From the NCBI GenBank assembly GCA_011033025.1, contig WFMF01000386.1:106994-170993 (forward strand): a stretch of DNA of 64,000 nucleotides, written 5' to 3'. Source of the stretch: Beroe forskalii (lineage: Eukaryota > Ctenophora > Nuda > Beroida > Beroidae). The notes under the pieces were generated by a model. It saw nothing but the letters and a program-made list of their open reading frames with translations. It searched no databases and was not told where the DNA came from. This document shows positions 1 to 64,000 of the stretch, one piece after another; positions within the stretch are counted from its first letter, which is position 1; each line of letters begins with the position of its first letter. The translations under genes were made by a program, and so were the position numbers.

Positions 1-290
1 ATGAATTTAAGATGTTTTGCATATACGAATGTTTTGCATATACGAATTTCAGTCCAGGTTTTCGCCTCTGCAAGGCTATTTAATTGTGAAAATGGAATGC
101 TGTACACTTGAGATTGTTCTCCATAGAATGCCAGCCGAAAAATACTCCAGTTCACAAGCTGCTGAGCAGGGAGACTTTTTCTGCTGAGCTGAATCTCTAG
201 CATCGACAGGTCAAGTGGCTCAAGATGAATTGGGCCAGGATTTGATTAGAATGAAACTGTGAATTTGACGAATCTTAAAATATTTATTAG
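1..290. other. No recognisable gene
   Basis: AT-rich sequence before the satellite array. I see no convincing ORF, RNA gene or element end here. Confidence 0.4.
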
Positions 291-1560
291 GTTTCAAAGT
301 TGGCGTACACGTTACTTACCATAGGTCCATCATCTAAGGGTAAAATGGATGGTTGTATCGATGTTTTATTCCGAAAAAAATTACGATGTCTCATGCTGTA
401 CTGTGGGTATGAACAAATATCGTATAGTTTGGCCTATAATGTGTATGGCCAAAATGGGCGTGGTCACCGCAACCTCTTACATAACATCATAGCGTAAAAC
501 TGATTGCATCGTGTTTCTCGGCCCAAAAAAACAACTAATTTGAAACCTCACATGTTATTTAAGAATAAAATTGAAATTTTCATATTTTACCCCTACATAC
601 ATGGCCAAAAGATGGTGTGGTGGGGGTAACTCCATTAGGGTTCCTGTATTGGTAAAATTGATGGTTGCATCATGTTTCCCGTCCCAAAAACCACTATTTC
701 GGATACCCTACATGCTATGTTATGAATGAAATAGAAATTTATATTTTACCCTCACGCGCATGGCACAAAAAGTGGGGCCTAAACCATGATAACTCATTAG
801 GGGTTCAGTATTGGGCAAACTGGTGGTTGAATCGTGTTTCGTCCCAAAAAACCTCTATTTCGATACCCCATGCTATGTAATGAATGGAATTGAAATTTAT
901 ATTTTACGCGTAGCGGCCAAAAGTGGGCGTGGTCAGTGTAACCTATTAGGGGTTCTGTATTGGGTAAACCTGATAGTTGCATCGTGTTTTCGTCCCAAAA
1001 ACCACTATCTCGGTACCTACATGCTATGTAATGAATGGAATTGAAATTTTATATTTTACCCCCACGCCGCATAATAAAAAGTGGCGTGGTCACTGTAACT
1101 CATTAGGGGTTCAGTATTGGGCAAACCTGGTGGTTGAATCGTGTTTCGTCCCAAAACCACTATTTCGATACCAGCATGCGCGTAATGAATGGAATTGAAA
1201 TTTATATTTTTACCCCCACGCATGGCCAGAAAGTGGGCGGCCGTGTAACTCATTAGGGGTTCTGTATTGAGTAAACCTGATGGTTGCATCGTGTTTCTCG
1301 TCCCAAAAAACCACTATTTCGATACCCTACATGCTATGTTATGAATGAAATAGAAATTTCTATATTTTACCTCCATGCACATGGCCAAAAAGTGGGCGTG
1401 GTCACTGTAACTCATTAGGGGTTCAGTTTTGGGCAAAACTGATGGTTGAATCGTGTTTTGGTCCTGAAACACATTTTATTGTTCATACGCCATATTATAC
1501 GTCGAAATTAGTCTCAACGTGATGTCTATCTAGGCTCCTGATATGCCAAAAAAGGGCGTG
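291..1560. repeat. ~155-bp tandem satellite
   Basis: About seven diverged head-to-tail copies of a unit of roughly 150-165 bp. Landmarks recur in order in each copy: GTGGTCACTGTAACTCATTAG, a TTGGGCAAAC-like stretch, a CGTGTTTCGTCCC stretch, CACTATTTCGATACC, CTACATGCTATG and an ACGCATGGCCAAAA stretch. Copies differ by small indels, so the short ORFs on both strands are chance. The last partial copy fades near 1460-1560. Confidence 0.8.
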
Positions 1561-1770
1561 GCCAAAAATAGGTGACGTCATCGAAATAAAAATTGACGGC
1601 AGGTCTAGATCGATCCAGCATAGTCCAAAGTACCAGGAACCGATCCTAACTCCTTATTAACACACTTTATGCACGGGATTCAATTTCATCCCTGACTATA
1701 ACTTAAATGATTCATGTTTTTTATGGCAATGAAAGATCATACCAAAATCTTTGTGAAGTACATAATATAC

Positions 1771-3470
1771 GGTCGTATGAAAGTATACCAATGACCCCCT
1801 GCTGACCCCCTACTGACCCCCAGCTGACCCCCTACTGACCCCCTGCTGACCCCCTCTACGACCCCCCCTACTGACCCCTGGTGAACCCCTACTGACCCCC
1901 TGTGACCCCCTGGTGAACCCCTACTGACCCCCTACTGACCCCCCTGCTGACCTCTTTGACCCCCTGCTGACCCCTTATATTGACCCTGGTGACCCCCAGA
2001 ACTCCCCATTGACTTCTTACTGACCCCTACTGACCACTTCCTGATCATAATTCTAACATATATCATGGCAAATGTTTTAAAAATTTCAAAAAAAATCAGT
2101 TAAAAATTTGCCCCTTTTTGGTCTTGGGGCCCCTGGCCGGCCCCCCTAAAACCGCCAAAAAACCGGGCAAGCATTGAGTTATTTTTTTCAAATCATTCCC
2201 TTAGTCGGGGATTCGTCATGTCGTTTTGCGTCAGGGCATGGGCGGCATTTTTTCAAACCCGGCCCCAAATTTTTGTCGGGCCCCCAGTCGTTATTTAAAG
2301 CCAACAAAGTATAAAAAATTCAAATTATGTCAGGGCCCCCAAGGGCATGTTGTTTTTTGGGCAGGGCCCTGTCAGTCATAATAAACGTCAGGGGGGGTTA
2401 AACAAACAGGGCAGTCAGTCATGGGCAGTCATGTTTTGGGCCAGGAACCCCTCAGTCGTCAGTCTGGAAAACCCTTTAAAAACCAACCTCACCTTTACTG
2501 ACTTGACTCAAATAACCCCCGGGTCGAACTGAACCCAAGGGGTTTGAAATGACATGATTGAATGACTGAAATGATTGAGCGACATGACTGACATGACTGG
2601 ACATGACTGACATGACCGACTGGACATGACTGACATGACTGACATGACTATCATGACTGACATGACTGACATGACTACATGACATGACTTGACCAAAGTA
2701 ACTTGACTTGAGTGGTTTGACCACTTGGCTTGACTAACTTGACCAACTTGACCAACTTGACCGACCTGACTGACCTGACCGACAGAACTGACTTGAATGA
2801 CTTGAATAACTTGACTAACGTGACTGTCCTGACTTATTTGACTGACTTGAATAACAGAATAACATAACGAACATGAAAAATATAAAAAAAATGATATATG
2901 TTAGAATTATGATCAGGAAGTGGTCAGTAGGGGGTCAGTAGGGGGTCAGTAAGGGTTCACCAGGGGGTCACCAGGGGTTGACTTGAGTGGCTTGACACAT
3001 TGGCTTGACTAACTTGACTAACTTGACCAACTTGACCGACCTGACTGACCTGACTGACAGAACTGACTTGAATGACTTGAATAACTTGACTAACGTGACT
3101 GTCCTGACTTATTTGACTGACTCTTGAATAACAGAATAACATAACGAACATGAAAAATATAAAAAAAATGATATATGTTAGAATTATGATCAGAAGTGGT
3201 CAGTAGGGGGGTCAGTAGGGGTCAGTAAGGGTTCACCAGGGGGTCACTCAGGGGTTCACCAGGGGTCAGTAGGGGTCAGCAGGGGGTCAAAAGGGGGTCA
3301 GCAGGGGGTCAGTAGGGGGTCAGTAGGGGTTCACCAGGGGGTCACCAGGGGGTCAGGGGTTCACCAGGGGTCAGTAGGGGTCAGTAGGGGGGTCAGCAGG
3401 GGTCAGTAGGGGGTCAGCTGGGGGTCAGTAGGGGGTCAGCAGGGGGTCATTGGTATACTTTCATACGACC
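1771..3470. mobile_element. 1.7-kb non-autonomous TIR element made of TGAC repeats, 8-bp TSD
   Basis: The ends are inverted: it starts GGTCGTATGAAAGTATACC and ends with the exact complement. The inversion continues into TGACCCCC-type iterations on both sides (left as TGACCCCCTAC, right as GTAGGGGTCA). A perfect 8-bp duplication, TAATATAC, flanks it at 1763-1770 and 3471-3478. The interior carries TGACATGAC and TGACTTGAC iterations, and two direct copies of a ~150-bp block at about 2785-2945 and 3058-3205. No transposase is visible. An 8-bp duplication fits hAT, P or Mutator-like transposases, and the superfamily is not decided by the ends. Confidence 0.85.
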
Positions 3471-3899
3471 TAATATACATACACTACGTTATACCGTTAT
3501 ACACTAACAGTATGTATCAATGCTGGGCGCTGGTTCTATCATTTTGACTTATGGATACATTCGCTGAATTGACCCCGAAACGATGATGATTTATCACTGA
3601 CAAATTTGTCCAAATTTTTGCCTGCTTCAATTAGTGTACCTATTCTTCATTAAACATTGAGTTCGAATACAAACACGTTCGTTCATATTAAAATGTTTCT
3701 AAGTTTCAAACCATCTCCTTTGATTGCTGCGTATATGGCAGGGTAATAATACAGTAAATACACACTTGGGTGTTAAAATTACCATCGTAATTGCACTCAC
3801 AAGCTCGTGCAATTACTCCAATTATTACCCTGCAGTGTAATTACTTTTCGAATTTTTGAGCAAAATTAATCATGTAATATCACCGTACCCAGCAGTTGA

Positions 3900-4345
3900 A
3901 TTACTGACAAGTGTGTAATTACTATACCTCAACTGTTGAATTACTATTCAAGTGTTGAATTACTATTCCCAGCTGTTGAATTACTACTGTTGAATTACTA
4001 CCAATTTTCTGAAACGGCCATTCGCACGATTCTAACCTATTTGCTATCTCTGTGCGGATGTAAATAGGAGAATAATAAGCTCCCATGATATCTGTTATCG
4101 CACTTTTCATATAAAAAACGATTCGATATAATCTATTCTTAACCGTATATATACTGTAAAACAAGATAAAATAGCGATAAGGAGCACAAAATGTTCGGTA
4201 CGATATATGTTATATTCTTCATGGAACATTCGGTAGCATAAGATAAAGTAAATATGAGCACAATGTATAAAATACGATATATCTAAACGATATTGTAGGG
4301 CAACACAAGATGAAGATAAAATAGATTAAGAAGGAACACTATCGT
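3900..4345. repeat. Dispersed repeat, inverted copy at 12580-12960
   Basis: The stretch with TGTAATTACTATACCTCAAC, the TCCTATTTACATCC complement and a TAGATATATCGTATTTTATAC complement recurs on the opposite strand at about 12580-12960. It holds ATTACT and AACTGTTGAATTACTA micro-iterations. The ORF across it is incidental. About 4346-4756 shows no recognisable feature. Confidence 0.7.
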
Positions 4346-5064
4346 ATACACCTAAATTTCGCCACCCAGACGGGCTTGATAACTCCATCTGTGTTTCAAT
4401 GTTTATTTATCTAGTCTTAGAGATATAACGCAGACTTGTGGCGCCATATATAGGGTGTATTGCTCCGTTTTATCAAATTCAACTACATTATTTCTGTGCG
4501 CCGTCATTCCTATCTGTCAGTGTTCGTTACTTATTTAAGATCGGGATGAAGATAATGATTATGGCACAAAACTAATATTGTTCAACTGAGGAGTACATAC
4601 ATACATTTTGATTTAGCTGACTACATTCACATGTGATCGTGTTTTTCTTTAAGGGCAGATTCTATACGAGAACCGCATAAGATTGTAGCTCTCGAGTCAG
4701 TTGTTATTAATGTTTGTGGTGTGAATTGTTTTGTTTTCGATTGAGTACTTAACTTTCATGGTTCATTTTTTATGGCAATGAAAGATCAAACAAAATTTTT
4801 GATAAGTACATATACATACACTACGTCATACACTAACAGTATGTATCAATGCTGGGAGCTGGTTGTATCATTTGGACTTTTGAACTTATTCGCTGAATTG
4901 ACTCCGATACGATGATGATGTGACTCTGACTTTTACAAATCACTGGCAAATTTGTCCAAAATTCTCGCCTGTTTCAATTATGAAATAGTGTACCCATTAT
5001 TCATAAAACATTGAGTTCGAATACTTAAGTTTCAAACCGTCTACTTTGATTGATGCGTATATGG

Positions 5065-5345
5065 CAGGGTAATAATACAGTAAATACACACTTGGGTGTG
5101 TAAATTGCCATCGTAATTGCACTCGCAAGCTCGTGCAATTACTCCAATAAATGCACTCGCAAGCTCGTGCATTTATCACATGAATTCCACTCGCAAGCTC
5201 GTGGAATTAATGTGATAATTACACACCCAAGTGTGTATTTACCGTATATAAATGCACTCGCAAGCTCGTGCATTTATTGCATGAATTCCACTCGCAAGCT
5301 CGTGGAATTAATGTGGTAATTACACACCCAAGCGTGTATTTACCG
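5065..5345. repeat. Cloverleaf-like palindromic unit A (CTCGCAAGCTCG loops)
   Basis: An outer inverted pair, TAAATACACACTTGGGTGTG at about 5092 and its complement ending near 5245 and again near 5345, encloses successive hairpins. All share the core CTCGCAAGCTCG. The stems differ but stay complementary within each hairpin: ATTGCA/TGCAAT near 5115-5140, AAATGCA/TGCATTT near 5150-5176, GAATTCCA/TGGAATT near 5182-5208. The set is repeated once more at 5248-5345. A partial relative lies at about 3755-3850. No coding potential. Confidence 0.8.
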
Positions 5346-5545
5346 TATAATATTTACTGTGAAGAGTATTAAAGGTGGACCGAGAAAACAGCGTTTAAAA
5401 GATAATTCAGAACTTCACAAATCAACTGATATCTTTACAATGAGACACTGATGAGACAAACAAGACTATATAGGTAATAGGACACATTGAGGTATTTTGA
5501 GATACTTGTAAGCGTGTTCGTTAACCTAGAAACGAATGGTTCATT
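5340..5545. repeat. Dispersed repeat, inverted copy at 13060-13290
   Basis: The block with CTGATGAGACAAACAAGAC-type sequence and the AATCAACTGATATCTTT stretch matches the complement of about 13130-13285. It is part of a rearranged set of inverted copies around genes 1 and 2. Confidence 0.7.
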
Positions 5546-5552
5546 ACCCATT

Positions 5553-6448
5553 CTTCTTTCTCAGGAATAACACAAGCAGATCAATCATATGATTCCACAC
5601 ACATGAATCAGTAACTGAACACAGGGATCTCACTTCACTCACAAAAGGTAAACACCATTTACTCTAATTTACCTTGGGGGCCGGGGGCACTAATGTGTAA
5701 CTGCAGCGACATTTGTCACTCTTTTACCTCTTGTAGGTTCTTGCTGGAAATCAAGCTAGACCATCTGTTGTAGACCACCCATATTGCAGTTGCTGACAAT
5801 TATCCAATTATACTAACTGATTTTTCCAAAACTTTCTGACACCACCATAAAACTCCAGCCGCCTGTCAGAATATAAAAATTCGTTGTTGTCATTGAAACA
5901 ATTTATTTATACTTTTATATTTCATAAAATGAAAATATAGGTTATCAAAACTTTGATTCCCAATTTTTGTTGCTTCAAAAACACTAAAACAGTCAATGGA
6001 AAATGGTGAAATTGGAAGCTTGGTATGTACGTAAGTCGTACAAAAGAAAGTCATCTTTATGGTTAAAGAACTACAGTAACAAAATCGACATACTGAAATC
6101 AAGTGAAATTCATAGCCCTCTGCAGTTTTACCCCTGACTTTTAATTGAATTTATCCAGCCAGCATCATAAGAAAAACAATAGGTAGATCGGGGTACACGT
6201 AAAGGCTTAATTAATTGGACTAACTCGAGGACATCAGTGTACTGCATACGTCAAATTGAATAGAAGGTAGGTGCTCTCGGGTCAATAGGTTATTAATATA
6301 TAGATCAAGTGTACCTGGATTTAATTGAGGAGTAATCTACGTTGTACAACGACAAATCGTACGCAGAACAACTACTTTTCGCTGCGCGCATATTGTCTCA
6401 ATGTGGAACAAATTCGCGGATTCATGAATAGTATGTAACGCGCGAAAT
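5553..6448. repeat. Long inverted repeat, left arm
   Basis: About 890 bp whose reverse complement is found at about 15938-17128 with very few differences apart from a ~314-bp insertion in the right arm. Shared landmarks are GGAATAACACAAGCAGATCA, CTTGGGGGCCGGGGGCAC, GCCGCCTGTCAGAATATAAA and CTACTTTTCGCTGCGCGC. Both arms encode the same chance peptide in opposite orientation. The arms enclose about 9.5 kb holding the PLAT gene and the sulfotransferase. Confidence 0.85.
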
Positions 6449-6494
6449 TAATTCTCGAAATGCATGTTTTCACTGTCACTGCTGCACAAAATTT

Positions 6495-6775
6495 ATTACA
6501 TGGCTCATAAGCCCTTATTTGCTACCATATACATCGGGGTATTTCTATATTATAGGGTCGGTCAGATCCTATAACCCCATGTTATGTGGTCGTTACCGAC
6601 CCTATAACCCCGGATTTTCCGGGGTTATAGGGTCGGGAACGAACCTATAACCCTTATATGATAGCAACTCAGTAGTGTCAATCGAATTTGCATAATTTGG
6701 ATGGGACAAACATAGATATGCATTCTGTGGTAATAGAATTTATACATTCCACGATGAACAAAATGTTCAAGGTGA
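6495..6775. repeat. Palindrome-bearing repeat, inverted copy at 12295-12575
   Basis: Contains an internal foldback around CCCCGGATTTTCCGGGG flanked by CCCTATAA/TTATAGGG. The block from TACATGGCTCATAAGCCC to the AACAAAATGTTCAAGG end recurs inverted at 12295-12575. At the second site it abuts the copy of the 3900-4345 repeat directly, so the two repeats are arranged differently in the two places. Confidence 0.75.
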
Positions 6776-6999
6776 CGTCTTTATCAAGATTTACAGCAGT
6801 GGGTTGATGGCAAAATCTGTAATTCTTCCTGCAAGACACACCACCAACGATTTAGCACTAATTTGTTCTGATCCGGGCCGGATGTAAATTTACACATCAA
6901 CCTGTCTGACGGCTGTATGCTACTTGTCAAAGTCTATTTTTTCACGTTATTGCGTATTTTTAGCGCGTTAATTTTGTGGTTTCGCCATGTAATATCACC

Positions 7000-7172
7000 A
7001 TAGGTCTCAGGAGTACCTAATACACATTGTTTTGAACTCGGCTTCGCCTCGTCCAAAACAAACCATTATTGACCTCAGCTTCGCTTCGGCCAATAATGCG
7101 TCTATATATAGTTCGCGCTTCGCGCTCACTACATATATGTGGTATTAGGTTACTCCTTCGACCTATAGTTCT
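7000..7172. repeat. Cloverleaf-like palindromic unit B
   Basis: The outer stem pairs CATAGGTC...AGGAGTACCTAATAC on the left with GTATTAGGTTACTCC...GACCTATAG on the right. Three hairpins lie inside: one with TTGTTTTG/CAAAACAA stems around CTCGGCTTCGCCTCG, one with CATTATTG/CAATAATG stems around CTCAGCTTCGCTTCGG, and one with TATATATAG/CTACATATAT stems around TTCGCGCTTCGCGCTC. The stems are unrelated between hairpins and the loop cores resemble each other. Confidence 0.8.
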
Positions 7173-7214
7173 ATATTACATATATTTATTTAAGCTAGTA
7201 TAGCTAGCTGCTTA

Positions 7215-7582
7215 GGGGCCATTCAGAAATGAGCTCATCAAAATTCGCCCTGTTTTGAACATACATACAGACTACTTCATCAGTACCTCATCATTTTGGA
7301 AAGATACATACATAGCTCAACCTCATATCATCATTTCAAGATTTATGTTACACCACTCATTCAATATGAAGGGCTGAAATGACGTCACTACTGCAATTTA
7401 AATTAGATCATCTAAATTCTAACTTAGGTCCAACATTGGTTCAATTTTATAACGAGTGGTTGATGCCAAAATTTCGCCTCTAAGTGATGAGCTCATCATT
7501 TTGCAAACCTACGTAGATACTACCTCATCATTTCTAAAACATACATACATACCCAAGTGATGAGCTCATTTCTGGATGGCCC
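7215..7582. mobile_element. Harbinger-like MITE, TSD TTA
   Basis: Inverted ends GGGGCCATTCAGAAATGAGC and its near-complement ending GGATGGCCC, flanked by TTA at 7212-7214 and 7583-7585. The 3-bp TWA duplication and GGGCC termini match PIF/Harbinger habits. It is 368 bp long with no ORF. A second element with related ends is at 51811-52144. Confidence 0.75.
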
Positions 7583-7618
7583 TTACCTATATTAGCTATA
7601 TAGCTATGCTGTAGCTAG

Positions 7619-7960
7619 CTAGGCTATATAATATACATCATTCTGGCATAGCGATTCCCTGACAAACGCCAAATGGAGTTTCAATCCACTGTCTTGCAGC
7701 CTTTCCTTAATCAGTCGACGGACGTTGCCCCGTCTATTTCTTCTGACTGGATGGTTGCAAAGTGACGTCCAAATGTGGAACGTTGCGCCGCGCGCGAGGG
7801 TAGGGTAATCAGCATCATTGATTTCTTCCCTGCTATCCATAGCCTTCATTTTGACGTCCTTCAACCTCGTGTCCGATGTCCCCCGACATCGAGTCTGTTC
7901 GGTTTTCCAGGCTTCTAATACCGCTCTCTCGAAAGATATCTTATTGGATCTCAAAGCCAT
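7619..7960 (-). CDS. Unrecognised 113-aa ORF
   Basis: An open frame of 113 codons, basic and without signal peptide or membrane segment. It contains an RNRRGNVRRLIKERL stretch. I recognise no family. It lies between two small TIR elements and downstream of the PLAT gene on the same strand, so it could be a chance frame, an old mobile-element fragment, or an extra exon. No ATG context or splice evidence decides this. Treat as hypothetical. Confidence 0.2.
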   Translation of the reverse strand: MALRSNKISFERAVLEAWKTEQTRCRGTSDTRLKDVKMKAMDSREEINDADYPTLARGATFHIWTSLCNHPVRRNRRGNVRRLIKERLQDSGLKLHLAFVRESLCQNDVYYIA

Positions 7961-8034
7961 ATCATCTCTAACAAAGTATTGTTAGATATCTTTGTTAAGA
8001 ATTAAGATCGTAATGTTTGCAACCTTGGGGTGTG

Positions 8035-8348
8035 ATCAAGGCCTCCTGACAGATGGTACCCCGCCCACTTTTGTTAGCAGGGTCTGAAAAGGTTCATGTG
8101 TCGGATTTTTGACAATTCATAGACAGGTTTTGGTCGAGTTTACACATATTTTGGAACAATATTTTCCATATTATATGTTTTACCTACTCTGGGACGGGTT
8201 TGCCACACTTAACAATTAAAATAAAAAAGTTCGACATTGTGACAGGTTGTGGAAACGTTATCGACTGGTTTGCGACAGTTTTTACACGGGTTCTATACTT
8301 TTATGGACAGGATTGGACGGAGTACCGCCTGTCAGGAGGCCTTGATTG
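8035..8348. mobile_element. Small TIR element
   Basis: Inverted ends AAGGCCTCCTGACAG (near 8039) and the complement CTGTCAGGAGGCCTT ending near 8343 enclose about 300 bp containing GACAGGTT-type iterations. No ORF and no clear target duplication. It lies just downstream of the last resolved exon of the PLAT gene. Confidence 0.6.
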
Positions 8349-8483
8349 GCTTGTGCATGTGCCATATTTTAAGTCTTGATCGTCGATCTCATCAAACAAA
8401 TCATTCGTGCTATTATTGCATACAGGATCAACATGCATCATTGGCATGCGTACTTTCTTATACAAATAAATGTCTTAACTTAC

Positions 8484-10677
8484 TGAGGTTGTAGTCTTTA
8501 CAAGGGGTTTGCTCGCATTTGAAATAATCCTTGTTGCAGCAATCTTTTGGGGCGGAGAATTTCTGACACTCGTCCACTTTCGACTGGCAGCAGTAGTTGT
8601 GGCCAAAATAGGAATAGGGGTAATTTTCTGGGCATTCCGGCATCCCTTTATCTAAAATTAGATATTAATGTGAATTGCAGGCAATCCGAAACTGTGAATA
8701 TTCTAACAACTTGATCTTCTTCAGTCTTGTGATCCCTACAGTCTTACTCGATCAATCTCTATCACTCGATATAAAACCCGCGAGTGGGCTCATCCGGCAA
8801 AAGGGCCAGTATAGGTAAAAAGCCAAGTTTTTCCTGGTCACAGGCATTTTTTCTTTCTGGTTGGGACGACATTAGTACATTACGACAACAAATATGATAC
8901 ATTAGCTATTTGTAATGGCTCTTCGTACTACGCGTATTACTTTAGTGCTACGACTGTACTTTAGTGCTACTTCAGTTATGTAATACTGAATTGCACTGTA
9001 ATACTGAATCGCACTGTAATACTGCAAATCTCTAAATCTCACCATGTCCTGGTAAACAAAACGTCAGTGGTTCTTCCTCCAACCACCCCAAAGAGTTGAC
9101 AATCGGATCCTCCACAACTCCGTCTACTTCCATGTAAATCTGATGACGAATGCTCGAATGGTAAATTGTGAATGAAATTCCATACAGTACCATAAAATGC
9201 GGTAGAAGTCACCCCTTGCGTTAGAAATCACCCCTTGACCTCCGTAACCAGTAATACAACGTACGGGGAATTTCTTTAAATTTCATGATTCTGGATGCCT
9301 TGGCCTTGAGAAATGATAAATCTGACAAACCAACATTTATGAAATTATTATGAACAATAGGGTATGCTTGGACTTATGAGTACATAAATTCCCAATCGCT
9401 CTGACAAGAATGAAATGCTGATATACTGAATTAAACTCTCATTAATATGAGGCAGAAATCTTTGCTTGGACTTATATACGCTAATCTAACGACGCATAGT
9501 GGTATTGTTGCACTTATTGCACGAGACGAAGCCGAGTGCCAATAAGTGTACTAATCACACGAGGCGAAGCCGAGTGTTGATTAGTACACTAATGTGCAGG
9601 AGGCGTCAGCCGAGTGCATATTAGTGCAACAATATCACTTCTGGGGAGTTAGATTAGCGTATAATACCACGACCAGTGCAATATGCCCTGATATTGCACT
9701 GTGGTTATTTGCACTGGAGTGGTATTATAAGGAAAATATCATAATCTCCCCCCCCAGCTGAATACACATGTAGACCCCTATCCTACCTGTTCAAAGAGCC
9801 AGTCATTACTCCCACTCCCCCTCAGCTGAAGACACATGTAGTCCCCTATCCTACCTGTTCAAAGAGCCAGTCATCACTCCCACTCCCCCTCAGCTGAAGA
9901 CACATGTAGTCCCCTATCCTACCTGTTCAAAGAGCCAGTCATCACTCCACTCCCCCTCAGCTGAAGACACATGTAGTCCCCCTATCCTACCTGTTCAAAG
10001 AGCCAGTCATCACTCCCACTCCCCCTCAGCTGAAGACACATGTAGTCCCCTATCCTACCTGTTCAAAGAGCCAGTCATCACTCCCACTCCCCCTCAGCTG
10101 AAGACACATGTAGTCCCCTATCCTACCTGTTCAAAGAGCCAGTCATCACTCCCACTCCCCCTCAGCTGAAGACACATGTAGTCCCCTATCCTACCTGTTC
10201 AAAGAGCCAGTCATCACTCCCACTCCCCCTCAGCTTAACACACATGTAGTCTCCTATGAAAGCGTCGTCATCTATACTCCACGACTCGTTAGCCCCTCGT
10301 TCCCTGTCGTCATTGAAGAATACATCACAGTAGTGTTCCTCCGTTCGGCCCTTGTCCCCGATTATTGTGTAGAAAATATCATTGTCAGTGCCTGCACCCT
10401 CTATTGCAGCAGTCAGGATTGTCACTTTGTACTTCGCTGAAGAGTGAAGGTTATGTTAGGAAATGTGTCAAGATTATTTGTCACTCCGCTCTTCCAATCA
10501 CACAGTTATACGATTAGAGCACTATTACTTGATTGACAAAATCTCGCGCCATCGGTACTCGATGTTGTCAATAAACTGCAATAAGAACTCTTGCAAACCA
10601 TTTTCAGAGAGCTGAAGAAGGATTGTAACCAGCACCAGCATGCTTTTGTTGATGTGAAACAAACTCCGTGCCCTCAT
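8484..10677 (-). CDS. Secreted PLAT-domain and Cys-rich protein (3' end unresolved)
   Basis: Exons in transcription order: 10599-10677, 10195-10436, 9043-9139, 8484-8645. Intron phases 1, 0 and 1 agree at each junction. Exon 1 encodes a signal peptide (MRARSLFHINKSMLVLVTIL, ending near residue 26). Exon 2 encodes most of a PLAT/LH2 beta-sandwich (about residues 28-107) with GAGTDNDIFYTIIGD, the CDVFFNDDRERG stretch and DDWLFEQ; exon 3 finishes it. Exon 4 is Cys-rich (CPENYPYSYFGHNYCC, then CC and C..C), like small extracellular modules of invertebrate proteins. PLAT domains usually bind lipids or membrane proteins, but the function here is unknown. The last exon ends in phase 1 at a strong GTAAGT donor. 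The following exon was not found; a short terminal exon near 7965-7980 is possible. The donor of exon 2 is repeated in a minisatellite (separate entry). Confidence 0.75.
9475..9664. repeat. Cloverleaf-like palindromic unit C (GGCGAAGCC loops)
   Basis: Outer stem ATACGCTAATCTAAC paired with GTTAGATTAGCGTAT, continued by GTGGTATTGTTGCAC paired with GTGCAACAATATCAC. Three consecutive hairpins fill the interior: 9511-9548 (stem CACTTATTG/CAATAAGTG), 9547-9588 (stem TGTACTAATCA/TGATTAGTACA) and about 9587-9626 (stem CACTAAT/ATTAGTG). All carry a core like ACGAGGCGAAGCCGAGTG. It sits in intron 2 of the PLAT gene, and nothing in it is coding. Confidence 0.85.
9757..10232 (-). repeat. 68-bp minisatellite repeating an exon end with its splice donor
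   Basis: Seven near-identical copies of a ~68-bp unit. Each copy, read on the minus strand, holds the last ~60 nt of PLAT exon 2 (ending GAT GAC TGG CTC TTT GAA CAG) followed by GTAGGATA. The copy at 10195-10255 is the true exon end: it alone continues into GGAGACTACATGTGTGTTAAG. The other six lie in the intron as decoy donors. Reading past the first donor meets TAG at once, and 68 is not a multiple of three, so extra copies cannot be coding. Confidence 0.85.
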
Positions 10678-10689
10678 TCCTAGTGTATC

Positions 10690-11035
10690 AATATACTGTG
10701 AATCATTATTACCCTCCCGTGGCTCAAACTCCAGTGTGATAATTATCGATATATCACTCCTTTATAGGACTACTGAACAGTGGCAGAATATCGTTAAATA
10801 AATTGTTGATTTTATGAAGGAGCACTCGAAAATCTATAAAAAAGTAAAAACGTTGAATTCAGACGAGGGTCGTCAGACCCGAGTGGTAGGGAGTACTGTT
10901 TTGTCGGGTAATAATACAATTAACAAACTCATGGATCGTGTGATATCGAAAATTTTCAAACTCAGCTGACGCCTCGTGTGATAATTTTCGATATAACACT
11001 CCCATTCGTTTGTTAATCGTACAATATACCTTATT
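10690..11035. repeat. Two hairpin relatives of the cloverleaf units
   Basis: Near 10695-10760, and more clearly at 10905-11030, an outer pair (ATTAACAAAC with GTTTGTTAAT) encloses an inner stem ATATCGAAAATT/AATTTTCGATAT with a CTCAGCTGACGCCTCG loop. The layout resembles units A to C but with one inner arm. It lies just upstream of the PLAT gene start. About 11036-11687 shows no other feature. Confidence 0.55.
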
Positions 11036-11687
11036 GGCCCTTATTCAACCAACCCTCTAAAGGACCATTTGATCAGGAGGGCCAGTTAAAATCGGCAGCT
11101 GTTGAATTAAAGGCCTAATAATAGACTGGACCAATATATTTAGGTTTCGATCTGTGACGTCAGGTATACCTGAAAACGCGAACGACAGGTGATAAGGGCT
11201 GGGCAAAGATCATCCATGGCTTCATACTGGCAATGATTGATCCCAATGTTCAAAAAAGTGATAGTTGCTGAAGAGAAACATGGATATGACCAATGATGTT
11301 AAATACGGGCAAAAATACGCGCATTTTTCTTCAAGATACGTGACTTCTTATGAAAATTGAAAATTACGCTACGTGAAAATACTCGAAAATGCGTGAAAAA
11401 TACGTGAAAATGCGGCTGATATAAGATTTGGAAACAATTTTCAAATCAGACGCATTAAAAAATTAAAACGTATTTGACAATCTTGGGTATAACAATGCTC
11501 AGATCCTACCCTGTGCCCCTTCGACCCTCTGAACGCACATAGTACGGCTAACTGAAGGAAGTCATCCCTCAGGACGTGTAACGAAGTGGCTGTGACTTAG
11601 AACTGCAAAACGAAGAGCAGCTACAGAACGAGGAGCCCCCCAAGATATTGGAGTCTCCTGCATCATAGGTACGTTGCTGTTTGTTTA

Positions 11688-11988
11688 GGGATCGTTCACC
11701 ATCTAGAGGAAGGAGTGTTTTCAAATGATTACGTTTGAAAACACCCCCTTGATTAGTGATTAGTCATCAACGTTTCCACTTTTCGACACAATTTTTCAAA
11801 TATTCGCCCAGAATTTTCGGCATTTCTGGCAAAATTTCCAGAAATTAACCGTTTCAAAAGCAGCATTTTCAGCAATATTTTTCAAAACTTTCAATACTTT
11901 CAATACTTTCATCAACATTTTCCAAATTGGATTACGAGAGGGGGTTGAAAATGGCCAAAAATTGATAACGTGATATGTGAACGATCCC
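11688..11988. mobile_element. 301-bp MITE, TA target
   Basis: Inverted ends GGGATCGTTCAC and GTGAACGATCCC flanked by TA on both sides, as used by Tc1/mariner transposases. No ORF. Confidence 0.65.
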
Positions 11989-12294
11989 TAATTGTTGTAT
12001 TCTTTTTTGTTTTCGTGAATTGGCGGCGTGATGCAGCATGCAAACATCATTCATCACGATATCTACCGATAAATGCAAGGAAAAAATTCAGAAGTCAATG
12101 CATGTAAAAGGCATAAATTTTAAAATTCACAAGCATTGGGAAAACATTGCCCCAAAATTTCCAAAAACCTCCCCAAAAACCCCGGGATTTTTATAAATAT
12201 TCCTGATCACGCATATCAGGTGACAAACCTCTGACAGTCATTTACGTGATAACCACAGTGAAACAGGTCAATCAATGTTGGGCCATGGAGGGGT

Positions 12295-13290
12295 GCCTCT
12301 TGAACATTTTGTTCATCGTGAATGAATAAAATTCTATTACCACAGAATGCAGATCTATGTTTGTCCCATCCAAATTATGCAAATTCGATTGACACTTTAC
12401 TGAGTTGCTATCATATAAGGGTTATAGGTTCGTTCCCGACCCTAACCCCGGAAAATCCGGGGTTATAGGGTCGGAAACGATTCCCTTATAACATGGGGTT
12501 ATAGGATCTGACCGACCCTATAATATAGAAATACCCCGATGTATATGGTAGCAAATAAGGGCTTATGAGCCATGTAATATCGTTTAGATATATCGTATTT
12601 TATACATTGTGCTCATATTTACTTTATCTTGTGCTACCGAATGTGCCATTAAGAATATAACATATATCGTACCGAACATTTTGTGCTCCTTATCGCTTTT
12701 TATCTTGTTTTACAGTATATATCGAATCGTTTTGTAATATGAAAAGTGCGATAACAGATATCATGGGAGCTTATTATTCTCCTATTTACATCCGCACAGA
12801 GAGATAGTTGAGGTATAGTAATTACACACTTGACAGTAATTCAACTGCTGGGTACGGTGATATTACATGACTAATATTGCTCAAAAATTCGAAAAGTAAT
12901 TACACTGCAGGGTAATAATACTAGTAATTGCTGCAGTTTAATGTGTTTTTCTGTAATTTCAGAGTTCGGCTGATAATAAAAAGATCTGACTTTGGTTCCA
13001 TGAACTCCTGTTCTCACAGGTGTCCATGAGAAAAGTAATTACGTAAATACCGTTCAAATTCCTATTTTTGTACAAACTGACACCCCTCTAGTAAATATGA
13101 AATAGCAGCGATCAGATCATCTCAATATACCTCAATGTACCTCTCCAAGTATTTTCTTATTTTGAGTCCTATAGATTTTTTTTGTCTCATCAGTGTCTCA
13201 TTGCAAAGATATCAGTTGATTTCTAAAGTTCTGAATTCTCATTTTAACGCTGCTTTCTCGGTTCGCCCTAAATACTCTTCACAGTGAATA
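12295..13290. repeat. Joined inverted copies of three left-side repeats
   Basis: Holds, in order, the inverted copies of the repeats at 6495-6775 (here 12295-12575), 3900-4345 (here 12580-12960) and 5340-5545 (here about 13060-13290). A TAATTTCTGCAGTTT-CAGAGTTCGGCTGAT block appears twice, at about 12920-13020 and 13290-13400. No gene is seen. Confidence 0.65.
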
Positions 13291-13549
13291 ATACTTGTAA
13301 TTTCTGCAGTTTTTACGGTTTTTTCTGTAATTTCAGAGTTCGGCTGATGATAAATGATCTGATTTTGATTCTATGAACTCCTGTTCTCACAGGTGTTCAT
13401 ATTTCTAGCACGAGAATAGTAAGTATCGGTCAAATACCTATTGTTGTACTAACTGAAGCTCCTCTATAGCAACGATCACATCATCCAGTTAAAATCACGC
13501 TGATTTGCCCTTTCTTCGTTCACAGCCCGTATTTCCCATCTTAGCTGCA

Positions 13550-14962
13550 ATGCATGGGACCACAGAACTCAAATCAAAGGTAAGGCTTCTATATAAAGCT
13601 AATCCACTACAGTGTGTTAATTAGTGACGATATTACATGAGTAGAGTTAAAAGGTTCCCACTACAAGTCATATGCTTTCATGGCTAAATCAATGAATTCA
13701 TTGAATTGTGAGGTGTTTATACTTTATCGAAAGATAGATTATTGTTCGAGTGAATATTAACCCCCTCTCTCCTCCCTCAGGCTACGGTTATTCTCCCGTT
13801 AGCCCTCCTAAACATCGTACTATTCCTAATCTATAATTCCAGCGGGCAGATCTCTGAATCAACCAGTCTTTCCAACTTGGACATCATTTTATCTGAAGAA
13901 ACAGTCATATCATTTGACCAAACACCAGGTATTTCCAAGCCAGACATATCCATCGGAGAAACGGCCTTGCCATTCAACCTAACGGCTATTCAGGAGGATT
14001 CACCCGACATATTTCAAGAACTCCCAGAAGCTTTCCTACCAGAGTACCGGGATTTTTGCTGGCACGGAAACGGATCAGAGCTGCACTGCCTGCCTAGTGT
14101 ATACTTAGCAGGCATGCCGAAATGTGGCTCATCGGACTTCTACACTAAACTCGTGTGGCATCACCAGACCAGGGATACTGGGAAGAAAGAACACCACTAC
14201 TGGGCCAACACGAGGCTCGGAATGCAAGAGAAGTCGAGGGTCTCATTTATTGAATATCTGGAAAGACTTGAAACTGAAGAACATTCTGAAACATCTGTTA
14301 TCGTGGACGCATCCCAGAGTATTATTTGGAGTTTGATAGGTTGGGAGGACCGGTTTCCTTGGGCTGATGAGCCGCCTTACACTAACACAGACCTCATATA
14401 CAGTGTGACACCAGGAGCCAAGATCATTGTAATGGCGAGGGATCCCGTCAAACGTCTTTATTCGGATTATCTATTCTTCGCCAAGAAGAATAGAACAGAA
14501 AGAACGCCCCAATCTTTCGAGGTGGAAGCAAAGAACGAAGTTACACGGTTCAATGCGTGCTTAGCAGAAAAATCCTTGCGTTTATGCTGCTACGACAGAA
14601 ACAACAGTCCTAGAGTGCGGCTGAATATCGGGATATACATCTGCTACATTCCCGAGTGGAGGGAAAGGTTCGGGGACAATCTCATGTTTATTCCCATGGA
14701 GGATTACGCCTCTGACCCTGTACCACACTTGATGGAAGTGTACAAATTCCTTGAGCTCCCGTTACCCAGTGCCGTGGACTTGCAGCACTTCGTGGAACAT
14801 TCCCCACGGGTGAAATCCAGGCATCCGTGGGATTTACTAAAGGGCGATATGTTTAATGAAACAGCAGAAATGCTACGAGAGTTCTATGGCAAGTACAACA
14901 GAGAATTCGCTGCATATCTGAATGATGACCGGTTTTTGTACAACTACACGGAACTCTATTAG
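13550..14962 (+). CDS. Type II Golgi carbohydrate sulfotransferase, CHST15-like
   Basis: Two exons, 13550-13579 and 13781-14962, joined in phase 0 across a 201-bp intron (AAAG|GTAAGG ... CCTCAG|GC); 403 residues. The short first exon supplies ATG, and exon 2 opens with the membrane anchor (about residues 11-28, ATVILPLALLNIVLFLIY), giving a type II Golgi topology with a lumenal catalytic domain. The 5'-phosphosulfate loop is at about 121-131 (GMPKCGSSDFY). The 3'-phosphate site is at about 228-240 (MARDPVKRLYSDY). Several N-glycosylation sequons are present. The family transfers sulfate from PAPS to sugar hydroxyls, and the closest group I recognise is GalNAc4S-6-O-sulfotransferase (CHST15). 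The acceptor sugar cannot be told from sequence. The frame is intact, so it is probably functional. Confidence 0.85.
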
Positions 14963-14984
14963 AGTTTCAGAAAAACAACAGCGA

Positions 14985-15895
14985 TATTAAGTGCCCCGGA
15001 CACTCTGCATCCACTTCGCATTTTCTTGCGTAAAAAAGTGAATGCAAATGAGACAAATTTGAGACATCGATTTTTAGGTATAAAAGCGGTATTTTGTGAC
15101 TTCCAATGATACCAAATGGTTTATAGGATAGTTCTAAAGGATGTCCAACCTGTCATGGGTCAGTTTGGTCATTTTGGGCCCAATTATGACCCAAATGGGC
15201 CCAAAAAGGCCCAATTTCCAAATTGCTCCAATCGATCTGGAAACACTTCCAATCGATTTATAAACATTCTCCGAGGTATTTTACAAAGTTCAACGGCCCT
15301 AAATCGATATTAAGTGCCCCAGACACTCTGCATCCACTTCGCATATTCTTGCGTAAGAAGTGGATGCAAATGAGACAAATTTGAGACATTGGGTTTCTGG
15401 TTATAAAAGTGGTATTTTGTGACTTCCAATGATACCAAATGGTTTGTAGGATAGTTCTCAAAGATTTCCAACCTGTCAGGGGCCAATTTAGTCGGTGGTA
15501 TAGCCAAAAAAATCAATGTCTCAAATTTGTCTCATTTGTATCCACTTTTGAACGCGAAAATATGCGAAGTGGATGCAGAGTGTTCGGGGCACTTAATATC
15601 GATTTAGGGCCGTAAAACTTTGTAAAATACCTCGGAGGATGTTTATCAATCGATTGGAAGTGTTTCCAAATCGATTGGAGCAATTTGAAAATTGGGCCTT
15701 TTTGGGCCCATTTGGGTCATAATTGGGCCCAAAATGACCAAACTGGCCCGTGACAGGTTGAACATCCTTTAGAACTATCCTACAAACCATTTGGTATCAT
15801 TGGAAGTCACAAAATACCGCTTTTATACCTAAAAAATCGATGTCTCAAAGTCTCAAATTTGTCTCATTGCATCCACTTTGCATCCACTTTGCATC
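14985..15895. repeat. Foldback element directly after the sulfotransferase
   Basis: A ~330-bp block (ATATTAAGTGCCCC, CTCTGCATCCACTTCGC, a GGTATTTTGTGACTTCCAAT run, GGGCCCAATTATGACCC) at about 14987-15310 is followed by a partial direct copy at 15310-15485 and an inverted copy at about 15500-15870. The same chance peptide is read from the plus strand at 15116 and the minus strand at 15790. It starts within ~25 bp of the stop codon, so it probably lies in the 3' UTR or just beyond. Confidence 0.75.
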
Positions 15896-15937
15896 CACTT
15901 TGGCGGAATCATGAACTCTTACATACTATTCATGAAT

Positions 15938-17128
15938 GCGCGAATTTGTTCCACATTGAGACAATATGCGCGCAGCGAAAAGTAGTTGTTCTGCGTACGA
16001 TTTGTCGTTGTACAACGTAGATTACTCCTCAATTAAATCCAGGTACACTTGATCTATATATTAATAACCTATTGACCCGAGAGCACCTACCTTCTATTCA
16101 ATTTGACGTATGCAGTACACTGATGTCCTCGAGTTAGTCCAATTAATTAAGCCTTTACGTGTACCCCGATCTACCTATTGTTTTTCTTATGATGCTGGCT
16201 GGATAAATTCAATTAAAAGTCAGGGGTAAAACTGCAGAGGGCTATGAATTTCAGTTGATTTCAGTATGTCGATTTTGTTACTGTAGTTCTTTAACCTTAA
16301 AGATGACTTTCTTTTGTACGACTTACGTACATACCAAGCTTCCAATTTCACCATTTTCCATTGACTGTTTTAGTGTTTTTGAAGCAACAAAAATTGGGAA
16401 TCAAAGTTTTGATAACCTATATTTTCATTTTATGAAATATAAATAAATTGTTTCAATGACAACAACGAATTTTTATATTCTGACAGGCGGCTGGAGTCTT
16501 ATGGTGGTGTCAGAAAGTTTTGGAAAAATCAGTTAGTATAATTGGATAATTGTCAGCAACTGCAATATGGGTGGTCTACAACAGATGGTCTAGCTTGATT
16601 TCCAGCAAGAACCTACAAGAGGTAAAAGAGTGACAAATGTCGCTGCAGTTACACATTAGTGCCCCCGGCCCCCAAGGTAAATTAGAGTAAACTAGCAGGG
16701 CCCGTGGCCTCCGGCCACCGTTCACCAATTTTTCGCTTCAGCAATTCGTACAGTACAATGTACTGTAGTTCTTATCAGTGATGATGTCATATTTTAATCG
16801 GGTGTGCCTACTCCTCTAAGTGATGTCTATATACCTGGTGGTGTCAAACGTCACTGGTACTTTCGTATGCGCATTCCGATCATCGGTATGCTTGATTAGG
16901 TACTGAGTGGTGTCAGAGAGGTCTGTGGCTATATATAAGGAAGACCGGACAGACAGATATATATTTATTTATCAATTTATATATGAGGAAGAATTATAAG
17001 TAGTAAGATGGTGTTTACCTTTTGTGAGTGAAGTGAGATCCCTGTGTTCAGTTACTGATTCATGTGTGTGGAATCATGTGATTGATCTGCTTGTGTTATT
17101 CCTGAGAAAGAAGAATGGGTAATGAACC
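15938..17128. repeat. Long inverted repeat, right arm
   Basis: Reverse complement of 5553-6448, interrupted by an insertion at about 16693-17006. Outside the insertion the arms differ at few positions by eye. Confidence 0.85.
16693..17006. mobile_element. ~314-bp insertion starting CTAGCAGGGCCCGTGGCC
   Basis: Absent from the left arm, where GAGTAAA runs straight into TGGTGTTTACC. AGTAA occurs at both junctions and may be the target duplication. Near its start is a hairpin GTGGCCTCCGGCCAC. A similar CACTAGCAGGCC start followed by hairpins (GGCCCTTTGGGCC, GGCACTGCTACGCAGTGCC) occurs at about 35500 and 38811, suggesting a family. Superfamily not recognised. Confidence 0.6.
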
Positions 17129-17203
17129 TATACCAAGGTGCTTATTCATTACTACTTATTTAAATATGCCGTGTACTCAATCGATAGGTACGTAGCATTG
17201 CGT

Positions 17204-17667
17204 TAAGGTTTTTCTTTTCAGGTAGCCACAGGTTCACCCTAGGATAGTAGGATGCTGGGTTTTTCGTCGATAAGGCCCACTTTTTTTACTCCACAGGCCC
17301 ACCTTTAGCAGAAACTTGAACAAAAACAGGCTCATTTGAGACATCACAGGCCCATTTAAGATGAAAAAAGCCCATTTCAGACAGCACTGGCCAATTTGTG
17401 ACAATTTATGCTCATTAATTGATACACCACAGGCCATTAGAGACATAAAAAGGTCCAAATGAGACCACACAGACCTGTTTGAGACAAAACAGGTCCATTT
17501 GAGACATCACCTGGTCAATCTTGGACATTGCAGGCCCAAAATTTCACTACCCCCTTTTTTCCAACAACTCCTCGGATTTCGAAATAAAAGACAAAATTTC
17601 AGAATCCAGAAAAAAAGGTCGTTCTAGGATGCCAGCGCACCAGCGCATCCAGGAAAGAAAAACCTTA
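17204..17667. mobile_element. 464-bp TIR element with 8-bp TSD
   Basis: Ends TAAGGTTTTTCTTTTC and GAAAGAAAAACCTTA, flanked by the perfect 8-bp repeat CATTGCGT at 17196-17203 and 17668-17675. The interior is a diverged array of ~33-bp units built on CCCATTTGAGACATCACAGG. An 8-bp duplication fits hAT-like transposition. The minus-strand ORF is produced by the array and is not a gene. Confidence 0.8.
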
Positions 17668-17675
17668 CATTGCGT

Positions 17676-18492
17676 TTAATGTTTGTCATATATACCCAAA
17701 CAGACTCACAATAAGACTTTGGATTTGCTGAACTCACCTCACTGTAGCTTGTTCGTTCCAACTGGAATGCAGATTAATAAGGAAGGAGGATTTCAAAGCT
17801 TGAACTGTGAGACAATTAGATCTACAGAGAATTATTAGAGGCATTTAACCATAATATTATGATAATGTTATAATTTCATAATCATAATGTTATATAAGCT
17901 TACATAATAATAGTTTAGCCTTTTACCTTTAACCCTCATGTACTGCCAGATAAAGACCAATCAATATCGAGCGATTAATTCAAACATTCGTGATTCGACC
18001 TGGTAAGCTGGTAAGAATTCACATTTCTAACACAAACCAACATCAGATACTACGAGAATGAAACAAGGTCTTTTTAATAATCAAAGTATGAAATATAAAT
18101 ATCCACCAAGTTCAACCAGCCATTTGATAACAAGAACTGCGCCCGTAGCAGGAGGAAGGAAAACAGCAAGTCAACAAACTTAACCATTCTCTACTGCACA
18201 CATACCTTATCACACACTTCATCAGAACAAATACAACTAAATACTAACTCAAATTTAGACAAAACTCACTGATACATGCACTAATAAAATAATCATGTTG
18301 TCTAAATGTTAGTTTCAACACAAATTATCGATTTAATGATTGTTAATTATTAAATGTTTGTGTACTTGTATTCTATCATTCTTTTTTAATATGATATTTT
18401 CAAACTTTTTTCTTAAAAAATTATTCTACACAAAATTTCATAATCATTTAACTTAATTTAAGTTTTCATAGATAAACCAAATACCAAAATAG
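17676..18492. other. AT-rich intergenic, nothing recognised
   Basis: No gene, RNA or clear repeat ends seen. Confidence 0.4.
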
Positions 18493-18500
18493 ACTAAAAT

Positions 18501-18739
18501 CAGGCCCGTAGACAGGGGGAGGGCCACAGGGGCTGCAGCCCTCCTCGGAAAATGGAAACTTCCCAAAATCTTGCTCTTATTTTATCAAATATCGTAATAT
18601 TCGATATATTTTGACCCCAGAGAACAGTCTAGAGCACCAAATTTTCCAAAATGTTTCCGGGAGCTGCGCCCCAAACCCCTACGGCAGCTTGCTCACTCTG
18701 CAGGGCCCCACCCAGAAAAAAATCCTGGCTACGGGCCTG
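18501..18739. mobile_element. hAT-type MITE, 8-bp TSD
   Basis: Inverted ends CAGGCCCGTAGACAGG and CTGGCTACGGGCCTG, flanked by the perfect duplication ACTAAAAT at 18493-18500 and 18740-18747. CAGG termini plus an 8-bp duplication are typical of hAT. 239 bp, no ORF. The stretch 18748-19690 shows nothing else clear. Confidence 0.85.
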
Positions 18740-19691
18740 ACTAAAATTGGGGCACAGTGCGACATAGCAAAAAGTTAAAGCAGTTAAGCGATCAATAAAA
18801 TCAAATATTTAAAATTCCCGATCCAAGACAAGCAATGAGTCAAGTCATTGGTGAAAATGCCTGCAGCTTATTTGGAGAGTACCTATTATGCTCAAATTGG
18901 GTAGAAAACAGACAATTAATGTATGCAGGAGTGGTTGATACCACTCAAAAAAATTTCTAAGTACTGCTTGTATTTTGCATTGATTTCTTTATCGATTTTA
19001 ATCTAGTTCAATTCCATCAGTGATTACATTTTGCTATTTTGATTAATTTCTTGTTGGTTTGTACGTTATGTGACTTATTTTGTGTTTCATAATGTGCAAC
19101 GTCGTCTAGTTTAAAATTACCAGTTTATAGATCATCTTCAGTGTGCTGGTAAGCAATAAATAAAAATATATTCGCTTAGTAGCATTGTGTAATAAATCAT
19201 CCAAATTCAGGTTTAAAATGACATGAAGAATTTTTCAAAATATCCCTAAGATGACGGCGTTTTATTTGGTTTTGAAGTTTATTAAAAAGTTTCCATTTCC
19301 ATACCAATGAGGGATAAAAAGGCGGGGGGAGGTTTAAAAGACGCACTTGGAGCTTAGCGTGGTAAACTTAAAACAGGTAAAAGGGCGGGGATCAAAAATT
19401 GGGGAGGGAGGAAGTTGCATACTCTAAGACTCTACCAAACCTTACACGGTCACTATAAAACAACCTCAGTATAATTTGTTTTAATCAATGATTTTACACA
19501 CAGTATCGCATCAACTAGTTAACTACGATTATATGATATTAGATAATAGATATATTTATATAAATTTAAAGCTAATAAACGACAAATTGATTAGCAATGG
19601 AAGGTATTTTGTTTTAGAGCGCCAGGAGAAGGAAGATGAAGTAGTTTTGAGAAGGATAATGGACTCAATAGCCTGCAGAGAGTTCCCTGAG

Positions 19692-19744
19692 CAACCCTCC
19701 GCAGTGGAGGGTTGCCCCACCCTCCGAAGAGGAAGGTGGGGGGT
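19692..19744 (-). promoter_or_regulatory. Two adjacent GC-rich hairpins in the KIAA2013 3' UTR
   Basis: GCAACCCTCC-GCAGT-GGAGGGTTGC forms a perfect 10-bp stem with a 5-nt loop. It is followed at once by CCCCACCCTCC-GAAG-AGGAAGGTGGGG with a nearly perfect stem. They lie about 130-185 nt after the stop codon at 19876. The surroundings are AT-rich, so the pair stands out. Role unknown: mRNA stability, processing or protein binding are possible. Confidence 0.5.
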
Positions 19745-19875
19745 GAGCGCACAAAGGCTACAAGGCGCAGTCATTAGGGAGTGGGATGTAGGATACACGA
19801 GATTGTAAACAACAGCAACTTGGGATGTCTCTTCTTCTAAACTGGAAATGCGGTTAGTGATTCCATTGATTTGTG

Positions 19876-22800
19876 TCACCTGGTGTCTTTAGTCCTCTCG
19901 CCACTACAGAACTCTTTGTAGACCATGTGGAAGAGGAGGGCGTGGAACACCAGAATCACGGCAGCTATCATGATGATGAAGAGGGAGGAGATGGGGTGTT
20001 CCTCTAACGAGTGGAGGTCTAGGCCGTGGTGCTCTTCTATCAACTCCCTGTGCAAAGGTGTGTCATTTCAAAATAAATATATTAGGTATTTGGTATAATG
20101 AACTCGTTTCACTCGTTCGTTACAATATATACAAGATTTTCGAAAGCTTCTGAATACAATTCGCTCGTATCAGTTATTTCGTTTAAACTTCAACCTCTTG
20201 AATACTAATAACAGACACTACGCGTCTGTTATTCCGAGAATTAATAGAGGCTAGAGCTTGGCTTGACAGATATTAATATGGACAAAAAGGAGGAGGGAGC
20301 AATGAATGTTTCTAACCTGAGTGTAACTAGCTGCTCCTGCTGCAGGGCGACGTATAGGATTGGCGTGGCGGGGTTGGTAGGTCGGATGGCGAAGGTAACT
20401 TCTCTCCCATTACTTGGGAGGGGGACGATCTGATCCTTGCAGATCTGATCGCAGGCGTAAAGAGTGGTGCCGCTATACTGGGAGTCTTTAGACACGCTCA
20501 CCTGGAGAACAGTTATCAGCACTGACTCGCAGCGAGCTAGAAGTCATCTCGAAATCGCCCCTAAACTGTCAATTCCTAACAAAAGTAAGTGAGTACAGAT
20601 TAGGATTTGTAACTTTTTAAGTGAGAGTTATCACTTTATCACTTCATCATAATATGAAATGCGCTCAATTATTTAGCTTTGGCGAGCGCAAATTGATTAT
20701 AAGAGGTTAGAAGAAGGAAGGGCTGACCGCTGACTATATTGAGAACTCAAACATTGATAAGAGAAAGTACTCACGGTGCCAGTGTGGGTGGGGGTGTTGA
20801 CCACTACCCGCAAGTTGATGAGAGTGTCCTGGAACTCAATGCCCCACAGGTTGACATAGCCCTCCATCGAGTGGGGGTTCAGTGCTAGCTCCATCCCGTG
20901 CACGGTCTGCAAATAAGGGAAATTCAGTGCTCTCTTACTCGCTCACACTAATCATAGTAAGGGACGCTTACGAATTAGGAAGAGTTGAGGAAACTTATTA
21001 AGCAACAAAAAACCATTTGCGCAAAAAACAAGATAAAAACTTGGGACCATTTGAAAAAGTTGCCAAAAATCTAGACCTAAAAAGTTACTATTCCGAAAAA
21101 GTGGCAAGTGCGAAAAATTTGTTAACAAATTTGGTACCATTTTAAAAAAGGTATGTGTGAAAAATCAGAAACGAAAAAGGTAGGTACCATTTAAAAATAA
21201 TACCAAAAATCAAAAACAAAATTGGCACCATTTTTAGAAAAGGGCAAAAAATCTGACACAAAAACGGTACCATTTGAAAATCAAGCTCAAAAATGGTACC
21301 ATTCAAAAAAAGTTGCAAAAAAACAGAAACAAAATTGATACCATTTGAATGCCGCAAATAAAATTGCACCACTTCAGATAGTACACGATTCTAACTGTAT
21401 TTCGAACCCCGTTGGGACCCAACCACCCCACCCTGTGTCATTCACTTTATCACCGAAAACCCCCGGGGTCCGAGACGGCAGATCCCTGCCGATATCTTCC
21501 GGAATATCCCCACATAATATCCTAGCGATATTCTGAGAATTCCGTGGTTCAGGGAACACTGGAACACGATCGTTAGGCAACTTTATGTTTTTATAATAAG
21601 ATGGCACAGCGAACCCTTCATGTTTTGTATGAGTGATCAATAGCACAGCATATGCCGTAAGAGTAAGAAAACACTAACTCTAAGTAACATGTTACCAATG
21701 AGATCCGGGCAAATTAGAGCTATTTCAACGAGCAACGGATCAGCTAATACTCTAATAGTTCATTTGCCGTGGGTTTTATCCACTTAATAGAGTAAACGTT
21801 ATAGCGCTAGCTAGGGAGTAGTTTGAAAAGCATATTTTTGGTGCATTTGTAAAGGAAAAAGGCGTATTTCTACGTATTTCCTGGTCATGTCAGTCAGTGT
21901 TTCAGTCTGCGTACCATAAATCAGTTCTAGTCACAGAGGACACTCCCACTCCTCCTTCGAGACACTCCCACCCCTCTTCCGAGGAGTGATGCTCAGACCT
22001 TCATGTGAATAATATCCTCATATATGTAACTGCAGACTAAGGATCGGGAGCTTTACTATCTACCGGATAGAGCATGCTTTTCTTCAAAATACTCAAGGTA
22101 AAAATACCGGCAACTTCTTTTTTTTACCATGACAGAAGCACCGCGGAATAGCCAGGATTTGATAAATCTTGTCAAGAGTATGATATACTAATATACGATA
22201 AAATTCTTTTAAATCGACTCTCGATAATAACTATCTTACTACGATCGAAGGGATAGAATTTAAGAAAATAGGTTGGAGCGGATAACTTAATGACTTAGAA
22301 AGTTTGAAATCAATCTTCAAAACAAACGTTTGGGAATCCACAAAATCGCGTATCGAGGAGACATACCTGCTGTGACCATGTTACCATGGTAACATGGTAA
22401 CGCGAACGTGTAATTTGCAAATATACTTTTACAACAGTGTCTTTAATCAATGTGTTAATTGGCATTCATTTTTATTTTCAGTAATCAGTGCATTTTCATG
22501 GGTACTACTGAAGTCCTGAACAAACTGCTGACTACCACAAAAAGAGCCAGTAAGTCACTAAGCCAGTACGACATCTATTATATATAGCTATTATATACTT
22601 ACATAGCTATATCATACAAGGTAATTAACAAATCGTAAATTATCCGACTTAATCAAAATCCAAGAGTATCAACCAAATTTAAGAACGACGGCTACTTATT
22701 ACATAATATAAGTCATGTTCATTACCGTATGCCATGGAATTATTAATAATGGACTTCTGAAATGTGAAAGATTAATAAGTTTGATTACTATGTTAAGATC

Positions 22801-25800
22801 AGAGTTGCGATGAAAACTTCAACTTTTCAACGCAATTCAGATAATTCATACAAGTTTGGAGTGTGGGTGTAGTAATTCCCCAACGGGTTTTTTTTCATCA
22901 TACGATCATGGATGCTGGCTGAGCTGTAAGCTAACCTGATCCTCTGGGTCCTCTTCAACCGTAATATGCAGTACAAATACCTCACTCATGAACAGTCACT
23001 TCACCATATTAAACTGATGGTGATGCCCGTGCCATGGTACACGTAAGCTATAGATATCCTACGATGAGCGGATAATGAGCTTTAAAATTGCCGGTACGTT
23101 TCATAGCCAAAACATTACTCATCTAATATTTAGTAACTATGTGATGCATCATTCAATCCCCATTTAAGCATCAATGCTCCTCAAAGGTGATATTGGGGCC
23201 ATTGCCCTGTTGTAATGTACTTCTGCCTGGTTTATAGTTTTTAGAGGTAGGCAACTAATTCTGAAGTTATTTCCATGTTTCTTTATTTGAAAAGCTGAAC
23301 GTGCTCTGCCATGAATCATTAAATTAGTTTAAAATTAAGTCATAACATTACCCTCACGTTTATCATAAGTTTACCATTACCCATATGTTTGTACATGCGT
23401 CGATCTAAAGATCTTTCGAAAGGGTGCGTAAATTTCAGCAAAAATACTATAGCGCATCCACCTGTAAGAGTCCTGCGAAGGACCTCAGAAGGGCTTGATG
23501 GAAGGACAGTCTGGAGGCTGCTGTGAACTGCGGACACCCCCCGCTGATTAGGAGATTAACCCAGGCATTGAGCTGTTTGAAGGCTGCATCAACTGTCTTA
23601 ACGTTAGTCCACAACACCTAGGGTGAGTGACGTTCAGCAATGGTCTGGAATTAAAACGAGTCAGAGTCTACAAGTTACAAAACAATGAATTAAACATTAC
23701 GCAGTCTTAATCCCACTGAACACACGGGCATTACCGCATGGCTGCTAGAGCACTCGGAATCGTTGTTAGGGGTTTCACAATATCAGATTGCTAGATTGTT
23801 TTTGGGGTAGGATTGGGTATAATTTTCTCTGATAAGGATAATATGGCTACCAAAGTATCTGTATTCAAAAATTCTAGGCGGCCCCAGCATCAATATGACT
23901 ATGTCATGCGTCTGGTTCAGCCGATCAGTACCACTTCGCCTGATCTGGTCTGTTTAATCCATTCATATAAACTTATTAAAGAAAATATCATACAGAATAT
24001 ATTTTGCTGTGATTCGTATTTCGATATATTTGAAAAGAAAGGGCAATGATGGACTGGCAAATTTGATAATTTAATTATTATTCAACGCGGACAGTTTGGC
24101 CATCACAAATCTGATGGTGATTTTGGGCACTGAGGTCTAAAAAGAAGTCAAGTACCGGCGAGTGTGAGCTGGGGGATCCCTTGAAGCAGGCAGTGGCAGT
24201 AGGTGGCTTAGCCTCATCAGTAGGTCTGTACAAGTTCAGTAGGTAGTACATGGTCAGGTTTACTTCCAATGGCTTAGCCATCAGATGGTCTTGTAGAGGC
24301 TGCAGTCTCAGACCTGAATGCAGAGATGTGGAAGAATTAATGATCTACAAAAGTACTAATTAAAATTAAATACTACTTACCAGTTACTCAGTTACTTACC
24401 AGCTGATACGCTAACATAAGGGTACCAATTCAAAATAAGTTCAAACTAGAGCCAAAATCAACAACTGAAATGATAAAATTCCAGATTTGAATTATGGAAT
24501 AAGTAAGTGCTTAGTTATAAAAAAATTCATTCCAAACATGATCTACCTGATTTTCTGATCTCCTCCCAATGAAGCACGTGATCTGACAGCACTCTGTCAC
24601 TCTTCACCTTCTCCAGCTCCTGTTGAGCCAGAGTTGACACTTCCTTACTCTTCTCACTCCGCTCCCCGATCTCTGGCAGCTTCTCAGATGTCAGAGACAC
24701 GAGCAGCTGCAGTCTGCCTTGCTCACCAGCCTGTGGGATGTCAGATGTCAGAGACACGAGCAGCTGCAGTCTGCCTTGCTCACCAGCCTGTGGGATGTCA
24801 GATGTCAGAGACACGAGCAGCTGCAGTCTGCCTTGTTCACCAGCCTGTGGGATATCAGGTGTCAGAGACACGAGCAACTGCAGTCTGCCTTGTTCACCAG
24901 CCTGTGGGATGTCAGATGTCGAGCTGCAGTCTGCCTTGCTCACCAGCCTGTGGGATGTCAGGTGTCAGATACACGAGCAGCTGCAGTCTGCCTTGCTAAC
25001 CAGCCTGTGGGATGTCAGGTGTCAGATACACGAGCAGCTGCAGTCTGCCTTGCTCACCAGCCTGTGGGATGACAGATGTCAGAGACACGAGCAACTGCAG
25101 TCTGCCTTGCTCACCAGCCTGTGGGATGTCAGATGTCAGAGACACGAGCAGCTGCAGTCCGCCTTGCTCACCAGCCTGTGGGATGAGCAGCTGCAGTCTG
25201 CCTTGCTCACCAGCCTGTGGGATGTCTCATGTCAGATGTCAGAGACACGAGCAACTGCAGTCTGCCTTGCTCACTGCCTGTGGGATGTCAGATGTCAGAG
25301 ACACGAGCAGCTGCAGTCTACCAGCCTGTGGGATGTCAGATGTCAGAGACACGAGCAGCTGCAGTCTGCCTTGCTCACCAGCCTGTGGGATGTCAGGTGT
25401 CAGATACACGAGCAGCTGCAGTCTGCCTTGCTCACCAGCCTGTGGGATGACAGATGTCAGAGACACGAGCAGCTGCAGTCTGCCTTGCTCACCAGCCTGT
25501 GGGATGTCAGATGTCAGAGACACGAGCAGCTGCAGTCTGCCTTGCTCACCAGCCTGTGGGATGTCAGATGTCAGAGACATCTTACTTGATTCCCTATGAC
25601 TCAAAAAATCTCAATGGTTCAGGCATTGATTAGACTGTAAGGGGGAAGGCGACAAAAACGTCCAAAATTGGCAAAACACGCCAAAAACGCCAGGAAATAT
25701 CTAACCGAAAATATCGCCGCTCCCCTTGAACAGGGAGATCGGTAAAGCCAGTCTATTACTCCTTCCAGCTTACAGTAGAATCAATTTACCTTGATGTCGA

Positions 25801-28800
25801 TAGTTTTGTGGGATAGGACATGAGCTGCAGCTGCCACAAAAGAGTCGTGTTTGCCGTGTACCAAGTCAGCATACACCACTCCAGTCTTACCCCCCACTTC
25901 TATACTGAAAGGTAACGTGGTCAACACATTTAGATAGCAAGATGTACCCGGACATGCCCAAATTAGATAACAAGCGTCTCTCAGATCGCAAAGGTGTTTA
26001 GAATGCCCGGGGTAAAATCCAGCGGAATGTTTGTATAGGTGCGTATCTGTGTATTGGATTATCATATTACATGTACATTGTGTAGTGTACATTATTAACT
26101 GACACTGTTATTAGCCGTTATTCCGCACTGAATGGTGTGGAATGGGACTTGGGAGGGTTACCGTAGGAAATAAACAGAGGCGAGACCCATAGCCTTGAAT
26201 ACCTATAGTAGAGGGCACTTTCAGAACCTTTCCATTGCCAACCCTGACAACTTGACAATGACTTTTTAGAAAAGAAAAAAAACATACAGTCGATTGGGGA
26301 GGAGAAAATCTGAGAGTCAGACTATATTCTGAACAGAGCTTTCTAGGTGGGTGTCTACACCGACTTTGACAGTGAGGGTCTGTGTTTGTTGTCGAGGACT
26401 CTGCACTGTTACGTCGTGTACTAGGACTGAGGGGTGGTCGAGGGAGGCGAATACCACCTCCTTGACAACGATACAACCCTCCCCTACGTAGTAGAGATCC
26501 ACCTGGAGGAGAGGGTTATAGAGTCAGGAAGTAATAAATAAATAAATAAATTAAAACATTTATTCCACGCTTAGACATTGTTGGACAAATATCTGTGAGG
26601 GAAATATCCTAGCCATTCAAGCGTGACCAAAAAAGATGCCAACAATCTAGGAGAGCTTAAAACTTGGATAACAAATAAGTGGCACTAGAAATCTTAGCAC
26701 TTAATAACAAAAGTGTACCAAAGAATGGGAACAATTACTTAACAATTGGGAACCCCTTCAAATGCTTTCTCAAAATAATATGTTTTAATGCCCTTTAAAT
26801 TCATCAATATTAGACATACATCTTAAATCATAAGGTAAATTATTCCACAATCTCGGTCCATAATGATTGAAAGCAGTTTGTGTTTTTGGGATATTAGGTG
26901 GGCTTGGAGTTTTCAGGATAAAGAAATCATCATCAAGACGTAAACTTATTCGTTTAGTGTCTCTGAGGGAGATAAGATCTTTGAGGTATTTTGGTGCCAT
27001 GTTATTGATACACTTGAAAACAAGAAGGGCAATCTTGAACTGTATTCTAAAATTCACAGGTAGAAAATGTAGCTTCTTCAGATAAGGACTTATAGAACAC
27101 CACTTCTTTTTCCCATATAGCTTGAAAATGAATCGAACAGCATTATTTTCAATCTTCTGTAGCTTTTGAAGGTTCTTCTCAGTTACTGAAGCATATGAAG
27201 AATTGCAATAGTCAATCACCGACAGTATGTTTGAATGTACTAATTGAACTTTGAGCTCATGAGTCAGTCTAGAGCCAATTCTTTTCAGATTCCTCAGGTT
27301 CAAATAACAGACTTGGGTGATGTGTTTGATTTGGTCCTCCATACTGAGTCGATGATCAAAGTAAAAGCCCAAGTTCTTTGTGGCCAATACTGGGCTGACA
27401 GATATTTCAGTTGCAGCGCCACCAAGATCTAAACTTTCAATGGGACTAATGTAATGACCTATATCCACAAATTCTGTCTTATCTTCATTCAGTTTCAGGA
27501 AATTACATGTCATCCATATCTTGATTTCACTAAAGCATTTCTTAATGGCAGAGAGATCAGGAGTTGGACAATGAACATCAAAGGAGAAGTATATTTGAGT
27601 GTCATCTGCATACAAATGCACTGAGAACCCATATTTAGATATTATTTCCTCCAAATCTTTTGTGTACAAGATGAATAGAAGTGGACCCAAAATAGATCCT
27701 TGTGGGACTCCTATTTCAAGAAATGCTTCTTGAGATGAGGCTTCATTGACCTTGACCTTGAATTTTCTTTCAGATAAATATGTTTTAATCCAACTCATCA
27801 CAAGACCAGAGATACCATATTTAATTTTCAGCTTTTTCAATAACAATGAATGGTTGATGGTGTCAAATGCTGCACTGAGATCAAGAAGCAGAAGAACAAC
27901 ATTTTCTTTCTTATCTATCATCATCATCAAGTCAGTTTGAATTTTCAAGACTGCTGTCTCACAGAGGTATATAGTGTGAGGTAGTCTAGTGGTCAACACT
28001 CTAGACTATCAAGGGGATCAAGCAGTCAGGAGTTTTCGTGGTCGTAGAAATCTGAATCAAACTCTAGTCAAAAAATCGGACTTTAGCAATTCTTAATTTT
28101 AGGGCAAATTTGCATATTTACATAAGTACATAAATTTTGCAATTAACTTTGAATTATTGAAGTTGTTGTTTTTACATCTAGGTTCCGTTTCGGTATAAAG
28201 CTCCAGGGGAAATAAGAGATTTGGTCTTTGATTCTGTTTTCAATTATTTGAAATGTACTATGTACTATGTACTACCTTATACCTACATGATACATTTCAC
28301 ACTGAAACACTGTGGCAGTGTAGGTAAGTGTAATTAATTAATACCACCTCGATTCTAGGACATTTGTCCGCCACGGACATTTGTCCGACACCTGAAATTA
28401 GCTATTCGGACAAATATCCGTGTCGGACAACTGTCCGAATTCGGACATTTGTCCGAAAGTCAGACACAATTTTATTCCAAAGTAAAGGGGAACTACTGTG
28501 TTTACATTTGATGATTATACGGCAAGGTTCCCCGATTGATGTAGGTACAAAATCATGTGATGCGACCCAAGTCGTAGGTTTGACATCAGCCCATCACGGA
28601 TAGCCGATAGGGTGATGGCACCCGATACTGACGAGATTGGACGAGATGGGATGTTCTCATGTAATGTGATGCGAGACGATGTCGTATGCTACGCCATGCA
28701 GGGCAATGACACCACTTAAACATCTTAAACATGGGCTCTTCCCCGACACCCTCCATCTCCCCCTCTTCTACGGGCTTATTCCTGGAAAGACCACCACCCT

Positions 28801-30638
28801 CAACAGAAACCTCTTCGAAGAAGTCGACACCTGGGGTTCCTACCAACCCCCCTCCATCCTCATGGACTACGAGCTTGCAATCCACAACGCTGTTGCTGAT
28901 GTGTGGCCCTCTACCACCAGGCGGGGATGCAACTTTCACTGCAAACAGTCCCTCTTCAAGCATCTTCGTCAGGCTGACCTCAAGCCCCTGCTCCCAACAG
29001 ACATGGCGACCTTCACCTCCTACTTCGAATCCACCTGGATTGGGACCTCCACCACACCTCCAACATTCAGCCACGACATGTGGAACCAGCACGACGCTCC
29101 TCCAACATCGCAGAAGGCTGGCACCACGGCTTCCACTCCATGCTGTCATGCTTCAACCCCACTCTCTGGAAGTTCCTGGACGCCCTGAAAGCAGAGCAGG
29201 CACTCACAGACCTCAAGCTCACCAGGAGACAGCTGCGTCAACCACCTGAACCCAGAGCCGCCAAGTGGGTCAGATACGATCAGAGGCTGCAGAAGGTCGT
29301 TGAGGACTATGATTCTTACACTGATGTTTTGGATTTTTTGGAAGCAGTTGGTAGCATGTCTATGTTGAAGTAATTTGATTATATTTTGAGTGCTAATAAT
29401 ACTATACATTATCTTAGTGTGAAACATGCTGATTATACAGTACTTTATTCTATAAACATTGATTACCTCATTAACTCTGTGTCTTATTCGGACAAATGTC
29501 CGTGTCGGACAAGTGAAAGGCTCCTCTCAATTATTTACCAATAAGTTTGAAGAAATTGTTGTGGGATTTTCGGACAAATGTCCGTGTCGGACAAATGTCC
29601 GCAAAATTTCGTACTGGGTTTCGGACAACTGTCCGTGTCGGACAAATGTCCGTGTCGGACAAATGTCCGACTACCTACCACCTCATTGTGTACACCTGTT
29701 TATACTTTCAATTTTGTGTGATTTTATTAACTTTCATTGTTATTTATTTCATTGAGTATAATGCCACTTTAGTTAGAACATTGGACTATTAAACTGTTGG
29801 AGAATGAGTGTTTGGTAGCAGTCAGCTGGGAAAGCGTATACTTTTTTATTTCTGAATTATGGCTCTTTAATCTCCCGCTAGGATCGGAGTGATGCTGGTT
29901 TATTTCACTAACCTGGCCCTTCTTCATGTGCAGTACAGAGAGTGCTAGTGTCAGCACCGAGTCTTGCAGGTAGTACTTCAGGTTAATGTTGTGGCCCAGA
30001 TCCAAATAGTGGGCATCTGGGGATGTTAGTCGGTTATTCAAATTGTTGACAGGAACTCAAAACCGGACAAAACAGGTTATAAGCATTCAGTAGAGATACA
30101 CGCTAGTACTTTAGTATGGCATTACTTTCTAGGAGGACGAAGTGGCTGCCGGAGAGGGGGTTCGTAGCCACGAAGCCATTGGCTGTCAGGAACATCCAAT
30201 CAGGAGTCTTAGTTCCGACGTTGACGATCACGTCCAGGTCCCCTGCCAGATGCTCTATTTCCGCTCTGTAGCCGTACAAACAGGGCGGGAAGTTCTTAAC
30301 CCTGCCAAGATCTGCTGGGCTCTCCTGCAAATGCTGGTTCAAGGTGTTGTAAAATTCACATGATTCCTGTTGTCATAGCACTAGCTAAGTAGGTCAAACA
30401 AACCCCAATAAAGTACCGGAAAAAAGGTGCTTAATCGAGGGTACCATTCTTGAAAAAAAAGCATAAAATGTCGAGAGAATGGTATGACGCAGGGGCACAC
30501 TCAACTTACCGGCTCTGCTTTGAAAGACAGGCTCCTGAAGTAGATGAAGAGGAAGAAACATATGGCAACCCCTATAACCACCCTCCTGGTTCTGCTGGAA
30601 GACACGATCATGTCCACCCGAAACGGTAGACTGGGCAT
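19876..30638 (-). CDS. KIAA2013 homologue, membrane glycoprotein of unknown function
   Basis: Twelve exons: 30510-30638, 30126-30366, 29913-30016, 26323-26502, 26203-26261, 25790-25904, 24547-24706, 24156-24313, 23462-23617, 20775-20906, 20317-20501, 19876-20047. The phases agree at every junction and give 596 residues (human protein about 634). There is a signal-anchor-like segment at about residues 20-35 and a C-terminal membrane segment at about 560-580 followed by a short tail. Human-like blocks include VNLTMYYLL (exon 8), CFKG....H...LW continuing ungapped across the exon 8/9 junction into LLISGGC, GIEFQDTLINL (exon 10), LYACDQICKD and ATPILYVAL (exon 11), and LLFHMVYKEFC (exon 12). The start of exon 5 could instead be 26243. 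The exon 4 donor (ATA|GTCTGA) is weak and was chosen by phase. The lumenal protein has no assigned biochemical role. Intron 3 holds a LINE and a MULE; intron 6 and the exon 7 start carry a minisatellite. Confidence 0.9.
20990..21370. repeat. Diverged GGTACCATTT iterations in intron 10
   Basis: A run of ~45-65-bp imperfect units, each with GGTACCATTT followed by A-rich sequence and CAAAAATC. Several short minus-strand ORFs here come from the iteration. The remaining intron 10 sequence to 23461 shows only the palindrome at 22380. Confidence 0.55.
22380..22393. promoter_or_regulatory. Perfect X-box-like palindrome GTTACCATGGTAAC
   Basis: A 14-bp perfect palindrome matching the RFX X-box pattern (GTTRCC-GGYAAC with no spacer offset), followed by a second half site CATGGTAAC. 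It sits in intron 10 of the KIAA2013 gene. Binding is inference only. Confidence 0.35.
24700..25590 (-). repeat. 57-bp minisatellite repeating a splice acceptor and exon start
   Basis: About 16 copies. Read on the minus strand, each 57-bp unit contains a pyrimidine stretch, CCCACAG, GCTGGTGAGCAAGG, then GCAGACTGCAG followed by CTGCTCGTGTCTCTGACA, the first 18 nt of KIAA2013 exon 7. The true exon start is at 24706, where the frame runs on into TCTGAGAAGCTGCCAGAG. Most units are in register and translate as SDIPQAGEQGRLQLLVSLT (19 residues). A few units are shortened, for example near 24920, 25180 and 25310, and these break the frame. The long ORFs on both strands are by-products. Confidence 0.85.
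26525..28010 (-). mobile_element. 5'-truncated CR1/L2-type LINE with reverse transcriptase
   Basis: In intron 3 of the KIAA2013 gene, on the same strand. The reading frame 27999-26785 encodes reverse transcriptase from CETAVLKIQTDL onward: LDLSAAFDTINH, GVPQGSILGPLLFILY, the catalytic HLYADDTQIY, then the C-terminal HFLPVNFRIQFKIALLVFK and LWNNLPYDLR blocks usual in CR1/L2 elements. The frame ends at EFKGH*. One base fewer would continue into KTYYFEKAF, so there is a 1-bp frameshift near the C-terminus. No endonuclease or ORF1 is present, hence strong 5' truncation. The 3' end carries an (ATTT)n-like tail at about 26530-26555. Probably inactive. Confidence 0.85.
28351..29676 (+). mobile_element. 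Mutator-like (MULE) DNA transposon, partial, 8-bp TSD
   Basis: Flanked by the perfect repeat ACCACCTC at 28343-28350 and 29677-29684. Both ends carry CGGACAAATGTCCG-type palindromes (three to four copies left, six or so right). The interior (about 28680-29373, plus strand, opposite to the host gene) encodes the C-terminal half of a MULE transposase: PLFYGLIPGKTTTLNRNLF, SILMDYELAIHNAVADVWP, GCNFHCKQSLFKHL, then after a frame change near 29040 SNIAEGWHHGFHSMLSCF and LWKFLDALKAEQAL. The N-terminal half is missing. The 8-9-bp duplication is normal for MULEs. Inactive relic in intron 3 of KIAA2013. Confidence 0.85.
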
Positions 30639-31649
30639 CGTGTGGAACTTTCCGAGATGCTAAGCTGAGATCTTGCAGGGTCCTCAGAGGGATCGGTTTT
30701 TCTTTAGTGTGACTTTTAGGTGGCTACTTCTGTGGTTATCTCAGAAAAGGTTGAGAAGCAGGTGGCGTCAGGCTAAACATGCCTCATCAACCTAGAACGA
30801 GGAATCATGCATTTAACATTCGGCATTAGAAAGGTACCCTTTTATCCTTATTACTTTCTTGATATCAAACACATGATTAAAATTGCTCACAAATTCAATA
30901 AGTTATAACATTCCAGGGTAATTACGTAATAATGTACTCTTAAATTCTAAATTAACAGCCTCAGTTCTCAGTGAGCCATACAACCTCAGAAATAAGAATT
31001 CAGTTTTGTTGTAATAAAAATAACATAATTTATACTATTTACAGATTTACATCAGCAGCAGCGACACAGTACATTGTAATCTAAATCTTTTCTGTATAAT
31101 CACAAATGCCGCAATAGTAATGTCCTGTACGGAGCCCCTCAGCTTCGATTCCTTGTTTAACATGCCGTACAGCAAGGATCTACACTGAGTTCACCATGGT
31201 TAGGCACTTAGACACACCCAGTACTACTAGGACAAATGTTTTATTTATACCCTCTGTCTAATGGAAATGTTTCCTTGCGTTTGACAATTAATGCTTACAC
31301 AGTACTATTTCATTTCCAAATGATGTTATATAAGCTAGTCTTTATGTGAGAATAATTAGCATCACAGCATATTACAATCAAAATGAAAAAAGTTAAGAAA
31401 TCTGTTTGACTTGATAACTTGATAAGCTTTGATAAGTTGATGATTAGATACCTTATTGACTATGTTTTATCGAATTTATATTAATCATCGAATTCAAAAC
31501 CAATTCGATTATTACTTACATTAGAATCATCTTATTAATAACTTTTCAATAAATATTTATCTTGTTTACTTCTTACTTGTACTTTTGTACTAAACAAGAA
31601 CTAATAAAATACTAGAATAAAGTACTAATGAAGTATTATTTTTACTCCC
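30639..31649. other. Upstream of the KIAA2013 gene, nothing recognised
   Basis: Presumed 5' UTR and promoter side of the gene. I see no ORF, clear TATA box or element ends. Confidence 0.4.
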
Positions 31650-31651
31650 TA

Positions 31652-32042
31652 CTCTTCAGTCTCAAATAGACGGGGGGGGGACGATTGCAGTTTTTTGGAT
31701 TTTTACTACGGTGGGAGACAATTATTTAACACCCTCCCCGTTTAGAAATTTTGAAAATTTCGAAAAAAATACATACATAAATCAAAGAAAAATTCATATT
31801 TTTTGTCAGAATTGAGCAAAATCAAGCAGCAACCTGAAAGCTTTGACAACTGTTTCTAAGAATTACGATCTTTTTCTCGATCTGAGTCCATATGTTTGAT
31901 GAATTTGGGTATTTCAAACCATTCGATTGAAATTTACCTCCCCCTCCCTCTTATTTGCACCCCCCCCTTTTTACGACATTTTTGAAAAACCTACACAGGG
32001 GGACAGTTATTACAGCCCCCCCGTCTATTTGAGACTGAAGAG
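31652..32042. mobile_element. 391-bp MITE, TA target
   Basis: Inverted ends begin CTCTTCAGTCTCAAATAGAC and run into a poly-G (left) or poly-C (right) stretch, flanked by TA at 31650-31651 and 32043-32044. The inner sequence has further C-rich runs. Tc1/mariner-type duplication. No ORF. Confidence 0.8.
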
Positions 32043-32454
32043 TACTTTCCTAGCTCCAGTATAAATTTTTCTTAAATTGATCTTATAGTTATCTCACGTT
32101 CCTGGCCAATCGAGCATAAAACAACATAACAAATAATAATGATAATTCTATTCTAATAATTCTACTCTGCTATACAACTTACAGTTTTGCGTAAAAATTG
32201 AAGTGTCTAGCTCAAAAAATGTCAGAGTTATGCTCAAAAACCGGTTTTTGACCATCATAATATCTCCACTTCTGAAATTTTAGTCGAGAATAGTAATATA
32301 GTATTGATCAAATGTTGCCCGATCAAATTGCTCAAAAAAGGTGCGTGGTTACATATAATAATTTACATACTAAGTATACCCACAGCCACGGTTCCAAGTA
32401 AATAATGCAACCGTGTGATGATACGATAAAATAAGCATGGCTAAATTTACAGTA

Positions 32455-33566
32455 GGGTAGCGCGGGGTAAAATGAGCCACGGGGGAAATTGAGCCACCGC
32501 GGGGTGAAATGAGCCAGTCCTGGGGTAAAATGAGCCACCCATTCTAAACCACTGTTAGTATTATCAAAGGGTCAAACAAAGACAAGTGAATTCAAATGAA
32601 GTCAAAAATACATGAATCCTGATTGATTAACTTTCAAATCTACTTCCTATTTGGAAGATTTGTCACGAAATGAGAGTAAAAATGTACTGATGTTCATTGA
32701 TTGAATTGTAGGTAGTAGATTCACAACACTGTACTTGCATGTATGAATGTATATTTATAAGAGCATCTCCCAATTACCTTGTACTTGTATGAAAAAGTAC
32801 TTCCTATTTTAGTACAAGTTGAGCTCTTTTTTGAATATTTCAGAAAATTTTCTCAGAATTTATGATTGTATATATATATGGTTTAGTTGCAAAATTTATG
32901 AATCCCAATTTCATCAAAAGAATTTTTAAACTTTTTAACAGCATTTTCAATCATTTAAATATGATTGTGATGAAACCAAACCTTTGATTTAACATAATGA
33001 TTGATTTCAATGAACTTAGACTGTTTCATATATTTTTACCAGCGCCGCGGGTAAATTGAGCCACTTTTTAAAAATCCTATTATTTTTACTGTTTTAGATT
33101 TTCTACCACTCATTCTTAATTTTTATCACTTATAAGAGTCTATTAAATGTGTCTGGGTGCATTTCAATGCTTAAATTGAATGAAAAATTTTTATGGGTAA
33201 TTTGAGCCATTTTGTGGTTTGGGCGTGGCCACAAAAAATGGTTTCCATCAAATAGTTTCCATCGAGAAATTTCATCATTGATGGTACTAAGACCTCCAAA
33301 TAGGCAAACATTGTCTCTCTTGGCTTATGGACAAAAGTTGCAAGGGTGGCTCATTTTGACCCGATGGGGTAAAATAAGCCACTGATGCAGTGTCTTTAAT
33401 CCAATTAACCGCGACCAATTAACAATTTCAAATGTTGGAATATGCCACATTATGAAGCCAATGCATAACCCTTGAAAATGGCACTGATTAATTTTGGCAT
33501 AATTGGAAAGTCTTCGGCTGCCTGACTAAATAGTAAAAAAGTGGCTCATTTTACCCCGCGCTACCC
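32455..33566. mobile_element. 1.1-kb TIR element with iterated GGGGTAAAATGAGCCAC motifs, TA target
   Basis: The ends are perfect inverted repeats of about 26 bp starting GGGTAGCGCGGGGTAAAATG, flanked by TA at 32453-32454 and 33567-33568. The motif GGGGTAAAATGAGCCAC or a close variant recurs at about 32464, 32483, 32501, 32522, 33047 and 33195, with further copies near 33340-33380. No transposase ORF. Confidence 0.85.
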
Positions 33567-33885
33567 TACGATCATGGATTATGTAAGCATTTTCCTTGAT
33601 CAAATCGATAAAAAAACAAAAAAGTAGAATCATTATCTTAAATAGGAAGACTATAAATGAATAGGTATTGACTAGCAAATAGGTTAAATCAATCACATTT
33701 GCTGTTTCAACAGACAAATCGCATCGCCGTAAGGGGTTGCCTTCTATATAAACCGCACAGAGCTAAAAATATGATTTGCTTCTTTGCATTTCGTTCCCGT
33801 ACAACTGTAGAAAAGCACAGGATGTTATGGTACAAACAAATACATAAATATAATCGAGCGAAAAATCTCAAATAAAACAAAATAT

Positions 33886-33891
33886 TTTATT
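33886..33891 (-). terminator. Candidate poly(A) signal of the ENTR1-like gene
   Basis: AATAAA on the minus strand about 360 nt after the stop codon at 34253. The region between them has no other gene. Chance occurrence in AT-rich DNA is possible. Confidence 0.3.
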
Positions 33892-34252
33892 AGGTAAGTA
33901 ATTACATGATCATGCAGCTGAACAACGTCCATTTTATAACTAATTTTCAATAGTGATTCCCAAAAGAGTCAAATAATCAAATTCTTCCAAATTTAATCGG
34001 TTTTCAGATTTCCCAAAAATTTTCCTGGGGTCTCGGCCCCTAGGGATTCCACACCTGGATGCCCCGCAGAGGCATCCCCAATGACCAACAGTTGTCAACC
34101 CTCCACATTTGCAGCCCTGATCCTTGAGTGGAATACATTCTTACATTGTTTGGAGCTGTGCACCAGGAACTCGGCAGAGAGAAGGCATGAGAGAGGAAGC
34201 AGGAGAGTATATGATGAGTAATTTGGAGCTGTTTACCCTCTCTAACACTCTG

Positions 34253-35434
34253 CTATTTGGTGTCTGATGACTTACTGGCCAGGTTGGAAGCTATCAGACG
34301 CAGGTCTTCTATCCCAGTGCTCATCTGTTTGACGAGCAGCTCGGCAGTGTCTGCCCTCTGAGCTATTTCCCAAGCTATCCTGTCTGTGTCCACTGTGGTG
34401 TGTTGAGACCTGATCCTGTGGAGCTCCGCCTCAGCCTCAGCAGCCCGAGCCTCACTGCGCTCCAACTTCTTCTCAACTTTCTTCACCATCCGATCAAGGT
34501 CTTCTGTGTCTTGCTCCTCCTTGTAACGACTCTGAGGGATGCTAAATTAGGCAATACATTGCTTACACTTTACAGCCAGCCACAAATATTAACGCTGAAT
34601 TTTGAAGCTAATCAGATCACGCAATTCCCTAGCTCTTTGGATAAGAATGCACTGCCCCTAGCCTTATCTCACTGGGTACATTATCTAAGGATGCTGTTAA
34701 TAACGTGTAATTATAACCTCCGATAGCTCCAGGTGAAGTCTCTTGCATTTCTTCCTGCACTTGAGAAGTTCCCCATCCGTAAGCTCCAGCTGGTGCTGCA
34801 GCTGGTCCACCTTGAGTTTGAGTTGCTCAGTTTCGAACTCCTTCTCCTCCAGCTCCGCGTTTCGAGTCTGGAGTGCCTCCAACGTGTCCCTTAACTCCCG
34901 CATACTCATGTGATACACACTCTTATCTGGGTTATTGTGGTGACTCAGTCCTGTGCATAGTGCTAACTTATTCAATATTCAACTATGGTGCCTATCATTA
35001 TTTTGATTATATCTTATGGTGTAGTGTGCACCAACACTAACTTGCTTAATGATATAAGAAAACAATCACTTGGGTTTGGTGTTCCAGGCTTAGATGTCGG
35101 GGTGCTAGACTTCGTGTTAGGTTTTGAGTTGTTGGAAATGAGGGAAGAGGAAGAGATAGACGTGAAAGGGATCTTCTTTCCTTGCCCTGTCAGCTGCGGC
35201 TCATTGATGTTGCTTTTCTGAGGAATAGTGTGAATAGGTGATCGCACCCATCAAGTTGGCAGTTACTCAGTTAAGAGGAAATCTAAGAGCAAAACCAACA
35301 TTCCCTTGTTAGTTGTTAAACACTAAACAGTCTTTATTATGTGTCAGACTTACAGAGAGGGTTGACTCGTCAAGTCCATTGGTGAGGAAACTCAAGAATG
35401 AATATGGATTTTCAGGATTTTCTGCATCTGCCAT
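34253..35434 (-). CDS. ENTR1: ENTR1/SDCCAG3 homologue, endosome-associated coiled-coil protein
   Basis: Four exons: 35354-35434, 35070-35217, 34718-34950, 34253-34531, phases 0, 1, 0; 246 residues against about 435 in human. The N-terminus has ENPENPYSFLSFL, matching the NPFSF..FL motif of the family. Residues about 28-76 are Ser/Thr/Pro-rich and disordered. Residues about 90-155 are coiled coil (LRDTLEALQTRNAELEEKEF). The last exon continues with DLDRMVKKVEKKLERSEARA and ends in the conserved AELLVKQMSTGIEDLRLIAS block. ENTR1 acts in endosome-to-membrane recycling, cytokinesis and cilium formation in vertebrates; the same role here is inference. The exon 2 donor (CCAA|GTGATT) was chosen by phase over a later GTTAGT. 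A damaged copy of exon 1 occurs at 38668. Confidence 0.78.
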
Positions 35435-38400
35435 TCCCTGTTAACATTATGAGATTATGGAATGGTAAAATCTAAATCATGCATGCACATTATAATACAC
35501 TAGCAGGCCCTTTGGGCCTGCAAATACCAGCTCACTTGGCACTGCTACGCAGTGCCACCTTGTTTGGACAATTCAAATTGATTATATACTTTTGCACTGC
35601 ATCAAAACAAAATTTACGGAATATAAAGCAATGATATCAAAACAGCATTAATTAACAGAAATTTTACAATGATATGCATCATATACATATTAGCATGTTA
35701 TTAATGCAAGATAGAATTGTGTCAAGGAAACCTATCATATATCAGCATATAATTTAAGTGGCACCACCCTGACGTGGCTGATTACTTCATCCATGTAACT
35801 GTGTTTACTTTGTGTCAGAGTTTATTTCTTATCTCAGGATCGAAATAAAGATAATGACTTTTTTCAACAAGCATGCTTCATTTCTTTTGTTGCCATGTTT
35901 CCTATGTCAGAGTTTATTTCTTGAGATTATGGTTTTAAAGTTTTAAGATTAGTATAATTATTAGATATACCTATAATCTACATGCATTGTGGCACCATGC
36001 TCATTACTCTCTGCACTTAACTATACTCCCACTTAGGTTTATGATTTACAGGTACATTTACGTGTAAACATGTGGTAATCATTTGGCCTTTTCATTACTT
36101 CGCTGTAAGCTTATAAATGACCATGACACAATAATCAACAATATGCATTTATGCAACATTGAATTTTATGAGTTCATGAATGGCTTTCAACTTTTTCAAA
36201 CAAATTGATCATGATGAAAAGAAATAATGTACTACTATCTTATAATGTAGTTACTATCTTATTATTCATGAAACACTCATGAAACATTCATATTGTTCAT
36301 CAACTAGAGTCATATCATATTCTTTTTAAGTTTCTATATCATCTCTTTTGATTGTTGTGCATGTAGTAGGGTTATAGCCCGGTAATAACACTAATATCAC
36401 TAATGCACACTTGGGTGTTAGAATCATAATTGCATTCACAAGCTTGTGCATTTCTTGCATGAATCCCACTTGCAAGCTCATGGGATTAATATCGAATGCA
36501 TTAATTCCACACCCAAGTGTGCATTTACCATAATATATTATCATTCAAAATTATGTTTACATTGAAAGGGTAATTCATTCACATATCAACATGTAGAACC
36601 TGGTAAGCTGGTTGATACAAAATGTTAAGATAATTGATTTTCAAAGTACAGTACAAGATACCCATATAAGCATTAACTTTTTGCTTATATTCAAGAAACC
36701 ATGGTTTAAAAACTAGTTTTTTCAGCCAAGATCTTCAGTCTGAACTCTTTGATATTCCAAACATCTCATAGCTTGAGTTATTCCAATATCATGCTGATTG
36801 AAATATAGTAAAGCAAGCACAGTAGCTGCAGTTATAAGCCACAGAGAAATGGACACCACTTTTTGTACTGGCTTCACATGGATATAGTCAGTGAAAACCT
36901 GAGTGAATCATCATTATAACTTGTACTCTTGTATATAACATTTGAAAATTTGATTGCAATTTACCTATGTTCAGTTACTTTGGAAACATTCAACAATCAA
37001 CATACTAACACAGATTAAAACAATCCCACCTTCGATTGCATGATTTTCAAGAACAAATTATTTGTTGTAGTTCGAAGCTTATGCTCACTGGGTAGCATAC
37101 AGTGAACAATTTCTTCCACTTTAGAAAAGTTTATCATGTTATTGCCTTTCAAGATAACCTGTTCAAGTCCCCAATGAGTATGAAGAGGATGAGGATTGCA
37201 AGGGAATGATCCACAGCAAGAGATGGGGGTAACCATAGCTCCAAAATGGCTCTGCAGTTAAAATTGATACATATCTTCTCAGCCTGAAATTATGTCAAAA
37301 TTTACTTCAAAGCTTTTAAAAATAAAACGCTCATAATATAGGTTGTTCACTTTAGAATATGTCAACTTTTTAAATAAAAAAAAGGCCTAAAATTATAGGT
37401 AGAATTTTTTCTTTTTCTATGAAATTATGGGGACTTTGTGATTTTAAAAATATCTTTCAGCCATGCTTTTGTGGGGGGGTTTTTCTTAAAAATTTAAAAT
37501 TTTCATGTTTTTTTAGAGGGCCCCAAAATTTTGTAATTTTCCCTTGTTTTTTAAAAAATTTAAAAAAACCAAAATTTTTAATCCAAAAATATAAAAAAAT
37601 TTAATTCACCATGACTTTTGTGCACTAATATTTTGATAAACAAATTTTGACTCTTGGCCCTTTGGGGTAAAAAAATATTTTGTGGGGTACCTCTCAAAAA
37701 TATATTTTTTTCCCCGCAAAAAAACATGTTGTACCCCTTTCTTGCTCTCTTTGGGCTTAGATTTTTTGCAGATGGTTTTTGTTTTTTTTTTTAATGGATG
37801 ACGTGTACCAACCTTTTTAAATCCAAATTTTCAATTTAGTCATTTTGGGTTTTAAGGAAAAATTTTTTCAAGGGGAAACCAAAATTTTTTTTTTTAAAAT
37901 AATGAATGGGCCTTTTTTTAAAGGGGGATTGAAAAAAATTTTCTCATAATATTAAATAAGTAATATCAATTTTTTTCTGAATGTTAAAAAAATTAAAAAG
38001 GGAAAAAATAATTCTTCCAACCTATTTCCTTTTGTTATTGGAGAACCCCCTTTTCCCCTCAAAAAAAATAACCCTTTCCAAGGTAACAATTAAGAAAGGA
38101 ACTTTTTTTTTTATGGTTTTTTAAATAAATTGAGCTTAACGGACCAAACTTTTCAAAACCAACCAAAAAAATTTTAATATAAAGGGTGATAAAAATTGAC
38201 TTTTAAAATTAAAAATTTTCATTTTTTCCTTCACTTTCCTTTTTTAAAAAATTTACCTAGCCCTATTTTTATATTTATTTTTAAAAGTTTATCGGTCCCT
38301 AAAGCCTAAAAACATATAAAAAAATTAAGAAAAAATTTTTATGCTCAACGGGTTAAACATAAACAGTACCTGTTGGGGTGCATTTTTAGTATGGCAGTTA

Positions 38401-38545
38401 CAACCGGAATTTTCCCTTTTTTTAAAAAGAAAATTTTTTTCCCTAGGCAAAAGGCCCTCAAAAACCCCGTTTTCCCCCAGGAGCACCTCTTGCCCCCCGG
38501 GGGGGAAAGACCCCCTTCAAATTTTTTTTCTGGGAATGAATTAAC
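35239..38545. repeat. First copy of a ~3.3-kb direct duplication
   Basis: Starts inside intron 1 of the ENTR1-like gene at GATCGCACCCATCAAGTTGG and contains its exon 1. It matches 38552-41960 in the same order. From about 37320 to 38545 this copy is dominated by homopolymer runs (A7, T8, G7, CCCCC) where the second copy has ordinary sequence, as in unpolished long reads. ORFs in that part are artefacts. Confidence 0.8.
36370..36540. repeat. Relative of cloverleaf unit A
   Basis: Outer stem TGCACACTTGGGTGT paired with ACACCCAAGTGTGCA, enclosing hairpins with CACAAGCTTGTG and CTTGCAAGCTCATG cores. A more damaged copy is at about 39670-39805 in the second duplicate. Part of the same family as 5065-5345. 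Confidence 0.7.
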
Positions 38546-38551
38546 GAATGG

Positions 38552-41500
38552 GCGATCGCACCCATCAAGTTGGCAGTTACTCAGTTAAGAGGAAATCTAA
38601 GAGCAAAACCAACATTCCCTTGTTAGTTGTTAAACACTAAACAGTCTTTATTATGTGTCAGACTTACAGAGAGGTTGTCCATTGTGATTGAGAACTTCAA
38701 GAATGAATATGGATTTTCAGGATTTTCTGCATCTGCCATTCACGATATTAACATTAACCAAAGAGATTATGGAATGGTAAATCTAAATCATGCATGCACA
38801 TTATAATACACTAGCAGGCCCACTTTGGGCCTGCAAACACAGCTCTTGGCTTTGCTACGCCTTTGCTGTTTGGACAATTCAAATTGATTATATACTTTTG
38901 CACTGCATCAAACAAAATTTACGGAATATAGTAATGATATCAAAACAGCATTAATTAACAGAAATTTTACAAATGACATGCATCATATACATATTAGCAT
39001 GTTATTAATGCAAGATAGAATTGTGTCAGAAACCTATCATATATCGCATATAATTTAAGTGGCACCACCCTGACGTGGCTGGTCTTCATCCATATAAACT
39101 GTGTTTACTTTTGTGTCAGAGTTTATTTCTTATCTCAGGATCAGGAAATGAGATGTGACTTTTTCAACAACATGCTTCATTCTTTTTATTTGCCATGTTT
39201 CCTATGTCAGGGGTTATTTCTTGGATATGGTTTAAGTTTTTAAGATTAGTATAATTATTCAGATACCTATAATCTACATGCATGTGGCACCATGCTCGTA
39301 CTCTCTGCACTTAACTAACTACTCCCACTTAGGTTTATGATTTACAGGTACATGTAAACATGTGGTAATCAAATTTGGCCTTTTCATTACTTCACTTTAG
39401 CAAGCTTATAAATGACCATGACACAATAATCAACAATATGCATTTATGCAACATTGAATTTTATGAGTTCATGAATGGCTTTCAACTTTTTCGACAAATT
39501 GATCATGATGAAAAAGCCAATGTACTACTATCTATAAATGTAGTTACTATGCTTATTATTCATGAAACACTCATGAAACATTCATATTGTTCATCAACTA
39601 GAGTCTATCTGCTGTTCTTTTAAGTTTCTATATCGTCTCTTTTGATTGTGTGCATAGTAGGGTTCTTGGTAATAACACTAATATCACTAATGCACACACT
39701 TAGGTGTTAGAATCATAATTGCATTCTACAAGCTTTGTCATTTCTTGCATGAATCCACCTGGCTCATGGGATTAATATCGAATGGTAATTCCACCCAAGT
39801 GTGCATTGCCATAATATTATCATTAGTGTTTACACTGAAAGAAATTAATTCTATTCACATATCAACATGTAAGAACCTGGTAAAAAGCTCTGGTTGATAC
39901 AAAATGTTAAGATAATTGATTTTTCAAAAGTACAGTACAAAGGCCTGCAAGCATTAACTTTTGTATATTCAAAATATGGTTTCAGAAACTAGTTTTCGGC
40001 TTAAGATCTTTAATTCTGATCTCTTGATATTCCAAACATCCACAGCTTGAGTTATTCCAATATCACTGATTGAAATATAAATAAAACAAACTGATAGCTG
40101 CAGTTATAAAGCCACAGAAATGGACACCACACTTTTGTACTGGCTTCACATGGATATAGATCTAGTGAAAACCTGAGTGAATCATCATTATAACTTGTGC
40201 TCTTGTATATAACATTTGAAAGAAATTTAGGATTTACAATTCTACCTATGTTCAGTTCACTTGACATTCAACAATCAACATGCTAACATGGTCAAACAAT
40301 CCCAAATCTTCGTTACATGATTTCCCTAAATTAAATTATTTGTTTGTAGTTCAAGCTTATGCTCACTGGGTAGCATACAGTGAACATTCTTCCACTTTAG
40401 AAGTTTATCATGTTGTGCCTTTCAAGATAACCTGTTCAGTCCCCAATGAGTGAAGAGGGATGAGGTTACCGGGGGCTAAGTCACAGCAGAGATGGGGCAA
40501 CTACAGCTTTCCAAAGGCTCCCTGCAGTTAAGGAGTGACCATATCTCTTCCTATTTTCAAGTATGTCAAATTACTTAAAGCTTTTAAATAATAAAACAGC
40601 TCATAATAATTAGGTATGTTCACACTTTACTTAGAATATGTACAACTTTATTAATAAACAAAAGGCCTAAAAATTATAAGTTAAGAATATAATACATTTT
40701 CTATAGAAATTGCATGAGGACTTTAGTGATTATTACAAATATCTTCCTCAGCCATGCTCCCCAATTGTGGTGGGGATTGACTGTGAAATTTAACAATTTT
40801 CCTATGTTTCTCTATTTTAGATGGCCCAGATTTTGCTTAATTTCCTTGTTTATTAATAAATAATCTAAGAAACACCAAATTTGACATCAACAGAAAAGTA
40901 TAAAAAATTCAAGTTCATCTATGACCCCATCTGTGCACTAATATTTTTGATAAACAAATTTTTGACTCTGGCACTTATGGGGTAAAAGAAGTGATTTTGC
41001 TGAGGGAATACCTCTCAATAAATTATATTTTCCCTTTTCCCAGACAAAAAAGCTTATGTTAGTACACCACTTTCTCATGCTCTACTTTGGTACTCTGAGC
41101 ATATTTTGATAACCCAGATGGCTTGTTCGTTTGTTCACATGAGCATGGATGACTTAGTGCCCAATACCTAACCTTTAAGTCTAAATTTTTCAGTGTGAGT
41201 CACTGGTTTCAAGGGAAAAGGTATTTCCTCAAGGGAAGCCTTATAGAGGAATTTAATTTCTCTCATTAAAGTATTAAGGTGAATGGAGACCTTAATATTC
41301 TGCATAAGGGCCATTGAAACCATTACTTTCAAATCATAATATACTAAGTAAGTAATATAACAATTTATTTTCTAGATACTAGTATCCAAATCAAGCATCA
41401 AGGAATAAATATACATTCATTACCAACCCATATCTGCCCTGTTATGTACTTGGTACCAGAACCCCATTCCCATCATAATAAAACTAACCTTCAGCAATGA

Positions 41501-41960
41501 GTAACAATTGAGCCAGAAAGGAACTTTACTTTTTCAGAATCATAGGTTTTGAAATAACATTGAGCTTGAGGCACTGGACCAACTTTGACAAAACCACCAA
41601 ACATCCTTTAATATAAAGGGTAGATCAATGCAAAATTGACTTTTTAGAAAATTAAAAATGTTGTCATTTTATCACTTCTCACATTGCCTGTTATACATTG
41701 GTGTTATTCCTATAGTCCAACGCATTTTTGCATATATATATATATTACTCTAAATGCCTTGATCAAAGGCTCCGCCTAAACGTGCGGTAATGAAAGCATA
41801 TAAAACAAATCTAGAGAAAACAGATACCCTTCACTGCTCAAGCATGGATCTCAAACACTAAACTGAATAGTCCATAGTAGGTATGTCATTTTTATGATGA
41901 TCGGTCAGTAAATGACATCATCAGGCATCATTTTATCTGATCCATTTCTAACATTTTATG
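38552..41960. repeat. Second copy of the ~3.3-kb direct duplication
   Basis: Begins GATCGCACCCATCAAGTTGG and follows the first copy in order. Its first ~2 kb has many small deletions relative to 35239-37300, while its last ~1.3 kb reads normally. So each copy is poor at the side facing the join, which fits two contig ends placed next to each other. Confidence 0.8.
38668..38739 (-). pseudogene. Damaged second copy of ENTR1-like exon 1
   Basis: Keeps ATGGCAGATGCAGAAAATCC and the GTAAGTC donor, but its 72 nt differ from the 81-nt true exon by a garbled stretch before the donor. Either a duplicate exon or an assembly error within the doubled segment. Confidence 0.6.
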
Positions 41961-42171
41961 ATTAAAAATTGTTTATCCACATCCACTGAGTTTAAACTAA
42001 TTGATAAGACCACCATTTAGTAGTCCGGAACTGTCTACCTCCGTCTCAGAGTATGCAGGCCTTCTAGCAGATGCCACCCTCTGGAAAGGAGGAGGATGGC
42101 ACTAAGGCTTAGCCTCTAAAACTTCTTCTCGTTCAGTTTTTAACCTCTGCTCAGATGACACTGCTTCCACA

Positions 42172-42983
42172 TTATCCTCTGAACAAGATCTCACCTTTTA
42201 TGAAGAATTTCTTCCTGGTATGTTCAGCAATCTTTTTCTTCAATTCCTGTACTAACTTTCTCCTCTCAGCCTGTTCTTCTGGTGTTTTATCCAAGCCAAT
42301 GAATGCATTGCTATAGACTTGATTCTGCTTCAGATTCTTAGCCACTTTCAAAACCTCAAATACAGTATCAGTCTTGTCCACTGTTACACGGACAGGCCTC
42401 TTGCCTTCTATCCTACCAAAGCGAGTTGCAACAAATCTTGGCTTGACATTGATGACATTGAATATCTCATCAACCTTTTCCTTCAAGTTTTCATCTGCTT
42501 CTTCAGGAACACCAAAAGTATAACATTTTCTCCCTCCTCAGATGCATTCTTTACTATGTCTTTCACAGCAGTTTTGATGTTCTGATAGTAAGATTTCTCC
42601 ATCCTTCTTCACTGCATCACTATAGCTCTTCATCTCTGTTTTAATGGTGTTTTTTGACTGTCTACCATTTTCTGAAATTGATTAATCTGATTTGTCTTAC
42701 TGGACAATAACTCATCTTGTAACTGTATGACTTTATTTTCCTTGCTCTCTTTTTGACTCAAATCAACTACACTTACTGCATTCTGCAGTAATGCTACACA
42801 TGCTTCTGTTCTCTCCATGACTTCCAAGATAATGTGAGCCATTTTATCCTTGTCCATCTTATCCTTTAGCAATTGAACAGTCACAGTTTTATTTCTACCA
42901 AACCCTCTAATCTTTTCCATGTGATTTAAGGAAAGAGCTATCTCTTTCTGAACTGAATCAAAGAAAGAACCCATGGTAAGCAT
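42172..42983 (-). mobile_element. LINE ORF1 fragment (RRM-like ORF1 protein)
   Basis: The first part (42983-42630) encodes a 117-aa acidic/basic coiled coil (MGSFFDSVQKEIALSLNHME start). The second (42486-42172) encodes the conserved C-terminal ORF1 block: RFVATRFGRIEGKRPVRVTV, TVFEVLKVAKNLK, AFIGLDKTPEEQAERRKLV and KKFFIKGEIL. The two parts are in different frames, and NVIIFGVPEEADENLK-like sequence can be read just before the second, so at least two frameshifts separate them. This ORF1 type accompanies several animal LINE clades. No reverse transcriptase follows. Confidence 0.65.
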
Positions 42984-45552
42984 ATGAAAATCAGTAAAAA
43001 ACCCAATTCAGAGCTGAGTAGTAATTTCCTCTGGATCTTGTTGCTTTCAGATCACTTCGTCACTTTCTCCCCTTAGGGGGTGTCATTGGACATACGTCTA
43101 CCTGCTCAAATTTGATTGTAATAAGTAGTGTTGTTAAGTTTTTTGCATAAAAATAGGCTGACCCCCAAAATCGAATATAACAAGCTGATTTCACGTGGAT
43201 CTGTTCATATTGAGTCCCCTGAGGTCCCACGAAAAAGTCCACCAAAATCGGAGTGGGGCAAATACGATTTTTTTCAATTTTCCCTCAGGCGCATGGGCGC
43301 GTATGTTCAAAATACGATATCTCAGCTTCTGAATGAGATACAGACCTCCATGAGCACCTTAACCCATTATTGCCTAGTGGTTGCATATGCAACCACCAAG
43401 TTCAATCGCCCATAAAATTTGCAAATTTTTAGATAGGAAAATGGTTCATATTGCGTTTTGTAGGAAATTGTTTAAATTTTCATTTGAGACAGAAATTTCC
43501 AGGCTACAGTTTGATATGAAGCTGGTATAACCTGCCAAAGTTGGGTTAAAAATTTGAAAAATGACCTACTCTAGGGCTCTTCACCTCAAAACTTGAAATT
43601 TGCCCCAAATGATTTGGAAATTTTTGTTCCTGATTCAGAATTGGCAGCTCTACATCATGAAAGTAATTTCTATTTGAAGATTAAATTATTATACATCCCC
43701 ATTCTAGAACCTGTAGTAATGTTAGTACAACCTGATTTTTGAAGGACGTCATGTTAGTATTGTTTCAGTGTCGTCACACAATCATAATTATAACATTCAT
43801 ACATGTTTCTACTCCTCTCTAAAATGGGAACGTACTGCAATAACCAGCCACCACCAAGCGCTATTCAAGTTCTTAAGTATTTTTAGGCACATTTCTTCAA
43901 GGAGTAACCTTGCATATCAATGGGAATTGGGGATAATATGCAAGCATTTTGATTGAATTATGAAATAGGTCAAGAGCATAGCGTGGAGAGGAACAGGACA
44001 CCCGCTCTCTCTCTACATAGTGCCAATTCGATTATCTACCTCCCACTTCACTGTTGGACTAAAATGAAAATGACTAACATGCTTTTGCAACGCAACATGC
44101 AATAATACAGTGGGTTGCCTAGATCTGGGCAACCTGACATACAAATACGAACGGGGTTGCCTGTTTCTGTAACTTGAGCTCCCTGGCAGAGGAGGAGCAA
44201 TGCTGCAATTGCATTTGTAAACAGTGATGAACAGTGTCCACTAGCGACTGGTCAATGTATACAATCGGAACTGTTGATTATTTTCACAATTTTATTTCTG
44301 TGGATGTTTGTTGTCAACCGTCAAGCAGGTCACATGTTAGTAATTTTGTCCTTTTATTATCCTAGATGTTAGTACAATATGTTGCATAAGTTGCCTGGGT
44401 TTTTGAATGGGGGTGAGGACATGAGAATGTTTGAAACTATGCTGGTTGCATATGCAACCGCTAGGTGGGGCCTAGTGGTTGCATATGAAACCGGTTGCAT
44501 ATGCAACCACCAGGCTACAAGATCTGGCCTAGTGGTTGCATATGCAACCACTGAATTGTGAAATTTTCATAAATGGTTGCATATGCGACCACTAGGCCCA
44601 CATTATTTGTTATTTAAGCTATGCTTTGAGTAGAGTTTTAGTGGTGCATCCAGTTTAAAAACATTATTGACCAGTTTATCCTTCCTTTGGCCCTATGCAA
44701 TATTCATTCGAGGTTCTGTCCATTTACCAAAAATGATTAAGAATATGAAGTTATTCAGAGCCATTTGAGGCCCAGTGTAGCTTGTCCAGAAACTGAACTA
44801 TTATAATATCTTGCAGCCAACTGCATTATTTGTCTCCAAAGACGCCAGAAATTGTGTTACTAATAATAACAATATTACTAACAATAATAATATCTATCCA
44901 TCTAAGCATATATCTTAGAATGCTCCAAGTAACTCCAAACATTGATTATATTTAGACTCGAATCATTGGTTTGTGGACTTCTTGAAAACCTATATTATGA
45001 AGATATAAGTAGGTATAATGATCAATGGGTGTAATTGCGTTCCCTAAATCTTTGAAATTTTGAAAGGATATTAGCCAGTACTATTTTTATAGTGGCTTGT
45101 GTCTTTCATTTCCTTATCCTAATTCATATTCTGAACTGCCTCAAGAGTCTAGTAGTCTAGAAACCCTCTATTCTCTAAGGAACGAATAAGTTTCTCTGGT
45201 TTGATAAGTTCAAGAATTCCGTTGAGGGCAGCAATTTCACACATCACAAACTAATTTTCATAATTCATATTATAATGTTCAGTGATAATGACTGATCAAT
45301 AAAACAATTGATGCTCTTTTATAATCCAAGAAACACAGCAATGGTATTAATTTGTCTACATGTTTCGGTCCATCTCCGTCTTCAGGACAATTAACATCTC
45401 ATATATCATTAATAAGCCTTCTGGCTTCCTACCTATAATAAAAGAAAGGTTAAAATATCTATCCAAGTTTATAAGATAAAAACCTTAAAACATGAAGTCA
45501 ATTCAAACCAAGATTCCTATTATTAAATTGTTCAGTGATACTAGTAAATTAC

Positions 45553-47745
45553 TGCGGGAGATTGCCGGGAGTACTCCGAGAGTCCTCCGGGAGTATTAAG
45601 ACATTACGGGAGTCCTCCGGGAGTACTCCAGGAGTCCTACGGGAGTCCCACGGTAGTCCTATGGGAGTCCCCTGTGATTCCTCTGGGAATTCCTAACTGA
45701 GTTCTACGGGAGTCCCTCGGGAGTCCCCCGGGAGTCCTGCAAGCCCAGTGACAGAACACTGCTGATCTGCCACGCTCAGCGTGGTGACAAGTCGGCCTTC
45801 TCCAGACGTGATTTTGGCGAAAAATTAACGATAATCATAATCACTATATAATAGCTTTGGACGCAAAAGGGCGATTCAACATTCATGACATTGGCAATTT
45901 CACCAAATTTCGTCGTTGCATGAATACACCATTTCGAACGGCACGTTATCATAGCTTAATAACGTAGGCACGGCCTTGGAATCGATATTGGTCAGAAAGT
46001 GTCGTTATAGCTCCCGCAATGACTTATGAAAATGAAGACGTGATTTCAGATCACGTCTGCACTCTCAGATCAGCGTTTTACCAGTCTCAGCATTTTTCTT
46101 GTGTTTGAATAATAAGCGTAATTAAGCAAAGAATTGTGAACTAATGACATCAAAATACCGTCAAAATATCATAGTCCATCGCAACGAAAAGTTTTGCAGC
46201 TATCAGATAATGTCTTCACACTCAGATCAGTGTTTAGCCACTTTCAGGCGCAGGCGTGATTTGAAAATCACGTCTCCGGCTGAGCGTGCAAAATGCTGAT
46301 CTGGCGTGCAGACATCTGATCTGAAATCGTCTCCGCTCTGAAAGTAGAAAAACACTGATCTGAGTGTGAAGACATTCTGATAGCTGCAAAACGTTTTTCG
46401 TTGCGATGGACTGCAATTTTGACGGTATTTTGATGTCGATAGTTCTAACTCTTTGCTTAATTACACTCATTTTTCAAACACAAGGAAAATGTTTAAGTGC
46501 ATTTCAAATTATCAACTTTTACTATGGTAAGTGCCGTAACTAAGTGACTAATACTTGTCTGACATCTGATCAGCAAGGCAGTCACCACAATTACCTCGGC
46601 TTTTGTTTATGTGGCATGTATTTCATACCCAGCGCACAGTAGTGTGTAATCACCATAAATAATTAATGAACGTAACACACTCGCTAAGTAGATTCATGCT
46701 GTGAGACGATACAAAATTTATAAGGTATAATTTCGGAAAAAATTATGCCGGTGATGGAAGACGTGATTTGGTACTCCTGAAATTTGGGATCGGCGAGTTG
46801 CTGACTGTGTTCTGTCACTGGGCCTTCGTGTCTCCCTCGGGAGTATTCCAGGAGTCCCACAAGAGTCCTACGGGAGTCCTGCGAGAGTCCTACGGGAGTT
46901 CCAAAAGAGTCCTATGAGAGTCCCACGGGAGTCCTGCCAGAGTCCCACGGGAGTCCGAAGGAGTCCCACGGAGTGCTCTCACAGAGGTCCTCCGGAGTCC
47001 TACAGCCTACAGGAGTCCTATAGGAGGCCCTAAGCGGAGTCCCAAGGGAGTGCCACGGGAGTCTCGAGGGAGTGCCACGGGAGTCTCGAGGGAGTGCCAC
47101 GGGAGGCTCGAGGGAGTGCCACGAGAGTCTCGAGGGAGTCCCACGGGAGTCTCGAGGGAGTGCCACGGGAGTCCTGCAAGAGTCCCACGGGAGTCTCGAG
47201 GGAGTGCCACGGGAGTCTCGAGGGAGTGCCACGGGAGTCTCGAGGGAGTGCCACGGGAGTCTCGAGGGAGTCCCACAAGAGTCTCGAGGGAGTGCCACGG
47301 GAGTCTCGAGAGAGTCCCACCGGAGTCTCGAGGGAGTCCCACCGGAGTCTCGAGGGAGTCCCACGGAGTCTCGAGGGAGTCCCATGGGAGTCGAGTCCCC
47401 CAGGAGTACTCCGAGTCAGGAGTCCCACAAGATTCCAACGGAATCTTACGGGAGTCCTGCGAGAGTCCCATGGGAGTCCTACAGCTACGGGAGTCCCCCA
47501 GAAGTCCTCCGAGTCCCACAGGACTACGGGAGTCTCGGGGAGCCCCATGAGAGTTCGAGGAGTCCCATGGGAGTCCCACGGGAGTCTTACCGGTGGACTC
47601 CCAAGGACTCCACGTTGGACTCCCTAAAGACTCCTGTAGGACTCCCAGAGGCTCCTGGGGACTCCCGGGAGGACTCAAGAGGACTCCAAGCAGCCCCCGT
47701 AACACTCCCTTGGGACTCTGGCAGGGCTCCCAGGGGAATCCACAG
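45553..47745. repeat. GGGAGTCC / 22-bp minisatellite
   Basis: Two blocks, about 45553-45740 and 46825-47745, built on GGGAGTCC units. The core at 47040-47380 is a regular 22-bp unit, GGGAGTCTCGAGGGAGTGCC plus AC. Long open frames on both strands (for example 47094-47627 plus, 47007-47789 minus) come from the lack of stops in the repeat and are not genes. The blocks are separated by the TIR element at 45744-46822. Confidence 0.85.
45744..46822. mobile_element. ~1.1-kb TIR element nested in the minisatellite
   Basis: Ends CCCAGTGACAGAACAC and GTGTTCTGTCACTGGG are perfect inverts. A second inner inverted pair of about 150 bp (TTCACACTCAGATCAGTGTT near 46212; AACACTGATCTGAGTGTGAA near 46348) makes the centre a foldback, and ACGTGATTT-AGATCACGT palindromes recur. 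No clear target duplication and no coding sequence. Confidence 0.7.
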
Positions 47746-48387
47746 TAATTCTCTTGAATAGTTGAATGACTGTTATAAAATCTATGCAAGGTCTTTCAGG
47801 AGTTATAGCAAATTCTACTTTCAATGCATGGAATTGAAGAGGTTGATATTTATACAATCATTGATTGGTGTTTCCAATTTCAAGTTTGTACACTGCACAG
47901 TTACCATTTGTGTTATAACTCAGTCTTCTATTGATAAGCTCATACTTAAATTATGCAAATATTTATATTCCACATTGATTGGTAAAAATAAGATAATATT
48001 ATCATGATATGAAATATGGATAAATTTGCCTAAAGCTTCACTTGGTTGCATATGCAACCAGAGGATTTCTGGCCCCATGGGGGTCCAAAACCTCAAATTT
48101 TGATCGTAGAAGTTATGCGACCTCATCTAGACACAAAATCCAAAATTTCATCAAAATCGGACCAGGTTCTGACCTACCGGGCATTAAGGGGTTAAAGTTA
48201 CCGCAATGGTCGTATTATGTTGGGCGGATGAGGTTTCCGAGGCCCCAAAACCTCTACTTTTCGAGATATCCGCATAAAACCTATACGCGAGTAGCTTATT
48301 TGAACGTACGCAGGTAATATCTATACAAGTCAAAGAAATCTCGACATTAACTACCACAAAGTGAAAATATTGAGCTAATTATGCATG

Positions 48388-48723
48388 GATTAAACAGGAT
48401 TAAACAGGATTAAACAAAAATAGTCCTTAGAAGCTCTAACGCTCCTGTCTGGACGGGATATGTACAATATCACAAGGTAACACTCATTCTCAAATAAGCA
48501 CACACATGAACACAGAAAAGCGTGGCAGCAAAAAAGTTCATATTTTAGCGCCGTTTGCTCTGTTCTTCTAATTCAGCACAGGTTGCAATTGTTCTCTTGA
48601 GCAACTCCTCGGCAGTGAGTTCAGGTGCACCCTTCTCACTGGCAGCAGATGAGGAGGCTGCGGCTTTAGGAGCCTTCTTAGAGGGAGCAGTGTGAGGAGT
48701 CTTGGAGGTAACAGGTGCAGCTT
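48388..48723 (-). pseudogene. Retrocopied 3' end of an unidentified mRNA
   Basis: Inserted into host-repeat copy 1 with a 10-bp duplication ATTATGCATG/ATTATGCGTG (48378-48387, 48724-48733); copy 2 lacks it. Read on the minus strand it has the last 57 codons of a Lys/Ala-rich protein (APSKKAPKAAASSAASEK, then ELTAEELLKRTIATCAELEE, ending EQSKRR and a stop at 48545), about 130 nt of 3' UTR, and a tail of GTTTAATCCT repeated about three times in place of poly(A). I do not recognise the parent gene. Confidence 0.65.
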
Positions 48724-49574
48724 ATTATGCGTGTATCAGATGTTATTTCGATCAGCTGACGTTACAAAATAGTTCTGAGTGGATTGAATACTGATATTTT
48801 GGATGCAATTTCCTCGTCTCAGGCGCATATAGATCCGAAAATTATTTAAGTTCATCGACTCCACTTTGAAGCTATTTTATGAATGACTACCAAGATAGTA
48901 GCCTGTTATTGCTTTACTTAAAAAACAATTGCCTTGGATAGTGGGTACTTCAAAGCTAATTATTAATTATTGGCATTTCATGTCAACCATCAGAAAGTTT
49001 CAAGCATATTGGTTCCGTTTCGTGTCACAGCATGAAGCATCCAAAACTACAAGACCATCAGAAAAATTGATTACACCAGTTACATCTCTACGGTATAGTC
49101 TAGATTGATATAATGAATCTTTGGTTTCATAGCATATGGAACAACACATGTTAGCAAATTCCTGGACAGGAACTCAAACTTCAATTCCACTCACTCAACT
49201 TACATTGTTGAAAAGTTAAACATCGATAATCAACTAGATTGATAGATAGTACGAAAGTTCAAAAACTCACGAAGCTTAGGTCTGGAATGGACATACTTGA
49301 TACTCACATTCGTTTGCTGACCTCATGCAATGTGTACTATCAGATTATACATTATCTTCAAACCAACTCTTACTTTTAAAGAAAATGTCAATTGATCGTC
49401 TTGAATGGGATGTATTCGGTGGACACAGGAACTTCCAGGAGTCTGGATTAGGTCATAGTGTTAGTTTCTATCGTTACCTGGGGTTCTGAGTTTTCATTGC
49501 TATAAAAATTATAGAAGTCACCTGGTATACTAGCATCAGACCCACATGCCCAGTTTCAATCATCATAGTTATGT

Positions 49575-49870
49575 GTTATGCCAGGTAGCGCAGTGGTTAA
49601 GGCGTCGTACTTTCAATCGAGAGATTGGCGGTTCGATTCCTGGCCGTGCCTACTGTGTTAAGGGTGAGAATTCTTACCTAAGCAGCCACACGGTTCACTC
49701 AGCCGAGCGTACAGGAAACTGTGTTGGAGGGTTAAATGAGGAGCTGCCCATTGCAGCGAAGTCTCGGGCGACTACAGTATGGATTACACTTCTTTAACCG
49801 TCACTGGCTTGATTACACTTGAATCCTTTGATTCCTGTCATTGGCTGTTACAGCTGTTGGAATAGAAGTA
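49575..49870 (+). mobile_element. tRNA-derived SINE
   Basis: The head resembles a tRNA with box A (TAGCGCAGTGGTTAAGGCGT at 49586) and box B (GGTTCGATTCC at 49629), so it can be transcribed by RNA polymerase III. The body runs through AAACTGTGTTGGAGGG and a tail region TGGATTACACTTCTTTAACC ... TAGAAGTAG. The tail recurs at 53982. The body family is not recognised. Cloverleaf pairing is too poor for a working tRNA. Confidence 0.8.
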
Positions 49871-50735
49871 GATCATACATTATTTTCCTTAAGCACATCT
49901 TACTGTCTTTTTGAGCTCAAAATTGAATAAATCATTCACACTCAATCACCCTTTCCTAATTGCTTTATTAGTTTATTGTGTCCAAATCACCACCATTCTG
50001 TTACCAAATCTTCCTCAAGCATACATCATTGCTTAAACCCCAACTCAAGAATTTCACTCTGTGAATCTTTTCATGGTCATCGTCCAGAATCCGAAAGGAT
50101 ATATAATGACATAATGGTTTTGGATGCACTCCAAGATTATAAAATGTAAGTAGGCTGGGTTTTGGGATATATTCATATATCCAAACATAGCTCTGCTGAA
50201 CTTTGAGAATCCTTTGGCTGGGCAGTTCTATGCCCCAAAATATGTAGGGGGAAAGCCTTGGAAAGTAGGGCATACAATAAGGCGACCATTCTTTTATTGT
50301 ATTTCGTGGAGCTCAGAAAATAGGGCAAAATCCACACAACAGGGCAAAAGGAGGGCTTTGCAGGGCAACTTCCAAAAAGCAGGGCATGGCAGGGCACCCT
50401 GATAAAAGCAGGGCATTTCGGCTTCCAAACGTAATAACTGTCAAGAAGTAATTCACTCTAAAAAACACCAGAGGTTACATTTGAACTGCTTCCTGTTGCT
50501 TTGATAGGCAGTTCTACAATATTTGCCTCTTACTCTCTTAAATTGCAAAAATATGTCGCCACTGGTCAAATATCGGTTTTGCTGTTCTTGTAGAAGCTGC
50601 TTACTACCTAGCCATACCTGCTTAGTGCTTACCACCATGAAAATATATTTGGATTATTCAAACTCAGTTAAGCCCAAAGTGGAGTCGACACAACTTCATG
50701 AACCTACTCATAAACCTAATCATCATTTTCGACAA
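49871..50735. other. Intergenic, no supported gene
   Basis: Contains GCAGGGCA-type short iterations at 50210-50420 and otherwise no clear feature. The ORFs here have no protein signature. Confidence 0.4.
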
Positions 50736-51289
50736 TTTAGTTTTTAGATCTAGATGTGTCTAGGGAATTGCATACTGCATAGCAAAATATCAGTATTCAA
50801 TCCACTCAGAACTATTTTGTAACGTCAGCTGATCCAAATAACATCTGATACATGCATAATTAGCTCAATATTTTCACTTTGTGGTAGTTAATGTCGAGAT
50901 TTCTTTGACTTGTATAGATATTACCTGCGTACGTTCAAATAAGCTACTCGCGTATAGGTTTCATGCGGATCTCTCAAAAAGTAAAGGTTTTGGGGCCTCG
51001 GAAACCTCATCCGCCCAACATAATTCGACCATTGCGGTCATTTTAAGGTGCTCATGGAGGTCTGTATCTCATTCAGAAGCTGAGATATCGTATTTTGAAC
51101 ATCTGGCGCCCATGCGCCTGAGGGAAAATTGAAAAAAAATCGTATTTGCCCCACTCCGATTTTGGTAGACTTTTTTGTGGGACCTCAGGGGACTCAATAT
51201 GAACAGATCCACGTGAAATCAGCTTGTTATATTCGATTTTGGGGGTCAATGCAAAAATGCGTTGGACTACTATGCCAGTAGTGAGTAGC

Positions 51290-51800
51290 CTCTACGTTTT
51301 GTGTTCTGCGATCTGAATCTGTCTCATTGAAGTTCATTAAAACTCAAATTTCTTTTTCTTCCTGTGCGTGGCACGCTGTTATGATCTGTGTGTGGGTCAT
51401 TCCAGTACGGCTGTGCGAAGGCACTAGCCAATGGAAAGCCCATGTGCGGTAAACGGCACGTGTTGCAACGCGTAGCAGCACCTAACAGCTTCATGACACT
51501 GTTTTAGCTTCTAGCAAATCACTACAGGGTCGGCTGACTTCTTCAAACTACCATGACCTCTACCCTAGAGCTATGCTAGCGGGGGAGAGATTGTACTCTT
51601 AAAGCGAGTACGCTTATAAATTGTACGCATACCTGAATGGGAACATGCCGACCCAGGTTTCTTGAAGGGTATGGTCGTGCATATATGTCCTCCAAATCCG
51701 TGGGGTTGGGGGCACTACGGAGGCTTTAGTAAGCCTACCGTCTCTTATAATAATAATAATAATAATAATATGCCTCTATGCCAATAAGGTCATGAGTTAT
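51290..51800. other. Intergenic, no supported gene
   Basis: No recognised gene. A short (AAT)n run lies at about 51750-51770. Confidence 0.4.
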
Positions 51801-51810
51801 TGTGGTTTAA

Positions 51811-52144
51811 GGGGCCATCCATAAACGATGTCCGCAAAGAGAGGGGAGGGGGGAGTCTGGCCAATGTGGACGTTTGCGGAGGTAGGGGGAGGGGGGTGTT
51901 TGGCAAAATGCGGACATCCGCATTTATGAAAATTTTGGTCGAGTTGACTGGTCTTTCACTAGAAAATAGTCGATTTATTAGAATTTTGACTTAGATTTTT
52001 GACATCACATCAAGAAATAAAAATATTTTGAATGAAAATGCGAACGTCTGGAGGGGTATTTCAGGCTGGGGACGTTTGCAGACAAGGGGGGAGGGAGGGG
52101 TCTAAAATAGTGGAAATTTTGTGGACGTCCTTTATGGATGGCCC
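51811..52144. mobile_element. Harbinger-like MITE, TSD TAA
   Basis: Ends GGGGCCATCCATAAA and TTTATGGATGGCCC, flanked by TAA at 51808-51810 and 52145-52147. Like the element at 7215 it has four G on the left and three on the right complement, so the two are probably related families. G-rich interior with GGACGT/ACGTCC pairs. No ORF. Confidence 0.8.
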
Positions 52145-52147
52145 TAA

Positions 52148-53070
52148 AGATTTCAATGCAATGACATCATATGGGCACAAGAGGTTGCCATGTAGCACTA
52201 CAAAAAATATGAAACAAATCTATGTATTGTTTCAATACATAGGTGTTAAATTGGGCACAACTGTCTGAATTTCAGCTGATTGTATATTGTAAACTTTAAA
52301 CACAACACATATTAAATTAACTAACTGAGGATGTGTTGAGGCTGCTCCTCGGAGATCCTGAAGATGATTCATAGCTTTTCATTAAGTCAATCTTAAAGTT
52401 ATGTTTCGAAACTGTCAGTTGATATTGTGGAGTAGTTATTTGGCTTGAATCATAATTCTTACTTTCAATGAAAGACAGCATTTCTATTAAAAATGTAATA
52501 TAATTCAGATTCAAATTGAATTTGAATTTGAATAAAATGTTTACAGCACAATGACAATGAATGTATTTTCTCGAGTTTATATTATGAATGAAGCTCAACT
52601 GTATCGAACTAAGTTTCAAGATGTGTGAATATGGATTAGAAGTAACCTGTACTCATGCTGCACTAGTACACATCTTGCCCTAACCAGGGCCCTGGTTACG
52701 CGCACAGAGGGAAGTACACATCAAGGGTATCAAAGAAGCATTATTTATTTCTTTAGAGCAAGACATTTGTGGACATAGGGGGATGTGTTTTTTTGCAACA
52801 CGACCCTCCAAAATTCCAAGTGGTGAAATACATTGAGTTGTAGGATGTTACCCTACCCTCCGCCGCGCACGCAACGTTTTCCTAGTATGCAACACGACCC
52901 TCCAAACCTCCGAGTGTTGCGCGCAGGGATGGGAGAAATCCATCAATACATTGAGACGTTGTCTGCCCCATATTTTTTTTAATACAACCTCTTCGAGTAT
53001 AGAGTACAATCTGGGTTCCCCTGACCAAGGGCGTCCCGAGACGGTTTAGTGCGAGCGGTTTGTCGCGCCT
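52148..53070. other. Intergenic, nothing firm
   Basis: No gene recognised. GACCCTCCAAA-CACGACCCTCC occurs twice near 52800-52910 and may be a short duplication. Confidence 0.35.
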
Positions 53071-53074
53071 TCCG

Positions 53075-53640
53075 TGCGCTTCCTAAGCCCACATAGGTGT
53101 GTGTACGCGCGCGGCGCTTCCCTGGGGAAGCGCGCCGCGCATCAGCAGACAGGGATATACGTGTTTAGCAATCCGTGCGCGAAGCCATTCCTAAAGCTAA
53201 GCCCGCCCGCATGCATTGGTGTGAGGAAGCGCGCCGCGCAACGCAAACAGGGATATACGTGCATTTTCCAAGCGAAACCAGGGTTCTGGTAAAAGCAAAG
53301 TTTGGGCGCATGCAAGTGCGCGGAGCGGAGTTCCCCTAACCAGGGGCGTCGCGGCTTGCCGCGCGGCGCACTCCGTGCGCGAAACCAGGGCGCTGGTTAG
53401 AGCATTAGGGCAAGGAGCGGAGAGGGCCAGGCAGGCAGGCAACGCTTGGCAAGTTAGCACCTAGTTAAGTGAAATTACCCCCCCCCCCAAACAAGGAGCA
53501 CCTGCCGCGGCCGCATGGCCCACTCTTCCTAAGCCCGCATAGGTGTGCGTACGCGCGCCGCGCTACCCTACGGGAAGCGCGCCGCGCAACGCAGACAGGG
53601 ATATACGTGTTTAGCAAGGCCCACTCTGTGTGCAAAACCA
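53075..53640. repeat. GC-rich diverged tandem repeat with GCGCGCCGCGC
   Basis: Blocks at about 53080-53165, 53195-53270 and 53525-53620 share the order CCTAAGCCC, GCATAGGTGTG, GCGCGCCGCGC, ACAGGGATATACGTG, TTTAGCAA or TTTCCAAG. They contrast sharply with the AT-rich surroundings. The short ORFs follow the repeat phase and are not genes. Confidence 0.65.
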
Positions 53641-53710
53641 GGCTTTTTGCTTGAAAAAGAATTTAAAATTTAATTTGTTCAGCACATCCTTCCTAAGCCC
53701 ACATAATTCC

Positions 53711-53959
53711 GGCTAGTGTCCCATATAACTCTGGGCTCTTCATTATCTATGATAATGACGTCACTCAGAAAAATACATTTAAGCGCACCTAGCGCTTTAA
53801 GTTTAAGGGTTAGGGTCAGGATTAGGGTCAGGATTTGTTAGGGTTAGGGTAAGGATTAAGGTTAGGGTTTTGGTTAGGGTTATGGTAAGGTTTAGGATAC
53901 AGAAAAATTGACGTTTAGATCTGTGACGTCACTCAGCCAGAGTTATATGGGACACATAC
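53711..53959. mobile_element. 249-bp MITE carrying TTAGGG repeats, 9-bp TSD
   Basis: Inverted ends containing GTGTCCCATATAACTCTGG and its complement, flanked by the perfect 9-bp repeat CATAATTCC (53702-53710, 53960-53968). The interior (53805-53895) is a degenerate run of TTAGGG/TTAGGGTCAGGA telomere-like units, and GTGACGTCACTCAG lies near one end. A 9-bp duplication fits Mutator-like elements. Confidence 0.8.
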
Positions 53960-53975
53960 CATAATTCCCCTAACC

Positions 53976-54080
53976 AGTATGGATTACACTTACTTAACAA
54001 TCACTGGCTTGTTATCTTGGATCCTACAATTCCTGCATGCCTTTGGCTGTACAGCTGTTTGATTTTTTGAATAGAAGTAA
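53976..54080 (+). mobile_element. SINE 3' fragment
   Basis: Matches the tail half of the SINE at 49575: CAGTATGGATTACACTT, AATCACTGGCTTG, TGGCTGTACAGCTG, GAATAGAAGTA. The tRNA head is absent, so it is 5' truncated. Confidence 0.75.
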
Positions 54081-54420
54081 AACCTTCAAGATTAGATAAA
54101 ATAAGGCTGAGTTTTAAGTGAAAATGGCTGAAATTATGCATTTTGAGAAGGGGATCCATTTTTTTCAAAAATTGTTGAGGAGATTATTCCACTTTGTCAA
54201 GCTAAATTTTGATACAATAACCCTATTTCAACTCAGGAGAATTAAAATTGGCATGGAGATATTCCTGAAGATGGAATCTTAAGTTCTGAAACTGTCAGTA
54301 GATTTGCATTGTCAGGCGTTGCCTGACCCCCTCGCGCGCGCGAAGCGCGCACGCCACGACTCGCAGAGTTAAAATTTTAAATAATGGGTCTGACGACGTC
54401 AGACAAGATTTGCATGGTTG

Positions 54421-54683
54421 TGTAAGCCTCTACTTGGGATCGATAGGTAAGCAATAAAGCAACCAGTTGAATGTAAAATATAAACCAATCCAAAGTATAG
54501 GTAGGTAGATCACAATCCTGAATACGAGTACTTCCTAGAAGGGTAAAGGTGAATATTCTATAATCATTAATGAAGTTAATAGAATAATTCAAGTCAATGG
54601 TCAAGAGGATCTTATCGAAATGATATACCTAGAGAGAATCATAAATCAATCAAAGAATAAGAGAGACCCAAGTGGGTCTGACA
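54421..54683 (-). repeat. 3' LTR of the gypsy-type element
   Basis: 263 bp, TGTAAG...TCTGACA as written on the plus strand. A purine-rich tract GGAGGGGAGAG (minus strand, about 54687-54697) precedes it, where plus-strand DNA priming is expected. Confidence 0.9.
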
Positions 54684-54847
54684 TCACTCTCCCCTCCAAA
54701 AAAATATGGCTCCCAAATAAAAATTTCCATTATGAAGAATTTATCCAATAAAAATGTATTAAAAGTAATCTCGTTCAACTCAAATATTAAACAAATAACA
54801 ATTTCCAGGTTCTGCATTCAATATGAATGAAATATCTGATCACTAAG

Positions 54848-55956
54848 ACCCCAACTAGTCGGTACATACCGCGGTACGCACACAATGCGTCATGAACATG
54901 TCCCCTAACTAGTTGGTACATACCGCGATGCGTACACGGTATGTACCCGATTAGTTAGAACATGTTCCGCGGTACATACCCCGGAACAAATCCTAACTAG
55001 TCGGTGCATACCGCGGCATTACCGCCTCTGCGCGCGCATTTATTCCCCAAATTTCTTGCGATAAAGAGGTGAAGCTTGCAACAAACGAAGGTCAATGATC
55101 AAGGTAATTGAAGCAAATCACTAGGTATTTTACAACATCAAGAGCCACCAGAGTCAAACTCCGATCTTCCAGAATCAAGGCAAACATAGTGAAGGCAACA
55201 AGAGTCAAGGCAACAAGAGTCAAGGCAACCAGTATAATGCAACCTGAGTCAGTGAGTCAAGGCAACCAGAGAGACAGAGCAAACAACGGATAACATAGCA
55301 GCATCAAGGAAATGGTGTCTGCAGATGAGATGGGTGTTGACCCCTGCTTGGTCCTGTTCACGTGACCTATAGGCCTGGCATGCATAGAGCGAACCAGACA
55401 CCCAATCAACCCCACCAGACAGTTTCAATCTGTCCAACCCCTGCATGCTAGGTATATGGGTCACGTGACCAGTACCCAGCGGGGGTCGGCGCCCATCCTA
55501 TCAGTAGGCATCATTTTCCTTGGTGCTGCTATGCGATCCTTTGTTTTCTCTGACTGTCTTTTCCTTGACTCACTGACTCAGGTTGCCTTGACTCTTGTTG
55601 CCTTGACTCTGTTTGCCTTGATTCTAGAAGATCGGAGTTTGACTCTGGTGACTTTGACTCTTGATGATGTAAAAAACCTAGTGGTTTGCTTTAATTGCCT
55701 TGATCATTGACCTTTGTTTGTTGCAATCTTCACCTCTTTATCGCAAGAAATTTGGGAATAAATGCGCGCGCAGAGGCGGTACGTACCGCGGTATGTACCG
55801 ACTAGTTAGGATTTGTTCCGGGGTATGTACCGCGGAACATGTTCTAACTAATCGGTACATACCGTGGTACGTACCGCGGTATGTACCGACTAGTTAGGAC
55901 ATGTTCCGCGGTACGTACCGTGGTACGTACCGCGGTATGTACCGACTAGTTGGGGT
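54848..55956. mobile_element. Foldback element with GTACCGCGGTAC palindromes
   Basis: Ends ACCCCAACTAGTCGGTACAT and its complement, flanked by CTAAG (54843-54847, 55957-55961). The arms are long (about 450 bp each) and consist of repeated CTAACTAGTCGGTACATACC and CGCGGTAC units, then an AGTCAAGGCAAC microrepeat. About 200 bp of loop lies near 55300-55460. It is inserted in the 3' part of the LTR element. No transposase. Confidence 0.85.
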
Positions 55957-55997
55957 CTAAGAACTGAATTCTGAGTTTTCCCAAAGCATCTGAAATA

Positions 55998-58900
55998 TCA
56001 CCCAGGGATTATCCCCAATCTCTCTGGTGGTTTTGATACTCTCCCAGAACATGTTATTTGCTGATTTTGGTCCATGGATAGCTGTTGCTGTGGCACTGAA
56101 GATGAAGGGTTACTAAACACATTTGCTGTGAATTGCCTTCGGTCTATTTGCAAATTGGGAGTAACTGACTGACTGATTTTTGGCTGGTGCACTTGGACTC
56201 TAGATGTCATGTTCTGCTCAGGTGTATCATTAGGACTCCTGGGCGAATGGTCCAGTGTTAACTGAGCATCCTTCTTGTCAAGGGCAGGTTTCAGTAGATC
56301 ATGGTGCACTATTTTTGTTTTACCAGAGGCTATTTCGCAAATACCCCAGTTGACTGGGCCAATTTTCTTGCATATCTTATACGGCCCCACCCAGAATGGA
56401 TTCATTTTGGGATATGATCCATGAGTACATTTGAGTAGAACCAGGTCCCCTGCATTGTATTCAATGACCTTTGTGGTTTTATTTGCTTGGCCCTGATAAT
56501 TTAACCTTGCTTCTATTTTGTTTGCAATAACATTTTCTCTGAGGGCTTCTCTGTCCAATGGAGTGCCACTACCATCCACCCCCAGTTTATTGTCCGTAAC
56601 AGTATTGGCGGAAATACCATGGGCTATCTGAAAGGGAGAAGCTTTCAGGGAGCTATTTGTAGCATTGTTGCAAAGTAGTACTGCCTCTGGTAATATTTTG
56701 TCCCAAGACTGAATAGGAATGCGTCTGGACAGACACATGCTTCTGAGTACCGTTTTAAGTGTCTGTATTGCCCTTTCTGCACTGCCGTTCCCAGCAGGGT
56801 GGTAGCTAGAAGATCTGAGTTTCTTTATGGCAAGCCTTTCACATAAATTTCTGACTGCAGCACCATCAACATTATTAGCTTGGTCTGATTGAAGGAATTT
56901 AGGATAACCATAGTGGCTAAACCAGTGGGTTTGTAGCCCTTTGACAATACTATTGCCTGTGCTATCTGGCATAGCACACCCAACCATTAGCTTGCTGAAA
57001 TTGTCTGCAATTAGTAATATCCATACATTTCCATCTTCGGAAATGGGCATACTGGCGAGATCCATAGATATCATTTCAAAGAGCTTGTCAATCTCCTTGT
57101 GATTTTGTACTGGAGCTTTTGGTGGTATTCCATATTTACATTGTGAACAGGTTCTACAACTGAGAACAAATTCCTCAATTTCTTTCCTCATTCCTGGCCA
57201 GTAAAACCGTGAGGCTATTGTTAATATGGAATTCTCCACTCCTTGGTGACTTTGCCCATGGTATTCTCTGATCACAAACTGGGTTATTGTTTTGGGTACA
57301 ATCACCCGTGTTCCTTTGCATACCATGCCTGAGTCAGCCAGGCATAAGTTTTTGAATCCCCTGAATGGAGGTATGTCGACTGCTTCTCCATTCATAAGGT
57401 TTTCTCTCACCTTGGAGATTGTGGGGTCTTTTTTTGTGTTTCAAGAATGATATTAACCATATCCTCACTTATGGTGGCATAAATAACAGGATTTTCTAAT
57501 GCTTGATCTGATCCTGGAATTCTACTTAGGTAATCTGCCTCGATATTATCAGATCCTTTCAGATACTTTATAGAATAGTCTAGGTTTTCCAGTTCAGTTA
57601 TCCATCGAGCAATTTTTCCCCTAGGATCTTTCTGGCTTCTGATACCACGCAGGGGTTCATGGTCTGAGTAGAAAGTGATTTTGTTATAACAGTAGGTTTT
57701 CCATTTCCTGCTTGCACTCACTATAGCATACAGCTCTCTTTCTGTAGCATTCCAGTTTTTGGCTGTGTTTGATAGCGTTTCTGGATGGTAACCAATGGGT
57801 CTGAATGAGCCATCATTGGCAAATTGCCCTAATACACTTCCAACTGCTAGTTTCGAGGCATCAGTTCTGATGACAAATGCCTTTGACCAATCAGGCAAGA
57901 AATTTGCTAGGGATTGATGGAACGCTTCACGGAGCTTTTCGAAGGCTTTTTGTTCAACCTTTGTCCAATAAAAGGCCACCTTAGAGGACGTTAGCCTGTT
58001 AAGGGGGATGCACAGGTTGGAGTATCCCTGTATGAATCTCCTATTATAATTAGCAATTCCCAAAAAGGCCTGGACCTTTTTCCTCGAATTAGGCACTGGG
58101 AACTCAAGGATTTTCGCAATATTGGCAGGTGCTGGTTTAATGGTCTCTCCATTGACGACAAATCCCAGAAACTCCATGCTAGAGAATGCTATCTCACATT
58201 TGTCTTTCCTCAAAGACATTTCCGCTTCATCCAATACTTCTAGCAAGATTGTAAGGTCATGGATATGGTCCACAAATGTTCTTGACCTCACGATACAATT
58301 GACAACATAAGCATCAACTCCATTGGCCCCCCTTTTCTTGCATTCCTCTATGAGCATGTCCATATTGCGTTGAAAGGTAGCCTGTGCATTTTTCAAGCCA
58401 AAGGGCATTCTCAGGAAGTGATGCTTCCCTCTGGGAACACTGAACGCAGTCTTTTGCTTATCTTTTTCCTCTATTGGAACCCCCCAGTATCCACTAGCCA
58501 AATCCAGCTGTGTAAAGAAAGAACATCCTTCACATTGGTCCAACATTTCTTCAATATTGGGCAGTGGGTATGAGTCGGCTACCATTGTTTTGTTGAGGTT
58601 TCTGAAGTCGATAACAAATCGTTTTGAGTTATCTTTCTTGTTAACAAGTAAAGGGTTACTGTTGAATGGAGAGTTTGATGGTTCGATGATTTTGTTTTCA
58701 AGCATTTCGGTTACTTGCTTTTCGACATCATCTTTCCACTTGTCTGGGATTCTCCTTGTTTTGTCTCTTACTATTGCAGAGTCTTTACTGTTTATCCTGT
58801 GTCTAACAGTAGTGCAGGCCCTTGGGGCTCTGGGGTTGGCTGAGAACACATAAGGAAATCTGGCTAAGATTACGTTTACCTTATCTTTCTGATCCTGTGT

Positions 58901-59302
58901 TAAGGTAGGGTTGACTTTCACCTTGTCGTCTTTCTCAACAAGGAAGAGCCATTTGTCTCCGAGTTTTATTCTGTGTTCCTGCCAGTTGAACTCTGTAGAC
59001 GTAAATTGCTCAAGGAAATCTTTACCCAGGATTACCAGGTTATCTATTCTGTCTAAGTTTGCACTGCGGAGGTCGACCTCGTATTCCTGCTCTGGGTCAC
59101 ATGAGAATTTGATTGTGTAAGTCAGCTTAGGTCCTACACTGAGGCTTCCTCCAATGCCTTGTACAGACCCTCCTGTGACTGGATTTTTGGCAGAAGACTC
59201 ATCAGTTTTGACGGCCACAATTGAAACATCGGCTCCAGTATCAATCAGGAAGTTCGAGGAAAACAAGAAAATGAGGAAAACAAGAAAATTTATTTTACAC
59301 AA
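55998..59302 (-). CDS. pol region of the gypsy-type fossil
   Basis: Parts in order on the minus strand: aspartic protease near 59250 (LIDTGADVSIV); reverse transcriptase about 58800-58100 (VIDFRNLNK, LDLASGYWGVPI, MPFGLKNAQATFQR); RNase H about 57870-57550 (TDASKLAVGSVLG); integrase about 57310-56000 with the H2C2 zinc finger (HGQSHQG ... CRTCSQC) and the catalytic core with SDQANN and the NGSAERAIQTLK block; then a basic C-terminal part. The reading frames are long. Ancient-virus-like element: listed as a fossil only. Confidence 0.85.
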
Positions 59303-59512
59303 ACAAAATAAATATAAATATTAATTGTCAGAGATAAAGATGATTCCAAAAAACTCAGGTGGTAAAGGATTTGAGTGGTAATGCTGAAAATTGTTCTCTG
59401 TGAAGCTGTTCTAAAAATTGGTCATTTTTGAAACTTGAAATTTAGTTTAGCACATGCTTAACTGAGCTCAATTGTTTGCATGGAACTGATTGAGTATGGG
59501 AATTCACTTTAA

Positions 59513-61992
59513 CCCATTAGTGCCCAAGGAAAAACTGGCAGAGTATTTTATATAACATGTTTATTTTCCGAACCACACTGGGCCACAATGACTAAGTTTA
59601 AAATCCCAATACTGGTACTTCAGTAGTTTTCGAGTTATGAACCTGTTGCTTTCGGGCAACACTGGGCTGTTGCCTGGGGAAACATTACTTTTATCTCTCA
59701 ATATTTGGTATCTAAAAAGTGAATTTATGGTTTATTCTACTGAGCAAGTAGCCACAGATGGAAATGGAAATCATATGGCCACTCACGGAACCCAAAGCCT
59801 CAAAAACGTACTGTTGCCCACAGGCAACACTGGGGAGAATGACATTTAACTATTTATTTCACGTTCTTGGACATTCATATCACGTGTGGACAAACAATAT
59901 GCCTTTAAACATATATAATCATTAAATATGGGATGATTTCCATAAATGCTGTTGCTTTTAGGCAACACTATGCCTGGATTTTACATAGCATCATGCGACA
60001 ATATTTTTCAACTACCAACTACGAGAATGGTTATTTTCTTGCCTTATTTGGTGTGTTAGATGTCTATACTTCTATAGATGTAGTCTGGCATAAAATTTCA
60101 AAGATTATTGTTGCTTCTAGGCAACACCAGGATTCAACATGATCAATTTTTGCTCCAAAATACATTTCTATAAAACTGCATGTTGGTATTTTATGCATTG
60201 GTAGGGCGACCTTCTTTGCACTGACCCCTGGCTGTAGATTGAAAAGACAGATAATCTTCATAGATGAGGCCATTGGGGTCTATTAGAAACTGGATTGTAA
60301 TAATTATTATTATTCAAATGGACTTTAGATAACATAGAATTATGTCCCTTACTGCATGAGTTACTGGATACGCCACATTTCTGATTTCTGCCTTGACATG
60401 ACCGTTACCCCCATTGAAGCATTGAGGCCGAGCTTGCAAAATGGCTCTGACTGACCTTCAGAGTTTACATTTTCCTTAAAAGAATGGTTAGATGATTGTG
60501 AAAAGGATCGTGGATTTATAGGCAGCTCGTAGGTATACTGTATAGCCAATAGTAATTATACACAGGTGAATAATGAATATTCGTTAAGTTTCCGTTTCTG
60601 GCTTGCTTGGGTTATGGATTGCCCTTGAAAGTTGCAACTGGATGTTTACAGACACAGATAGGCTCAACCTGGCCACAGTTAGGCATTTTATAAGGAGACT
60701 TTCGTCATTTCAGTAATTTGTGATTAGGGTATGCAATGTCCCTGAAGTCTGAAAAAGTGAAAAAGCTGAATAGACATAATGTGTAGAAATGAAATTGAAG
60801 GTTGTTTATAGACTCTAACAGGACATGCAAATGCAGGTGGAACCCACTTGATGGTATTTTTGTCAGTTTTCTGCTATTGCTAGATCTCTCACCTGATCCA
60901 GTCGAAAACTCCATACTGGTACTACTCATAATCTGTACTGCCCAGGGCTATGAAGAGTATTGTACCATCTATAGGGAGCTTTAATTTTACTTGCCTATTG
61001 TGCACAGACCTTTTTAACACCAATAGCAAATACCATTACAGTACATGCCAATCATAATTATATATTTTTATAATGTTTTAATTAATGTTGGTTCCGTTGA
61101 AAATTAAGGACTCTGGTCAAGTTCTGAACGACCCAAAATACAGGTGTATCCCAGTGTTGCCCAGAGGCAACAGATATAGTTTAGTTTAACATTGCTGAAC
61201 GAACAATTTAAACATTTATATCAGAAAGAACAATATGTTTATTTAAATTGGCGTGCGTGTGGTAGGCCATGCCTCACAATATAATGGTGTCCTGGTGTTG
61301 CCCAGAGGCAACAAAGCAACAATTTTTATATATTTTAGCCTTTCTGAACGTGCAGCATACAGATTTCTATTACATAGTATCAGCCTTTTGTTAAAAGCCG
61401 TTAATTTCGCTATTTTGGGCAAATTTTCAGCTTCTCCCAGTGTTGCCCAAGAGCAACACTTACAAATGTTGCATATAACGTTCTTCTGCTTAGTGAATTT
61501 GCAATTTGGCTCAATTATAAAGCAATCAGACGATGCAAAATGGTCAGATAAAACATGATTCTGAGGTTTCTAGCCCATTTAGAACTGTTGCTTTTGGGCA
61601 ACAGCCTCAGTGTTGCCTAAAGGCAATCGGAACTTTGAATGCTTATATCTCCTGACTGGTTTGGACTAATGAGTTCATTCTTTCACCATCTGAATGCCAC
61701 ATCCAATGACCATTTAGGTGTATGCAGCAATAAAATCAAAAATCTGGTTTAGCTACCTCAATTAACCCAATTACTGAAGGTGGTAGAAAATCCTATCAAA
61801 AAATAAATGGTCAAATTAATTGGTCAATTAACTGGTTGCCTGATGCCAAAAAGATATATTTCGAGATCAGGAAGTGTGTGAAATTTAATAGAGCTGGTGT
61901 TGTTGAAAAAACGAAATTAATATCTCATTCAGAGAAGCCGCAATTACTCAAAACGTAACTGTTGCTTTTAGGCTACGTTGGGCACTAATGGG
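59513..61992. mobile_element. TTAA-flanked (piggyBac-like) element with GTTGC...GCAAC palindromes
   Basis: Inserted in the LTR element between gag and pol. TTAA at 59509-59512 and 61993-61996. Perfect 15-bp inverted ends CCCATTAGTGCCCAA. At least nine internal palindromes of the type GTTGCCCAGAGGCAAC or GTTGCTTTTAGGCAAC followed or preceded by ACTGGG/CCCAGT; those in the left half mostly read one way and those in the right half the other. No transposase. The ends resemble those of the element at 43363. Confidence 0.85.
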
Positions 61993-62638
61993 TTAAATAC
62001 TTAGATAGACAATTAGGCAACGAGGCACTTTTTGGGGTCGTTGTTTTAATACATTGAGCTCTTATATCAAATCTCATATCAAATCCTTTATTCTGAGTAA
62101 TAACTTACAATTCTTAATCAAGCCAATACTGTTTTTAGCAATGATATTGTCGATATTGCTTGGTTATAACAACAGTGAATTGTTCAATAGACTAGATATA
62201 ATAAATACATTTTTATATAAATAAAAACATGCATTCCATTCAACTTCAAATTAAATAACAATATTTTCAATTAGTGTGATGAGTTTTTCTGCTTATTTAA
62301 AATTTTCAAAGTGAAATATTTGGGTTAAAGTGGTAAGGTCTAAGACACAGGAATAACGTTAAAATTACAATCTTTGCTAGCCATGATGTTGTGTATGGAG
62401 AGTTACAGCAATTTCTTGCCTTCTGCACCCACCATTCATCTGGTTAGGTTGTAGGGCTTTTGATTCGTTGCCATGTATTGCAAGGAAAATTTAGCAATGC
62501 TTGGATTCTTCAATAGGATCCATTTTTTTCGATTTTCAAAAATTATATTACAATTTTTCAAAAACATCAACTTTTGCAGTTCACTGAGTGCCACTTGTTG
62601 CCCATTCTGATAGAGCCTTTAATCTTGCTGTCATATAG

Positions 62639-63553
62639 TCATCCTGCATTTTGGCTGTATCCAGGGTCTTTACGTGGCTTTTTCGATTTGAACCAAGCTG
62701 ATGAACATCCTTCTGCATCGTGACCCTTGCCCCCACAGTTTTGACAGATTCTTTGATAGCAGGACATCTCAGAGTGCCCACTTTTAGAGCAAATTCCACA
62801 TTTAATAACACTCTTTGTCTTTCCTCTGTTAGCACTTTTGAAGTTTCTTTTTTCATTAAAGGCTAGTACTTCCCCTTCCTCATTAACTGCTTTATTAAAC
62901 TGTACTTCCTCACTTGCTTGGCCAATGAATGACTGAATTTCTTCTATGCTTCTTTGCATTGTTTTGGCCCAACCTGGGATGTTTTCATCTTGTTGGGCTG
63001 TAAATACAAATTGCTCCTCTTCTTTGACCAGGGGGCTTGCTTTCCTCTTGTCTCCAACTTTCTTTTCGATCTTTTTGAGGGTATCTCGAAACCATTCTCC
63101 CATGTCAGTGTCTGTCATTTCCCTTCTGATAGAGTCTCTTCGCTCTATGAACAGCTTTTTGCCCCCCGGAATCACTGACAAAAATCTTTTCAAGCATACC
63201 TCCGAATCAATTTCAGCTCGGTCAGCAACATACCATAGTTCAAAGAAAAATGATCTTATCCCATCAATCCTATGATCCTTTGGAACAAGACTGAAGAATT
63301 TTTGACATTCTGAAATCACACAAGGCTTGCCATCAATAATCTCTTCGAGGTATTTAAAAGCATCATCAATGGTTTTTTTACTAGATGCTGTGAAGGCAAG
63401 TTGCTTCTCCCCCTCAGTTCGGTGGATGTAAATAGGAAGGCAGGCAAGTTGTTGAGGAGCAGTCAGAGCTGCGGCAGAGGCAACATAAATTCTTTTGAAC
63501 TCTGCGATCTTTTGTCCCTTAGCCAGATGGGGAATTTCAATAGAGGATATCAT
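62639..63553 (-). CDS. gag region of the gypsy-type fossil
   Basis: Starts 13 bp inside the 5' LTR. The frame is about 305 residues with a long helical capsid-like part and, at the C-terminal end, two CCHC zinc knuckles (CGICSKSGHSEMSC and CQNCGGKGHDAEGC) that bind RNA in this family. Listed as a fossil only. Confidence 0.8.
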   Translation of the reverse strand: MISSIEIPHLAKGQKIAEFKRIYVASAAALTAPQQLACLPIYIHRTEGEKQLAFTASSKKTIDDAFKYLEEIIDGKPCVISECQKFFSLVPKDHRIDGIRSFFFELWYVADRAEIDSEVCLKRFLSVIPGGKKLFIERRDSIRREMTDTDMGEWFRDTLKKIEKKVGDKRKASPLVKEEEQFVFTAQQDENIPGWAKTMQRSIEEIQSFIGQASEEVQFNKAVNEEGEVLAFNEKRNFKSANRGKTKSVIKCGICSKSGHSEMSCYQRICQNCGGKGHDAEGCSSAWFKSKKPRKDPGYSQNAG

Positions 63554-63565
63554 TTGAGGAAGTAA

Positions 63566-63828
63566 TGTAAGCCTCTACTTGGGATCGATAGGTAAGCAAT
63601 AAAGCAACCAGTTGAATATAAAATATAAACCAATCCAAAGTATAGGTAGGTAGATCACAATCCTGAATACGAGTACTTCCTAGAAGGGTAAAGGTGAATA
63701 TTCTATAATCAGTAATGAAGTTAATAGAATAATTCAAGTCAATGGTCAAGAGGATCTTATCGAAATAATATACCTAGAGAGAATCATAAATCAATCAAAG
63801 AATAAGAGAGACCCAAGTGGGTCTGACA
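63566..63828 (-). repeat. 5' LTR of the gypsy-type element
   Basis: 263 bp, almost identical to 54421-54683. Flanked outside by GTTG. The remaining 63833-64000 shows nothing further. Confidence 0.9.
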
Positions 63829-64000
63829 GTTGTGTGGAATTGTCAGATTCATTCCATTCATTTTCGTAATTGTGTTTCACTCATCTCATTCACTTGATAT
63901 CATGAAGGATCACATAAAAGATAACCCCAAATGGTTTTAAACTTTCTGTGGTAGGTCATATTAACCATATTTCTTGATTCCAACCCTTTTCATGACAATC

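Follow-up and report, generated by a model that had tools for sequence, protein, structure and literature searches.

We find that a palindromic cloverleaf in the genome of the ctenophore Beroe forskalii is the left module of a repeat of about 251 bp (A1), that its architecture, three hairpins enclosed by an outer stem, appears to recur in other repeat families of the same genome, and that the hairpin tip which these families share is a structural grammar and not a fixed sequence. A1 is almost certainly a mobile repeat. Selection probably acts on the fold formed by one strand, we lean towards that fold acting as DNA rather than as RNA, and we regard as evenly balanced the proposal that these elements are non-autonomous transposons whose multiplication passes through a single DNA strand in folded form. 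MITE-like elements as such are known; a module of three hairpins whose covarying, DNA-type tip is common to many families would be a variant unreported in the open-access literature that we searched.

A sequence-only reading of the window (the whole stretch of 64,000 nucleotides analysed here) had described a cloverleaf at 9475-9664. The three adjacent hairpins inside an outer stem were confirmed, and each stem is indeed complementary to its own partner, as is also the case in family P (Table 1). The structure is real, but the extent given for it covers only the left module: because the adjoining palindrome accompanies it in nearly all copies, the A1 unit runs further to the right. Likewise, the claim that one loop motif serves all three hairpins holds for hairpins 1 and 2, which have a GAA loop, but not for hairpin 3, which has a GTCA tetraloop. 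The stems had also been called unrelated, whereas CACTTATTG-CAC, TACTAATCA-CAC and CACTAATGTG-CAC look by eye like diverged versions of one arm; the three stems probably come from one hairpin, an ancestry that the earlier reading had counted against itself. Two points of decay mark the copy in the window, namely GAGAC in hairpin 1 (one base off the GGC of the family) and CAGGAGG in hairpin 3 in place of the family's CACGAGG. The element begins with TACGC... and ends with ...GTGGTATTA. Each module has an inverted repeat of its own, and by eye the outer ends of whole A1, B, C and E elements are mismatched; in the single-module family H the element ends do match each other. A 68-bp tandem repeat (9749-10257; 7.5 copies, 97% matches) begins 20 bases past A1.

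Table 1. Positions within the window of the A1 element, its parts and the elements of families E and P.
Feature	Positions	Strand	Sequence and remarks	Basis
Whole A1 element	9477..9727	+	left cloverleaf module and right palindrome	both parts in 39 of 42 copies
TA target duplication, left copy	9475..9476	.		flank comparison; empty versus filled site
TA target duplication, right copy	9728..9729	.		TA in 34 of 39 copies with the right module, by reading
Outer stem, left arm	9475..9490	+	TATACGCTAATCTAAC; pairs with 9648-9663	sequence and RNA fold
Outer stem, inner continuation, left	9500..9510	+	pairs with 9627-9637	sequence, RNA fold and copy alignment
A1 hairpin 1	9511..9548	+	stem CACTTATTG; tip CAC-GA-GAC-GAA-GCC-GA-GTG	family has GGC for GAC
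A1 hairpin 2	9549..9586	+	stem TACTAATCA; tip CAC-GA-GGC-GAA-GCC-GA-GTG	by reading
A1 hairpin 3	9587..9626	+	stem CACTAATGTG; tip GA-GGC-GTCA-GCC-GA, tetraloop	sequence and copies
Outer stem, inner continuation, right	9627..9637	+	pairs with 9500-9510	sequence, RNA fold and copy alignment
Outer stem, right arm	9648..9663	+	GTTAGATTAGCGTATA; pairs with 9475-9490	sequence and RNA fold
A1 right module	9662..9727	+	inverted repeat TAATACCAC...GTGGTATTA	sequence and flanks of copies
Family E element	6494..7178	-	about 685 bp; outer stem; tips GCGC-GAA-GCGC, AGC-GAA-GCT and GGC-GAA-GCC; long right module TATTACATGG...CCATGTAATA	
Family P element	5073..5350	-	outer stem; hairpin stems TTAATTCCAC, ATAAATGCAC and AGTAATTGCAC; all tips GA-GCTTGC-GA	plan by reading

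The genome assembly (216 Mb in 1134 contigs) contains at least 41 places, among them the one in the window, that match the 190-base query at 92-100% (best 40 of 343 candidates scored). We read 42 copies of A1, that is, 41 besides the one in the window. By reading, 39 of the 42 have the right module in one of two variants, one lacks it (L122), and two have a different right module (L063 and L123); a TA lies 3' of the module in 34 of these 39. A copy of A1 nested in a family B element shows the target site in both states: the sequence gcgctaaTAgaaatt is uninterrupted in one family B element (L013) and filled in another place (L113), where the insertion splits gcgctaa-TA-gaaatt. From the copy number, the short size, the TA on both sides and this empty site we therefore take A1 to be a TA-flanked, MITE-like element, too short for a transposase gene. 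The sequence-only reading knew of no named element class with such a design. In view of the copy number, size and TA flanks that was too strong, although we too found no description of a three-hairpin plan with GA/GA and GNA tips in the open-access literature.

At least eight families (A, B, E, F, G, H, K and P) appear, by reading of their sequences, to have the outer stem with three hairpins, and families C and D have a single hairpin each. An 852-bp form related to family E matches over at least 780 bases at at least 39 places (best 40 of 296 candidates), two of which lie head to tail on one contig (C714). Among these best 40 of 296 we found no transposase-bearing relative of E and no insert above about 0.6 kb. 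The head-to-tail pairs (L125; C714, 387120-388827) had suggested rolling circles, an idea that we dropped, as one copy inserting at the TA that ends another would produce them equally well. In family P the tip CGAGCTTGCGAG sits on three different stems, each complementary to its own partner, so that the pattern of A1 is repeated independently; the P element of the window is partly duplicated as a 101-bp tandem, and a further copy lies elsewhere (L059).

The exact 14-base tip GAGGCGAAGCCGAG, which has a GAA loop, matches the genome 1142 times (reversed control, 0), and in the sampled places that we read it is carried by several distinct elements. The general order of a tip is the stem, usually a C, GA, an inner stem, the loop, the inner partner, GA, usually a G, and the stem partner; the inner stem has 2-6 pairs and covaries with its partner, and the loop is cGNAg or cGNYAg (gCTTGc in family P). 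Genome-wide, CGAG-HN-GAA-NN-CGAG had 572 matches compared to 38 for its control, and among 100 of these matches listed, 39 were CC-GG, 28 were AC-GT and 70 had both inner pairs Watson-Crick. All six CC-GG places that were fetched (L134-L139) belong to family G; two of the five AC-GT places (L140-L144) belong to family H, and the remaining three (L140, L141 and L143) are GAGACGAAGTCGAG tips outside long stems, with a common GTTGCA just 3', a separate conserved context. Exchanges of single loop bases showed the middle position to be the freest, with 219 genome matches for GBA as opposed to 46 for HAA (first base) and 29 for GAB (last base); among 100 GBA matches listed 81 were GTA, and the matches with a GTA loop are probably mainly one family. 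The four-base version CGAGGC-GNNA-GCCGAG matched 919 times (control, 0), and among 100 of these matches listed 97 were GNYA and 3 were GNRA.

The GA/GA step was compared with other mismatches in loci that had been sampled through the exact GGC-GAA tip, so that the mismatch, inner-stem and arm-pairing counts from these loci are enriched for that tip. A strict scan of nine 2x2 mismatch types with loops of 3-4 bases gave 70 distinct GA/GA hairpins, 61 of them with G..A loops (37 of 46 after subtraction of the sampled GGC-GAA tip), compared to 2 of 37 for seven other mismatch types; the TT/TT set, which is the AA/AA set read off the opposite strand, had 0 of 12. Another strict scan, in which the same hairpin is counted at two loop sizes, gave 63 distinct GA/GA hairpins as against 8 for the next type. 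In a looser scan of all fetched loci of this genome the difference was only 139 GA/GA to 97 AA/AA. That scan yielded 46 distinct GA/GA hairpins with a G..A loop besides GGC-GAA, with inner stems that include GGC, GCC, AGC, GAC, GC, GCGC, GTGCGC, GGGC, GGCC, GCCC, CAGC, AGCC, GTGCC and GGGTC, and the last pair before the loop was C-G in 43 of the 46. Besides the sampled tip, 55 of 101 GA/GA hairpins had no G..A loop; these are in part decayed tips and in part chance. Exceptions to the grammar are hairpin 2 of B1 (GGAGCAGGCC), hairpin 1 of A2 (loop ATT), hairpin 1 of H (no GA/GA) and the loops AAA and ATA in one copy of K. The genome-wide pattern CGAGCGAAGCGAG (563 matches versus 294) was not used, as its reversed control itself overlaps the motif. 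The exact 19-mer tip also matched one locus among viral contigs and 14 loci in genomes of prokaryotes; these were treated as background, 14 of the 15 being without an adjoining stem by eye; the background includes a Mesorhizobium contig (L048) with an 8-bp stem CGGTTTGC/GCAAACCG beyond an uneven internal loop.

The sequence-only reading had proposed folding the cloverleaf as RNA and as DNA, and in both the fold lies far below that of shuffled sequences. As RNA, 9455-9684 reached -106.5 kcal/mol compared to -56.1 for shuffles (z -12.8) and as DNA -57 compared to -24.1 (z -10.2), with 0 of 200 shuffles as good in either case; the DNA fold of the family P region 5040-5400 had a z of -11.6. The best RNA fold of A1 is the cloverleaf, but as DNA the molecule folds best into a rod, with arm 1 paired to arm 3. 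With one representative per family, DNA folding gave the outer stem with three loops in E, F, G, H and K, that is, in five of the eight three-hairpin families, and a rod in A1, B1 and B2, because the arms of these are similar enough to pair mutually; RNA parameters gave three loops in A1, E, F, H and K and a rod in G, B1 and B2. The opposite strand of 9455-9684 reached -53 as DNA (z -9.5), compared to -57 for the tip strand, so that computed energy by itself fails to distinguish the two strands. The ViennaRNA DNA table that we used is without special-loop terms and its energies are blind to the stability of GNA and GNNA loops, for which reason these tables were dropped as a test of loop stability. 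As the tables give these loops no bonus, the argument for one strand rests on the orientation of the tips and the identity of the loops.

Adjacent tips lay on the same strand in 69 of 69 pairs, 35-47 bases apart and with at most three tips per group; these pairs form 44 distinct groups (tips linked up to 60 bases apart), several of which are copies of one family. By reading, the strand of the tips is the one that reads the left module and then the right module in families A, B, C, E, F and G. A cruciform gives no reason for tips on the same strand, whereas single-stranded DNA or RNA would give one. We think selection on a one-strand fold probable. As to its nature, tetraloops of RNA are usually GNRA, CGAG/CGAG gives sheared GA pairs that are stable in DNA and RNA alike, and the family P loop is of the form gCNNGc, which we take to be another class of stable DNA loop. 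We favour DNA because GNRA loops are nearly lacking and triloops are many. According to published work, DNA mini-hairpins that carry a GNA or GNNA loop closed by at least two G-C pairs are exceptionally stable, GCGAAGC melting at 78 C and being nuclease-resistant (PMC4686876). The tips fit this definition, their loops sitting on at least two G-C pairs, and by sequence they are the published DNA mini-hairpin motif set on a GA/GA step. Both the loops and the G-C closing pairs of d(GCGAAGC) and the GNA/GNNA mini-hairpins are those of our tips, but there the hairpins are laboratory fragments or parts of aptamers, and here they are recurrent genomic mobile DNA.

We think it unlikely that the fold works as RNA, with transcripts of the elements folding, their hairpins acting in protein binding, as small-RNA precursors or in stability, and selection acting on the RNA. 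The orientation of the tips on one strand would fit equally well, the tandem GA pairs would be stable in RNA too, and it is as RNA and not as DNA that the best fold of A1 is the cloverleaf. Against this, the tips carry GNA triloops or tetraloops of the GNYA type (97 GNYA to 3 GNRA among the 100 listed), the opposite of what is usual in RNA; the representative of family G is a rod under RNA parameters; Rfam had 0 matches at the gathering score within the window; and the TA target, the TA on each side and the lack of an A-tail argue against an element copied from RNA.

Pairing of the arms is kept between families and lost within A1. In a set of 147 tips in 50 arm clusters, enriched for the sampled tip and chosen with free arms but required to have a G..A loop and an inner stem that is paired and ends in C, arms paired with their own partners at 7.04 of 10 positions, compared to 4.34 with swapped partners and a maximum of 5.02 in 2000 shuffles; 32 of the 50 clusters had at least seven pairs and 18 had fewer than 7 of 10. 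For covariation we used 20 representative hairpins from 88 tips, a set in which the percentage paired is biased, since we kept hairpins in which at least 6 of 10 arm positions pair and dropped near-duplicates. Two-sided changes filled 66 cells in this set, compared to 21.5 in shuffles, and occurred at 11 of 13 pairs, a number reached by 6 of 500 shuffles; the covariation score was 0.636, as opposed to 0.178 for shuffled and at most 0.154 for slid sequences. Homologous versions of hairpin 1 have the arm CACTTATTG in A1, CAGTTATTG in L063 and, in L029, CATTAATTG, always facing an exact complement, and by eye hairpin 2 differs between B1 and B2 by three two-sided changes in eight pairs and one extra T. 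From these two comparisons, in which family assignment and stem homology were judged by eye, the stems look homologous and altered pair by pair, not swapped for unrelated sequence. In the A2 copies, which are decayed, hairpin 1 has CTGTAATTG or something close to it, opposite partners that resemble CAATTACAG; by eye, L015, L034 and L067 retain 7-8 of 9 pairs.

Within the 42 copies of A1, by contrast, 52 Watson-Crick pairs showed 100 one-sided changes, 12 two-sided changes that are still paired (8 of these 12 being one change common to a subfamily) and 10 that are unpaired; paired bases were changed in 3.3% and other bases in 2.6%. The same count on the rod fold gave 159 one-sided changes and 10 paired and 11 unpaired two-sided ones. 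Because changes within A1 are mostly one-sided, we conclude that copies decay freely once inserted and that pairing was upheld only in those lineages that multiplied. The sequence-only reading had held that retained pairing implies either selection on structure or the rebuilding of one arm from the other, and had set this against independent decay of the stems. Its argument stands between families, in the covariation and in hairpin 1 of the A subfamilies, and fails within A1, where the stems do decay independently.

That rebuilding without selection, in which a folded intermediate or a template switch during replication rewrites one arm from the other by correcting mismatches within the hairpin, accounts for the pairing is in our view improbable. 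Two-sided changes are common between families, as it would predict, and in B2 the right outer arm matches the left almost exactly (one G.T by eye), although that of B1 does not. Such copying would, however, erase the GA/GA mismatches, which are kept across families and invariant in the 20 hairpins (themselves selected by that motif). Moreover, the three differences between B1 and B2 in hairpin 2 fall at separate pairs and not in one block (by eye), and the 12 paired to 100 one-sided changes within A1 argue that no correction follows insertion.

We consider it very improbable that the tip is a site read in double-stranded DNA by a protein, for instance a subterminal site of a transposase, that was duplicated in palindromic elements with the fold being incidental: the 1142 exact tips in several families would agree with such a site, but the inner stem changes together with its partner (CC-GG, AC-GT, GCGC, GTGCGC), and loops that keep G..A while varying most in the middle are not explained by a protein that reads sequence. 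A cruciform extruded from both strands of duplex DNA, with the element working as a four-way junction, would suit the strong inverted repeats and the good computed energy on both strands but is hardly credible, as only one strand bears the GA/GA-GNA tips (69 of 69), the other having TC/TC mismatches.

On the reading that we prefer, multiplication through a folded single strand of DNA, pairing and tips would be selected while the element multiplies, as it passes through folded single-stranded DNA. Most likely the tip-bearing strand would fold when exposed as a single strand, for example on the replication fork; the fold may protect the strand or present it to a trans-acting transposase or repair machinery, after which a transposase from elsewhere in the genome would insert the copy at TA. 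The chemistry fits DNA, as the published mini-hairpins with GNA or GNNA loops closed by two or more G-C pairs are exceptionally stable and nuclease-resistant (PMC4686876). The rod folds of A1, B1 and B2 as DNA count against a single strand, as does the opposite strand folding nearly as well. So does the TA duplication, which is usual for cut-and-paste transposases that act on double strands and need no folded strand. Further points against this reading are the narrow lead of GA/GA in the looser scan and the 55 hairpins there without a G..A loop, the exceptions to the grammar, the 18 clusters with fewer than 7 of 10 pairs, the three AC-GT places outside long stems, and the stability of sheared GA pairs in RNA. 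Why MITEs fold back so well, and how they outpace their transposases in multiplying, are old questions; covariation, strand bias and DNA-type loops would together be direct and testable evidence that a single strand folds during the life of a eukaryotic element, in which the extra-stable DNA hairpins of the laboratory would be used genome-wide in nature. It is doubtful, but worth considering, that a eukaryotic machinery for transposition or replication recognises the folded DNA strand by its structure, three GNA-capped hairpins with flanking GA/GA on an outer stem, and not by sequence; if so, it would be a working eukaryotic counterpart of the structure-recognised single-strand mobility of bacteria, with extra-stable DNA loops reached independently.

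Akin to MITEs with a TA target, A1 is short and flanked by TA, is built of inverted-repeat modules and occurs in numerous near-identical copies; unlike them it has three internal hairpins, a shared structural tip and mismatched outer ends, and a partner transposase was not found in the searches made. For the Angel-type MITEs of fish, amplification through a folded single strand has reportedly been proposed, and the idea is the same as ours; the difference is that here the tips, by their sequence, point to a particular strand and to DNA-type loops. IS200/IS605 and the bacterial REP elements have short hairpins on one strand that are recognised as single-stranded DNA, and in this working principle they would resemble A1. 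IS200/IS605, however, is not known to make a target duplication, as opposed to the TA on both sides of A1, and the Y1 HUH transposase (Y1_Tnp, PF01797) had 0 matches in the genome. Helitrons and Helentron-related elements have terminal hairpins; Helitrons have 5' TC and 3' CTRR ends and insert between A and T, with no duplication known. The likeness lies in the terminal hairpins and in the Rep domain (Helitron_like_N) with 20 matches in the genome, eight of them in open reading frames of more than 1000 aa (up to 2871 aa); A1 differs in its TACGC.../...GTGGTATTA ends, its TA target with TA on both sides and its internal three-hairpin modules.

The window also contains other repeats and mobile DNA. 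Open reading frames of an LTR retroelement (RVT_1, RNase H and integrase zinc-binding domains) lie on the minus strand at 55998-59320 and 62639-63574, the latter being a frame of 311 aa with no Pfam match and, by eye, zinc-knuckle-like motifs. A reverse transcriptase fragment (RVT_1) is at 26785-28005 on the minus strand and a weak MULE transposase domain at 28670-29188 on the plus strand. Large nested inverted repeats, with arms of up to 284 bp (95%), and repeats of the GTTCCGCGGTACATACC type occupy 14982-15849 and 54947-55926.
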